DNA of 64,000 nucleotides, taken from positions 62,001 through 126,000 of the forward strand of contig NW_002476481.1 in NCBI RefSeq assembly GCF_000189635.1, in the 5' to 3' direction. The stretch comes from Tetrahymena thermophila SB210. Taxonomy: Eukaryota; Ciliophora; Oligohymenophorea; Hymenostomatida; Tetrahymenidae. The notes under the pieces are model-generated. The model did no database searches, was not told where the DNA came from, and saw only the letters and a program-made list of their open reading frames with translations. The translations under genes and the position numbers were made by a program. Below are positions 1 through 64,000 of this stretch, one piece after another. Position 1 is the stretch's first letter. Each line of letters starts with the position of its first letter.

Positions 1-2
1 TC

Positions 3-2105
3 TAAAAATCAACTGATTTAGATCCTTATATGACAAGTTCTTACTTTTATCTTTCTGAAGTTAGAAAATAACAATTAAAATTTAGCGAAGTCGAAGAAAT
101 ACAAAAATTAATATTGGAAATAAATCCTAAAGCAGCTTCTGCTTGCATAGAGCTTGCAAATATTTACTTACATAAGAGTGACAGAAAATCTGCTTAATAA
201 TATCTATTTCAAGCACAATAATTAGAAAATAAATAAGAATGCGACAGCTTATATCTAGATGGAATTAACTTTGAATTAGATGGATATGATGAGCTTGCTT
301 TAAAACAGTACTATCAATCTATTAATAAAAATCCTATTTAAGAGAGGTCTTACTAAAGAATCATTCGTATTCTATAATTAAGCAAATAACAGAATTTTGA
401 TGAATTGATTAATGTAGCAAAAAAAGCATTGATATACAATCCTGTAAACGAGCTTTTTAAGTTAGTATTAATTGAGGCTCACATAGAAAAATAATAATAC
501 ATTGAGGCTAAAGCCGAATTAATGGATTTACTAATAATTAATCCTAAAAGACGAGAAGTATACGAAAAGCTAGCGTACTTAGAAAATGTATATTTCAAGA
601 ATAAAGACTAAGCAATCTTATATTATTTGAAAGAATTAGAAATAAATTAATCAGAGACATCTATGGTGCACTTAGTTAACATTTATTTAGAAAAGAATCA
701 ATATCAATTAGCAGAAGAACATTTAAATAAATATCTCTAGATATTTCCCAATAATAAAGAGTTAAAATTTAGTAAAGCAGTTTTGCTAAAATCAAAGAAC
801 AGTATAGATGAAGCAATTTAAATTTTAAAAGAAATTCTATTAACAAATCAATCTGACTTTAAAATATACAATGAACTAGGTTATATTTATCAAACTTACA
901 AGTAGGATTATAATGAATCCCTTATCTATTATAATAGATCTTTAGAAATAAATAATTAAGTCACTTCAATTTACTATAATATAGCTTTAATTTACTTGTA
1001 TTTTAAGAATTACGATTATGCTGAAAAACTGTTAAAAGATTATATCAAATATTTTAGTAATGATTACAAAGGCTATTTTGACCTGGGCTAAATATATTAT
1101 ATTAAAAATGAATTACCTATTGCCGCTTCTTACTTTTTAAGGACTATTCAAATGGAGCCTAATCATGAACAAGCCTATTATTTATTAAGTTAAATATAAA
1201 TCCGTGAAAATAAATATGCTGATGCTATTGTTTCTCTTAAAAAGGTGAGAGAGCTCAACCTCAAGCGCTATGATGCTCTTTTAGACCTAGCAAATCTTTA
1301 CTCAATAGAAAATCCATAGCTTTCATCTGATCTCTTTTTCTAATTCTTATAACACGAACCACTAAATAAAGAAGCCCTAAAAGCTTATAATTAAATCACA
1401 AATGGATAATTTTTGAAGAATCTGCAAAAAGAATTAGATAAAATATAAGATGAATAATAAAAGGTAATAATGTTAAAATAAATAGTATTGCTCTCTTCTA
1501 AACCTACATTCTAAATTTTAAAATTGTTGGCTTCAATATAAATTTAATTAGAATTGATTTAAGATGCAAATTTGACTATAAATTTAATGTAAAAACATTA
1601 TCCTAGAGAGGGTTATTCTTATTTGCTTTTAGCAGAAATATAAGTTATGCATCTTAAAAACTATAAATTAGCATTAGAATAATTAAACAAAGCTAAAGAA
1701 TATTAAGTTAATGAAGAGGGTCTTCTTTATTTATATACTGGCTTCTCTTATTGGAAGTTAAAAGACTTACAAAAAGCAATAAAATTTTTTAAAAAGTCAG
1801 CTAAGAGTTAACCATTAGCATACTTTTATTTAGCTGAAATTGAAATGAATGAAAAATAAGATTATCTTTAAGCTATTCAATACCTACAACAGTGTTTAAA
1901 ATAGAATTTTACTCTCCCTAAAGTTTATTTTGCTCTTGGTTAATCTTACTAAAAATTAAATTATATTTATCAAGCTAAGGAATCATATGAAAAAGTTCTA
2001 ATGCTTGATCCTAATTACTTTGAAGCAGAAAAATTGCGAGAGTTCATAAATTAAAATCCAAATCCAGAAAAATAAGAATTCAAAGAGAAATGTTCCATTT
2101 TTTGA
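3..2105 (+). CDS. TPR-repeat protein with C-terminal CaaX-like box (5' partial)
   Basis: With TAA/TAG as Gln the frame is open from base 3 to a TGA at 2103-2105, giving about 700 residues; the 5' end lies outside the window. The protein is helical and full of degenerate 34-residue TPR units, for example the C-terminal segment YQAKESYEKVLMLDPNYFEA. TPR arrays are protein-binding scaffolds. The last four residues are Cys-Ser-Ile-Phe, which fits a CaaX prenylation box and suggests membrane attachment (inference). It is a tandem paralogue of the kinase-TPR gene at 3400-7395: the C-terminal halves align closely and both end in the same tetrapeptide. The missing N-terminus may therefore also carry a kinase domain. 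No intron is needed in the visible part. Confidence 0.85.
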
Positions 2106-3399
2106 ATTAACTATTAAAGCATTATTTCAAAGAAATTTAAATTTATTTTCTTGTTTTCAAATAATAATTTTGAAAATATAAATTTGTTTGTTTATATATG
2201 TGGGAATTATTAATCAATAAAAATAATATAATTACTTGTTCATTAATAAAAACAAGTAAGAACTAATAAAAATTAGTATTTTATATTTTACTTCGAAATT
2301 AAATAAAAAACAATAATCATTATAATTTGCTAATTGCAGTTTTATTTTTAGTACTTATATTTATTAATTGATTTTTATAAGCGTATTAGAGCTATGTTAA
2401 TTATTTATTAATCAAAAATTTTTAAAAAATCAGCTAGGTTTTACTTTTAAGTTATTTAGGAATTACTTAGATTATTAAAATTTTGTTTATGAAAAAATTT
2501 GTTCAAATATTGCTAAATTTGTTGATTGACAACCCTGCTAATTATATTAAATCAATATTTCCAAATATAAAAATAATAAATTATTTTGTTAATTAAAAAA
2601 CAAAAATTATTTTACTTTACTAAAAGATTATTTATTTTTAATAGTTTTTTATTATTTAATTTAAAAAAGAAATAAAAAAACAAATCAATATCATTAAACT
2701 TATCTATTACTTGTTTATCCTTATCTAAAATAATTTATTTATGTATAGAGGATTTTTAATTATATCAGTGTTATTTTCTATCCTGAGTACTAAAAAAAAT
2801 GAATTTTCATAATTTATTAAAATATAAATTTAATTTATTTATTTTTTAAATTCGAAAATAAAAGCATTGCTATTAATGAGATTATTTTGAGTTAATTGTT
2901 TTATTTTATTTAGATTTTATAAACACTTATTTATATATCTTTAGCAAATTAAAGAAGTAAAATTAATTAATTAAAATATTTATAAAAGAAAAATAAATAT
3001 TTCTGATCAAAATTAAATATTGAAAAGAATTTCCTTAAAAAAATACTTTGAGGGAAAAATCAAGTTTAATTGAAAATTTTTATTAACTTTCTTTCACATT
3101 CTTACAACTAGCCGCATCTATTAATATGTTTAAATATTTCTATATATTTTAAAGATATTATCAGATAACAAAAGTAATGAACGTCTTAAACCTTCAAAAA
3201 AGATTTAATTATTTAATTTCATGGTTTAATAAATATTCAAAAAATATGAGTAGGTAAATACAGATAATTTGCATGTTTTAATTTGTAGAAATCTTTAATA
3301 ATTATTATTGTTTATTGAATTAATAAATTGATTTACTCAAAATTATTATTTAAATTAATAAGTATTTATCTAAATTGACATATTCTATAATCTTTGAGG
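2106..3399. other. Intergenic, AT-rich
   Basis: About 1.3 kb of very AT-rich DNA between the two tandem TPR genes. It should hold the 3' end of the first transcript and the promoter of the second. I see no convincing reading frame, RNA gene or ordered repeat. Confidence 0.5.
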
Positions 3400-6300
3400 A
3401 TGAGTGATAATGATTAAGAAGAAGATGAACTAGTTGAAACATTAGAATTTATATCAAAACAATTAGAAGAGCATTATCAACTCAAAACAATCAATAAATA
3501 TGGGGGATAAGGTGGATTTGGATTGGTTTTATTTGTTGAAGACATTAATGATCAGTCGTAAAAGTATGCAATAAAAGCTCAATCAATAATTAGTAAAACA
3601 ACAGGGAATATAAATTAAACATTGTTAAAATAATGCAAAGAGGAAGCGCGTATTATGAGAGAGTGTAAACATGAAAATGTAGTTGAGATTTACTGTGATT
3701 TCGTTCTTGGACTTTATCACTTTATCTAGATGAATCTTTGCTATTGTTCGCTCAGTGATTGGATCATGATCAATGGCTAAAGGAGTATTTCTGATTAAAT
3801 TTTTTGCAAATTTGTTGAATAAATGATTTAAGGATTAGAGTATTTACATAACAAAGACTATGTGCTTAGAGATGTATCAGTAAGAAATATACTGCTAACT
3901 GTTAATGGAGATATTAAATTTTGTGATTTTGGTTTAGCTAGAAAGTATGATAATTCTCTCAGGAGTAAGGTTCTCTACACTTCTCATTTAAATGGAGTGA
4001 TCTATTATTTTCCACCTGAAATCCATTAAGCAATTTAAGAAAATAAACCTTAAATAAAATAAACCAAAGAAGGAGATATATGGGCATTGGGTGTTTGCTT
4101 ATCTCTTCTGGGAGGTGTTCCAATTAGCCACTTTTCAAATTCATTTCATAAAGATTTTAAAATAGTTGACGCTCCTAATTTAAGTGAAAAAGCAAATTAA
4201 CTGATAAAAGAAATTCTTATAAAAGATCTTAAAAGCAGGCCAACTTTTAATTAAATCAGAGAGCATATTCATAAAATATTTTATTTTTTAGACTTGGGAG
4301 CAGTAAAAACTTTAAATGAAAAAGTAAAAAGTTCTGAAACAACAATTAGCCAAACTAACTCAAAGTTAGAAACTCGAGATAATTCTATAGTAAGTCTATC
4401 GTAATCAGAGACAGCTGTCGTTTTTATAAACAACAAGATAATTGAAAAAAAAATATTTGTACTTCCTTCTAACTTAGATGAACAAATTAAAAAAGCAGAA
4501 GTTAATGTTGAATTTAACTTTTTAGAGGTTTAAAACTTTTATCAAAAGTACAAATCAATCCTAGCTGAGGAACCTAACAATATAGAAATTCTACTTTTCC
4601 TTGGTCATGTTGAAATTAAACTGAATTGTAATTACGAAATAGGTGAAAGCTACTTGGAAAAAGTAATTTCTTTATAGAAAAATTCTATAGAAGCTTACTT
4701 AGGCATTTGCGAAAGCATCTTAATATAGCGAAAAGCATGCTTGTACAATTAAATTAGAGAATACATTAAAGTTTGTTTTGATTTTAATCAATCTTATTGG
4801 AAAATATTTTACATTTAATCTTGGCTTCTTTATGAGTGTGAAAATTATGTATTAAGTGAAGAATGCCTTCAATTAGCTTTAAATTAATACCCTAAATCTT
4901 CCTTATTGAATTCTCTACACTCACTTTTATTAATACAAATATCTGGGTAGAGTATTCAATCTTCAACTGAAAAACTTGAAAATGCAATTTCTTAAAACTA
5001 TCTTAATGACCCATTGGTGTTAAGCAGAGCAGGTTTCTTTTATTAATATTACTTAAAAGAATTTAATAAAGCGAGTACATGCTATAAAAGGGCTCTTGAA
5101 ATATGCCAAAATGATTTAATGTCTCTGTTTAACATAATAATTCTTCTAAATCAATAAAAAACAGCTCCTGATAAATTAGAGGCTTATCTAAATTAAATAA
5201 AAAGCTATTATAAGGAGAATAGTATAGTTAGTCAATTGTATGGATGCATTGAAAAGAGTTTCTCAGAAAAGATAAAATATTTTAATAAATCGATTGAGCA
5301 GGACAAATGCTAAGTTAGCTCATACATTTATCTGTCTCAAATAAAGAAATCATAAAACAAAATAGAAGAACTTGAAGAGATTTATAAGAAAATTTTAGAG
5401 ATAAATCCAAATCAAATCAACTCATACATAGAATTGGGTTAAATATATTTTCAAAAAAATGAAAAATTAAAAGCACAATCATACTTTAAATAAGCTTAAG
5501 ATCAAAAAAATATATCTTAATACGATGATTTATATCTAAAGGGAATAAATTGTGAATTAAACCAGCAAGAAGAACTTGCAATGAAATATTATAATTAATC
5601 AATAGAGTATAATCCATATTAAGAAAGATCATATTTGAGAATTATAAAAATTATCTAAGAAAATAAAAATATAATAATAAGTGAAGCTATCAACATCAAC
5701 ATAAATGCAATTTAAAAAAACCCTTTAAGTGAAGATTTGAAGCTCTCTTTGATTTCCCTTTATATTGAACAGAAACGCTACTTTGAAGCTAAATAGATCA
5801 TGATAGATTTGATAAAATTGTAGCCTTACAAGCCATAAATTTATGAGCAATTAGGTATTATTGAATATCGAGAATTATTAAACAAAGAACAAGCGATTGA
5901 ATATTTTAATAAAGAATTAGAACTTAGTATATCAGATACATCTGTAGGGTATTTAGCACTCATATACTTTGAAAAAAATGAATAATAGAAAGCAAAAGAA
6001 TATTTAGAGAGAGCAATAGAAATCAACATGAATAATTTAGATGCCAAATACGTTTAAGCTAATTTGATGAAACAAGACAATTTAATAGACGAAGCAATTT
6101 AAATTTTAAATGAAATATTAGAAAGAGATCAATATTACTACAAAGCCTATGCTCTTTTAGGTAATATTTACCAGTTTAATAAATAAAATCCAAAAGAAGC
6201 CTTGAATTACTACTTGAAATGCATGGAAATTAATAAATAAATAAATGAGATGCATTATAATGTTTCACTTATTTACAAGAATGATATTAACGATATTGAT

Positions 6301-7395
6301 AAAGCATAATAATTTTTGTGCCAATATACAAGCATGAATATATATAATTATAATGCAATATGCGAACTCGTTAAAATATATTTGCTGAAAAACGATCTTT
6401 ATAATGCTGAATCTTTGCTCATTTTATATACTATGCATAATACATAAAATGAGGACGCATTACGTAAGCTTAGCGATATTTAGATATAATTAAATAAGGA
6501 TACAAATGCAATTAACACTCTTGAAATTCTCAGAAGTCTAAATCCTACTAGAAAAGATGTACTTTTAGATTTAAGTAAATTGTATGAAAGTAGCTAACCT
6601 TAAATGTCTGCTCAAATATATTACTTATGCCTATAATAAGACCCTTTAAACGTCCAAATTTTACAAAAAATAAACTCTTTTACATAGGGGTCATTTTTAT
6701 TAAAATTATAATAAGAAGCTGAATAAGAAAAAGATGAAAATAAACTTTTGATTCTATTGAAACAATAATAATTAATAAATAATAAAAGCTCATATAATTT
6801 ATTGTAAAAGTTAGCTGATATTCAATTTAAATTTCACATGTATGAAGACTCTGAGAAAACAATCTAGAGTATGATTTAATAATTTAAAAAAAAAGGATAT
6901 CCATACCTGCTTCTAGGGAAAATAGAACTAAAAGTAAATTAGAACTATACTAAAGCCATCGAGTACTTTCAAAAAGTGTAAGATCTAAATGAAGAGTCTT
7001 CTGAGCTCTATTTAAGAAGAGGATATTCCCATATGTAACTTTATTAAATGGAAGACGCTACTAAGTACTTGAAAAAAGCTACTAAAATAGTCCCAGTATA
7101 GCCTTTATCTTTTCTTTATTTGGCTTAAATAGAAACTTATGTTAAGGGTAATTATAAAAAGGCAATGAAATATCTATAAGAGTGTTTAAATAAAAATTTT
7201 AAAGTAGCCAAAGTTTATTATGAATTTGGTTATATTTTTGAATAACTAAATTATTTGTATCAAGCAAAAGAATCTTATGAAAAAGTCTTGGAGTTAGATC
7301 CTAATTTTGAGAAAGAAAAATATTGTAAAAATTTTATAGAGCAAAATCCTTAACCAGAAAATAAAGAATTTAAAGAATAGTGTTCAATATTTTGA
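3400..7395 (+). CDS. Protein kinase fused to a long TPR array, CaaX-like C-terminus
   Basis: One uninterrupted frame of 1,332 codons (ATG 3400, TGA 7393-7395) encodes 1,331 residues. Residues about 28-300 form a kinase domain: Gly-rich loop YGGQGGFGLVLF (34-45), ATP-binding Lys59 in KYAIKA, catalytic Asp158 in LRDVSVRN with metal-binding Asn163, and DFG at Asp176 followed by GLAR. The His of the usual HRD motif is Leu, but the catalytic residues remain, so activity is plausible. The remaining thousand residues are TPR-like repeats. The C-terminus is Cys-Ser-Ile-Phe, a candidate prenylation box shared with the upstream paralogue. The start is the first Met of the open frame and follows AT-rich leader. 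Substrates and pathway cannot be told from sequence. Confidence 0.88.
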
Positions 7396-8096
7396 ATACA
7401 ACTTAAATAAATTAAAAATTTTATATTTATTTTAAGCACTACTCAAATATATTGATATTGAGTATATTTATTTTTATTTTTATTTATTTATTAATTATTT
7501 TCATTTTCAAAACATATATAGCTAGTCTTTCAAATTTTTTAAATTTATGCTCGTAAGTGAGTCTTAAAGTATTAAAAATTTACAAATTATAAATTATAAC
7601 TTTTAAAAAATTTCTTAGTTGAAAATATTTTTTCAAATTAAAAATAAATAATATATTTTAAACCAATTAATAAAATTTCAATTTTTTAAATTAAATCATT
7701 TAGAAAGTTTTGAAAATATAAAAATATCTTATTCTGTAATAAATAAATATTTTTAATTAGATTTTAAATGAAATAAGATAAAAGATAAAAGTTAAAATAG
7801 AAAATTTTATTTTATTTTTTTACTTGATATTTAATATTAATAAAATTTTTTTATTATTAAAATATTATTGTAAACTGAATTATATTTATATTTATTTATT
7901 TGTTATCAATAAGATAGTAGAAATTTAGTTCTTTTGTTTGTTAAAAAGAAATGGTTTAGGATTTTAGAAGCATTATTAATCAATCTGTTTATTATTAATT
8001 AAATATAAGATTAGCTAAAAATATATAAACTGAAATATTAATTAATTAAAATATAAAATTTTATACCTTTACAATTTATTAAACAAGCACAAGCAA
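7396..8096. other. Intergenic, AT-rich
   Basis: About 700 bases between the kinase-TPR gene and the DDX47 gene. It must contain the first gene's 3' end and the helicase promoter. I see no frame, RNA gene or clear repeat. Confidence 0.5.
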
Positions 8097-10082
8097 ATGT
8101 CAACTAAACAAATTCAGAAAAAAGCCAACACAGCAGTTCAAAGCAAGAAATCTTAAAAGATAGAAGAAAAGAAAAAAGATTAGCTTAAGAAACTTGCTGA
8201 AGAAGAAGATGAAGTAGAATAAAGTAGTGACGAAGAACAAGAAGAATCCTAAGAATTAAATGATGATTCAGCTGAAAAATAATAGGCTAAACAAGAAAAT
8301 AAGAATGGAGATTAAGAAAATAAAAGCGGAAGCGAATACTTAAAAGAAATTTAAATTGATGAAACTGAAGAAAAAGAAGATGTGACCTTTTAAAGCTTAG
8401 GAGTAAAATTTAAATTAATATTTTGAAAAAAATATCATTTTTGTACATAAAATTAATGTTTAGGTTTGTGAAGAATTAGTAGAAGCTTGCAATAGATTAA
8501 AATATGTGAAACCCACTGCAATTTAAAGAGAATCTTTAGTTTATACATTAAAGCAAAGAGATATTATTGCTTTAGCAGAAACAGGTTCTGGTAAAACTTT
8601 AGCTTTTGCTTTACCTGTTATTCAAAATTTGTTAGATGCTCCTCAACCTTTCTACGCTTTAGTTCTTTCTCCTACAAGAGAATTGTGTATGTAAATTGCT
8701 GAGCACTTTGAAGCTTTGGGTGTTGGTATAAGCTTAAAGACAACAGTTATTGTTGGTGGTCTTGATCCTATGGCTTAGGCTATTGCTCTCTCTAAAAAGC
8801 CCCACATCAGTAATTTCTTTTAAATTTTAAAATATGAAAATATAAAATTAAATTTTGCTATTTTGAAGATTTAAGTGTACTTAATTAGTTTATACACTTA
8901 CTTGAACTTGTAGCAATTATTATTCATACTATTTTTGCAAAACCAGTGAAATGAATATAAAGAAATTAATTGCTTTGTTTTAATAAATAGTCATTGGTAC
9001 TCCAGGTAGAATACTTTATCACATGCAAAACACCAAAGGATTTAATTTCAAGGCACTCAAGTTCTTAGTTTTGGATGAAGCTGATAAGTTATTGAATATG
9101 GATTTCGAAAAGGATATCAACCAAATTTTGGATATCATTCCTAAAAAGCGTAACACATTCTTATTCTCTGCCACTATGACTAATAAGGTTCATAAGCTTC
9201 AGAGAGCTTCACTCAAAGATCCTGTTAAAATTGAAGTTTCTTCAAAGTATCAAATGGTTTCAACTTTAGTTGCTTAGTATGCTTTCATACCTGCCAAGTA
9301 CAAAGACTGCTACCTTGTCTATTCCCTCAATGAATTTGCAGGAAACACCTCAATTATTTTCGTTCAAACTTGCTTAAATGCTATCAAGTAACAAATAAAT
9401 AAAAACAATTTTTGAATTTATTTTTAGAATTAAATTTACTAACAAATTAGGTTAACTTTGATGCTTAGAAATCTTGGATTCTCAGCTGTTACTATCCATG
9501 GTTAAATGAGTTAGGTCAAGCGTTTGGGTGCTATTAATAAATTTAAATCAGGAGAGAAAAAAATATTAGTTGCTACTGATGTTGCTTCTAGGTAATTAAA
9601 TTAATTGATAATTTTATATGTCTTTCTGTATAAAGATTTTTGATTAAATTTTATATTAAATAATATATAGAGGTTTAGATATTCCAAGTGTTGATTTAGT
9701 TATAAACTACGATATTCCTACAAATGCCAAGGAATACGTCCACAGAGTAGGTAGAACTGCAAGAGCTGGTAGAGCTGGTAAAGCCATTAGCTTTGTTACT
9801 CAATATGATGTTGAAATGTATTTAAAGATTGAAGCTTTGATTGGTAAAAAACTTGATCAATATAAATGTGAAGAATATTAAGTTTTAGTTTTCAACGAAA
9901 GAGTTTAAGAAGCTCAAAGAATCGCTGCATAAGAAATAAAAGAAATTATGGAAAAAAAGAACAATCCTCTCCATGATGTTGATGATGAAGGTGAAAAATA
10001 CAGTAAGAAAAATGCAAATAACAACAGAAAGAAAAGCTTCAATAATTCTAAGAATATGAAAAAAATGAAAATAGATATTTGA
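8097..10082 (+). CDS. DDX47: DEAD-box RNA helicase, DDX47/Rrp3 family
   Basis: Five exons (8097-8402, 8464-8809, 8991-9387, 9451-9591, 9671-10082) join in phase into 533 residues; all introns are GT..TAG. The first 100 residues are a Lys/Glu-rich tail. The helicase core has all expected motifs in order: Q motif (KPTAIQ), AETGSGKT (Walker A), PTREL, GG, TPGR, DEAD, SAT, a TLHGQMSQ-like HGQMSQ stretch, ATDVASRGLDIP and [14 protein letters not shown]. The stretches [19 protein letters not shown]-like [19 protein letters not shown] and [13 protein letters not shown] are typical of DDX47/Rrp3 rather than other DEAD proteins. Family members act in nucleolar 18S pre-rRNA processing with the small-subunit processome. 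The C-terminus is basic. Confidence 0.95.
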
Positions 10083-11802
10083 TATCAATTAATTAATTAA
10101 TTAAAAAATAAATAACTTACTTTTTAAGAAAACAAAACAAAACAAAAAATGACTAAATAAATAAAACATTCAATTTAACATATGTAAAAAATTAATTCCT
10201 TCTTCTTCTTTATTTATATATTTGTATTTCCTTTTCATAAATAATATGTTTCCATTTATTTTTCTATCTCATCTTTCATACAGAATTAACTTAATTGTTT
10301 TCTTTTCAAACAATCAAATTGAAATAATATTAACATTTATTTGAGTTAAAATTACATATTTTAATTATTATCAAAACAATCAAATTGAAATAATATTAAA
10401 ATCCATTTGAGTTAAAATTACATATTTTAATTATTATCAATTGCAATTTGTTAAATATTCAACTCTATTTTTATATTTTTAATAATTTTTTTTTGTGAAA
10501 ATATTTTTGAAAGCAAGAATCTAATTCAATTGATTTATTTTTTTATTTTACTTTGAATTTCATCAGATTAAGTAATATGATGATCAAGAAATATTAGAAA
10601 AAAATTAGATTATTTAAGAAAATACATAAAAGAAATGAAATCTTTTATATTTCATATTTAAAATTCAATGTTTTCCATAAATAATTCAATTAAGATAGTA
10701 AAGTGTTTTTATTTGATTTAATGGGACAAAAGATAAAATTAGCTTAAAGGTAATAATAGCAAAATTTAGTTAAACAAGAAAAATATTTAATTTTTAACAA
10801 AAGATAATGAAAGGAATTAGGAAATGTGTTATAGAAATCGATTAAGTAATTATTAATTTTTTTTGTTAGGTATTTGAAAAGAAATAAAACATATTCGAAT
10901 GGATGAAAAATAAAGTTAATAGGAACAATTCTGATGTAATTGGATTATTTATTTGTTAATGAAGAAAATGAAAACGAATGCAAAACGAATATAATAAGAA
11001 TATAATTTACAAAATAAGATGGATAATTTCATTAAAGTGCGTTATATTTTTAAATGCGAAATTATTTAGGTATACTAATCAATGAATGAATGAAAGAGTG
11101 AATTATGAAAATTTATTTGTGGTTGATGTGTATTTAAAATATTTAATATTTCGATAGATGATGGCTAGTTATTAAATCTTTGAAAATTCATCAGTCAGTC
11201 AGTCAATCTCCCAAATATTTATCATAATTTAATGATTATGCGTTTATGTATGTGCCAGCTAGTTGATTTTTAGTTTTTTGATTTGTTTGTGTGGTTTTTT
11301 CGTAGTTTAGATTGGAGTTCGTAATTATTTTATTCATAATAATTTTATTATAGTTATATATTAATTGAGTGTTTAATAATATTTTAAGTTTTAATTTTTA
11401 TATTGATGGATGAATGGATGTGTGTATGATCTAGCAATGAATGAATGACGAGGTAAAAAGAGAGAAAGATAAATATAAGTATTGGTTAAATAGTAATAAG
11501 AAAGAAATTTAGTAGCAGTAGAAAACCAGTAGATAACAGCATATTTTATTAATTTTTAAATATATATCTTTTTTTTTAAATTTCTTAACAATCCTTAATA
11601 TTTTAAATAAAAACGTAACTAACTAACTAACTTGAGACTTGTTCAGCTAGCTTACAAGCTGACGAATTTATTGTTCTACTACTTTATTTGTTGTATTAAT
11701 GTTTCACTCTTTGCTTAATAAAATTAGTTGATATTCTATGCCTTTCCACTACATTAAATTTCCTCTTAAATTCGTATTATATTCGATGCTATCTAATCCT
11801 TT
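10083..11802. other. Intergenic between convergent genes, with simple repeats
   Basis: This 1.7 kb lies between the 3' ends of the helicase (plus) and Cbf5 (minus) genes. It contains a two-copy 66-bp tandem repeat near 10309-10442 and scattered 4-bp runs such as ATGA/ATGG near 11080-11100 and 11403-11450. I find no gene. Confidence 0.5.
10309..10442. repeat. Two-copy 66-bp tandem repeat
   Basis: The block starting CAATCAAATTGAAATAATAT at 10311 recurs at 10377 with only a few differences. The period is 66 bp. It lies in the shared 3' region of two convergent genes and has no coding potential. Confidence 0.85.
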
Positions 11803-13077
11803 TCAATTTTCTTCAGGCTTGGGGATGTTGTTATTTTCTTCATTAACGTAGAAAACAGTCCAGTCGTTAGGTGTTTAATCGTTGGGCTTTCCGTGCTTAT
11901 CTAAGAGACCTTCCTTGATGAGGTTTTTCTTTCTTAAGGCTCTAGGACCCAAACCCCATCTCTTGGGATAGAGGTCTCTGTCCATAATAACTCTCTTGGT
12001 CTTGCAGACGATACCGTGATCGCAGGTGGCGAGTTCGGAGGTGGTCATTTAAGCAACAGCAACAGCGATAGCTTCACCCTTGGTGGTGATCAAAACTACT
12101 TCCTTACCGTTTTCAATGTTGTTGTCATAACGGAGGACACCAGGGAGCATGAGCTTAGCACCATAACAGATAGAGTTAACGGTAGAATCCTTAACGACAA
12201 TACGAGGGAAACTAGTAAGTAAAACTTCAAGAGGTAAAACAACACGTCTGAGATAAGATTCATCCTTGAAGTGTTGATATCTCCAGATAGAGTCCTTGAC
12301 GTCGTGCATGGTGACGAGATATTAGTTTTCGTCGAGGATACCAGAACGAACTCTTCTAAGTTCTTCCATATGACCACCAGTACCGAGTAAGAGACCTAAG
12401 TGGACACAGAGGGTTCTAACGTAAGTACCAGCTTCGCAACTCATCCAGATGATACCCATCTTCTTTTCGGGATTGTATTCAATTAACTTAGATTCATAAA
12501 TAGTTCTAACTCTCAATTCTCTCTTGACAGCGGAAATAAGAGGGGGCTTTTGGAAAAGGGGACCAGTCAATTGTTGGAGGGCCTTAGCGAGCTTGAGTTC
12601 GGATTCAATATCGTTGTGGAGTCTAACAATACCAACGTATTCCTTACCAGCGCTCTATTGAGCCTTAACCAATCTAGTAGCACGGTTCAAACAAACGATC
12701 AAACAACCAGTAACCTTAGGATCAAGGGTACCAGAGTGACCGGTCTTTTCCATCTTAGTGATATTTTCGAACAACTTCTTAACCCATGCGACAACTTCGT
12801 GAGAAGAGGGGTTAGAAGGCTTATCCAAATTCATAACACCATATTTTAAATGTTCTTCCATGGGTCTAGCTAGGGGGTTAGATCCGTTAGGAATGGGGGT
12901 GTAGTGAGATGATCTGATGTTCATCTTATCGTAATTCTTTAATAATAAGGGCCATTGGCTAGCATCCAACTTAGCGCCTCCCTTGGAAGGTTTAATAAAA
13001 TCTTAAGCGACGACTTGCTCTTCAACTTCAGCAACTTCGCTTGATTGCTTTCTTTGCTTCTTCTTATCTTTACCCAT
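11803..13077 (-). CDS. CBF5: H/ACA snoRNP pseudouridine synthase Cbf5/dyskerin
   Basis: A single exon of 425 codons reads on the minus strand from ATG 13077 to TGA 11805-11803 (424 residues). The N-terminal basic leader [10 protein letters not shown] is followed by the dyskerin-like segment, then the TruB-family catalytic motif [16 protein letters not shown] with the catalytic Asp. Further on are the family blocks [16 protein letters not shown] and [17 protein letters not shown], then a PUA domain ([20 protein letters not shown]) and [14 protein letters not shown]. Cbf5 isomerises uridine in rRNA within H/ACA RNPs and also stabilises telomerase-type RNAs in some eukaryotes. The strong, more GC-rich codon choice compared with its neighbours suggests high expression. 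The protein lacks the long Lys-rich tail of metazoan dyskerin. Confidence 0.97.
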
Positions 13078-14491
13078 TATATCTTAATAATATGTTAACT
13101 TCTATATATTTTTGTTTATATATTTTTATTATTTTTATTTTGTTTTCGCTACTATTGAGCCTATATTGTTCTTCAAATCTTTTTATACTTTTTTTTGGTC
13201 CTTTCTTCTTAATACCTAACTTAATTTGACTTTATCTTCTTTCTTTTTAATTTTGTTTTTATTTAATATTTTTTATCCTGTTCATATATTTGCTTAATGA
13301 GTTATCCATGCCAATACATTTATAATTTTCATTTATTCTTATTCCTTTCATTTATTCATTCATTTATAAACACATTGAAGCATACATATATATATTTATT
13401 TATTGATAGAGCTGATTTTTGATGTCTGCAAAATCAATAATAAATACAAGCAGTCAAAGCAAGCATCCACTATTATTTTATTTCATTTTTCATTTATTTT
13501 TATTTATTTATTATTATTATTACTACAAAATTTATAATCAAAAATGCTCACATAATCTATCTATACATGCATTTTCGTTTTTGCTTCAAATGGATATCTC
13601 TCACAAAATCATAATAAACCGATTTGCATTTCATTCATTATATCTTACTTAAAAATTTAAAATTTATTTTGCTTAAAATCTCAAATATTTAAATTCTACC
13701 ATCTGATAACTACCTCTTTTTATTGAATTCCTCAATACACTATGAATTTTTTATTTACTAAGAGACATTATTGCAATAAAAAATCCAACCATATAAAGGG
13801 GTAAGTTTATTAATTCTACTTAAAAAATTTAAATAAAAATAAATGCAGAATGAATATTTTATTAATTTGGATAAATTTTGATAAAAATAACTTTAGATAA
13901 TTTATTGCTATTTATTCCATTAGATTTCATTTCTAATAAAAATAATTATTTTAAAATTAAATTGATGTTTAATTAAATTTTATTTCATTTATCTAAAAAT
14001 AAAATAAAATATTTTAATTATTTTATACAAAATTAATTTTGTTCCAATTTTTTTGAATAAAAATATTAAAAATTATTTTTGATATTTATCAAATAAAAAA
14101 TTAAATCATTGTAAAATCAAATAAAAACATTTTTTTAAATTAATTTTTATCTGACTAAAATTATTATTTGTAAGTGAAATCATATTTAAAAAATTTATCT
14201 ATTAAAAAACAAAATATTTATCTTATATGCTAAATAATTAATTATTAACGTAATTATCAGTAATTAGCTATCATGTATATCATTTAAATTTGAGATTTCA
14301 GCAGATATTTTTATATTTGAAAAATAGTGATTTTGAATTTGCAAATTTTTGATTAGCCAATTTTTTTAATTAACTAATTAGTAGATTTGTGAGATTCTAT
14401 TAATATTTTTTACTTATTAAAATTCAATTTATATAATATAAAGCAGCTTAATTTATCATAACACATACTTATTTGTATTACTAATAAATCA
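13078..14491. other. Intergenic, AT-rich (divergent promoter region)
   Basis: About 1.4 kb between the Cbf5 start (minus) and the coiled-coil gene start (plus), so it should contain both promoters. Small standard-code frames occur here but have no gene-like composition. I see no RNA gene. Confidence 0.5.
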
Positions 14492-16277
14492 ATGGTATCA
14501 AGATCCTTCTGTATAGGTACTAAAAACTTGAATAGTTTTGATAACGAAGATGAAGAAGATGATCTACTTAGTAAAAAAGATGTAGAAAGACTCACAAATT
14601 TGTGGAAAACCATGAAAGATGTAAAAAAAATTAATTAAATTTATCATTATAAAGATAGAAAAAAATATTAAATAAATAGAGTAAAAAGCATCTGAATAAT
14701 AGCAAAACGAACATAAATGCAAGCTTTTTGAATACTAATGCGCCTCATCATTTGAATAACTCTTTTAATAATCATACTATGAAATAAAATGATGATTCTA
14801 TTTGCGAGTAATTTGATAACAATAACAACAATGATATTTCTTTAAATATCTCTAAAATTCCTCATATACCAAAATAAACAGATGCAATTTTACTCCAAAA
14901 AGCTAAAGACTCAAATAAGCTTTTAATCAGAAAAGTTAAAGAATAGGAAGTTGAATTGGAGTAGTGCCATTAAAAAATTGCAAAATTAGTCAGTTAAAAT
15001 TAAACTCAAACGAAATAAATCAGCGAGTTATCATAAAAGCTTGAATAATACGCTATCAGTTAAAAAGAAGTAACTTTAATTATGAATTCACATGCTAAAA
15101 ATTAATTTAAAATTTAAATCAAAAGATATTGGAAAAATCTAGACTTAACACAAACATGATAGAGCAAAGTCTAGAGGATAAAGACAGAATTATGGAGGAT
15201 TTGAAAACTCAGCTTTAAGAATCAAAGGACTAAGTACAAAGAATGATAAACTCAAACAAAGAAATAATGAATGAAAATTCTAAATTAATTGAATAGTTAG
15301 AAAGCAAAACAGTTGAAAATGAAAGGATTAAGGATAGATTGCAATAGGTAATTTTTTTTTTTTTCATTTTTTATAAAAAATTAATTTATTTTTTCAATTT
15401 ATTTCGATTTGAAAAAAATTATTTTAGAAATATTTATTGACTGAAAAAATATTATAATTTATTTTGACGTAAATAGGTTGAGAAATATTTGGAAGAAATA
15501 TATAATGAAAAATAAGCTAATGGGGTTAATTAAGTAGAAATGGATTATTTAAAATCAGATATTGAAAGATTATTAAAATTATTAAAATCAACTTAAGAAG
15601 TAAATTAATTAGCTTTAATATTTTAAATTCATTTTCAAAAATTATTTCAAATTTAGTATAAGGAACTTTCATTTATGGCAGAAGAAAGTATGTCAATTAG
15701 ATATCTAAAGAATAATCCCAGCTTTTTGAAGAATTATAAATCAAACAATTAGAATTCTTCATCTGTTGATTTAAAGTAAAGCACCATTAAGAGAAATTGC
15801 TGTGGTTGTTCTGCCTAGGTAAAACAGTAGGAAGTAAATGAAAAACAGCTTTGGGTTCCAAAGGATGCATTCTAATTTGCATTTTAAATAAGCTAAAAAT
15901 ACAATAAAAGACTAACAGAAGAAATAATTGAAGAACTACTATATGGATTAAACTAAATATGGTCAAATAGAGAAAAAACTATAGTTGATAAACTCAAAAG
16001 ATAATATGAAACAGAAAACAAAGAGCTTAAAAAATAACTGAATAAAAATCTCACTTATGATGAAGTTTAAGCAAAAAAAAAGATTTAAAGATTAAAATCC
16101 GAATTAAGTAAAACAAGGAAAGAAAATGACTTCAGTACTCTCAACACAACTCTTCCTTTGCCGTAAAAGACTTTGAAATTAAATTTATCTTTAACAAGTC
16201 CTACTTAAAAAAAATAATTATATAATTTTAAATATTTATTTTAAGATTTTAGAATAAAGAATTTTAGATTTACTTGA
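14492..16277 (+). CDS. Coiled-coil protein with a Cys cluster, unknown function
   Basis: Modelled as exons 14492-14620, 14680-15069, 15126-15347, 15477-15599 and 15657-16277, which join in phase into 494 residues. Intron 2 (15070-15125) is inferred: without it the frame shifts, and its 3' site is AAG rather than TAG, so an assembly indel is the alternative. The product is acidic at the N-terminus (NEDEEDDLLSKK), then long Gln/Glu/Lys-rich coiled coil. A compact CCGC motif (KRNCCGCSAQ) precedes a helical block (AFQFAFQISQKYNKRLTEEI). I do not recognise the family; the style fits a cytoskeletal or ciliary component. The terminal TGA may not be the true end: a donor near 16192 would splice in phase to the next exons at 16389, making one gene with the following entry. 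Confidence 0.6.
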
Positions 16278-16408
16278 TTATATTATTTTTTTATTAATTG
16301 GAGAATGCTTTAATTAATTATTTAAAATAAATTATTTTTTTATTTATTGGACAAGATTTTAATAATTTAAAATATTTAAAAAAAGACCTAGTAGAGGAAG
16401 CAGCTTAA

Positions 16409-17506
16409 ATGGCAACTCTCATTAGTGTAAATAGTAAGAAAAGATTATTTACTTTTAAGATGCAATTAGATTATTTTAGGAGTACGAGTCTGAAATAAGA
16501 ATTGGCAAAGAAGAATTGTAAGAAGCCAAGAACAAAATAAGATAAATAGAAGAAGATGCCTCTTTGTATGATAAGGTTATTTACATGGAAGGAGCTCTAT
16601 GGATGATTGAAAAAATATTAGCTGATGTTAATAAAGTAAAGCAGTAGTCATTTAACTAGTTAAATTAATATTAATTGGATTTAGACAAGCTCCTTCTGGT
16701 TACCAACAATAACTCTGAAGAAGAAATAGATGTCAATGCTGTATTAAAATTAACAAAGAATTTAGTCTCTGCTCTTTCTCACTTAAACCAATCTTTGAAT
16801 GAAAAATATCATAATTTAAAAGATTCCACTTAAAAGTAAATTGAAAAAAGCAGCAAGGCTTAACATAAATTGAAAAAGTAAAGAAAAGCAGATACTAATT
16901 AGCATAATTAAGAGAACATAAATACTATGAACAGTTTAAATAAAAATGCTCATAGCTAATACGATGATGACTATGAAAAAGAGTAGAATATAAATTCAGC
17001 AGTTATATCACCAATAAGCATAAATAACCATAAATAATACCATTCTTATAACAATGTTGAGTCTAATACTACAACTTAAAGAGTTGTCGCTTCAAATTTA
17101 ATCCCTTAAGTTTACAACTCTAACAGTGTTTACTCATCTAATCATAATATAAATAATTATTTATCTGAGCACAATTAAAACACTCATATCAATCATAAAA
17201 GTGCCAATAATATAGACTCTTCCTCTCACAGATAAAATAACCACTATTCCGCAATAAGTACACCTATATAATAATATTACTCTAGCAGCCACTCAGGATA
17301 ATATAATTCCAGATTAAAAGATATATTTGATGATTCTATAAGTAATTTATTTATCTATTTTATTTAATTCTATTCTGCTTTATGCTTCTAAAAAAATTTT
17401 AATTTTAATAATAAATTTGCAAAAATATTTAAATAAAAAATTTATCTTAAAAATAGATTAAAGACCTATCTAAGAAAAATAAAATAGAAACTTCATAGAG
17501 TAATGA
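16409..17506 (+). CDS. Coiled-coil, Gln/Asn-rich protein (separate gene or 3' exons of the previous one)
   Basis: A coding frame runs through 16480-17341, preceded by a small exon ending at 16426 (intron 16427-16479) and probably followed by a short last exon 17457-17506 after an intron at 17342-17456. From ATG 16409 this gives about 309 residues. The first part is Glu/Lys-rich coiled coil (EYESEIRIGKEELQEAKNKI), the rest is low-complexity Asn/Ser/Gln. The same frame is open upstream of the ATG (DLVEEAAQ), and it joins in phase to the preceding gene through a possible GT..AAG intron, so this may be the C-terminal part of that gene. Function unknown. Confidence 0.55.
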
Positions 17507-18254
17507 AAGAATATTTTGAATAGTATTGTAAATTCTAATAAAAATAGAAAATTGTTTTTTTTTGTTTTTATATTTATTAATAAATGTATATTTTATTTAT
17601 TTTTAGATAGATCATTAAAATTAATTATTCATATCTTGTTTTTATTTTCATTTTTAAATATTCTAAACAAAAAATCTTAAAATTTTGACATTTTAAATTA
17701 ATACAAACTAATTTGGTTAAAAATTTAAGGGTGTGTTATGAGAAATTAATGTATTATATCAATTAATTTTGATAGAGGAATTTTATTTCAGTTATAAATT
17801 TTAAAATAAAGTATTTGATAGTGATTTGAGGTTATGCAAATAATTTTAATTGTATATTTAGTAATTACATAGTTGTTATATAAATATATATTTACAGTTA
17901 GAAAGTATTTTATTTAATAATTTAATATTTCTTTACAGCTTTAATAGTTTAAAAATACCATTTATTGCTTTTATTTTTTTTGCTAATATATTTTATAAAT
18001 TGAAAAGAAAGAGTAAATAAAAAGATAGATAATTAATTAATTTGAGAGAATGAAAGATAAATAAATTGTTATGAGGGATTGATTTTAAGGGATATTATAA
18101 GATAATTTTTCGTTTTCATAAGTTTAGTACAGTCATATTTCCTATTCTTTTTGTTAGAAGATTAGCTGCTAACATTTTTTACTTTAAATTATCATAAGAG
18201 AAATTAAATTATTTTCTTTTTGTAGAGTCTTAGCTGTATCTGTTTGTGTATAGA
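17507..18254. other. Intergenic between convergent genes
   Basis: About 750 AT-rich bases between the 3' ends of the coiled-coil gene and the CEP164-like gene. If the CEP164-like gene has one more intron, its last few codons would lie at about 18180-18220. Nothing else is seen. Confidence 0.4.
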
Positions 18255-21200
18255 TCATTATTTAACTTATTTATTTTAAAAAATTAGAAATAAATAAACA
18301 TTAAAATACAATTTATTTATTACCTGTTGTTTCATATTTTTAAGCCAGTTTGTGTGTTCCTCAAAAATTTAATCAAGTTGTTCAGCATCTGTATACAAAA
18401 AATTTTAATACTTGCTATGTTTTCTTGAGTTTAGGTTTATATTGTTATCTTCTTAAATAAATTATTTCTCTAACTAATACAACTACAGCTATTTATCGAG
18501 CTACTGCTTATATTAAGTTTGATAGTTGCTTAGTTGGAAATTTGTTGTAAAGTCACCATAATTTTAAGATAGATCAAATGTTCTTTATAGAAGCTCCTCG
18601 ATTGACATATTTCCCTTACTGTGATCTGCTATCTATTGATTTTCTCTTATCTAAATTATTTTTTATTAGTTAAAATATTTTTAATTTTAAAAATAGACCT
18701 ATTTAGAATCTCAAAAATTTATTTAATTCAATTTTTTAACAATAAAAAAACTAAAATATTTTAATATCAATTTAAAAACACTGATAAAATATTTCACATA
18801 GAGTTAAATTAATTTGCATAACCAAAAGAAAAATTATTTATACTTGTTTGTTGAGCTTTGGATAAACATATTAAACCACGGATTTTTAATAATGGTCAAT
18901 TTTTTAAGAAAGTTCTTCTTGAGTAAAGTTTCCTGATTCAAGCAAATCTTCAATTTAAAATAAAGCTTCTTCTCTGTTTTAAAGGAATTTTTAATTTTGT
19001 CTTGTTATTTAAACATCTTAATTAAAAGCGTCTGTAAGTTGCTACAATTTATTTTTCATAACTTTAATTTTGTTTTGGCTTTCTTAAGTTTAATGAGAAT
19101 TAGATTCTATCAACTGAACTTATTGTTTCATTTTATTTTTTTCATATTGTAAAAATTCATACGATTTTTTTATGATAATTTTATCAAATCTCAGCTCTTC
19201 TTTTAATTAATCAATTTGCTGCCATTCTTCATCTAGAAATTAAATTAAAGGATCTTCAGCATTTTATTGCTGTTAATCATCTTAGAATTATTGTTATTCG
19301 TTTTCTTCATCTTCACCTTAAGTTTCTTCTGCTAGGGATAGCTAATTGTGTATCATAATTTACTAGTTGTGAGATTAACCATTACTACTCCTTCTATAGC
19401 TTAAGTCTTATCTTTGAAGTGGCATATTATTTTAATAAAACTCTTCGTTATCGTTTTCTAAGTTTTCCTCTCTGTCATGAGGTGCTTTATTAATTTAGTT
19501 TCTTATATTTTCAGAATCTCCGATATATTTTTATCTTTATTGCTCTTATGTAAATGAGTCATGAAAATCATCATCACTATCATCATCTGGAAATATAACT
19601 CTGTTAGAATGAGGAGGATTATTTTAATCTTAATTAAACTAATTCTGCTAAGCGTGATTATGTTCTATCCTCTCTTAGTTTTTTTAGTGTGCTAATTACT
19701 GAAGATTTTAGTGGAGATAAGTAGATATGGGCTCTTATTAATCTTAATCACTAGTGATATACATATTGTTATAATTATGATGATTTTACTAATGTTTTGT
19801 TGAAACTTAATTTAATCCACCTTCTTAATTTTTACTCATATTCATGTTCATTTATAAATTATTGATTTATAAAGGCAAATCATACTTTTTATTTGATGAT
19901 TATTTATATTAACTGTTAGAATTAAATAAATTTTAAGAATTTATTAAGCCTTTTTAAGCAGTATAAGATATCATTTTCCCATAGCTATCAATTTGTTCAG
20001 ATTTTTTATCTGATAATTATTTCAAGAAATCTACTCTGTTTTCAGATTGCAATAAATCTTGTATCATAAGCTATTTACTCATCTCATTTTGGATATATTT
20101 TTATTACTATTTAACTAATTTTAGGTCTTACTTCTTCAAGTTAACACTTTGGTGAAGTTCATCTAATACTTTTTGTTGCTGAATATCTATGTTGCTATTA
20201 TAATTGCTATTAAATGACTAATTTAGCAGTTTTTGATTTTCTTTCTCAAGCTCAGTTCTTAAATCATTTATTCTTTTTAGTCCTAACACTTCATAATTCT
20301 ATTAAAAAAAAAATATTATTTTCACTTGAAATAAAAAAATTAAAACAAAAATAAAACAATTTTCTCCTCCAAAAAAAATTAAAAATAATACTTTGCATTA
20401 AAACTAAAATAAAAAATTCAAATTCAATCAATTTAAATCCAAGTGTTAAAACTTTATTTTAAATTTAACCCAATTAAGTTTCTATCAAAATCACTTAAAA
20501 AGAGGTTGATTCAAAAATGTTTATTTTCACTTCTCATTAAATAATTAATTAATAATAAAATAATTGTAAATAAAAATTAATTAAATTATTTAAATTTTTT
20601 TATATTAACTCAAATATTTATTACTTTTATTTTAGACTCATAATTATGCTTTATATCTTACAATTTAATTTCGTGGCTTTAGGTTAAATCATCCAATTAT
20701 TTTTAGAATAACTTTTGAGGCTCTTTTAATTTTTATTTGATTAAACCATCTATAAAATCTTGCTCTTCTCTTTTTATTTTTTCTTCTAAGAGAATCTACT
20801 GTTCTTATTGAAATTTTCTTAATTTATCAGAAATTTTATTCATTTCTTCAGTTTTTTTAACATCGTATTTCCTTTAATATAAATCTTTTAGCTAGATTTT
20901 TTTTTAAAAGATTTCTTTTTACACATCTTTTTCATCTCTATTAATAAGCTAAATAAATAAATGAATAACATAAATTTTTATTAAAGAAAAATAATTACTT
21001 TATATATCCTGTTTTCTTCTTCTTCAAGTTCTTTTATATAATTTTATTATATTTGCTAATATTCTAATTAGATATCAGCATCTGCTTCTTCAAGCTTTTT
21101 TAATTATTGATATTGCAATTCAACTTCTAATTCTTAAAATTTTTAATTTAGCCTTTTTTTAGATAATTCTATTTTATCTTTATTTGCTATTATAAGCTCT

Positions 21201-22763
21201 TCCCTTTTCTTCTTTTGCTTTTTTTACTCTTCTATCTTGTATTGATACTAATTTTATTTGTCTTCTTGATATTAGTCTAATTCATATTGGTAATCTTCTT
21301 TGGCTCTTTTGTTTGTGCTTTCCACATTTTCTTCGTGTTGTTATTTAATTTGCTTAATTTGCTTCTCCATTTCTAAAATCAATTCATTGTATTTTTCCTT
21401 CCTAACTTTTTCTTTAATTTAAGATAGCTTTTTTTAAACTTCTGATTATTTTTTGCTCTTTTCTTCTTAAAACTCTTCTCTTTTGTTTTTCTGTTTGATT
21501 TAGTCTGTATCCTTCTTTTATTCATACTCATCTTTTTTTGATTTTAACTGTTTTTCATATTCTTCAATCTGATTTTGATATTACTTTTTTAAATAATTTT
21601 CAAAGAAATGCAATTCTTCTTCTATTTAATCATCATTCATAGCATCAGATTATTCCGTGTACATAGGAGCTCTTTACTTATTCTCATTCAAGTTATTATT
21701 GCTTTCACCTGCTAAACCTTCTACCCTGCTTTAATTCATTGAACTTCTCATATAATTATTTTAATCATATTAATTTTCTTCAAAAGACTAAAAGCTAGTT
21801 TCATTTTTTTAAAAAGAATTGCCTTTATTAATTTTGTTATTTGAAGTCATACCATTCCCACTTTGTTCATCAAATATGAATACTTCATTAGAAGTTTAGT
21901 GATTTTATATATTAGAAGAATATTGTCCTTAAGCATAAATGCTTTTACTTAGCATAATGCTGTCATTATTTTAAAAATTACTTTAATTAATGCTATCATT
22001 TTTCATAACACTCTCATTTTTCTAGGGCATTTGCTTATTATTGCTTCCAAAATTTTAAAGTTAAATTGAATTATTTTTACTACCACTTGCTAATAAAGAG
22101 TTATTATTATTTAGCACACTGCTTTACAAATTATTTTTACTTAACAACAAAGAATTATTATTTGAAGACGAAAGTATTCCTTTAGGCTTCAAAGCCCCTA
22201 ATTGTGTTGGTGGATTAAGTTTCTAAGGAGGAACATTAAAGCTGTTTTTGCCAAATGTTTCTTGTTAATTTCTACTTTACATATTGTTTTACTGCTACTT
22301 CTTTTAAGAATTTTTTGTTTTAGCCTTCAAAAACTCATTTTTATAAAACTCATCACAAGGATGCACAAAGGTCATCTCATTTGTGATTTAATTAACATAA
22401 AATATTTCCCCTTTTGAATTCCTCATAGCTCTCCAAGGCTTAGGTAGAGGTGCCTTTAATCCCTCTCTAGCAATATAGAAAAATTCCCTATCGACCCTAG
22501 AATCCATTCCCAAGTATTCTGCATACTCAATAATTTCTTGATAAATATAAAATTGATATTAATTTTAAGAAATATATTATTTTTGACATATTAATTTAAT
22601 TAAGTATTATACCCTCTTCGCTTGGGTCATAATTCGAATCTATATCTTCCTCTAAAGGGATAGTTCCCTCTTCATCCATATCATCATATTCATCTTCATC
22701 ATTATCATTGCCATACTAATTATAATAAGTAGATTACTATGGCGCAGGATATTTTCCAAACAT
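18255..22763 (-). CDS. CEP164: CEP164-like WW-domain basal-body distal-appendage protein
   Basis: Five exons on the minus strand (22763-22613, 22536-20999, 20948-20625, 20298-18844, 18650-18255) join in phase into 1,287 residues. The N-terminus matches CEP164: an acidic leader, SEEEIIEYAEYLGMD (48-62), AREGLKAPLPKPW (73-85), then the WW domain with GEIFYVNQ and HPCDEFY (109-115). The family's second WW tryptophan (normally before DHPCDE) is Phe107 here. The rest is long coiled coil and Asn/Gln-rich linker, as in CEP164. In animals CEP164 sits on distal appendages and recruits TTBK2 for ciliogenesis; a basal-body role fits a ciliate. The 3' end is uncertain: an in-phase GTAATA..ACAG intron starting near 18320 would replace the last 22 codons with a short basic tail. 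Confidence 0.88.
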
Positions 22764-23240
22764 TATTAGCAACTTAAACCAAACAAGTTGTTTCAATTAA
22801 CGCTTGTAAATTTGTTAAATTATTGGTCTGTTTTTCTATCAACTGCACAGCTATTAAACAAAAACTTAATTAAATGTATTCTATTTAATATTCAACACAA
22901 TATTTGATATAACAATGATTAATTAATTTTTTGATTTCAGAAAATAACATACAAATGCTTGCTTTCTAATCAGCTTTAATTTCAAAATTAAAAAGTATTA
23001 AATATTTAATCTCTTTTCAAGCTATTTTTTTAACAATAATTAATTAGTTAATTAAATATCTATCTATCAATCTAATTGAATCATTTTTTAATACAAATTT
23101 CTATCAAATTTTTTATCATTTCAATATTTTTAAAATCTTAAACTGTCCAAATTTTAGATCAAAAACAAAGAATTATACTGTTAAAAAGTTTTTACTAAAG
23201 TTAAAACAGGAAAGCTCATTTCTTTAATTAAATATACAAA
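22764..23240. promoter_or_regulatory. Divergent promoter region, CEP164-like / acidic protein genes
   Basis: The 477 bases separate the start codons of two head-to-head genes and must hold both promoters. It is AT-rich throughout. I see no specific motif that I can name. Confidence 0.45.
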
Positions 23241-25020
23241 ATGTCTGAATTAGCATAGAACGAGTAAGCAAGCGATATTCAAGATTAAAGCAATTCAACA
23301 AAGGTGGAAAAAGAATCAATTTAGCCGAATTAAAAAAGAGAGGAGAAAGTAGATGAATAATAATAGTAAGAAGGAGAAGGAGAAGAGGAAGAAGATGGTG
23401 AAGATGAAGAATATGAAGACGAGGAAGAAGAAGAATTCTAAATTGCAGATTTTTCAAAAGTAGAAAAAGCAGAAAAGTTAATAAAACATATTATGAAGGA
23501 TAAAGAACTTGAATATAGAGTAAAATATTAATTTTGAGCAAATATAAATTCATTTTCATTCAATAATATTAATGCAGTTTTTGCTGGAAATAAAATCTAA
23601 AAACTATGACGAAGCAGAGTTTATGGCTGCTAAAAGTATGCATTTTATTTAACTATAACTTTGGCTATATTTACTTATTATTGATAAAAATATTAGTTCT
23701 TGCTAAAGACCCTAATAATGAAACTTTTCTCCTTTTTTGGGACATGCTTAGAAAGTATAAATAAGATTGTAATTAATAAATTATTCAATATTTATTTATT
23801 CTTTTCTATATTATAAAATTTACTGCTTTATTAATTTTTTAGAAGATTATTTGTAAAAAATAACTACAAATCAATGAAAATATCTCAAAATATTTTAACT
23901 ATTAACTAAATATTTATTAATCAATATAGTTTATCAGATGGATGAGGAAGAGTAATAAGCTGAAGAGGAAGAAGAAGAAGTAGAGGAGGAGGAAGAATGG
24001 GATGAAGAAGAAGAAGTAGATGAATATGACTATAATGATGGGGAAGAATATGAAGATGAATATGAAGTAGACGATGATGAAGATGGCTGGAAAACAGAAG
24101 ATGAGTATGACACAGATGAGTTAGAAGATGAAGAAGAAGAGGAAGAGGAAAATAACGATGAAGAAGAAGATGAAGAAGAGGAAGAAGAAGAAGAATAAGA
24201 AGGAAGTGAATATGAAGAAGAAGAAGAGTAAGAAAATGATGAAGAAATAGAAAAAGAATAAAAGGACTCAGTTACTAATATAAATTTAGAATCTTAATAA
24301 TTAAAAAAACCTGTTATTACTAAAAAGAAAGAGAGAAATGCTAAAACAGAGCTAATTTAACCATTTGTTTAAAAGCAAGAGATTTAAAGCTCAAGTTAAA
24401 AATTAGATTCTAAAAGCATCTCAAATACATAGAAGTTAACTTTAAAGTAATCAGATGTTAAATCAACAAATAAATAGTAAATAGTACTTACAAAGGAAGT
24501 TAAACCTCCATTAAAACCAATATCTGGTAAATAGCCTGGAATAAAATCATAATCTATTTCCTCTGCCTTTGATATAAAATCAAAAACAACTCAATTTATA
24601 CCTACAACAGCTACTTTTAATAATGTCAAAAGACCTCCTTCTTCATCATCTGTTTAGTCATAAAATAACAACAATAGTAATAGACCTCCTTCTTCTAGCT
24701 CTATTAAATCTGCAAATAATTATAATATAAATAATAGACCACCTTCTTCAAGCTCAATTTAATCTGCTAAAGAAGTAACACATAAAAGAAATTCATCATA
24801 ATCAGCAAGAGATAAAAAAATTCCTTCCCTTAACTCTTTAGGTTCAGATATTTAGAAATTACCTCCTATAAATAATAATAATAATCTCCCAACTTTAGGA
24901 GAAATTAAAAAAAGTATTTCATCAATATCATCTGCTTCTACATAAATAACTACACAGAAAAGACCCTCCTCAAGAGATTACAGGGGTTCTAAATCAATTT
25001 CTACAACAAATTATAAATGA
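23241..25020 (+). CDS. Acidic protein with short helical domain, possibly ERICH2-like
   Basis: Four exons (23241-23519, 23578-23635, 23697-23768, 23930-25020) join in phase into 499 residues. An acidic leader is followed at about residues 77-135 by a helical segment (FLLEIKSKNYDEAEF, AKDPNNETFLLFWDML) resembling a single TPR-like hairpin. A long Glu/Asp block comes next (about 138-235), then a Ser/Pro/Asn/Gln-rich basic tail with a repeated RPPSSSS motif three times. The order helical hairpin then Glu-rich tract recalls the small glutamate-rich protein ERICH2, but I cannot confirm this. It is divergently paired with the CEP164-like gene, which may mean co-expression in cilia formation (inference). 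Confidence 0.75.
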
Positions 25021-26887
25021 GAGAATAGCTTAAAAGCATTTTTTACATAACTTTGTGGAAAAAAATATTTAAACAAAATTTATTTATTTGATGTTATAAA
25101 TAAATAAATATAGCCATAACTATAAAAAGATAGATGAAGAAATGTTCAAAATTAAAAAAAAAGTTGTAAGTAATAATCAATTTTAGTTAAAATGTAATTA
25201 AATATTTGATTTATATTTATTTTAAATCATTGAATCAGCTTTTGACCTGTTGTAAAAATAGAAATTAAATTACTAAAAATTTAATTGCTTTGTTATTTAA
25301 AACTTCTAATTTGATTACCTTATTAATTTTATGCTAAAAAACTATAAAATAATAAGAAGAAGATAATTTGTATATTTTGTTCATACTATACATACAAATT
25401 ATTTTAGTTATTTCTCAGTACTTTTTTATCTATTAATTTATTTTTGGTTTAGCTAAACAAATTTTAATTTATTTACTTTAAATTCTTAATAATATATTTC
25501 TAAACTATATAAATATCATTTATAAAAGAAATTTATTAATCATTTATTTAAAAATGTAAAATCATACAAAAAAAGTATTAAATTAAAAATTATTATGGTA
25601 TAAATTATTAAAGAAAGTTTATATCTAAAAATAACAAAAATAATAATTGATTTAATTAAAAAATCTAATTATCGCTAATTCATAAAACAAATTCTTATAA
25701 AAAGGCATAAAGAGTAATTTATTTCTTAGAAGAACTAAGTAATTTAGCAAACTAAAAAATTAATTATATGTATTTAAATTTATTTATAAATACTAAAGTA
25801 AATTTGAATTTCAACTAGTAATTTGTAATTTGTTAAAAAATATATAAGAAACAACTGATTAAAATTCTTTAATATTGGTGTTCAATTCATAATGAATTTT
25901 ATGCTTTAGTTTTATCTTTATTTTTATACTTTTGTCTTATTTTGAAAAAAATATTTAGCTTAACTATATAAACCTTATTTATAATTTGACTATTTAATTA
26001 AATTATACATTTAGTTCAAAATATTAAAGAAAAAAAGAAATTGAAAACTTTATGTAAAATTCAACGCTAATAAATGTTTTATTTTTTTTTTAGTTAATTA
26101 ATTGTGTTATTCTTAAAAGGAGTTAGAATTAAATAAAATATTTAAAATAAGGATTATTGATTTTATAAAGTAGCTTTTAGATTTATTTAAATTAATACCC
26201 CTTTTACCTACTTAATAAGCAGCTTAACTTAATATCTAAAGCTAAGAATTTAAAATATCAGTGTTACTGAAAATGGCAATGAAAGAAAATGAAATCTTTT
26301 ATACTAATCAAATACATTTAATAAAACATTCTCATAAACAAGCAAAAAATATTATTTTTTGAATGAATAAATAAGTATGGAATTAGTTTTTCAAAATGAT
26401 TTGCGAATAGACTTAAGTAAAATTAAAAATATTTGGAAAAAGAAACAAATAATGGAAAATTAAAGAAATCAAAGTGAAAAGAAAGTTGTGGGCTAAAATT
26501 TTTCTATTTGAAGAAAAGTTGTATTAGTACTAGTTTGTAATTAAAACAAACTAAAATATAAAAGAATTTCAATTATTATTGGTATTTATTTCAAAATTTT
26601 ATGACAAATAGTATGATATCATATTATTTAGAATCACACAATTATTAATTTAAATTATTTATCTTATAGGTAAGATTGAAATTTATAGAGTTAATAAAAA
26701 ATTTAATTAAGTCTTTATTGCTTACTTTTGTTTTATATGGATTTTTTTTAATTATTTGCATTAATTTATTTTTTGAAAGAAGAATAATCAGAATAAATAA
26801 TAAGTAAGTAAGTAAATAAATAAATTGCTCTATCAGCATATATAAATAGATAATATCAAGCAACTAACTAAAATTAGAAATTCTAAA
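25021..26887. other. Intergenic; left part of the duplicated unit (copy 1)
   Basis: The region from about 25560 to the A1 start is non-coding but clearly repeated upstream of A2 (about 32500-33772) and A4 (48122-49330). The stretch just before the ATG is the most conserved, with an ATATATAAATAGATA box about 50 bases upstream of the start in all three copies. The small frames in it are not genes. Confidence 0.65.
26800..26887 (+). promoter_or_regulatory. Conserved upstream block of gene A (copy 1)
   Basis: About 90 bases preceding the A1 start are nearly identical at 33680-33772 (A2) and 49240-49330 (A4): runs of TAAGTAAATAAA, then CTCTATCA, ATATATAAATAGATA and AACTAACTAA. Position and conservation suggest a core promoter and leader. 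A TATA-like role is inference. Confidence 0.55.
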
Positions 26888-29800
26888 ATGAAAATTTAAA
26901 ATTTTATATTACTAATATGTAATTTCACTCTATGCTATGCCGCGTTACCTATCAATGTTGGTTAATTTTGGTTTTAAATTACTGTAAGTTTAAAATTATA
27001 TTAGGTTTTTAAAGATAATCATGTTAATTTGAATAACTTAAAGGAAGACCAAAGCATTATTTACCTTGACTCTGATTAAAACCAATGGGTATATAGTAGA
27101 TTAAATTAAAATGGTGATATTATCCTTTCAATTAATCTCAAATATTTTATGGGAAAATCTGATTTAAATGACGAATATATGATTGAAGTAAAGGATTGAT
27201 TATATATTCATTACTTCTGCATTTCAAAATATAAACTTACTTTATTAATTAATACTTATATTCCTAAAATATAAAAAATAGTCAGATTAATCAAATCATC
27301 GCTATCTCTATATATTTAGCTATTAATAAGGAAAATATCAATAAATAGATTACGATCTATTATTATAAACTCAAAATAATTAAAAATTCGATTGCAAAAA
27401 TAATATTTAATCATACGGAAATGCAAGAACAAGATACTTAAAAAGAGTATTCATTTTAGTTAATTGTTTTATAAAATATATATTTATCATTTATTATTTA
27501 TATTTAGGATTCAAATTATGTGAAAAATGATAGTACTTATATAAGCTAAATAAATAAAAATTTCTCTCCTTCTGTTTAACTAATTCAAAAAATTAAATCT
27601 TTTTAGAAATCTCCATATTACTTCTAATATGAAGATTATTCTAGTAATATAGCTTATATTTATTGGAAAGGCAACAAGTATCAACTAAGTGGTATTAAAA
27701 GATCTCTGGTTATTGATGTAATTAATATTAATATAAGTTTAATCAAAATTAATTTATTTTTAGTATGAAAATGATATAGTTTTGAATGAAGCCAAAATAT
27801 TAGGAAAATTTAGTTTTCTAAACAATGCTATTGAATTTAAATATTAAATATAATTATCATCTGATGTAAGCCTAATAGCCTTCACTGAAATATATACAGT
27901 TAATCAGGTAATTTCTAATAGCTTTTCTCATTAAATTAAAATATATATTATTAATAAATTTTTTTTAATTTCATCATTTATTTTCATATTGTTTATAATA
28001 AAAATTTTTATTGATAAAATGAAAGTAGTTAATATTATTTAAATTTATATTTATTTTAAATAAATAAAAATAGGTTAAATTGATTGGAATTTATGATTAA
28101 TCTCTAAAATTTTATGATCTAAACACTTTTCAATAAGTTAGCTTAAGTAGTAATAGCGATTAAATAGGATAAATTACTTATTTTAACTAATTATTTTCAT
28201 ATAAAAATTTAATTATTGTCAAAACTGATGTGTATAAAATGAGTTATGACCAAGTAAGTAACCAAGTTACCTTAAAAAAATTAAAGTCTCTTGATAAAGA
28301 ATTAACTCTGATATACCAAACATAAGCTAATGCAATATGGAGAACTTCATTTACATAAGTAATTTTTTATGATAAAAACTTGATTAAAAAAAATATATTA
28401 TTTAAGGGATAAACATAAATTTTGTAAGTTAATGGTTAAAATCAAATAACTTCTATGGAAAGAATCATATGTTAGAATGGATAATTTTTGACATCAAAGT
28501 AATTTTTAAAAATTTAATAAATTATAATTTACACTTTTATTAATACATATAGTTCAGATTGTACATAATGCAAAATAGATGAAATATTACAGAAGTAAAT
28601 TTACAATATCTAAAGAAACTATTAATAAAAATAATTTATTATAATAACTTAAAGTGATAAATGTGTCAGCTGTCCTCAAGGTTCAAAGAAATTGTAAAAT
28701 ATTTTATTTTAGGAATATATTAATAAATTTGATTATTATAAACTTATGATTAGAGATATTAATGATAATGTTTGTACTTCTTCTGTATCTTCAAATTGTG
28801 ATTAACCCAGTGCCTAAAAAAGTTGTGATTGCCCAAATTACTATTACTAAAATTCTTCGTAACAAAAATTTGTTTATTTTCTTAAAAATAACATAAAAAA
28901 TTGAAAACAATAATTTTAATAGTCAAAAATGCATCCAATGTTAGACTGGTTAATAATTTAATAAGTAAATAATTTTTTATTTGTTGTTAAAAATACTTTT
29001 AAGTTTATTTTTAATTAATTAATTTATTAAGCATTAAAGACTCTTGTGATCAAGCTTGCGATGATGGAAGTTTTTTTAAGTAAAAACTATAATATTTTAA
29101 TTTATTTATTTTGTTGAAAGTTAAATTTTTTGCAATTAATCATATAGAAATTATCTATTTTCTAAATTATTTCATTTAAAAATAAATAATTACATTTTTG
29201 GATAGATTAATAAATTGATTTTATTAATTAATTTGTATATTAACAGTGGCTCAGCTTGCTAAAAATGTACAATTAACTGTATTAAGTGTTAGAGTGATAA
29301 AACTTGTGATTAATGTGATTAAACAAATGGATATTTTTTAGATGCTAATAAGTTAAAATATTAAATTTTATCTTAAATTTATCATATTTATTATTTATTT
29401 TGTTAATTAGATAAAGTTGCTTAAAGTGTGATCAGAATCTTTATTAAATTTTGAATAATCAGTAAATAGTTTTATTTTTAATTCAAAAATATTCAATATT
29501 CATTATTTTAATAGGAAAAACGGATGTGATTGTTAGAAAGGTTATTTTTTAGACAATACTTCTTAATGCTTAAAATGTTAAGAAGGATGTAATGATTGCG
29601 ATAACACTAAATGTAATTAATGTATCTAAGGATATTATAAGGATGCTTCGACTAATTAGTGTTAAAAATGTATGGTTAATTGTGATTAATGCACTCAAAA
29701 GGATTAATGTGACCAATATAAAACTTGCCAATCTGGTTAATATCTCGATAAATAAACCAATCAATGCTAAAAATGCATGGATAATTGTGATTAATGCACT

Positions 29801-31690
29801 CAAAAGGATTAATGCGATTAATGGAAAACTTGCCCATCTGGTTAATATCGTGATAAATAAACGAATCAATGCTAAAAATGTATGGATAATTGTGATTAAT
29901 GCACTCAAAAGGATTAATGTAACCAATGGAAAACTTGTCCATCTGGTTAATATCGTGATAAATAAACAAATCAATGCTAAAAATGTATGGATAATTGTGA
30001 TTTATGCACTTAAAAGGATTAATGTAACCAATGGAAAACTTGCCAATCTGGTTAATATCGAGATAAAGAAACGAATCAATGTTAATCATGCCATCCTAAA
30101 TGCAAAAGTTGCAACGGCCCAAAAGAAAATAACTGTAGAGAATGCTTTAATTAATTTTTTGTTAACGAGGAAGGAAAATGCTCAGAATGTGAAATTGGAT
30201 AGTATAAAGAAAAAAGTAAATGCATGAATTGTCACTGGAGCTGCAAAGAATGTAATGGTCCAGATGAAAATAATTGTCTTTCTTGCTAAAATTCGTTGGA
30301 ACTTTCTAGTGAAAATACATGTTTAAGTGAAAAATAAAAGGAAAATGAAGAAGATGAGAAAAAAATCTGTGACTATTCATGGTTTGAATTCGAAGATAAA
30401 GAAAAATTATGTCAAAAAAGTTTACAATATGCCAAATTAAACAACCAATTTATTGATAAACTTTCACTGGTCAATTTAATTCTTGCATTTATCGTTTCTA
30501 TTTTTGTGCCTCTTTTTAGTCCTTTTGCATGGTTTTATATTTAATAGTAATAGTTAATTGGTAATTTTGCTTTACTAAAATCGATGAATATAATGTGGAT
30601 AAATCAGTTACAGCTAAAGGTTTCTTTCGGACATAATGTTATCAATAACTTTTCTAACTTTTTATAAAAAAATGAAGATAAAATATTTTCATTTTCCCTC
30701 TTTGATGAATTTGCATTTGAGACTTAAGACTTATATAAATATTTTATTGAAAATACTTTAGTTCATGCATCTATTTTCATAGTAATAATTGTTATATTTG
30801 GTCTACTTATGATACTAAAGTCACATAGCGCTTTCGCTGAAAAATTACTTGGATATATACAATGGAATTTGTTTATCAGGTTTTTTATGATTTCATCTAA
30901 TTTCATAATCTTATCAGCACTTATTGAATTTAAATAAGGAAGTTTCAAAAATATAACAAGCTTAGTAATCTTTATAATTATTGGAATATTTTACTTAATT
31001 TTCTAGATTAAATCTCTCAGATTTTTATTTTCTTACCATTACTATTTGAGGTTTTTTGATAAAAAAACATTAATATGCCTTAAGAACGGACTACTTGACA
31101 CTCAAAGATGGCCAAGACTATTTTGGTTCATTTTTGAAATCAGAAAAATTATTTCTTGTGTTTTACTTTATCTATTGCAAGACACTATTTATGCACCATG
31201 GATTGTTTTAGGATTGTCTATAATTCAGATAGTTTACTTTGTAATTTACAAGCCATTAATAGACAAAAAAGCAAATATCTTAATTGTAATAATTGAGCTT
31301 ATGTTTGCTTTTGTAACTACTTTTATATCATTACAAAACTATTTCAGTATTCAATCAGGTTTTGCTAGCTAAAGCAGAAATATTTTCATAGCTAAAGGTA
31401 AATTTTTTATTAGTTAAATTCATAGTAAAAACATTTTTTTATAAAAAGTAATAAGTGGTGGACTTTTAGCTATTCAAGCTTTTTGTTTAGTTGCTTTAAT
31501 CTATATATGTGCTTATGCTTTCATTAAATTAATTATTTAAAATAAAAAAGATAGATTATAAAATAGCTTTGAAAACAGCCATCTTATAATTTAACAAAAC
31601 TTAAAATTTGAAAGCTTTGATCAAATAATCACAGCTTTAGCTGGTTCAAGCTAAAATATATCTTGGCAACAAAAAACTAAAAAGAAATGA
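26888..31690 (+). CDS. Gene A1: furin-like Cys-rich repeat, multi-pass membrane protein (complete copy)
   Basis: Multi-exon gene from ATG 26888 to TGA 31688-31690. The first exons (26888-27187, 27282-27446, 27508-27717, 27764-27907, 28074-28358, 28407-28498, 28553-28594, then 28655 onward) join in phase. A signal peptide (ILLICNFTLCYAALP) is followed by about 320 residues of beta-rich ectodomain, then a Cys-rich region of CxxC-type furin-like repeats from about 28553 to 30300. This contains four 105-bp (35-residue) tandem units at 29661-30080 with the core DNCDQCTQKDQC. From about 30460 come at least six hydrophobic segments (for example FIVSIFVPLFSPFAWF) and a short cytoplasmic Gln-rich tail after a last intron (31398-31451). 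Ciliates carry large families of such proteins; ligand or channel function is unknown. This is the only copy of the cluster with the membrane part. Confidence 0.8.
29661..30080 (+). repeat. 105-bp tandem repeat inside A1 (4 units)
   Basis: Four units with a period of exactly 105 bp, each containing CTAAAAATG(C/T)ATGGATAATT or a close variant at 29661, 29766, 29871 and 29976. Each encodes one 35-residue furin-like unit with six cysteines. The repeat makes open frames in the other five frames as well; these are by-products. Confidence 0.9.
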
Positions 31691-33772
31691 ATTTTTATCT
31701 CAATAAATTTTCATAAAAAAATAATATTAATTAATTTTTCCTATTAAAGAAAGTTATAATAAAATTTATCAATTATTTACTAAAATAAATAAATAAATAT
31801 TAAACTATTTATATCATAAAGCCTATTTATTCCTATAATAAATTTCTAATTAATATAATATCATTTTTCGTTTTATTTTATCTTAAGTAATTTCAAATTT
31901 TATTTAATCTTAAGTAATATTATATTGTATAAAATCTCATAGAATTCATTTCTTTTAAAACTAATTTTTTTCATTTTTTATAAATAAACTTACGTTCTAT
32001 TTTTAAATATAACTGTACCTTATTTTATATTAATAATGAATATTTTTTTCTTTCTAAGTCTTAATTATTTCCTTTACATTGAACTTTCTGCCCAATATAT
32101 GAAGGGTGCCCAATATATGCCTGCCCAATGTAGACAGATTATACTGTATATATATTAAATGTCAACTAAACATTCAAATAAAATTATTGAACTATTAAAT
32201 TTTTAAATATTTTTATTGCATTCTAAGCAAAAAAAGAATATTTGGCTTCTTTTCTTTTATTTGAAAAATTTACATTTTCTTTTTATTCTCTCTTATTAAA
32301 TCAAAAGATAAATTCAAAACTTAATTAAAATTGAGAGTTTTTTATGAGCAACCATAAGGTCTCTTTAACTTGAGATTAAACAAAGCCTCTTGTATTAGAG
32401 TGCTTCTTATTAAAGTTTGCCAAAATTTAAATTATTTAGATATATGAATAAATTAAATTAATTGAAATAGTAACCTTTTAAAGAATCCAAGCAGCTAAGG
32501 AAAAAATGTTTAAAAAAAACAAATTTTATGGAAGGTGTTGAAAAGGAAACACCAACTTACAAAAAATAGCTAATTCATGCATGAGCCAAATTATTGTAAA
32601 AAAGCATGAAGAAAAATTTATCTTAGAAGAACTATTTAAGAAATTAATTATATATTTAAATTGATTTATAAATAAATTCTATTGTAAATTTGAATTTCAA
32701 ATAGTAAAAATTTGTGATTTATAAAAGACTCTTTAAGAAACATTTCATTAAAAATTTTTTATGTTTGTATTCAATTCAAAATGAATTTTATGTTTTAGTT
32801 TTATCTTTATTTTTATACTTTTTCCTTACTTTGCAAAAAATATTTAGCTTAACAAGATAAAACTTTATTACAATTTGACTAATTAAGTAAATTTTACATT
32901 TAGCTCATAGTGTTAAAGACACGAAAATTTAATATTAAACTCAACTACTAATAAATTTAAATGTTTTATTTGTTTTAGTCATTATTTAAATCTTTAAAGG
33001 AATTAGAATTATATAAAATATTTATAAGAAGGATAACTAATTTTACAAAGGAGCTTTAGATTTATTTAAATTAATACCCTCTTTTACTTAATTTCTTTAG
33101 CAGCTTAACTTACTATCTAAAACTTATAATTTAAAATATCATTGTTACTCAAAATAGCTATTAAAGAAAATCAAATATTTTATATGAATCAAATAAGTTG
33201 AAAAAAGAACTCTCAGTAACAAACAAAAAATATGCTTTTCTAATAAATAAATCACAGTGGAATTCGATTTTCAAAATAATTTGCTAATAGGCAGACTTAA
33301 GTTAAATTTAAAGTATTTGGAAAAATAAACAAATAATCAAAAATTAAAAGAAATCAAAATGAGGAAAGTTGTGGGCTAAAATTTTTCTATTTGAAGAAAA
33401 AGTATTATAGTACTAGTTAATAATTAAAATATTCTATATTTTTAAAGAATTTAAATTACAATTGGTATTTATTTCAGAATTTGATATGTAGTATAATATA
33501 AGATTATTTAAAATCATACAATTTTTTAATTAAATTATTTATCTTCTAGGTTAAGTTGAAAGCTATAGAGTTAATCAAAAATTTAATTCAGTCTTTATTG
33601 ATAACTTTATTTTATATAGATTTGTCTTTAATTATTGGCACTAATTTATTTTTTGAAAGAAAAAATAATCAGAATAAATAATAAGTAAGTAAATAAATAA
33701 ATAAATAAATTGCTCTATCATCATATATAAATAGATACTATCAAGCAACTAACTAAAATTAGAAATTATAAA
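31691..33772. other. Intergenic; spacer plus left part of duplicated unit (copy 2)
   Basis: Bases 31691-32500 are unique AT-rich spacer with a small GC-richer repeat at 32087-32131. From about 32560 to 33772 the sequence is a diverged copy of 25680-26887, including the conserved promoter block. No gene is seen. Confidence 0.6.
32087..32131. repeat. Three spaced copies of TGCCCAATATATG
   Basis: CTGCCCAATATATG, GTGCCCAATATATG and CTGCCCAATGTAG occur within 45 bases. The motif is GC-richer than its surroundings. No function can be assigned. Confidence 0.7.
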
Positions 33773-36699
33773 ATGAAAATTTAAAATTTTATATTACTAA
33801 TCTGTAATATCACTCTATGCTATGCCGCATTACCTATCAATGTTGGTGAATTTTGGTTTTAAATTACTGTAAGTTAAAAATTATATTAGGTTTTTAAAGA
33901 TAATCATGTTAATTTGAATAAATTAAAGGAAGACCAAAGCATTATTTACTATGACTCTGATTAAAGCCAATGGGTATACAGTAGATTAAATTAAAATGGT
34001 GATATTATTTTTTCAATTAAGCTCAAAAATTTTAACGCTAAAACTCATTTAAATGACGAATATATGATTGAAGTAACGGATTGCTTATATATTCATTACT
34101 TCTGCATTTCAAATATAAACTTACTTTATTAATACATATATTCTAAAAATATAAAAAATAGTCAGATTAATCAAGCCATCGCTATCTCTATATATTTAAT
34201 TATAAATAAGGTAAATACCAAAAAATAGATTACGACCTATTATTATAAACACAAAATGATTAAGAATTCGATTGCAAAAATAAAATTTAATCATACGGAA
34301 AAAAAAGAACAAGATACTTAAAAAGAGTATTTATTTTAGTTATTTTTTTTATAAAATATATATTTATCTTTTATTATTTATATTTAGTATTTAAATTATG
34401 TGAAGTATGATGGTAGTTCTATGAGCTTAATAAGTAAAAAATTTTCTCCTACTGATGCACTAACTCTAAGTGTTAACTCTTTTTAGAAATCTCCATATTA
34501 CTTCTAATATTAAGAAACTTCTAGTAATATAGCTTATATTTATTGGAAAGACAACAAGTATCAAATAAGAGGTATTAAAAAATCTCTCGTTATTGATGTA
34601 ATTAATATTAATATAAGTTGAATCAATATTAATTTATTTTTAGTATGAAAATGATATAGTTTTGACTGATGCCAGCATATTTGGAAAATTTAGTTTTGAT
34701 AAGGATGTTATTGAATTTAAATATTAAATATAGTTATAAAGTGATGTAAGCGAAATAGCTTACACTGAAATATATACAGTTAATCAGGTAATTTCTAACG
34801 TTTTCCTCATTAAAAATTAAATTAAATACTATAAACAATTTTTTAATTTTCATCATTTCTTTGCATATTTCTATTCAAATAGGTAAAATTTTTTATTGAT
34901 AAAATAAAAGTAGCTAAAATTATTTAAATTTATATTTATTTTTAATAAATAAAAAAGGTTAAATTGATTGGGATTTATGATTAATCTCTAAAATTTTATG
35001 ATCTAAACACTTTTCAAGAAGTTAGCTTAAGTAGTAATAGCGATTAAATTGGATAAATTAGTTATTTTAACGAATTATTTTCATATAAAAATTTAATTAT
35101 TGTCAAAACTGATGTGTATAAAATGAGTTATGACCAAACAAGCAACCAAGTTACCTTAAAAAAATTAAAGTCTCTTGATAAAGAATTAACTCTGATTAAC
35201 CAAACATAAGCTAATGCAATATGGAGAACTTCGTTTACATAAGTAATTATTTAAAATAAAAACTTGATTTTTAAAAAAATTTTTTTATTTAAGGGATAAA
35301 CATAAATTTTGTAAGTTGCTGGCTAAAATCAAATAGCTTCTATGGAAAGAATCTTATGTTAGGATGGATAATTTTTGACATCAAAGTAATTTTTAATAAT
35401 TTAAAAAATTATAATTTACACATTTATTATTACTTATAGTTCAGATTGCATATAATGCAAAACAGATGAAATATTAAGGAAGTAAATTTACAATACAGTA
35501 TTTTGATGCCAAGTATCCTTGTACTTAATTTTTTAATTAAAAACTATTTGAAACGAATAATTATTTTAAAATATAAATGAATTAGGATACTTGTCATTAA
35601 AATACTGTATGTATCTAAAAAATTATTAATTAAATTATTATCATAAATTAAAGTGATAAATGTGTCAGCTGTCCTCAAGGTTCAAAAAAATTGTAAAATA
35701 TTTTATTTGAGGAATTTATTAATAAATTTGAATATTATAAATTTATAATTAGAAATATAAATGATAATATTTGTTTTCCTTGCGATTAGCCCACTGCCTA
35801 AAAATCTTGTGAATGCCAAAATTACAATTACTAAAATTCTTCGTAACAAAAATTTCATTAATTTCAAACAAATAACATAAAAAAAAAAATTTTAATAGTC
35901 TAAAATGCATCGAATGCTAGTTTGGTTAATAATTTAATAAGTAACTAATTATTATTGATTAAGATTCTTTTAAGTTTATATTGTTATTTATTAATTTATT
36001 AAGGACTAAAGACTCTTGCGATTAAATATGTGATGATGGAAGTTTTTTTAAGTAAAAAATTAATAATAATATTTTATTTAAATTAGTTTGTTTAAAATTA
36101 AATTAAGTACAATTAATGAAATAGAAGCTATCTATTTATAAAATCTCATAATTTAAAAATAATTAAATGCTATTTCAAATAATAATTTGATTATATTTTG
36201 TTATTAAAATTAAATTAATTATTACTTTTTTGAATTATTTTTAGATTAATAAATTTATTATATTAATTAATTTATATATTATTAGTGGCTCAACTTGCTA
36301 AAAATGTACAACAAACTGCATTAAGTGTTCGAGTGATTAAATTTGTGATTAATGTGATGAAACAAATGGATATTTTTTAGATGCTAATAAGTTAAAATAT
36401 TAAATTTTATAATAAATTTATCTTAATTATTATTTATTTTATTAATTAGATAAAATTGCTTTAAGTGTGATCAGAATCTTAATTAAATTTTAAATAATCA
36501 GTAAAATAATTTTATTTTTTATTGAAAAGTATTTGATGTTCTTTATATTAATAGGAAAAACGGATGTGTTTGTTAAAAAGGTTATTTTTTAGACAATGAT
36601 TCTTAATGCAAAAAGTGTAAAAAAGGGTGTGATGATTGCGATAAAAACAAATGTAATTAATGTGTCGCTGGATATTATAAAATGTATAAAATTATTTGA
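33773..36699 (+). CDS. Gene A2: furin-like Cys-rich protein lacking the membrane part
   Basis: Paralogue of A1 with the same signal peptide, ectodomain and first Cys-rich exons, in the same exon pattern and with open exons throughout what I checked. The coding frame ends at TGA 36697-36699, just after CNQCVAGYYK. A1 continues at this point into the 35-residue repeats and the membrane segments. The 3' sequence that replaces them is shared with A4, so the loss predates their duplication. The product would be a secreted ectodomain, or the locus may be a decaying copy. A 116-bp TIR element sits in the intron before the DKCVSC exon. Confidence 0.65.
35494..35609. mobile_element. MITE-like element, TA/CAGT ends, in A2 intron
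   Basis: The 25-bp ends TACAGTATTTTGATGCCAAG.. and its near-perfect inverse (23 of 25 match) bound a 116-bp non-coding insert. The A1 intron lacks it. The TA boundary followed by CAGT is typical of Tc1/mariner-type elements, so this is probably a non-autonomous member. The same element is at 51063-51168 in A4 and half of it at about 46943-46998 in A3. Confidence 0.85.
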
Positions 36700-37330
36700 A
36701 TTCTATCCCAAGCAAAAAATACTACACTATCACTTCAGCCACACCACTCGTCATTTTTTTAAATTTTTATATTTTTTTTGGGGAGTATTAAGTGAGTTAG
36801 AGTTCGTATTTTTCTAACTATATCTATTATAAAAATATTAATATGATGAATTTATATATTAATTCTTTATTTTTATATTTGTTTTTTTGTTTTCTCATCT
36901 AAATTAAATTATTTAATAAAATATTTAGTTATATATTTCAAAAAAATTACATATATTTAATGTCTTCTATAAATATTATTAATTGCTATTCTAGCATTTC
37001 TGCTTTATTATAGCTTAATCTTGATCCTCTTTCTAAAATGATCAAACAATGAGGGTACATAATAGATACTTTGAGAATTTTTACTTGATAAAAATAACAT
37101 AAATACATACATTTAAGAATGAACGATAAATCAGGTAAAAAATAATAAATTTATTTCTATTATAAAATTAATTATTCATAATTATTTTAGTAAAAATTCA
37201 TATTTTAAATTTGAATAAATAACAGTTTATCACTTTTCTTTTTTGAGATAAAATTGAACAAAAATACATATATAAAACTTCTACTAATAAAAATATTACT
37301 ATCTAATATTTTAATAGGCTTTAAGAATCT
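36700..37330. other. Intergenic between A2 and decayed B copy
   Basis: About 630 bases of AT-rich DNA that align closely with 52241-52978 between A4 and the intact B gene, apart from small indels (D4 has an extra stretch near 52760-52840). It should contain the B promoter. Confidence 0.6.
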
Positions 37331-38227
37331 ATGGGCATTTTAAGTTTTGACATTTTTTCATCTAAATTTTATTTCAACTTATTCTAATAGTAAAAAGGTA
37401 AAAAAACTTTGTTAGGTGCATTTTTATCATAGTTAGTAATATTAGAATTTTTATGCTACTTAATTTATCTACTGTATTAGTATTATGATAATTAAATTTA
37501 ACCTACATTTAGATCATAAAATTTTTTTTAGGATTTTACTAATGTTGAATTGAGCAATGATCTTTACAAATTTAAATAGATTCAACTTAACTCAGAATTT
37601 AGATGATATTTAGGAATAGCAAAACTTAACTGACCCGGTTTTTGTACCTTATTTCTAATACACAAATTATACTGAAAATGAATTTATTTACATTAATCCT
37701 ATAAAATGCTAAAACCCTTTGCTTGATGGATTCAATTGTTTTGATTTTTCTTTGATTTAAAACTATAGCCTTATCAAAACATAAGGCAATAAAATTTGGT
37801 CATGAATTTATCTCACTATTTACACTTGTTAAGATGCTAACATACAATTTGATCTGCAATTAAATTGTGCTAATTAGTAAGAAATTTATATAATGATAAA
37901 TGATGGTAGTAACATATTGCAAATAAAACTGATAAAAATAAGAATTTTTACTACTCTTCTTATAAAATTTGTATCAAGAAACATTTTTATAGCTAGTGAG
38001 CAACGAATTTAATAGTGAAAGCAAGAAATAAATTGAATCGTAATCTTAAATATAGTAATAAAATGAAAAATAAACTCCTTTTTAAGTAGACCAACCATCA
38101 AAAGTGCCATAATTTTAAAGTAAATTAAAGTAATATTTAGACCAAAACAACTTTTCTTACATTTAGCACTAATCAGAAAGCAGAGTGTTTAATTTTAGAA
38201 ATGAGTAAAAAAAACAATATTTAAAAT
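37331..38227 (+). pseudogene. Decayed copy of gene B (two-TM-segment protein)
   Basis: Aligns with the B gene at 52979-54270 from the same ATG (MGILSFDIFSS). Compared with that copy it has a 2-base loss near 37583, a TGA at 37803-37805 where the other copy has TCA, and a 390-bp deletion at 37930/37931 that removes the segment before the second hydrophobic region. Similarity stops near 38227, so the C-terminal half is absent. It keeps recognisable pieces such as VFVPYFQYTNYTENEF. It is a host-gene paralogue that has lost function. Confidence 0.85.
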
Positions 38228-38698
38228 AATAGAAATTATTTTATTTTTGACAATTTAAATATTTGGGATATTTTAAAAATTTGGGGATATGGAATTTTCT
38301 TAATTAAATCAAAACACTAAATTTCGCTTATTGTAAATTGAAATGGCATTTAACTCTACATATTTAAAATAAGTTTTAGAAGTTTAATATTTTTTTAAAA
38401 GCAATACCTAACTACCTATTTATGGAATTAAAAAATATACATAAGCTTATTACAGAATAAATATTTGGAATAATTAGTTAAAAATTATCACAAACATACA
38501 TTCTTACAAAAAATAAAAATATTTAACAATCATTTAAAAAAATATATTTTAATCCTGATCCATTATTATTTTTAAATGAACAATTAAAACAGCAGCAATA
38601 GCTAAGTCTATCTATTTAGATAATCTTTTCATATGAAGGAATATCACTGTCTATATCATAAACAGTAATATCCTTTATTATTTTCCATTTTTTTATTT
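38228..38698. other. Intergenic; includes shifted tail remnant of gene C1
   Basis: From about 38560 to 38698 the minus strand holds remnants of the GPI-type tail of C1, split between frames (IPSYEKIIQ and LAIAAVLIV). The rest is AT-rich with no gene. Confidence 0.55.
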
Positions 38699-39344
38699 TC
38701 AGTTCTTGTTCTTAGCTTTTTCTTCAGCTTAGCTAGCTTTTTCTTATAAAGCTTTCAGATATTCAGAAATCTCCAGAATTTAATTATAAATTTACTCATC
38801 ATAATTCTAAATTAAAAAAGTTTAATTAGATTCAATAAAATTTAATTTAGCAATTATATGAGTCATTTCCATATTATCTTAAGCTTCTTTCAATTGTTTT
38901 TAAGCTTGTTTCAATTCTTTCTCAGCTTTATCATAAGCTTATTTATTTTATTCGTGGAGTTTAGTAGCTTTATCATATTATAATGCATAATCATTAGCTT
39001 CATTTTTCAAATTAATATCTTCAGGTTTAGCATTAGCAGCTTCTAAGCTTAAATTTTTATATTTTTCAGCATAAAATTTTTCTTTAAAAGATATAAGGGT
39101 AGCTTTATCAGCTTCTTCGTATTGTTTCTAAGCTAGTTTTGCAGCCTTTTTAGCTTCTTCAAGAGTCTTCACAGCGTGATTATAAGCTTTCTTACTTTCT
39201 TCAGCAGTACCTTTAGCTACTTCAACAGCTTCTTTATATTTATCAAGTTGGTCTTTAAAATTGTCTAATTCGCTTTCATTTTATCCATAAATATTTGCCA
39301 AGAAGAGGGCAGCAATTAAAAGAATAAATAACTTTTTATTCATT
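38699..39344 (-). pseudogene. Gene C1: Lys/Glu/Ala-rich secreted protein, frameshifted
   Basis: Starts MNKKLFILLIAAL at 39344 like C4. An extra T in the signal-peptide region (around 39299-39303, CTTCTTTGG) shifts the frame to a TGA after 22 codons. The remaining frame is open for about 200 codons and encodes a Lys/Glu/Ala/Gln heptad-like helix (KGTAEESKKAYN, DKAEKELKQAQKQLKEAQ). It ends at TGA 38701-38699 after AEEKAKNKN, while tail remnants follow in other frames. Either a young pseudogene or one assembly indel plus a true tail loss; the tail being shifted too favours decay. Paralogues are C2, C3 and C4. Confidence 0.7.
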
Positions 39345-39845
39345 TTTATTTTATTAGTTTATTATTTTTATTTATGTGAATTAATTAATTATAACATTTT
39401 AGAGATTAAAAACTGGCTTTTTCAAGAACAGTTTATATCAAGTTTACACAGCTTAGTAAAACAGCGTTAATTAGTGAGCTAATTTGCTTAAAACTATTTA
39501 TAATTTAAATAGCTAGCTATTTTTATGGTAATAGTAAAATTTTTCTAGTAATATTTTGAGTCACAATATTAAAAGTTAATTTTATTGTATTACTTAATAT
39601 GAATTATAATAATTTTTTAGCTCTAAAATAATTTTCAATTAATGATACGAAAATATTAAATAGTTAGTTAGTATTTATTTTTTTTTATCAGCAAAAAGGT
39701 AGTATTTGCAAAATATTAATTTTAAAATGAATAAGAATGGTTAGCTATCTAATTAAGTAATCCATGATCAATAAATAACAATCTATTTCCTTTAAAAATT
39801 TCAAATAAATATAAATTGTTATTTATTTTTAAATAAAAAAATTTA

Positions 39846-39895
39846 AGATTTAATCAGATTAAAAGTGTAAATTAAAGATTTTATAATTAAAGTTG
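39846..39895 (-). promoter_or_regulatory. Conserved upstream block of the C family (C1 copy)
   Basis: GATTTAATCAGATTAAAAGT followed by GTAAATTAAAGATTTTATAA recurs upstream of C1 (about 500 bases), C2 (two copies, 42479-42520 and 42601-42644) and C3 (46058-46103). It is the best-conserved non-coding piece around these genes. A regulatory role is inference. Confidence 0.5.
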
Positions 39896-39907
39896 CTGTT
39901 TAATGGT

Positions 39908-39938
39908 TATAGTATTAGTATTAGTATTAGTATTAGTT
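39908..39938. repeat. TTAGTA hexanucleotide microsatellite
   Basis: About four to five tandem copies of AGTATT, followed by degenerate TAGTTATAGTAA. A simple repeat; not the ciliate telomere repeat. Confidence 0.8.
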
Positions 39939-41252
39939 ATAGTAATAGTTATAGCTTTTGATTTATAGAATATTATTGAGTCATATTACAAAAACTAGAG
40001 TTTAGGAATTTTGAGCTCTTAAAAAAGTTTGCAATTTATAATACAAAAAGGTTCAAAAATTTTTATTTCAGTAAAAGCATTGAATTTAACATATTTATGA
40101 TTTGATGATTCAATTAAGCAATTAAAATAAGATAAATTAATAGGAATTTTTTATTTTTTCTTAAGCAATAAATAGATTCAATTAATTAAAATTATAATTA
40201 GTATTAAATTAATTAAGAAATTATGTAAAAGAATCTTAAGAATAGCTCAAGAATTTTATTATTATTTGAAAAATTTATTAACAAAATTTATTTTATAAAT
40301 TAAAACAAATTCACTCAAGTTTTAAAGTATTTTAATATTATCAAAGTTTAAGATGTGCCCATTTTAGTATTTACGCAAATGTGCGCAGTTTCACTAAATA
40401 TATATTTACTCGAAAACTCTTTAAATTTTGTGTACCTTTAACTTATCATATTTCTGTAACTTTTACATGTCTTAAAACTAAATTATACTGTTAAATATTG
40501 TAAGTCCTCGATAGGCACTGTGTTCTGAGTTGTGAGTTTATTAAAAAAATCTATTTATAATCCAAAAAATAAAAATCTACGATTTCTAACCCTGATGATA
40601 ATAGAATAAAACAAATAAATGTAATGATATAAATAACACAGAAAATTAGTAAAAGTAAAAATATGGTTTAATGAGGTTATTTTCTTAATATAATTTATAT
40701 TAGTGTTCATTCATGCAAACGGAATTTAAATGTGCCTAGCATAGAATTCCTGTTCATCCTTGTATTAATTAATTGCTACTTGTGAGATCAAAATTTTTTT
40801 TTGGAGGATGACTAACTAATATTAATTATGTGATTTAAATTCTAATTATATTAATTGATCAAAATACTAGCTATTATGGGTAAACTAATTAACAACAAAC
40901 AGCAAATTCTCATAAAAATTACTTGTAAATTAAATATACATATTTAAAATAATTTTTAAAAATTTTTTAATTCTAAAAGACAATATGTATTTACTTATAG
41001 AATTAAGAAATATAAAAACTAAATTATTAGCTAAATAAAGCATTAAGAAAAATTAGTTAAAAGGTACTGAAAAAATATATTTTCACAAATTAATTAAAAC
41101 AATTAACAATTATTAAAAAAAATATGCTTAAATTTGTATCTGTTATCATTTTTCATAGAGTGAGAAACAAACAACTAGGGCTATTTAGATGATCTTTCCT
41201 GAAGTAGGATTAGATAGAGTTATATTTAGAAGGAACAGTAACATCCTTATTT

Positions 41253-41918
41253 TCAGTCTTTTTTATTATCAGCCTTCTCAGCTTTATCTTCTGCCTAGCT
41301 AATTTTTTTTTAAAAAGCTTTCAGATTATCAATAATCTAGTCATATTAAGCAAATAAATTTTAATCATTATTATCACGTTCATGTATTAGAAGAAGTTGC
41401 TACTTTATAGCCTCATCGAATCTTATAACCTCCTGAGCTATTTTAAAATTCTTTTTAGCTTCATTCAATTATTCTTAAGCATCTTCAAGCTATTATTAAG
41501 CTTCGTTAAAAGCATTTGAATATATATCATAATTATCCTGAGCTTAATCAAAATTTTCTAATGCAGCTTCAGCTTCATCTATAAATTCATCATCCCAAGG
41601 ACTTTCCTCATAAGCTTTTATAATTTTTTTAGCTTCTATACTTTATAATGAAGCTTTATTTAAAGCATCTTAAGCTTAAAGCAAATCCTTTTTAGCATTT
41701 TCAGCTTTTTTCTAAGCATTTTCAGCAATCGTTTCAGATTTTTTAAGAGTTCTCCTAGCACTCAAATCTTCATAAGAACTATCATTTAAAGATGCACTAG
41801 CTTTTGCCAAAATCTTTTAATATTCATTAAAAATATCTTAGAAATCGGCTAAATTGCTTTAACTTTGTGCATAAATAGTAGTAAAGAGAATCAAAAGAAT
41901 AAATTACTTTATATTCAT
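41253..41918 (-). CDS. Gene C2: Lys/Glu/Ala-rich secreted protein
   Basis: One exon of 222 codons (ATG 41918, TGA 41255-41253). A signal peptide (FILLILFTTIYAQ) precedes an all-helical, Cys-free body rich in Ala, Glu, Lys and Gln (AENAQKKAENAKKDLLQAQ). It ends at KADNKKD. The DNA just downstream encodes, in the +1 and then +2 frame, a stretch matching the family tail (ENKDVTVPS, then NPTSGKIIQIALVV), so the ancestral GPI-type tail has been lost by frameshift. The product would be secreted but not anchored, or the copy is decaying. Same orientation as C1, C3 and C4. Confidence 0.75.
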
Positions 41919-42404
41919 TTTTATTTTTTAGTTTTTAGTTATTTATATTTATCTGAATTATTTAATAATAATATTTTAGAGACAGACTCACAAATTGCTA
42001 CTTAAAGAGAAATTTGTATAAAACTATAATGGTTTATTTAATAAATAAAAGTATGAAGGAGTTAATTTAATTAAAGTTTATATTCTAGATGTATAATTTA
42101 AATAGTTATTTTTATTGTAATAGTCAAATTTTTCTTTTAATAATTTGAGTCACAATCAATATTAAAAGGTTTTCATTTATTTAATTTTATTTAGTTTTAT
42201 TAGATAAATTGAATTTGTTTTTATAATTTTTTAGCTCTTAAATAATTTTGCAATTTTATGATGCATACATGCCATGCATGCATGAAGATTAAAACATTTT
42301 TGTTTCATTAAAAAGGTAGAATTTATAGTTTTTATGTAACAAAAAATTAATTCTAAAATGAATAAAAATACAATTCTAATCAAATAATTAATGAATGAAT
42401 GACC

Positions 42405-42650
42405 AATAAAAAATAGTTTGCTATTTTTACAAAATTCAAATATTTATTCTACTTTATTTATGAATTAAAATATCTAGGATTTAATCAGATTTAAAGTGTA
42501 AATTAAAGATTTTATAATTAATGAAGCATAAAAAAATAGTTTGCTATTTTTACAAAATTCAAATATTTATTCAACTTTATTTATGAATTAAAATATCTAG
42601 GATTTAATCAGATTTAAAGTGTAAATTAAAGATTTTATAATTAATGAAGC
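42405..42650 (-). repeat. Two-copy 123-bp tandem repeat upstream of C2
   Basis: The block beginning AAATAGTTTGCTATTTTTAC at 42411 recurs at 42534, differing at only one or two bases. Each copy includes the conserved C-family block (GATTTAATCAGATTTAAAGT), so the putative control element is doubled for this gene. Confidence 0.9.
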
Positions 42651-43711
42651 TGCTTTAATAGTAATAGTAATAGTAAAACGATAGATAGTTAAAATTTTTG
42701 ATTTATTTAATTTTATATAGTCATATTAGATAGATAGATAGATATTTTGAGCTTTAATAATTTTAAGCTCTCTCATAAATAATTTTGCATATAATTTTAT
42801 GATAGAAAATGATTAAAAAATTTTCTTGAATTAAAAAGGTAGAGTCAGTCTATCTACCTATCATTCATTTTTACGATACAAAAAACTCAATTCGAATAAA
42901 TAATTAAAATAATGTAGACACATTAAGGATTATTTTTTTAATTCTTCTTACGCGCGCGATTTATTTTTAGTGATAGAGAATTAATTAAAATTATATCAGA
43001 TTTAATTAAATAAAAATTATGTAAAAGAATCTTAAGAATTGTTCTAGCATTTTTTTATTATTTGAATACAGCAAAATTTTTAGTATAAATTAAAACTATT
43101 TCATTCAAATACTAAGGTGTTTTCTCTATTTGGTATTGCTAAATACATTGTAAAATTTAAGATCGAAATATATATCATAAAATATAAAAATAACCGAGAA
43201 AAAGTATTTAAATTTTAAATAATGACTATTAATAGAATTGTAAAAACATCTGTTACTTTAAATATTTAAATTCCAGTTTAATAGTTTGGAGTGTACTTAG
43301 TATGTAAATAAAAAAAACAATATAGTATACATGTATGTATATGTTTCATAAGATTTGTTGAATATTGTTTTTGCATATTTAAAATAAATATTTTCCTTAT
43401 TTAAAATAAATAAATTTTAAGTAATACAATATACTTAATCAAATAAGCTATGAATTTCAAACAAAGATAAGTAATTAATTAACTATTCCAGCCAATAATA
43501 AATCTCATTTTATTAAATTAATTAGTTCCATTATTTTTTGTTCTAGAAAAATATTAAGTAAAATAATTCATTCTATTTCTAATGAATGATAAATACTTAT
43601 TCCTTTATATTTTAAGCATAATAAAATCAAAATCTAATATACTAATGCTGATAGAAATAGATTTTAGGTAAATAAGGTAAATGGATGATGGATGAGCATA
43701 TTCACCACAAG

Positions 43712-43828
43712 TTGAATAGAAATTCACGTTTTATTCATCTCATTTTTTATTTTTTATGGGTGAATAGGAATCTGCTTCATTCACCTTAGGTTGAATCAAC
43801 TTATAATTAATTAGGTGAATGATAATAA
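43712..43828. repeat. ATTCACC / GTTGAAT short repeats with hairpin
   Basis: CATTCACC..GTTGAAT occurs at about 43711-43729 and again at 43774-43797, and the second ATTCACCTTA pairs imperfectly with TTAGGTGAAT at 43812-43821. This may be a degraded inverted-repeat element; no target duplication is clear. Confidence 0.4.
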
Positions 43829-44175
43829 TTTAAAATATCTTTTTTTATAAAAGTAAATTCCTTCCTTCCTTATATAATTAATTAATTAATTAATAATTTA
43901 ATTTTTAATAATAAAAGTCTCTCTTACACTAATATACCTTCATATATTTTTTTTATTAAAAAAATGTTAGCCATTTTTATAAAAATGCCTAACTGGTATA
44001 TCCTTACTTACTTATTATTAAATAACTATCTAAATAAAGTATTAAGAACAACTAGTTAACAATTATCATAAATATATATATATATATATTTTTACAAATT
44101 AAATAAAGTATTTAGAAATTGTTCAAAAAAATATGTTCTTTGCTTTTAACATTAATTTTGATTTCTTATTATTTT

Positions 44176-45753
44176 TCAAAGAACGAATAAAATAGCAGTA
44201 ATAGCTAAGGCTGTTTAGATAACCCTTCCGTAAGAAGGATTAGCATTATCTCTAACAATTTCAGTTTTATTTTCTATTTCAGCATTCTTTTAATCTTCGA
44301 GATTTTTAGTTTCTTCTTCACCTTTCATAGCTTCTTATTCAGACTTTTTAGCTTTTTCATCCTTTGAAACTTCTATTTCAACCTTCATTTAATCTTCGAG
44401 CTATTTAGTTTCATCTTCCTTTTTTTAATCTTCAAAATTTTTGGTTTTCGAAGCTTCTATTTCAGTATCCTTTTACTCTTCGAGATTTTTAGTTTCTTCT
44501 TTATCTTTCATAGCTTCTTCATCATCCTTCTTTTAATCTTCAAAATTTTTAGTTTCTTTTTCATTTTTCATAGCTTCTTATTCAGTATTCTTAACTTCTT
44601 CATCCTTCGAAAATTATATTTCAACATCATTTTAATTATCAATTTTTTTAGTTTCATCACCATCTCCCATAGCTTCTTCTTTTTCATTTTCTTCTTGTTC
44701 TTCTTCTTCTTCTTCTTGTTCTTGTTCTTCTTGTTCTTGTTCTTCTTGTTCTTCTTCATCTTTTTCATCTCTCATAGCTTTTTCTTCATAGTTGTTAGCT
44801 TCACCTTGCTGAAATTGTAAAAATTCACCTTCAAACAATTAAAACTCTTCTTTAAATTTAAGTAATTATTCAAATTCTTCATTAAATTGTTTATTTTTTT
44901 CTTAAAGTTCTTCATATTTTTCTTTTTGTGACTCTTCATCATTCTTTGCTGTTTTCTCACCATATAGATTTTCTTCTTCACCCATACTAGTTTCTTTTTC
45001 AGCATTCTATTTATTGTCAATCTTCTTAGCTTTTTCTTTATCATTATTAGCTTCATTTACAACCTTCACACCCTTATTAGCTTCTTCTTCAGCATTCTTG
45101 GCAGCTTCTTTTTCTGCATTCTTCACTTTTTCTTCAGGCTACTTAAATTTTTCTTATAAAGCCTTCAGCTATTCAATAACATCCTTATATTAATTAAAAG
45201 CCTTTTTATAGCGATTATAAATCAGCAAAGTTTAATCAGCAACAGTCTAATCTAATCTAGCAAACAGCTAAATCCTTTTAAAATTTTTTAAAGCTTCTTC
45301 AGATTATTTTTAAGTTTCTTATTATAATTACTGAGCTTGTCTTTACAAATTAAAAGACTTATCATATTTTTTGAAAGCATTATACAATAATTCACTAATC
45401 TTATCAGCTTTGTTTTACAAATTATTGTCAAATGGTTAATTATCGACGGTCTATTAAGCTTTATTATTTTATTCTAAAGCTTATTCAAAATATTTTACAG
45501 CTTATTCATAAGTAATCTTAGAATTAGCAACTTCTATTTAGGCTTTAATATTAGCAGCTTAAGCTTCTTAAAGAATCTTCTAAGCATATTTAAAAGCTAC
45601 CTAACTAGTTTCAGCAGTTGCTTAAGCTTTTTCAGCAATCTTTGTATAATCTTAAATTAGATCTTGGAAATAATTAAATTTGCTTTAAGTTTAAGCATAA
45701 ATAGTTGCCATGAGGAGGGCAACAATTAAAAGAGTAGATTTTTTTTAAATCAT
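44176..45753 (-). CDS. Gene C3: long Lys/Glu-rich secreted protein with GPI-type tail
   Basis: One exon of 526 codons (ATG 45753, TGA 44178-44176). Signal peptide KSTLLIVALLMATIYAQ, then about 190 residues of helical Ala/Gln/Lys-rich body homologous to C1 and C2, then a long acidic and basic low-complexity half. This includes a Glu/Gln tract (44690-44760) and imperfect repeats of the type EETKNLEDQK separated by EAMK. The C-terminus is a small-residue cleavage region and hydrophobic tail (NPSYGRVIQTALAITAILFV), as in GPI-anchored proteins. Likely a cell-surface rod or coat protein; function unknown. The longest member of the C family. Confidence 0.85.
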
Positions 45754-46940
45754 TATTAATTTTTAGTTTATTATTTATTTTTATCTAAATTATTTAATTA
45801 TAACTTTTAGAGATAAAAAACTTGCTTTTTCAATAGAAATTATATTAAAATTTTAAAGGTTTAATAAATAAAAATGTGAAGGATTTGACTTAATTAAAAG
45901 TGCCAATTATAGATTTTTTTATACAATTCTTAATTGATTTAGAATAAGTGTCTAATTAAATAATTCATAATTAATTAACGAACAGCAATTTATTCCCTTT
46001 ACAAACTTCAAGTAATAATTAATTAATTTTTCTATTTTTTAAATAAAAATATGTAGGATTTAATCAGGTTAAGAGTGTAAATTAAAGCTTTTATAATTAA
46101 AAGAGCTGTTTATTTTATCGTAATAGTACAAGTAATAGATTAATTTTTAAGTTTTATTTAGTTATATTAGATAAAAGCTAACTTTAAAGATGTTTTAGCT
46201 CTAACATAATTTTGCAGTTATATGATAAAAAAGGTTAAAAAATGTTTGTTTCAGCAAAAAAATAAGTTAAAAAAACATATGATAAATTAATAGGAATTTT
46301 TTTATTTTTGTTAAATGATTAAGAGATTTAATTAATTAAAATTATAATCAGTATTAACTAAATTTAGTAAATTAAGTAAAAGAGCATTAAGAATAGTTCT
46401 AGCATTTATAATTATTTGGATATAGATTAACTATCTATATTTTTAGTATAAATTAAAACCAATTCATTCTAAAGTTTAACTATTTTCACTTTTTGATATT
46501 GTTAAGTACATACTAAATTTAAGATCTAATAATAAAAGCATCTATTTATTTATTTATTTAATTATTTAAATATATAGTTTAATAGTTTAGAAGGCTAAAA
46601 TTAGAATACATACTATGTAAATTTAAAAAAAAGTATATTGAGTAAAGGCGAATGTTTTGTTTTAGATTATACTTAATTTTTTTTTTGTATATTAAACTAA
46701 ATTTGTTTATCTTTTTTAAAATAAAATCAATAAGTTATAAATAATAAAATTTATAGCAATATGCCAATGAAAAATTTAAGGGTTTAGATTAAACTAAAAA
46801 CTTAATTTGAATATTTAAAAAATTAAATAAATTAAAAATTTTTATATAATATATATTTCTATTGTATAATTCTGTTAAAAATTATATGTAATGAATCTTT
46901 CTTTTAAAAACAAATATAATATTTAAGACAATTTTTTAAA
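45754..46940. other. Intergenic between C3 and A3 fragment
   Basis: AT-rich, with the conserved C-family block at 46058-46103, about 300 bases upstream of C3. No gene is seen. The A-type duplicon resumes abruptly near 46943. Confidence 0.5.
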
Positions 46941-46942
46941 TA

Positions 46943-46998
46943 TCGAATAATTATTTTAAAATATAAATGAATAAGTATACTTGTCATTAAAATACTGA
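46943..46998. mobile_element. Right half of the CAGT-type MITE in A3
   Basis: Matches the right 55 bases of the 35494-35609 element, ending ACTTGTCATTAAAATACTG. The left half is missing, and sequence to the left is unrelated to gene A. The duplication or deletion breakpoint lies in the element. Confidence 0.7.
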
Positions 46999-47625
46999 TT
47001 TTATTTTAAATTGTTATAAATAATAAAAAATATATGAAAAACATAAAAAATTATTAATGAAATTAATTAATTAAATTATTATCATAAATTAAAGTGATAA
47101 ATGTGTCAGCTGTCCTCAAGGCTCAAAAAAATTGTAAAATATTTTATTTAGGAATTTATTAATAAATTTGATTTTATAATTAGAAATATAAATGATAATA
47201 ATTGTATTCCTTGCGATTAGCCCACTGCCTAAAAGTCTTGTGAATTCCAAAATTACAATTACTAAAATTCTTTGTAACAAAAATTTCATTACTTTCAAAC
47301 AAAGAACATTATAAAACAATAATTTTAATAGTTAAAAATGCACCCAATGCTAGTCTGGTTAATAATTTAATAAGTAACTAATTATTATTGATCAAGATTC
47401 TTTTAAGTTTATTTTTTATTTATTAATTTATTAAGGACTAAAGACTCTTGCGATTAAATATGTGATGATGGAAGTTTTTTTAAGTAAAAAATTAATAATA
47501 ATATTTTATTTAAATTAGTTTGTTCAAAATTAAATTAAGTACAATTAATGAAATAGAAGCTATCTATTTATTAAGTTTCATGATTTAAAAATAATTAAAT
47601 GTTATTTCATTTAAAAATTTTATTA

Positions 47626-47758
47626 TACTATCAATCCTCATTAATTAACACCCGAACATATTAACACCCAAGAAAACAATTTTTTTAGAATGATCAGAGG
47701 GTAAAAATTTGGGGGGGGGGGGGGGGGGGTTGGTGTTAATTAATGAGGATTGATAGTA
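47626..47758. mobile_element. MITE-like element with perfect 27-bp TIRs and a G19 tract
   Basis: Perfect inverted ends of 27 bp (47626-47652 and 47732-47758, counting the TA at each side) flank an insert absent from A1, A2 and A4. The empty site in A4 is TTATATTTTG, so TA was duplicated. The interior holds a repeated ATTAACACCC and a run of 19 G (47711-47729). It is non-coding. Perfect ends suggest a recent insertion by a Tc1/mariner-type transposase acting in trans (inference). Confidence 0.9.
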
Positions 47759-48021
47759 TTTTGTAATTAAAATTAAATTAATTATTACTTTTTTCAATTA
47801 TTTTTAGATTAATAAATGATTATATTAATTAATTTATATATTAATAGTGGCTAAACTTGCTAAAAATGTACAACAAACTGTATTAAGTGTTCAAGTGATA
47901 AAAATTATGATTAATGTGAAGATACAAATGGGTATTATTTAGATACTATTAAGTTAAAATATTAAATTTTATCATAAATTTATCTTAATATTTATTTTAT
48001 TAATTAGATAAAATTGCTTTA

Positions 48022-48121
48022 NNNNNNNNNNNNNNNNNNNNNNNNNNNNNNNNNNNNNNNNNNNNNNNNNNNNNNNNNNNNNNNNNNNNNNNNNNNNNNN
48101 NNNNNNNNNNNNNNNNNNNNN
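48022..48121. other. Assembly gap (100 N)
   Basis: Exactly 100 N, a conventional placeholder of unknown true size. It separates the A3 fragment from the upstream region of A4, so the number of A copies here is not certain. Confidence 0.99.
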
Positions 48122-49330
48122 TGTTGAAAAAATTATAAAAGAAAGTTTCTATACTAAAACTAAATAAAAAATAATTGAGTTAATTAAATAATTTAATTAT
48201 TGCTAATTCATAAACCAAATTATTGTAAAATGGCATAAGAAAAATTTATTTCTTTCTTAGTAGAAACTATATGAGTTAGCTAAGAAAGAAATTAATTATA
48301 TGTATTTAAATTGATTTTTAATACTAAAATAAATTGCATTTCAGCTAGTCACTTATAATTTATTAAAATATATTAGAATCAACTACTTTAAATTCTTTAA
48401 TATTTGTGTTCAATTTAAAATGAAATTTATGTTTTAGTTTTATCTATTTTTTTGTTTTTTCTTATTTTTGCAAAAAATATTTAGCTTAACTAAATTTAAC
48501 TTTTTTACAATTTGGCTAATTAAATAAATTTTAAATTTATCTCATATTATTAAAGACAAAAAAAAAATTGAAAACTTTATATAAAACTCAACCTCTAATA
48601 AATTTAAATGCTTTATTTTTTTTTAATTAATTAATTATTTAAATTAATTAAGGAATTTGAATTATAAAAAATATTTGAAATAAAGGTTATTAATTTTATA
48701 AAGTATTTTTCCATTTATTTAAATTAATACCCCTTTTACTTACTTTTTTAGAAGCTTAACTTAATATCTAAAGCTAAAAATTCAAAATTTCAGTGTTACT
48801 GAAAATGGCTATTAAAGAAAATTAAAGCTCTTATATTAATCAAATAAGTTAAAAAAAACTCTCAATATCAAACAAAAATATACTTTTTCTAATAAACAAA
48901 TAAGTATAGAATTCGATTTTCAAAATAATTTGCCAAGAGACTTAAGTAAATTTAAAAACATTTGGAAAAAGAAACAAATAATAAATAATGAAAAATTAAA
49001 AAAAATCAAAGTGAAAATAAAGTTGTGAGCTTAACTTTTTTCTTTATTTTATTAATTAAAACAAACTAAAATATCAAAGAATTTCAATTATTATTGGTAT
49101 TTGTTACAAAACTTTATTATATATTGTAAGATATCAGATTATTTAGTAGCATAAAATTATTAATTCAAACTATTTATCTTTTAGATTCACTAATTGGAAC
49201 ATTTATTTTTGAAAGAAGAATAATAAAAAATAAATAATAAGGAAGCAAGTAAATAAAAATAAATAAATAGCTTTATCAAGATATATAAATAGATACTATC
49301 AAATAACTAACTAATATTAGAAAGTAAATA
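48122..49330. other. Intergenic; left part of duplicated unit (copy 4)
   Basis: Diverged copy of 25600-26887 and 32560-33772, ending with the conserved promoter block at 49240-49330. No gene is seen. Confidence 0.65.
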
Positions 49331-52240
49331 ATGAAAATTAAATATTTTATATTACTAATCTGTAATATCACTCTATGCTATGCTGCGTTACCTATCAATG
49401 TTGTCAGCTATGGTTTTAAATTACTGTAAGTTTAAAATTTTGTTAGATTTTAAAAAGATAATCATGTTAATTTGAATAACTTAAAGGAAGATCAAAGCAT
49501 TATTTACCTTGACTCTGATTAAAATCAATGGGTATATAGTAGATTAAATTAAAACGGTGATATTATTCTTTCAATTAAGCTCAAAGGTTTTATGGGAAAA
49601 TCTAGTTTAAATGACGAATATATGATTGAAGTAATTTAATTGTAGCTTCTACATTTCAAAATATAAATTTAATTTATTGATTGATACATATATTCCTAAA
49701 ATATAAAAAATAGCCAGATAAATCTAATCACCGCTATCTCTATATATTTAGTTATTTTTAAGGGCAATATCAATAAATAGATTACGAATTATTATTATAA
49801 ACTCAAAATAATTAAGAATTCGATTGTAAGAATGATATTAAATCATATGGAGATAGAAATACAAGATACTTAAAAAGAGTATTCATTTTTAGTTGATTGC
49901 TTTTTAAAATATATATTTCTTTTTTATTATTTAAATTTAGGATTCATTATATCTGAAAGGAGGCAATTTAAAAATAAGCTAAATAAGTAAAATGTTCTCT
50001 CCTGAAGATTAACTAACTCAATAAGTTATTAGGTTTTAGAAAACTCCATATTACTTCTATTATTAAGAGTCTACTAGTCAAATAAATTATTTTTTTTGGA
50101 AAGGCAGCAAGTATCAAATAAATACTTATACAAGATATCTGGTTGTTGATGTAATTAATATTAAAATAAGTTTAATCAAAATTAATTAATTTTTAGTATG
50201 AAAATGATATAGTTTTAACTGATGCCAGAATATTAGGAAAATTTAGTTTTGAAAAGGATGTTATTGAATTTAAATAATAAATATAGTTAAAAAATGGTTT
50301 AGATAAAATAGCCCTCACTGAAATATATACAGTTAATCAGGTAATTTTTAATGATTTTTCTCTTTAAAATAAATTAAAAAAAGTAAAATTAACAAAATTT
50401 AAAAAACTTATATCATCATTTTTTTCCATCTTCTTTTAAAGATGGATAAAATTTTTTATTGATAAAACAAAGGTAGTCAAAATTATTAAAATTTATATTT
50501 ATCTTTAATAAATAAATAAAAATAGGTTAAATTGATTGGAATTAATGATGATTCTCTAAAATTTTATGATCTAAACACTTTTCAATAAGTTAGCTTAAGT
50601 AGTAATAGTGATCAAATTGGATAAATTGATTATTTTAATGAATTATTTTTACATAAAAATTTAATTTTTGTCAAAACTGATGTGTATAAAATGAGTTATG
50701 ACCAAGCAAGCAACGAAGTTATCTTAAAAAAATTAAAATCTCTTAATAAAAAATTAAATCTGACATAAAAAACAGCAGATGATGCAATATGGGCAACACC
50801 ATTTACATAAGTAATTTTTTACAATAAAAATTCGATTTTAAAAAATATATTATTTAAGGGATAAACAAAAATGTTGTAAGTTGATGGCTAAAATCAAATA
50901 ATTTCTATGGAAAGAATCATATGTTAGGATGGATAATTTTTGACACCAAAGTAATTTTTAATAGTTTATTTATTGTATTATAACATATACATTTAATTTT
51001 AAAAATAGTTCAGATTGCCTATAATGTAAAACAGATGAAGTATTTCAGATGTAAATTTTCAATACAGTATTTTGATTCCAAGTATCCTATTTCTTAAATT
51101 TTTAACTAAAAGTATCTAATTATTTTAAAATATAAATGAATAAGGATACTTGTCATTAAAATACTGTATGTATCTAAAAAATTATTAATAAAATTAATTA
51201 ATTAAATTATTATCATAAATTAAAAGTGATAAATGTGTCAGCTGTCCTCAAGGTTCAAAAAAATTGTAAAATATTTTATTTCAGGAATTTATTAATAAAT
51301 TTGATTTTTATAAACTTATAATTAGAAATATAACTGATAATATTTGTATTCCTTGTGATTAGCCCACTGCCTAAAAATCTTGTGAATGCCAAAATTACAA
51401 TTACTAAAATTCTTCGTAACAAAAATTAGTTTCATTACTTTCAAACAAATAACATAAAAAAACAAAAATTTTAATAGTCAAAAATGCATCCAATGCTAGT
51501 CTGGTTAATAATTTAATAAGTAAATAATTATTATAAATCAAGATTCCTTTAAGTTTACTTTTTTATTTATTAATTTATTAAGGACTAAAGACTCTTGCGA
51601 TTAAATATGTGATGATGGAAGTTTTTTTAAGTAAAAAATTAAATTATGTAAAATTAATGAAATAGAAGCTATCTATTTATAAAATTTCATGATTTAAAAA
51701 TAATTAAATGTTATTTCAAATAAAAATTTTATTATATTTTGTTATTAAAATTAAATTAATTATTACTTTTTTTGAATTATTTTTAGATTAATAAATTGAT
51801 TTTATTAATTAATTTATATATTATTAGTGGCTCAACTTGCTAAAAATGTACAAAAAATTGTATTAAGTGTTCGAATGATAAAACTTGTGATTAATGTGAT
51901 GAAACAAATGGATATTTTTTAGATGCTAATAAGTTAAAAATTAAATTTTATCATTAATTTATCTTAATTATTATTTATTTTATTAATTAGATAAAATTGC
52001 TTTAAGTGTGATCAGAATCTTAATTAAATTTTAAATAATCAGTAAAATAATTTTATTTTTTATTGAAAATTATTTGATATTCTTTATGTTAATAGGAAAA
52101 ATGGATGTGATTGTTAAAAAGGTTATTTTTTAGACACTGATTCTTAATGCAAAAAGTGTAAAAAAGGGTGTGATGATTGTGATAAAAACAAATGTAATTA
52201 ATGTGTTGCTGGATATTATAAAATGTATAAAATTATTTGA
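49331..52240 (+). CDS. Gene A4: furin-like Cys-rich protein lacking the membrane part
   Basis: Paralogue of A1 and A2: signal peptide ILLICNITLCYAALP, beta-rich ectodomain (exons resume with PDKSNHRYLYIFSY, then YENDIVL, VKLIGINDD), then Cys-rich exons. The frame ends at TGA 52238-52240 after CNQCVAGYYK, followed by the same 3' sequence as A2. The exons I translated are intact, so a secreted ectodomain is possible. A 106-bp copy of the CAGT-type element is in the intron at 51063-51168. The order A4 then B repeats the order A2 then B relic. Confidence 0.68.
51063..51168. mobile_element. MITE-like element, TA/CAGT ends, in A4 intron
   Basis: Same element and same intron position as 35494-35609, with 10 bases less in the middle. 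Ends are TACAGTATTTTGATTCCAAG.. and GGATACTTGTCATTAAAATA... Present before A2 and A4 separated. Confidence 0.85.
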
Positions 52241-52978
52241 ATTCTATCCCAAGCAAAAAATACTACACTATCACTTCAGTCACACCACTCATCATTTTTT
52301 TAAATTTTTATATTTTTTTTGGGGAGTATTAAGTGAGTTTTTGTTCTTATTTTACTAACTATATCTATTATAAAAATATTCATAAGATGAATTTATATAT
52401 TAATCCTTTATTTTTATATTTGTTTTTTCATTTACTCATCTAAATTAAATTATCTAATAAAATATTTAGTTATGTATTTCAAAAAAAATTTAATATATTT
52501 TATGTCTTCTATTAATATTATTTATTCTTAAACTAGCATTTCTGCTTTATTATAGCTTAACCTTGACCCTCTTTCTAAAATGATCAAACAATGATTGTAC
52601 AAAATAGATCCTTTGAGAATTTTTACTAGATAAAAATATACATAAATAAATACATACATTTAAGAATGAAAGGATAAATCAGGAAAAAAATTAGAAATTT
52701 TTTCTATTATAAAATTAATTATTCATAATTATTTTAGTAAAAATTCATATTTTAAAAATTATTTTTTATAAATTTAAATAACACTCGAAAAATATAAATT
52801 ACTTTAGGTATCCATAAATTATTACAATTTATTTATTTATTATTCTTATTTGAATAAATAACAGTTCATCACTTTTCTTTTTTGAGATAAAATTGAACAA
52901 AATACATATCAAAAACTTCTACTAATAAAAAGATTACTATCTAATATTTTAATAAGACTAAATAGACTTTAAGAATCT
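52241..52978. other. Intergenic between A4 and B
   Basis: AT-rich, closely similar to 36700-37330. No gene is seen. It contains the sequence that replaced the A membrane domain and the promoter of gene B. Confidence 0.6.
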
Positions 52979-55210
52979 ATGGGCATTTTAAGTTTTGACA
53001 TTTTCTCATCTACATTTTAATTCAACTTATTCTAATAGTAAAAAGGTAAAAAAACTTTATTAGGTGCATTATTATCATTGTTAGTAATAATAGCATTTTT
53101 ATGCTACTTAATTTATCTACTGTATTAGTATTATGATAATTAAATTTAACCTACATTTAGATCATAAAATTTTGTTTAGGATTTTACTAGTGTTGAATTG
53201 AGCAATGATCTATTTGCATATTAATATAGATTCAATTTAACTCAGAATTTAGATGATATTTAGGAATAGCAAAACTTAACTTACCTGGTTTTTGTGCCTT
53301 ATTTTTAGTACACAAATTATACTGAAAATGAATTTATTTACATTAATCCTATTAAATGCTAAAACCCTTTGCTTGATGGATTCAATTGTTTGGATTTTTC
53401 TTTGATTTAAAACTATAGCCTTATTAAAACATAAGGCAATAAAATTTGGTCATCAATTTATCTCACTATTTACACTTGTTAAGATGCTATCATACAATTT
53501 GATCTGCAATTAAATTGTGCTAATGAATAAGAAATTTATAAAATGATTAATGATGGTAGTAACATATTGTAAATAAAACTATTAAGTAAATAATACAATA
53601 TAGCTTCGAAATAAATTTAAGTTAATTATAGAAATTCTTTTACCTCTCTTAATTAAAATGAATTTATGCTGACTGATTTTAAACTTTAAATGCAATAAAC
53701 TTCAATTAAATAAGGATCAATTTTTCAAGAAGAAACAAAATTTTAATCTCCTATTTCGTATTCTCAAATAATCTAAAATTTTAGTAGAAAAGACTAAATC
53801 AACTTAAATAATAATCCTGCATTACTTGAATTGGTTATTGAAATGGATGAAGCAGTTTAATTTTTTTTTATTTAGTTTCCAACCTTTCCAGAAATTTTGG
53901 CTGTTTGCAACAGCACTTTAGCTCTTATGATGTGTGTAGGAATTTTAGGCAGATATGCTTCATCTCAATTGATAAAATAAGAATTTTTACTACTCTTCTT
54001 ATAAAATTTGTATCAAGAAACATATTTAAAGCTATTGAGCAACGAATTTAATAGTGAAAGCAAGAAATAAATTGAATCGTAATCTTAAATAGAGTAATAA
54101 AAAGAAAAATAAACTCCTTTTTAAGTAGACCAACCATCAAAAGTGCCATAATTTTAAAGTAAATTAAAATAATATTTAGACCAAAACAACTTTTCTTACA
54201 TTTAGCAATAATCAGAAAGCAGAGTGTTTAATTTTAGAAATGAGTAAAAAAACAATATTTAAAATAAATCTGGTTTTAACTTTTAAAATATGATAAGTGC
54301 TGTCTCTTAAAAAGATAAATCAGAATCAGAAGGATATAATAAGTCTTTTTTATCTTCGAATTGTCAAAGTTTTAATTAGCTAGAAAACAAAAAACCAATA
54401 AATTAGAATAGAGGCATAAAACAACAATAAAATGAATATTAAAGTTAAAAGCAGCAAATACCAAGTTCTTCAAATATTGAAATACCTTAAAATATTTAAT
54501 TGCTTTGTAAACAATCAGCATTAACTAAAGACTATGAAAAAAAATAATAGACTACAGATTTGTAAACATATTAAGATCCTTGTAATGCAAAAATATTTGA
54601 TGAAAATTAAAAGTTAAAAGTTTTAATGGACAGAAATTCAGCTTAAAGGACGCTCTTTTCTTTGCAATAAATGAAGTAAGTAATTAATATATTATTAATA
54701 ACATATCTTAAATATTAAACTTTGAAAAAAAAGCCCATGTAAAAAATAAAAATACCTTAAATTACAAGGAGTGAGTTTGCCACTATTTAAAAATTTAGAA
54801 AACGAGGTTGAAAAAAGCTTGAATATTTACAATTTTTATAAAGAAGTAATTTTTTTAAAGAAAGCAGTTATGATGCTTTTAAGTAAAGATCAGTATGCTG
54901 CAATAAACTTCATAGGGTATTCTGAAGAATTTTGTAAATAGTTTATGAGTGAAGATAATCAAAATATTGATCTTAAAAGTAAATTAGATATACTTATTAT
55001 TATTAATTTTATTCAGTTATCTAAAGTCAAATTTTAGGATAAAAAGGTAATCTGAGTTACTTTGAAGAATAATGCTTGATTTCTAATAATCATATTGAAT
55101 AATTTAATTAAGCAAATTACTTTTTTAAACGATCTAAGGAGAAATCTATTTTAAGTAAAATAGATAAAAGAATACTAAATTCATTAAATTTATACCATCC
55201 TAATTAGTGA
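52979..55210 (+). CDS. Gene B: ciliate two-TM-segment protein, near-intact copy
   Basis: From ATG 52979 the first exon runs to 54675, an intron spans 54676-54733, and the second exon follows in phase. The N-terminus (MGILSFDIFSS) leads to a hydrophobic segment (LLSLLVIIAFLCYLIYLL, about residues 31-50). An extracytoplasmic-type domain (to about 290) precedes a second hydrophobic segment with FPTFPEILAVCNSTLALMM (about 299-330). A long Gln/Ser/Lys-rich tail ends in a helical block (FYKEVIFLKKAVMMLLSKDQ). I recall many ciliate membrane proteins with this plan; function unknown. The frame stops at TGA 55053-55055, but one added A in the A5 run at 55041-55045 would restore a family-like ending (SYFEEQ..ILSKIDKRILNSL) to TGA 55208-55210, so a homopolymer error or a recent lesion is likely. 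Confidence 0.78.
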
Positions 55211-56132
55211 ATGAATTCATATACATTAAATATTTAAATAATTTAGCTATATTTTAATTGTTATTAAATACCAAATTTTATTAAATAGAATTTGTATTTT
55301 TTTATGATCATTAAAAAATTTTTCGAAAAAGATTGATAAAAAAAACATAAGCATCATTAAAATTAATTTTGATTTTAATTTAAAAGAGATAATTAAAAAA
55401 TTTATATTTCTAATTTTAATTAAATTATAATTTTGCTTTCTTTTTTAAAATAAATAACTAACTCTTGATTTATTTTTTTTTTAAATATTGATTTACCGTA
55501 GAATACCCACCCGTTAAGTCGCAAATATAAAAGCCTGAATTTTTCTTATTTTGTCTATCACATTTAAGATATCAGAAATTCCTAATTTAATTTCTGAGGA
55601 CTAGCTAGACATCTGATTATGGTAGATATATTTTCAGCTTTTTTAAATAATTCTGATGAGAATATTTTATTAAAATAAAAAATCAAATAGATTTTATTTG
55701 ATTAATGAAATGTTTACAATTGCTCAGCTAACTAGCTGGTTTATAAAATTAATGAAGAAAACAATAAGTTTGATTTAATTATAGTTTGCTTATTAACCAT
55801 ATTTTATAGGATTTCTGATTGACTTTCAACACAAGCAAGCAATTGTATTTATAAATAAATATTAGGCTTGCTTGAAAAAGGTTATTAACCAATAAAAATT
55901 AAAATAAATAAATAACTAACTAAAGTTTAATAATTTTTATGAATTTTTAATTAATGTATGAATAATAGAGCAAATAATATATAATAATTAGTTTAAAGCT
56001 TCTAAATTAAATATTAACTAAGATTATTCAAAATTAATTACAGCAAAATATATATTTTTACAAATAAGTTTAAAATATTTCATTAACATTCGACAAAATA
56101 ATTTATTTGCTTTTAATAATCTTTAATACTTT
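55211..56132. other. Intergenic B-C4
   Basis: AT-rich, with a GC-richer island at 55493-55620 (ACCGTAGAATACCCACCCGT and a TCAGAAAT/ATTTCTGA hairpin near 55570-55596). I cannot assign it to an RNA or gene. Confidence 0.4.
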
Positions 56133-56834
56133 TCAGAAAGCTAATAAGATAGCAGTAAAAGCCAAAGCAAATTATATAATTTTACCAGAAGAAGGAGCAT
56201 CATTAGTGTTATCCTTATTTTCAGCCTTTGCTTCTTTATTTTCTTCCTTCTTTTCTCCTTCAGCCTTCTTCTCATCTTCAGCCTTCTTTTCATCTTCAGC
56301 CTTCTTCTTATCATCTTCAGCCTTCTTCTTATCATCTTCAGCCTTCTTTTCATCTTCAGCCTTCTTCTTATCATCTTCAGCCTTCTTTTCATCTTCAGCC
56401 TTCTTCTTATCATCTTCAGCCTTCTTTTCATCTTCAGCCTTCTTCTTATCATCTTCAGCCTTCTTCTTATCATCTTCAGCCTTCTTTTCATCTTCAGCCT
56501 TCTTCTTATCATCTTCAGCCTTCTTCTTATCATCTTCAGCCTTCTTTTCATCTTCAGCCTTCTTCTTATCATCTTCAGCCTTCTTCTTATCATCTTCAGC
56601 CTTCTTCTTATCATCGTCAGCCTTCTTTTCTTCATCGGTCTTTTCACCAGTTGCACCAGTTTCAGGAGCTTTAGGTTCTTTTGCTTCATCACCTTTAGGT
56701 TCTTTTGCTTCATCACCTTTAGGTTCTTTAACTTCAACAGCAGTTTTATCGTCAGTAGGTTTGGCGTCTCCTTCAGCAAAAGCAGTGGCCAAAAGGAGGG
56801 CAGCAATAAAGAGTACAAATAATTTCTTATTCAT
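56133..56834 (-). CDS. Gene C4: Lys/Glu/Asp/Ala repeat protein with signal peptide and GPI-type tail
   Basis: One exon of 234 codons (ATG 56834, TGA 56135-56133). Signal peptide MNKKLFVLFIAALLLATAFA, a linker with three EPKGDEA-type repeats, then about 110 residues built from 6- and 7-residue units KKAEDE and KKKAEDD, then KADNK-like spacer (AENKDNTNDAPSSGK) and a hydrophobic tail (IIQFALAFTAILLAF). TAA within the tail is read as Gln. The tail has the small-residue site and hydrophobic end of a GPI signal. The charged repeat would be an extended or coiled rod on the cell surface. The high purity of the repeat and codon bias suggest recent unit expansion and strong expression. The repeat leaves long meaningless frames on the other strand. 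Confidence 0.93.
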
Positions 56835-59800
56835 TTCTGTTAGATTTGATTAGATTAGGTTGGTTTATTTTTTTTTATTTTATGATTTAATTATAATAAT
56901 TTATAGATTAATTATGAGTATTTAAAGAGAAGGAATGAGATGTGAAATTTTAATAATAAATTAACTAAAGTAAGAACAAAGTGATTTTAATAGTTCTATA
57001 AAAGCTTATGCATTAATTTATTAAATTTTATAATTAATTTTGACTGTATTTGAAAATCGAGAAAAATTTATTTGTATAAAATATTATGATTTAAAATAGA
57101 AGAAAGACAAATAAGACTCCTTAATATAAATTTAGAAAAAGTTTAAATAAAAGTAATTGAAACATTTTGAGTAAAAGTAAACTTTCTAAATATTTGTTAT
57201 AAGGATAAATTTACTTGATGAATTAATAGCAATAGAAAGTTAACATTTTTATTAGTTTATGTATACAAATATTTGATAATTTGATTAGCTTATTTATTAA
57301 TTTTTAGTGTAAGTTAAAAACAATCGATAATAGTTAAAACATCCTTTTTAAATTGTAATAGTAAGTATTTTTAGTAATATTTTGTGAAAAAATAAAAACA
57401 ATATTTGTTTATTCAGTCTTTTATTAAAATTAGTAATTCAAACTTAAATTTTGTTTCTATACCATTTATTTTAGGTAACATAAAGTAACTTAATAAGGTT
57501 TGATATTTGAAATGCAAGCAGAATTTAGCATTTTTAAGTAATAAATTTTTTGTAAACATTAAAAAATAAGATAATGTAAAGCAAATTAAATTGAAATTTT
57601 TGATTTGCTAAATGAAGGTTATAGAACTAAATTTAACTTAAATCCGCATTAATTAAATTAAATAATCACAAAAATAGATATTAATAAGTGCTCAAATAAG
57701 TTTTCTAAAGTGTCTATAACAATTAATTTAATTTTATCTTAATTTAAAACTTTATTCTTTATTTTATTGAAGTATTTAGACTTTTCCATTTAGTTATTAT
57801 AATACGATTTTACTAAGTATCCCTTACGGCAATAAAAATACGTAGGTAGATACAAAAATGTTAAATTATAATAGTTAATTTTATACCATAACAATAAATA
57901 GTATGAATAAATGTATTTGTTTCCTTAATATTAAATTCAAACTATTGGTAACTATTTTCTAATTAATATTCTGATGCAGTATGAAGCATTTAGTTTTTGA
58001 AAATCTATAAAGTAGAACCTATTCAGAAAAAGACAAAAAGCTCACTACTAATTAACTAAGATTTTTTTACAAACAGTGAGTAAATTAAAAACTATCTATT
58101 TAAAAATAATTTACTATTAAATTATTACCTGTTTACAAAATAATATCCCAGACAATCACAAACAAACAAATAAAATGAAATATTATTATTGCATTAACTT
58201 TTTCAAATATTTTTTGGTTACTTTTTATCAAAATTTAATTTAAGAAAAAAACGAATGTAATGAACTCTAAATAATTTATTTCATGCTCAACATTCTCAAT
58301 TAATTAATTTTTGACTTAAAAAATAATGTAAATAAATATTTAAAATTATTTAATACAATATTGAATGTGAGAAAATTAAGGAAATTTGTTAAAAATTTAA
58401 TGAAAATTAAGTAAAATTTTACTCAATCAATAACTAACTAATTTAAATTTAGTAAATAAATTAAATTCTCCTTTTAACTTTTGGAAATTAATTAATATTA
58501 GTCGCTCTTTAATTAACTAAAATCAAATAAAAATGTATTAATTTCAAGAATGAAATAATTTTTTCATTACTATGAGAGTTTGTTTGAAAACAATGTTAAA
58601 ATTTTTAAAAATAAATTGAGCACGCTGTATAAATTGTAATAATACCATTTATTTAGATAATTTATCATAAGTTATTAGAACTATGTTGGCGGAGACATGA
58701 TAAATTTTATTAGATATTACCTAATATTAACAATATTGATTAAAAGATAAAAATGCATACTTTTCTTTTCATCTTTTCTGAGAGCCAATATATTTAAAAA
58801 ATGTAGATATTTATTAGAAAAAAGAAAGTACTAGTTAATAATACTAAATATGACAAATATAAAAATAAAAATAAAAGAATTTTATCAATAAAATTGGCTG
58901 AATATGAAAATACTTTTATACTAAATATTTATATTAAGTAAATAGAGTACACTAACATTTTTTTGTATTTTTAAATGAGCAAAGGATTCATCCAAATTTC
59001 ATTTTTATATTTATTTACTTCTTAGTTTTTTTCTTGTAAAATTGTAAAAGAAAGAATTAATTTGGTAGGAATTATATAATTTATATTAATATTTATAATC
59101 GTATTATTTTTGAATTCAAAGAGATTAATTTTATTTAGAATAAGAAAAAAAGTAGACAGACAGTTCAAAAATATTTTGTATTTTCTAATTATCGCTTTCA
59201 AAAGGAAAAAAATTAAGTAGAACTGATGCTTGTCAGTTTCTACCAATTTACTTTACTTGAAAATATAAGACCATAGAATTAATTAATTTTTAATAGTACT
59301 ATTTATTTGTATAATCAAAGCTATAAATAGCGCTATCAAATCACAACTAAATTTTCTTAAAGAATTTTAGAATTAAATCTTATTTCAATAATATTTATTG
59401 CTTTCAAAAAAAATAATTTCTGAATAAAATATATTTTGCATTTTATTTATAATTTATCATAAATATTCTGGCAAATAATTATTTCTATAAACTTTGTAAA
59501 AATACATTTTAAAGAAAATATGTAAAAGAAACAAAATACTTAAAACAATTAGCATAACCATAATAAATATTTTGGGTAATATTAAATAAAATATTTAGTA
59601 AAATCTTTAAAGTTAGAGAAGTTATTAATTCATATTTGATATCATGCATAGATAAATATTATTTTAGATATTAATTTTAGCAAAAATTTAAAAAATTTAA
59701 ACAAAAAAAGTACAATAATGATGATGATGATAATATGTATGCATTCAGCATAGTAACCTACAAAAAATGTTGATTTCAACCATTTTTTTAATAATTTTTT

Positions 59801-61856
59801 TGTTTCTTAGTTTCGAAAAAATTTAATAAGAAATAAATAAATATTTCAAAAGTACTTCAATTTTATCTTATAAAACATTCAAAAATTTTAGAGTATAATT
59901 TTAAATATGCTAGAAAATAAAATATTTCATAGATCTTTGAATTCAGCCATTTAAAGTTAAAAAAAATTATTTTCAAATTAGATGAAAGGTAGATAATTAA
60001 TTAAATGCATTTAAATTTAATTTAATAACTCTAATATTTAAAAATAAATAGCAATTTTTCATTCATTCTAAGAGTTCAGAAAATTTATAAATCCTAAAAA
60101 TATTGAAAACAGACTCAATAAAAGAAAGAAAAATGTTGCTGATATATTAAAATAAATAAGATGTTTTATTTTTTACATTTATTGATAAATTTTTCTTTGA
60201 ATCTACACAAACAGATTCTAAATAATTATTATTTATCTTTTTGTGACGCTTATTAATTTATAAATCATCATTCATTATTACTATTTTTGCAGCGCACTTA
60301 ACAAATCCACTTAAGACGCCTTGGTATAAAAGAAATGAAGTATATTTTTATGCTGAATCGAATATTCACTTGCTTAACTAAGGTTTATATTAGAAAGAAT
60401 TAAGAGAATAATCATAGTACAAAGAAAGTTTTCATGCTTTTATTTAATTATTCGTTATTGTTTCTTGTAGATTTAATTATTTTGATCTAGTTACTACTAT
60501 TAAAATTCTTTAATTCAAAATAAATTTATGAATAATTCGTTTAAATAATAATAATTGTATAAAATTTAATCTATTTTTATTGAATTATATCATTTAAATA
60601 AGTATAAAATAAAAAATATAAAACAAACAGGCAGACAGACAGACATACTAATCTACTAATAAGAAAATTTCTTTATATAATTAACCATTCATTATGTGAA
60701 GGAACTTATTAGATTTGGTCTATCTTTAAATTAAAAATAAATGATTCTAGTATTTGCAAAATAATTATTAAAATTTTTTTAATTATCATTCTTGTCTTAA
60801 AATAAAAAAATATCCTTTGAAGGTTTTGTTCTAATGAAAGTTATGGATCAATCAATCAACCAATCATATTTTTAGAACTAAAAGCAAATAATTTACAAAT
60901 ATAACAAACATGAATAAAAATACCAAAGATAAACAGCTAATAGAAACTTTACGTGCTTTTAAATGAAAAGTATTTATAAATTTACAAATATTAATTTTTA
61001 TAAGTGATAAAATAAATAAATAAATTATAAATTATTTCATTAATTTTAATGATTATTGGTTTTAAAATTTTAATATTTAAGCAATATTTTTAGATTTATT
61101 TTGATTAAATTTTTAAGTATTTTTCTAAAATAAAAATAAAAATTTAACAATTAATTTTATATCTATTAAAAATAGCATTCTTTTGTTAATAAATAATTTT
61201 TTATTAATATTTAGAACGTAATTTATTATGTAGATATTTAATTAAGTTTTAATACTTACTTACAGTGAATTATTTAATTATAAATATTTATTTTATCAAT
61301 TTTAATTTCTTCCTTCCAGCTAAATTAAAGAAATGAATACTATTAGTTCATAATTTATTGACTATTTTTAAATAAAATCAATCATATATACGTACAATCA
61401 TAATAAGTATGCTTTAAAAGTCAAATTTATTCAAATTATTAAAATATTTTAATTTTTTCTTTATTATAAAAATAAATTAATTATCTTTTAATTGTATTTA
61501 AATGGCAATATTTTTAATGAAGAAATTATTTGAAAATATTAAAAATTGTTTTTAAAAAAGATAGCAAGCAATTCATATTGAATAGTTTGTTTGAATAATA
61601 CTTAAAATATTTATTATTATCATTTAAATTTGAAAATATCTCTTTTTATTTCTTAAACAAAAGAAAGCCTACTTCTACTAATAAAAATAAAAAATACATA
61701 CATACTAATATATATAGTGATAGATAGATATTGATAAAATTTGCTTTGTTTCTTAATTTATTTTGATTAGGGAGTGGAGATCGTAGCTTTTTTACTTAAT
61801 ATTTATCTATTTATATTAATGGATGAAAAGATTGCTAATTTTTTAATTTTTTGATT
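56835..61856. other. Long AT-rich region, no confident gene
   Basis: Five kilobases with no frame of convincing composition on either strand under the ciliate code. Two weak candidates: a plus frame at 58975-59224 (MSKGFIQISFLYL..) made mostly of hydrophobic residues, and an exon-like stretch at 60291-60529 preceded by TTTTTGCAG. Short ATGATG and AGAC runs occur near 59720 and 60635. Confidence 0.45.
60291..60529 (+). other. Exon-like open stretch after a TTTTTGCAG
   Basis: Open frame (AAHLTNPLKTPWYKRNEVYF..) after an acceptor-like site, ending in TGA near 60529, with more varied residues than surrounding DNA. No start, upstream exon or known domain was found. It may be a pseudo-exon. The opposite strand also has a short signal-like MIILLILSNINLSQA. 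Confidence 0.2.
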
Positions 61857-62183
61857 TCAAATTAAAATAAACAGCGTAAAAGATAAAATAAAAACATATT
61901 AGAGCACACTTTATCCTCCTATACACTATTAAAAAATATCAAGGAAATTTTAAGTCAAATCAAATTCGCATAGTTTATTTGACCTAAAACAATTAATATA
62001 TTCATCTTCAGTTAATATTGATGAACATTTTCCTGCTATGCATGCTATTTTTCTAAGAACTTGGAGGAGACATACTTAGTTAGCATTGCATTACTCTTAT
62101 AGACAGTCAGCATCAATAAAATTTGAATTCACTTAGCTTAATCCAACAATTAATAGAAATATTATTGCTAAATGCAAATTCAT
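61857..62183 (-). CDS. Small secreted eight-cysteine protein with GPI-type tail (member 1)
   Basis: One exon of 109 codons (ATG 62183, TGA 61859-61857), visible only when TAA and TAG are Gln. A signal peptide (MNLHLAIIFLLIVGLSQ) is followed by a mature part with exactly eight cysteines spaced C-x4-C-x5-C-x9-C-x4-C-x11-C-x6-C-x14-C. The end is a small-residue stretch and hydrophobic tail (GGQSVLQYVFILSFTLFILI), fitting GPI anchoring. The gene at 63461-63850 has the same spacing apart from x13 in one loop, although the residues differ. No family that I can name has this pattern. Even cysteine number implies four disulphides. Confidence 0.82.
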
Positions 62184-63460
62184 AAATATTTATATTTTAT
62201 CTTTGCTTATTCAAACTCAAATAATTAATTATTAATTAATTAATAAGAAAGTGTCAACTTTTAACAAATACATACATATTTCTAAATAAATTGTATAACA
62301 AAATCATTCAATAATAAACAAACATCATAAATAATATAAGATTAAAAAATAAAAAATATATCAAACATTCATTTTATAATGAAATTTTATATCTTTTTCT
62401 TCTTTTAGTAAAAAGAAGCATTTAATTTTTTTCAAACCATTTCAAAAGAAGAAATATTAAATTTAAAATTGAGTAATTCTTTGGAAATTGTCTATTGTAC
62501 ACTATTTACAATATTTGATTTTCTATTTTGATGTTTTGATGTATATTAAGATTTTTATGATTGAATAAATTAGGAATTAATTATCTTTGAAATTTGTTTG
62601 GCATATTTTAAATTCCAATAATAATATAATTATTTTTAAAATTAATTTATTATTATTAATATAAAGATAAATCATCTCAAATTAATTCATTTAATTTTAA
62701 TCAATTTTTGTGTTAATCATTAAGTGGATTAAAACAAAAATTATTAGACTTTCTAAATATCATTTAATATTTTGAGTTATTTGTAATTTTTACTGCCAAT
62801 AAATTAAATTGTGGCACCTTAATTAATTACTGAAGAAATTGTTGTTATTATTTTTTTAGATTTCCTAAAAATTACATATCTTTTAAAGGTAGAATAATAA
62901 GAATGGTTAAAAGCATCTTTATTATTAAAATAATGACATTTTCTTAATAAGGTTTTACTTTTATTTACTCAAGTGCATACATAAAAATAAATAATATAAT
63001 ATATAATTATCATATATTTATTGTATTTTTCTTTTTTATATTATTTATTTCAAACAAAATCAAAAAATTTAATACATACTAAATATTTTTATCAAATGAA
63101 TAAATGAATGTTTTACTGTTTTAAAAAATAGGAATATTTATTTTAATCAGTTAATTTAAGAATTGGCTGGTTATTAATTCCGTTTTATCTCTAAAAAATT
63201 TTAAAAGTTAAGAAGAAAAATTATAATAGCAAAGAGGTATAGAAAATTTGATTGCTAAAACCTAAAATATATATTGAATAATTATTTAAAAAACCTATTG
63301 GAAGATTGTAAAATAGTAAAAACTTAAATTGTAAATGAAAAATCGAACATGAATAAAATATGAAATTATCACGCGAAATAATATTTATAATTAGGAATTA
63401 AATTCATATTATATTCTTATAAACTTTTTTTATGTACTTTGTTTTTATTTTTTTGTAAAA
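62184..63460. other. Intergenic between the two eight-cysteine genes
   Basis: About 1.3 kb of very AT-rich DNA, including the promoter of member 1 and the 3' region of member 2. No gene is seen. Confidence 0.5.
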
Positions 63461-63850
63461 TCATAATGTTATCATTAATAGTCCAAAGACAAAATAAATG
63501 ATATTTGATCCAGTAGTACTTCCTTATGCGGCTGATTGCAATTAAGAGAGAGAATTATTTGCTAAAAGTTATTCTGCACAAGTCTCTAATGCATTAACAG
63601 TGCTTTGTGGTTAGTTTTGAGTGCATTATGTATTTTATTTTATACATGCAACCGCTTAGTTTATATCTGAAGAACTTGAAGTACTGCATTTATCTTCGTA
63701 GCAACCTACCATACTGATTATCCCTTCAAAACAATTAACATCTCCATTACAGTTATTCGTTATACAAGTTGACAATTGACTTTATATACTTTCTTATAAA
63801 GTTAAGTTGCAAACAAAAAGTAAGATTAGTACTTAAAATATTTATCTCAT
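63461..63850 (-). CDS. Small secreted eight-cysteine protein with GPI-type tail (member 2)
   Basis: One exon of 130 codons (ATG 63850, TGA 63463-63461), hidden under the standard code. Signal peptide (MRQIFQVLILLFVCNLTLQ), then eight mature cysteines spaced C-x4-C-x5-C-x9-C-x4-C-x13-C-x6-C-x14-C, a Ser/Gln/Ala-rich spacer (NNSLSQLQSAAQ) and a GPI-type tail (GSTTGSNIIYFVFGLLMITL). Shares orientation, plan and spacing with 61857-62183 but little residue identity, so the pair is an old tandem duplication under structural constraint. Likely a cell-surface protein; ligand and role unknown. Confidence 0.85.
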
Positions 63851-64000
63851 TTATTATTTACTTTACTGATCAAAATAGATATAATTTTTTTGTTTTTTTG
63901 TTTTTTAATTAAATTTGAAATTTTTTGGTTTTTTTTTTTGCATTTTAAAACAATCTAATCACGATAACGCATACTAAACTATAATCAATCTATACTTATT
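63851..64000. other. Upstream region of member 2, window end
   Basis: AT-rich with T runs (63890-63944). It should hold the promoter of the minus-strand gene. Nothing else is seen. Confidence 0.4.

Follow-up and report, generated by a model that had tools for sequence, protein, structure and literature searches.

A three-gene tandem family of small eight-cysteine proteins, predicted to be anchored at the cell surface, in Tetrahymena thermophila

The closest described systems to the locus reported here are the immobilization antigens of ciliates. Ser proteins are GPI-linked and consist of blocks of 55-100 amino acids that hold 6 (SerL), 8 (SerH) or 10 (SerJ) cysteines each, and their genes tend towards tandem arrays in one orientation, as described in the published survey of these proteins (PMC4136848). 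Disulphides are also proposed there, which could permit the sequences to diverge while the fold stays (PMC4136848). The i-antigens of Ichthyophthirius are described in similar terms, with hydrophobic ends that serve secretion and GPI addition, cysteines that recur periodically in 5-6 tandem repeats of 60-100 amino acids, and genes usually arranged in tandem arrays (PMC3341644). The proteins described below are alike in being cysteine-rich, in having hydrophobic ends that include a predicted GPI-type tail, and in being encoded in tandem, and their eight cysteines in cores of 57-63 amino acids compare with the eight per block of SerH and with the length of Ser blocks. Unlike both groups of antigens, each of them has one block in place of repeated blocks, within a total of 108-129 amino acids, a comparison made for the Ser antigens by description and by a published cysteine rule.

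The window that we analysed is a stretch of 64,000 nucleotides of Tetrahymena thermophila SB210 (contig NW_002476481.1, positions 62,001 to 126,000), in which the first-pass annotation had reported two small minus-strand genes read in code 6, each with eight cysteines, a signal peptide and a hydrophobic GPI-type tail. Both genes, here called A and B, are present as claimed and their frames score as coding (Table 1). The only ATG of gene A sits nine codons into its open frame, and in gene B, where an earlier in-frame ATG exists, we place the start immediately before the hydrophobic N-terminus. Glutamine is encoded in gene A by 8 TAA, 1 TAG and 1 CAA codons and in gene B by 11 TAA and 4 CAA codons, so that the use of both TAA and TAG for this residue, claimed for the two genes alike, holds for gene A, while gene B has TAA and no TAG.

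Table 1. Features of genes A and B, in window positions.
Feature	Position	Strand	Basis
Gene A, 108-aa eight-cysteine protein, predicted secreted	61857-62183	minus	single open frame in code 6, TGA stop included
Gene A, putative signal peptide, residues 1-20	62124-62183	minus	hydropathy; predicted cleavage site
Gene A, eight-cysteine core C27-C87, loops 4,5,9,4,11,6,14	61923-62105	minus	cysteine spacing
Gene A, C-terminal hydrophobic tail, residues 88-108, putative GPI signal	61860-61922	minus	hydropathy
Gene B, 129-aa eight-cysteine protein, start MRQIF, predicted secreted	63461-63850	minus	open frame in code 6, TGA stop included
Gene B, putative signal peptide, residues 1-19, holding a ninth cysteine (Cys14)	63794-63850	minus	hydropathy; predicted cleavage site
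Gene B, eight-cysteine core C29-C91, loops 4,5,9,4,13,6,14	63578-63766	minus	cysteine spacing
Gene B, C-terminal small/polar spacer and hydrophobic tail, residues 110-129, putative GPI signal	63464-63523	minus	hydropathy, filter

We detected a third member, gene C, by searching the 101-Mb, 445-contig genome with the gene B protein (match at contig positions 127413-127691, minus strand, E=9.5e-10). Gene C occupies contig positions 127344-127691 on the same strand as A and B, lies 1.3 kb past the window end and encodes 115 amino acids with loops of 4,5,9,4,7,6,14, and the three genes stand in tandem with gaps of ~1.3 and ~1.5 kb. Protein searches of the 101 Mb with A, B, C and two composite sequences as queries returned only these genes: the gene A query matched A only, the B and C queries matched B and C and not A, and the composite queries recovered 3/3 known genes with nothing further up to E=10. 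This search nominates few candidates before scoring and distant members could escape it, so that the family numbers at least three. A loosened eight-cysteine pattern likewise found only A, B and C in the unspliced frames of 318 kb of this one contig (324 kb covered, 6 kb of it twice).

The spacer between B and C (contig 126615-127263) contains three pairs of direct repeats of 51-82 nt, 73-83% identical and spaced 349-393 nt apart, which are traces of local duplication in the spacer. Further direct repeats of 146 nt (93%), 89 nt (83%) and 36 nt (89%), spaced 247-264 nt apart, lie upstream of C at contig positions 128296-128816.

With TGA as the sole stop in code 6, long spurious open frames are frequent in the window, and frames such as these could in principle have arisen by chance. 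Codon log-odds nevertheless peak in the coding frame assigned to each gene, at +12 bits for A, +27 for B and +25 for C, against +8, +11 and +11 bits for the best alternative frame of the same stretch, and the small margin of gene A (4 bits) is a point in favour of a chance origin. Across 654 overlapping intergenic frame-windows the same score averaged -29 with a maximum of +4.4, a control in which each TGA costs 5 bits and so widens the gap to the genes. The GC content of the genes is 26% and 29%, compared with ~16% in their flanks. These contrasts speak against chance frames, as do the existence of a third homologue and the features common to A, B and C, namely the cysteine frame, a hydrophobic N-terminus and an uncharged hydrophobic tail that reaches the stop (by hydropathy), and we consider a chance origin highly improbable.

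The first-pass annotation had described the cysteine loops of A and B as matching in all seven lengths and had argued that such a match was very unlikely to be coincidental. Six of the seven are identical in A, B and C (4,5,9,4,_,6,14) and the fifth varies (11, 13 and 7, respectively); under random placement, the probability of the given arrangement of the six inner cysteines in the 61-residue core of A is 2.2e-8. The argument from chance is beside the point, because the genes are tandem duplicates, and homology takes its place. A and B align with E=1e-6 as a single comparison, and non-cysteine residues outscore shuffled sequences in all pairs (A-B P=0.0016, A-C P=0.0036, B-C 0/20,000) over 42 positions from which the cysteines and the variable fifth loop were left out. 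Identity counts at those positions are unremarkable for A-B (4, P=0.32) and A-C (5, P=0.12) and reach 12/42 for B-C (P=0.0003); overall, gene A is 24% and gene C 31% identical to B. Both TGT and TGC occur at 5/8 core cysteine positions across the three genes, as fits a residue that is conserved independently of the DNA that encodes it. Judged from the sequences, the shared cysteine spacing is common descent in a tandem array and not convergence, and the annotation's central proposal, a genuine family whose cysteine frame is conserved, is supported, with three genes now in place of two.

We found no match above the curated Pfam cut-off for A, B or C. The best was DUF3185 (E 0.0082, 16.5 bits against a cut-off of 25.3), which covered only residues 102-126 of B; two zinc-finger families (E 0.058 and 0.57, one member each) were rejected, as the proteins look secreted and have no CxxC pairs. 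NCBIfam yielded 0 families for the 3 members, PDB sequences gave no convincing match, and no relative was encoded in 39 pattern stretches from viral contigs or 40 from prokaryote genomes. The cysteine spacing was unmentioned in the titles and abstract openings of the literature matches listed. Within the reach of Pfam, NCBIfam and PDB sequences, the earlier description of the family as unnamed holds.

Fungal CFEM domains, plant 8CM domains and Euplotes pheromones are small eight-cysteine secreted domains, some of them GPI-linked or helical, and their spacings contain CC, CxC or CxxC. The A, B and C proteins are likewise small, with several predicted disulphides, but lack CC, CxC and CxxC, and the few weak Pfam matches listed at E up to 10 include none of the three families. 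Structure prediction gave a low-confidence, all-helical model of the gene B protein (residues 21-100 mostly helical, with pLDDT of 62-81 by ten-residue blocks) that had no significant match among solved folds, an absence that carries no weight at this confidence, and a model of mature gene A in which no residue reached a pLDDT of 70. The order of DSSP helices is compatible between the two, although both models are weak and, resting on the same two sequences, are not independent evidence; the comparison leaves a conserved disulphide fold common to A and B plausible.

Euplotes has helical, disulphide-rich pheromones, and A, B and C could similarly be tethered or shed cell-cell signals for mating or recognition, with the small disulphide-rich domain acting as the ligand and the GPI anchor serving only for its presentation or shedding. 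Their small size, four possible disulphides and, from the models, a likely helical core would suit a ligand, as would the low number of genes and the strong divergence of neighbours. The family profile, in contrast, matched only three PDB chains, all weakly (best E 0.64), which were a Notch fragment and pollen extensins, and nothing ties A, B or C to mating, and we regard a signalling role as doubtful.

By hydropathy, A, B and C are predicted to be GPI-anchored and located at the cell surface. A signal-plus-tail filter with an I+L+F+Y share limit of 0.36, applied to the same contig stretches as the pattern scan, passed B and C, together with two charged repeat proteins of the window that have no cysteines; all four are on the minus strand. 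Gene A failed it; by our own count its share is ~0.38, over that limit, and the filter is thus imperfect. The spacer before the tail of A is short, Gln95 lies inside the tail, and Gly89/Gly90, picked by eye, is its candidate attachment site. Hydrophobic tails could also span a membrane, and hydropathy cannot separate the two, so the proteins could instead belong to an internal compartment (mucocyst, phagosome or ER) and be held there by a plain membrane anchor. The tails stop without trailing basic residues, as GPI signals do, and by eye their hydrophobic runs of ~13-16 residues are short for a span, both of which argue against an internal location and make it unlikely in our assessment. In T. 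thermophila, a fluorescent protein given the signal peptide and GPI sequences from the i-antigen of a different ciliate is reported at the cell membrane and more weakly in cilia, and the authors note that further factors may contribute (PMC11282128); a surface route of this kind therefore exists in the organism.

Several other genes of surface type lie nearby. Four minus-strand frames (38699-39397, 41253-41918, 44176-45753 and 56133-56834) encode secreted-looking, highly charged coiled-coil or KE-repeat proteins, and those at 44176-45753 and 56133-56834, which are the two that passed the filter, end in the GPI-like tails RVIQTALAITAILFVL and KIIQFALAFTAILLAF. Together with A, B and C, the four suggest that genes of surface type cluster locally. 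The frames at 29432-31690 (+) and L004:8412-9998 (+) encode long, cysteine-rich repeat proteins of growth-factor-receptor or furin-like type (by eye), the former with membrane spans, and represent another surface-type family nearby. Elsewhere in the window, adjoining plus-strand frames at 3-2105 and 3379-7395 encode TPR-like proteins that are related to each other, and the latter protein also carries a protein kinase-like domain at its N-terminus (both by eye), and ~48020-48125 is translated as X in the frames, which marks masked or unknown sequence.

The published cysteine rule for Ser antigens, C-x(>=6)-C-x(>=1)-C-x(>=1)-C-x(>=1)-C-x(>=1)-C within 120 amino acids (PMC4136848), matches A, B and C (3/3); in B and C the match began at the signal-peptide Cys14, and the rule also matches from the third core cysteine. 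That A, B and C follow a published, loose rule reduces their novelty, and they may already be on record among those Ser candidates that Ponsuwanna et al. 2014 left unclassified, a possibility compatible with the other readings and one to which we give somewhat less than even weight. In its favour, the survey's GPI score narrowed the proteins that passed the rule to 216 candidates, 55% of which fall in no subtype (PMC4136848). Also in its favour, the eL22 protein of this genome matches PDB chain 4v8p_AM, from the T. thermophila ribosome, with full identity over 106 residues, although one ribosomal protein cannot tell near species apart. Against it, the rule admits 4,925/24,725 proteins and the survey also required a 'highly probable' FragAnchor score (PMC4136848), for which the tail of gene A is borderline, and a separate study puts the i-antigen genes of T. 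thermophila at 34 (PMC3341644). Were they on record, the genes would already be known, but not the family that they form. Because the rule is loose and each protein carries one eight-cysteine block, not two or more repeated ones, we have not filed A, B and C as Ser antigens.

We suggest, with confidence that is evenly balanced, that A, B and C form a three-gene tandem family of small GPI-anchored surface proteins with four disulphides, each comparable to a Ser antigen block that stands alone. If expressed, the proteins would enter the ER through the N-terminal signal peptide, where eight cysteines would form four disulphides and so hold together a core that is compact and probably helical, and the hydrophobic tail would be swapped for a GPI anchor, leading to display on the plasma and ciliary membranes. 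The cysteine frame would be kept constant while most other residues drift, and a constant frame with a drifting surface matches what is proposed for the Ser proteins; a role in the coat or in recognition may follow, as for a single immobilization antigen block. More speculatively, and with little probability in our estimation, the family may represent a ciliate-specific four-helix, four-disulphide domain, undescribed as a family, that acts as a single copy at the cell surface. Such a domain might be the smallest unit out of which the repeated i-antigen coats arose, or what was left when such coats were pared down.

What is added here is the extension of the family to three genes that match no curated family, with a function that we propose by inference. 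What ciliate immobilization antigens precisely do is described as unknown (PMC3341644). The known antigens are long and repetitive, and A, B and C offer one block in three genes; in other respects they are an ordinary family of surface type that diverges fast and belongs to a well-studied kind. At this size, the whole family could be expressed, its structures solved and all its genes deleted, which would allow tests of what job such a domain does and of whether the repeated coats share its fold.
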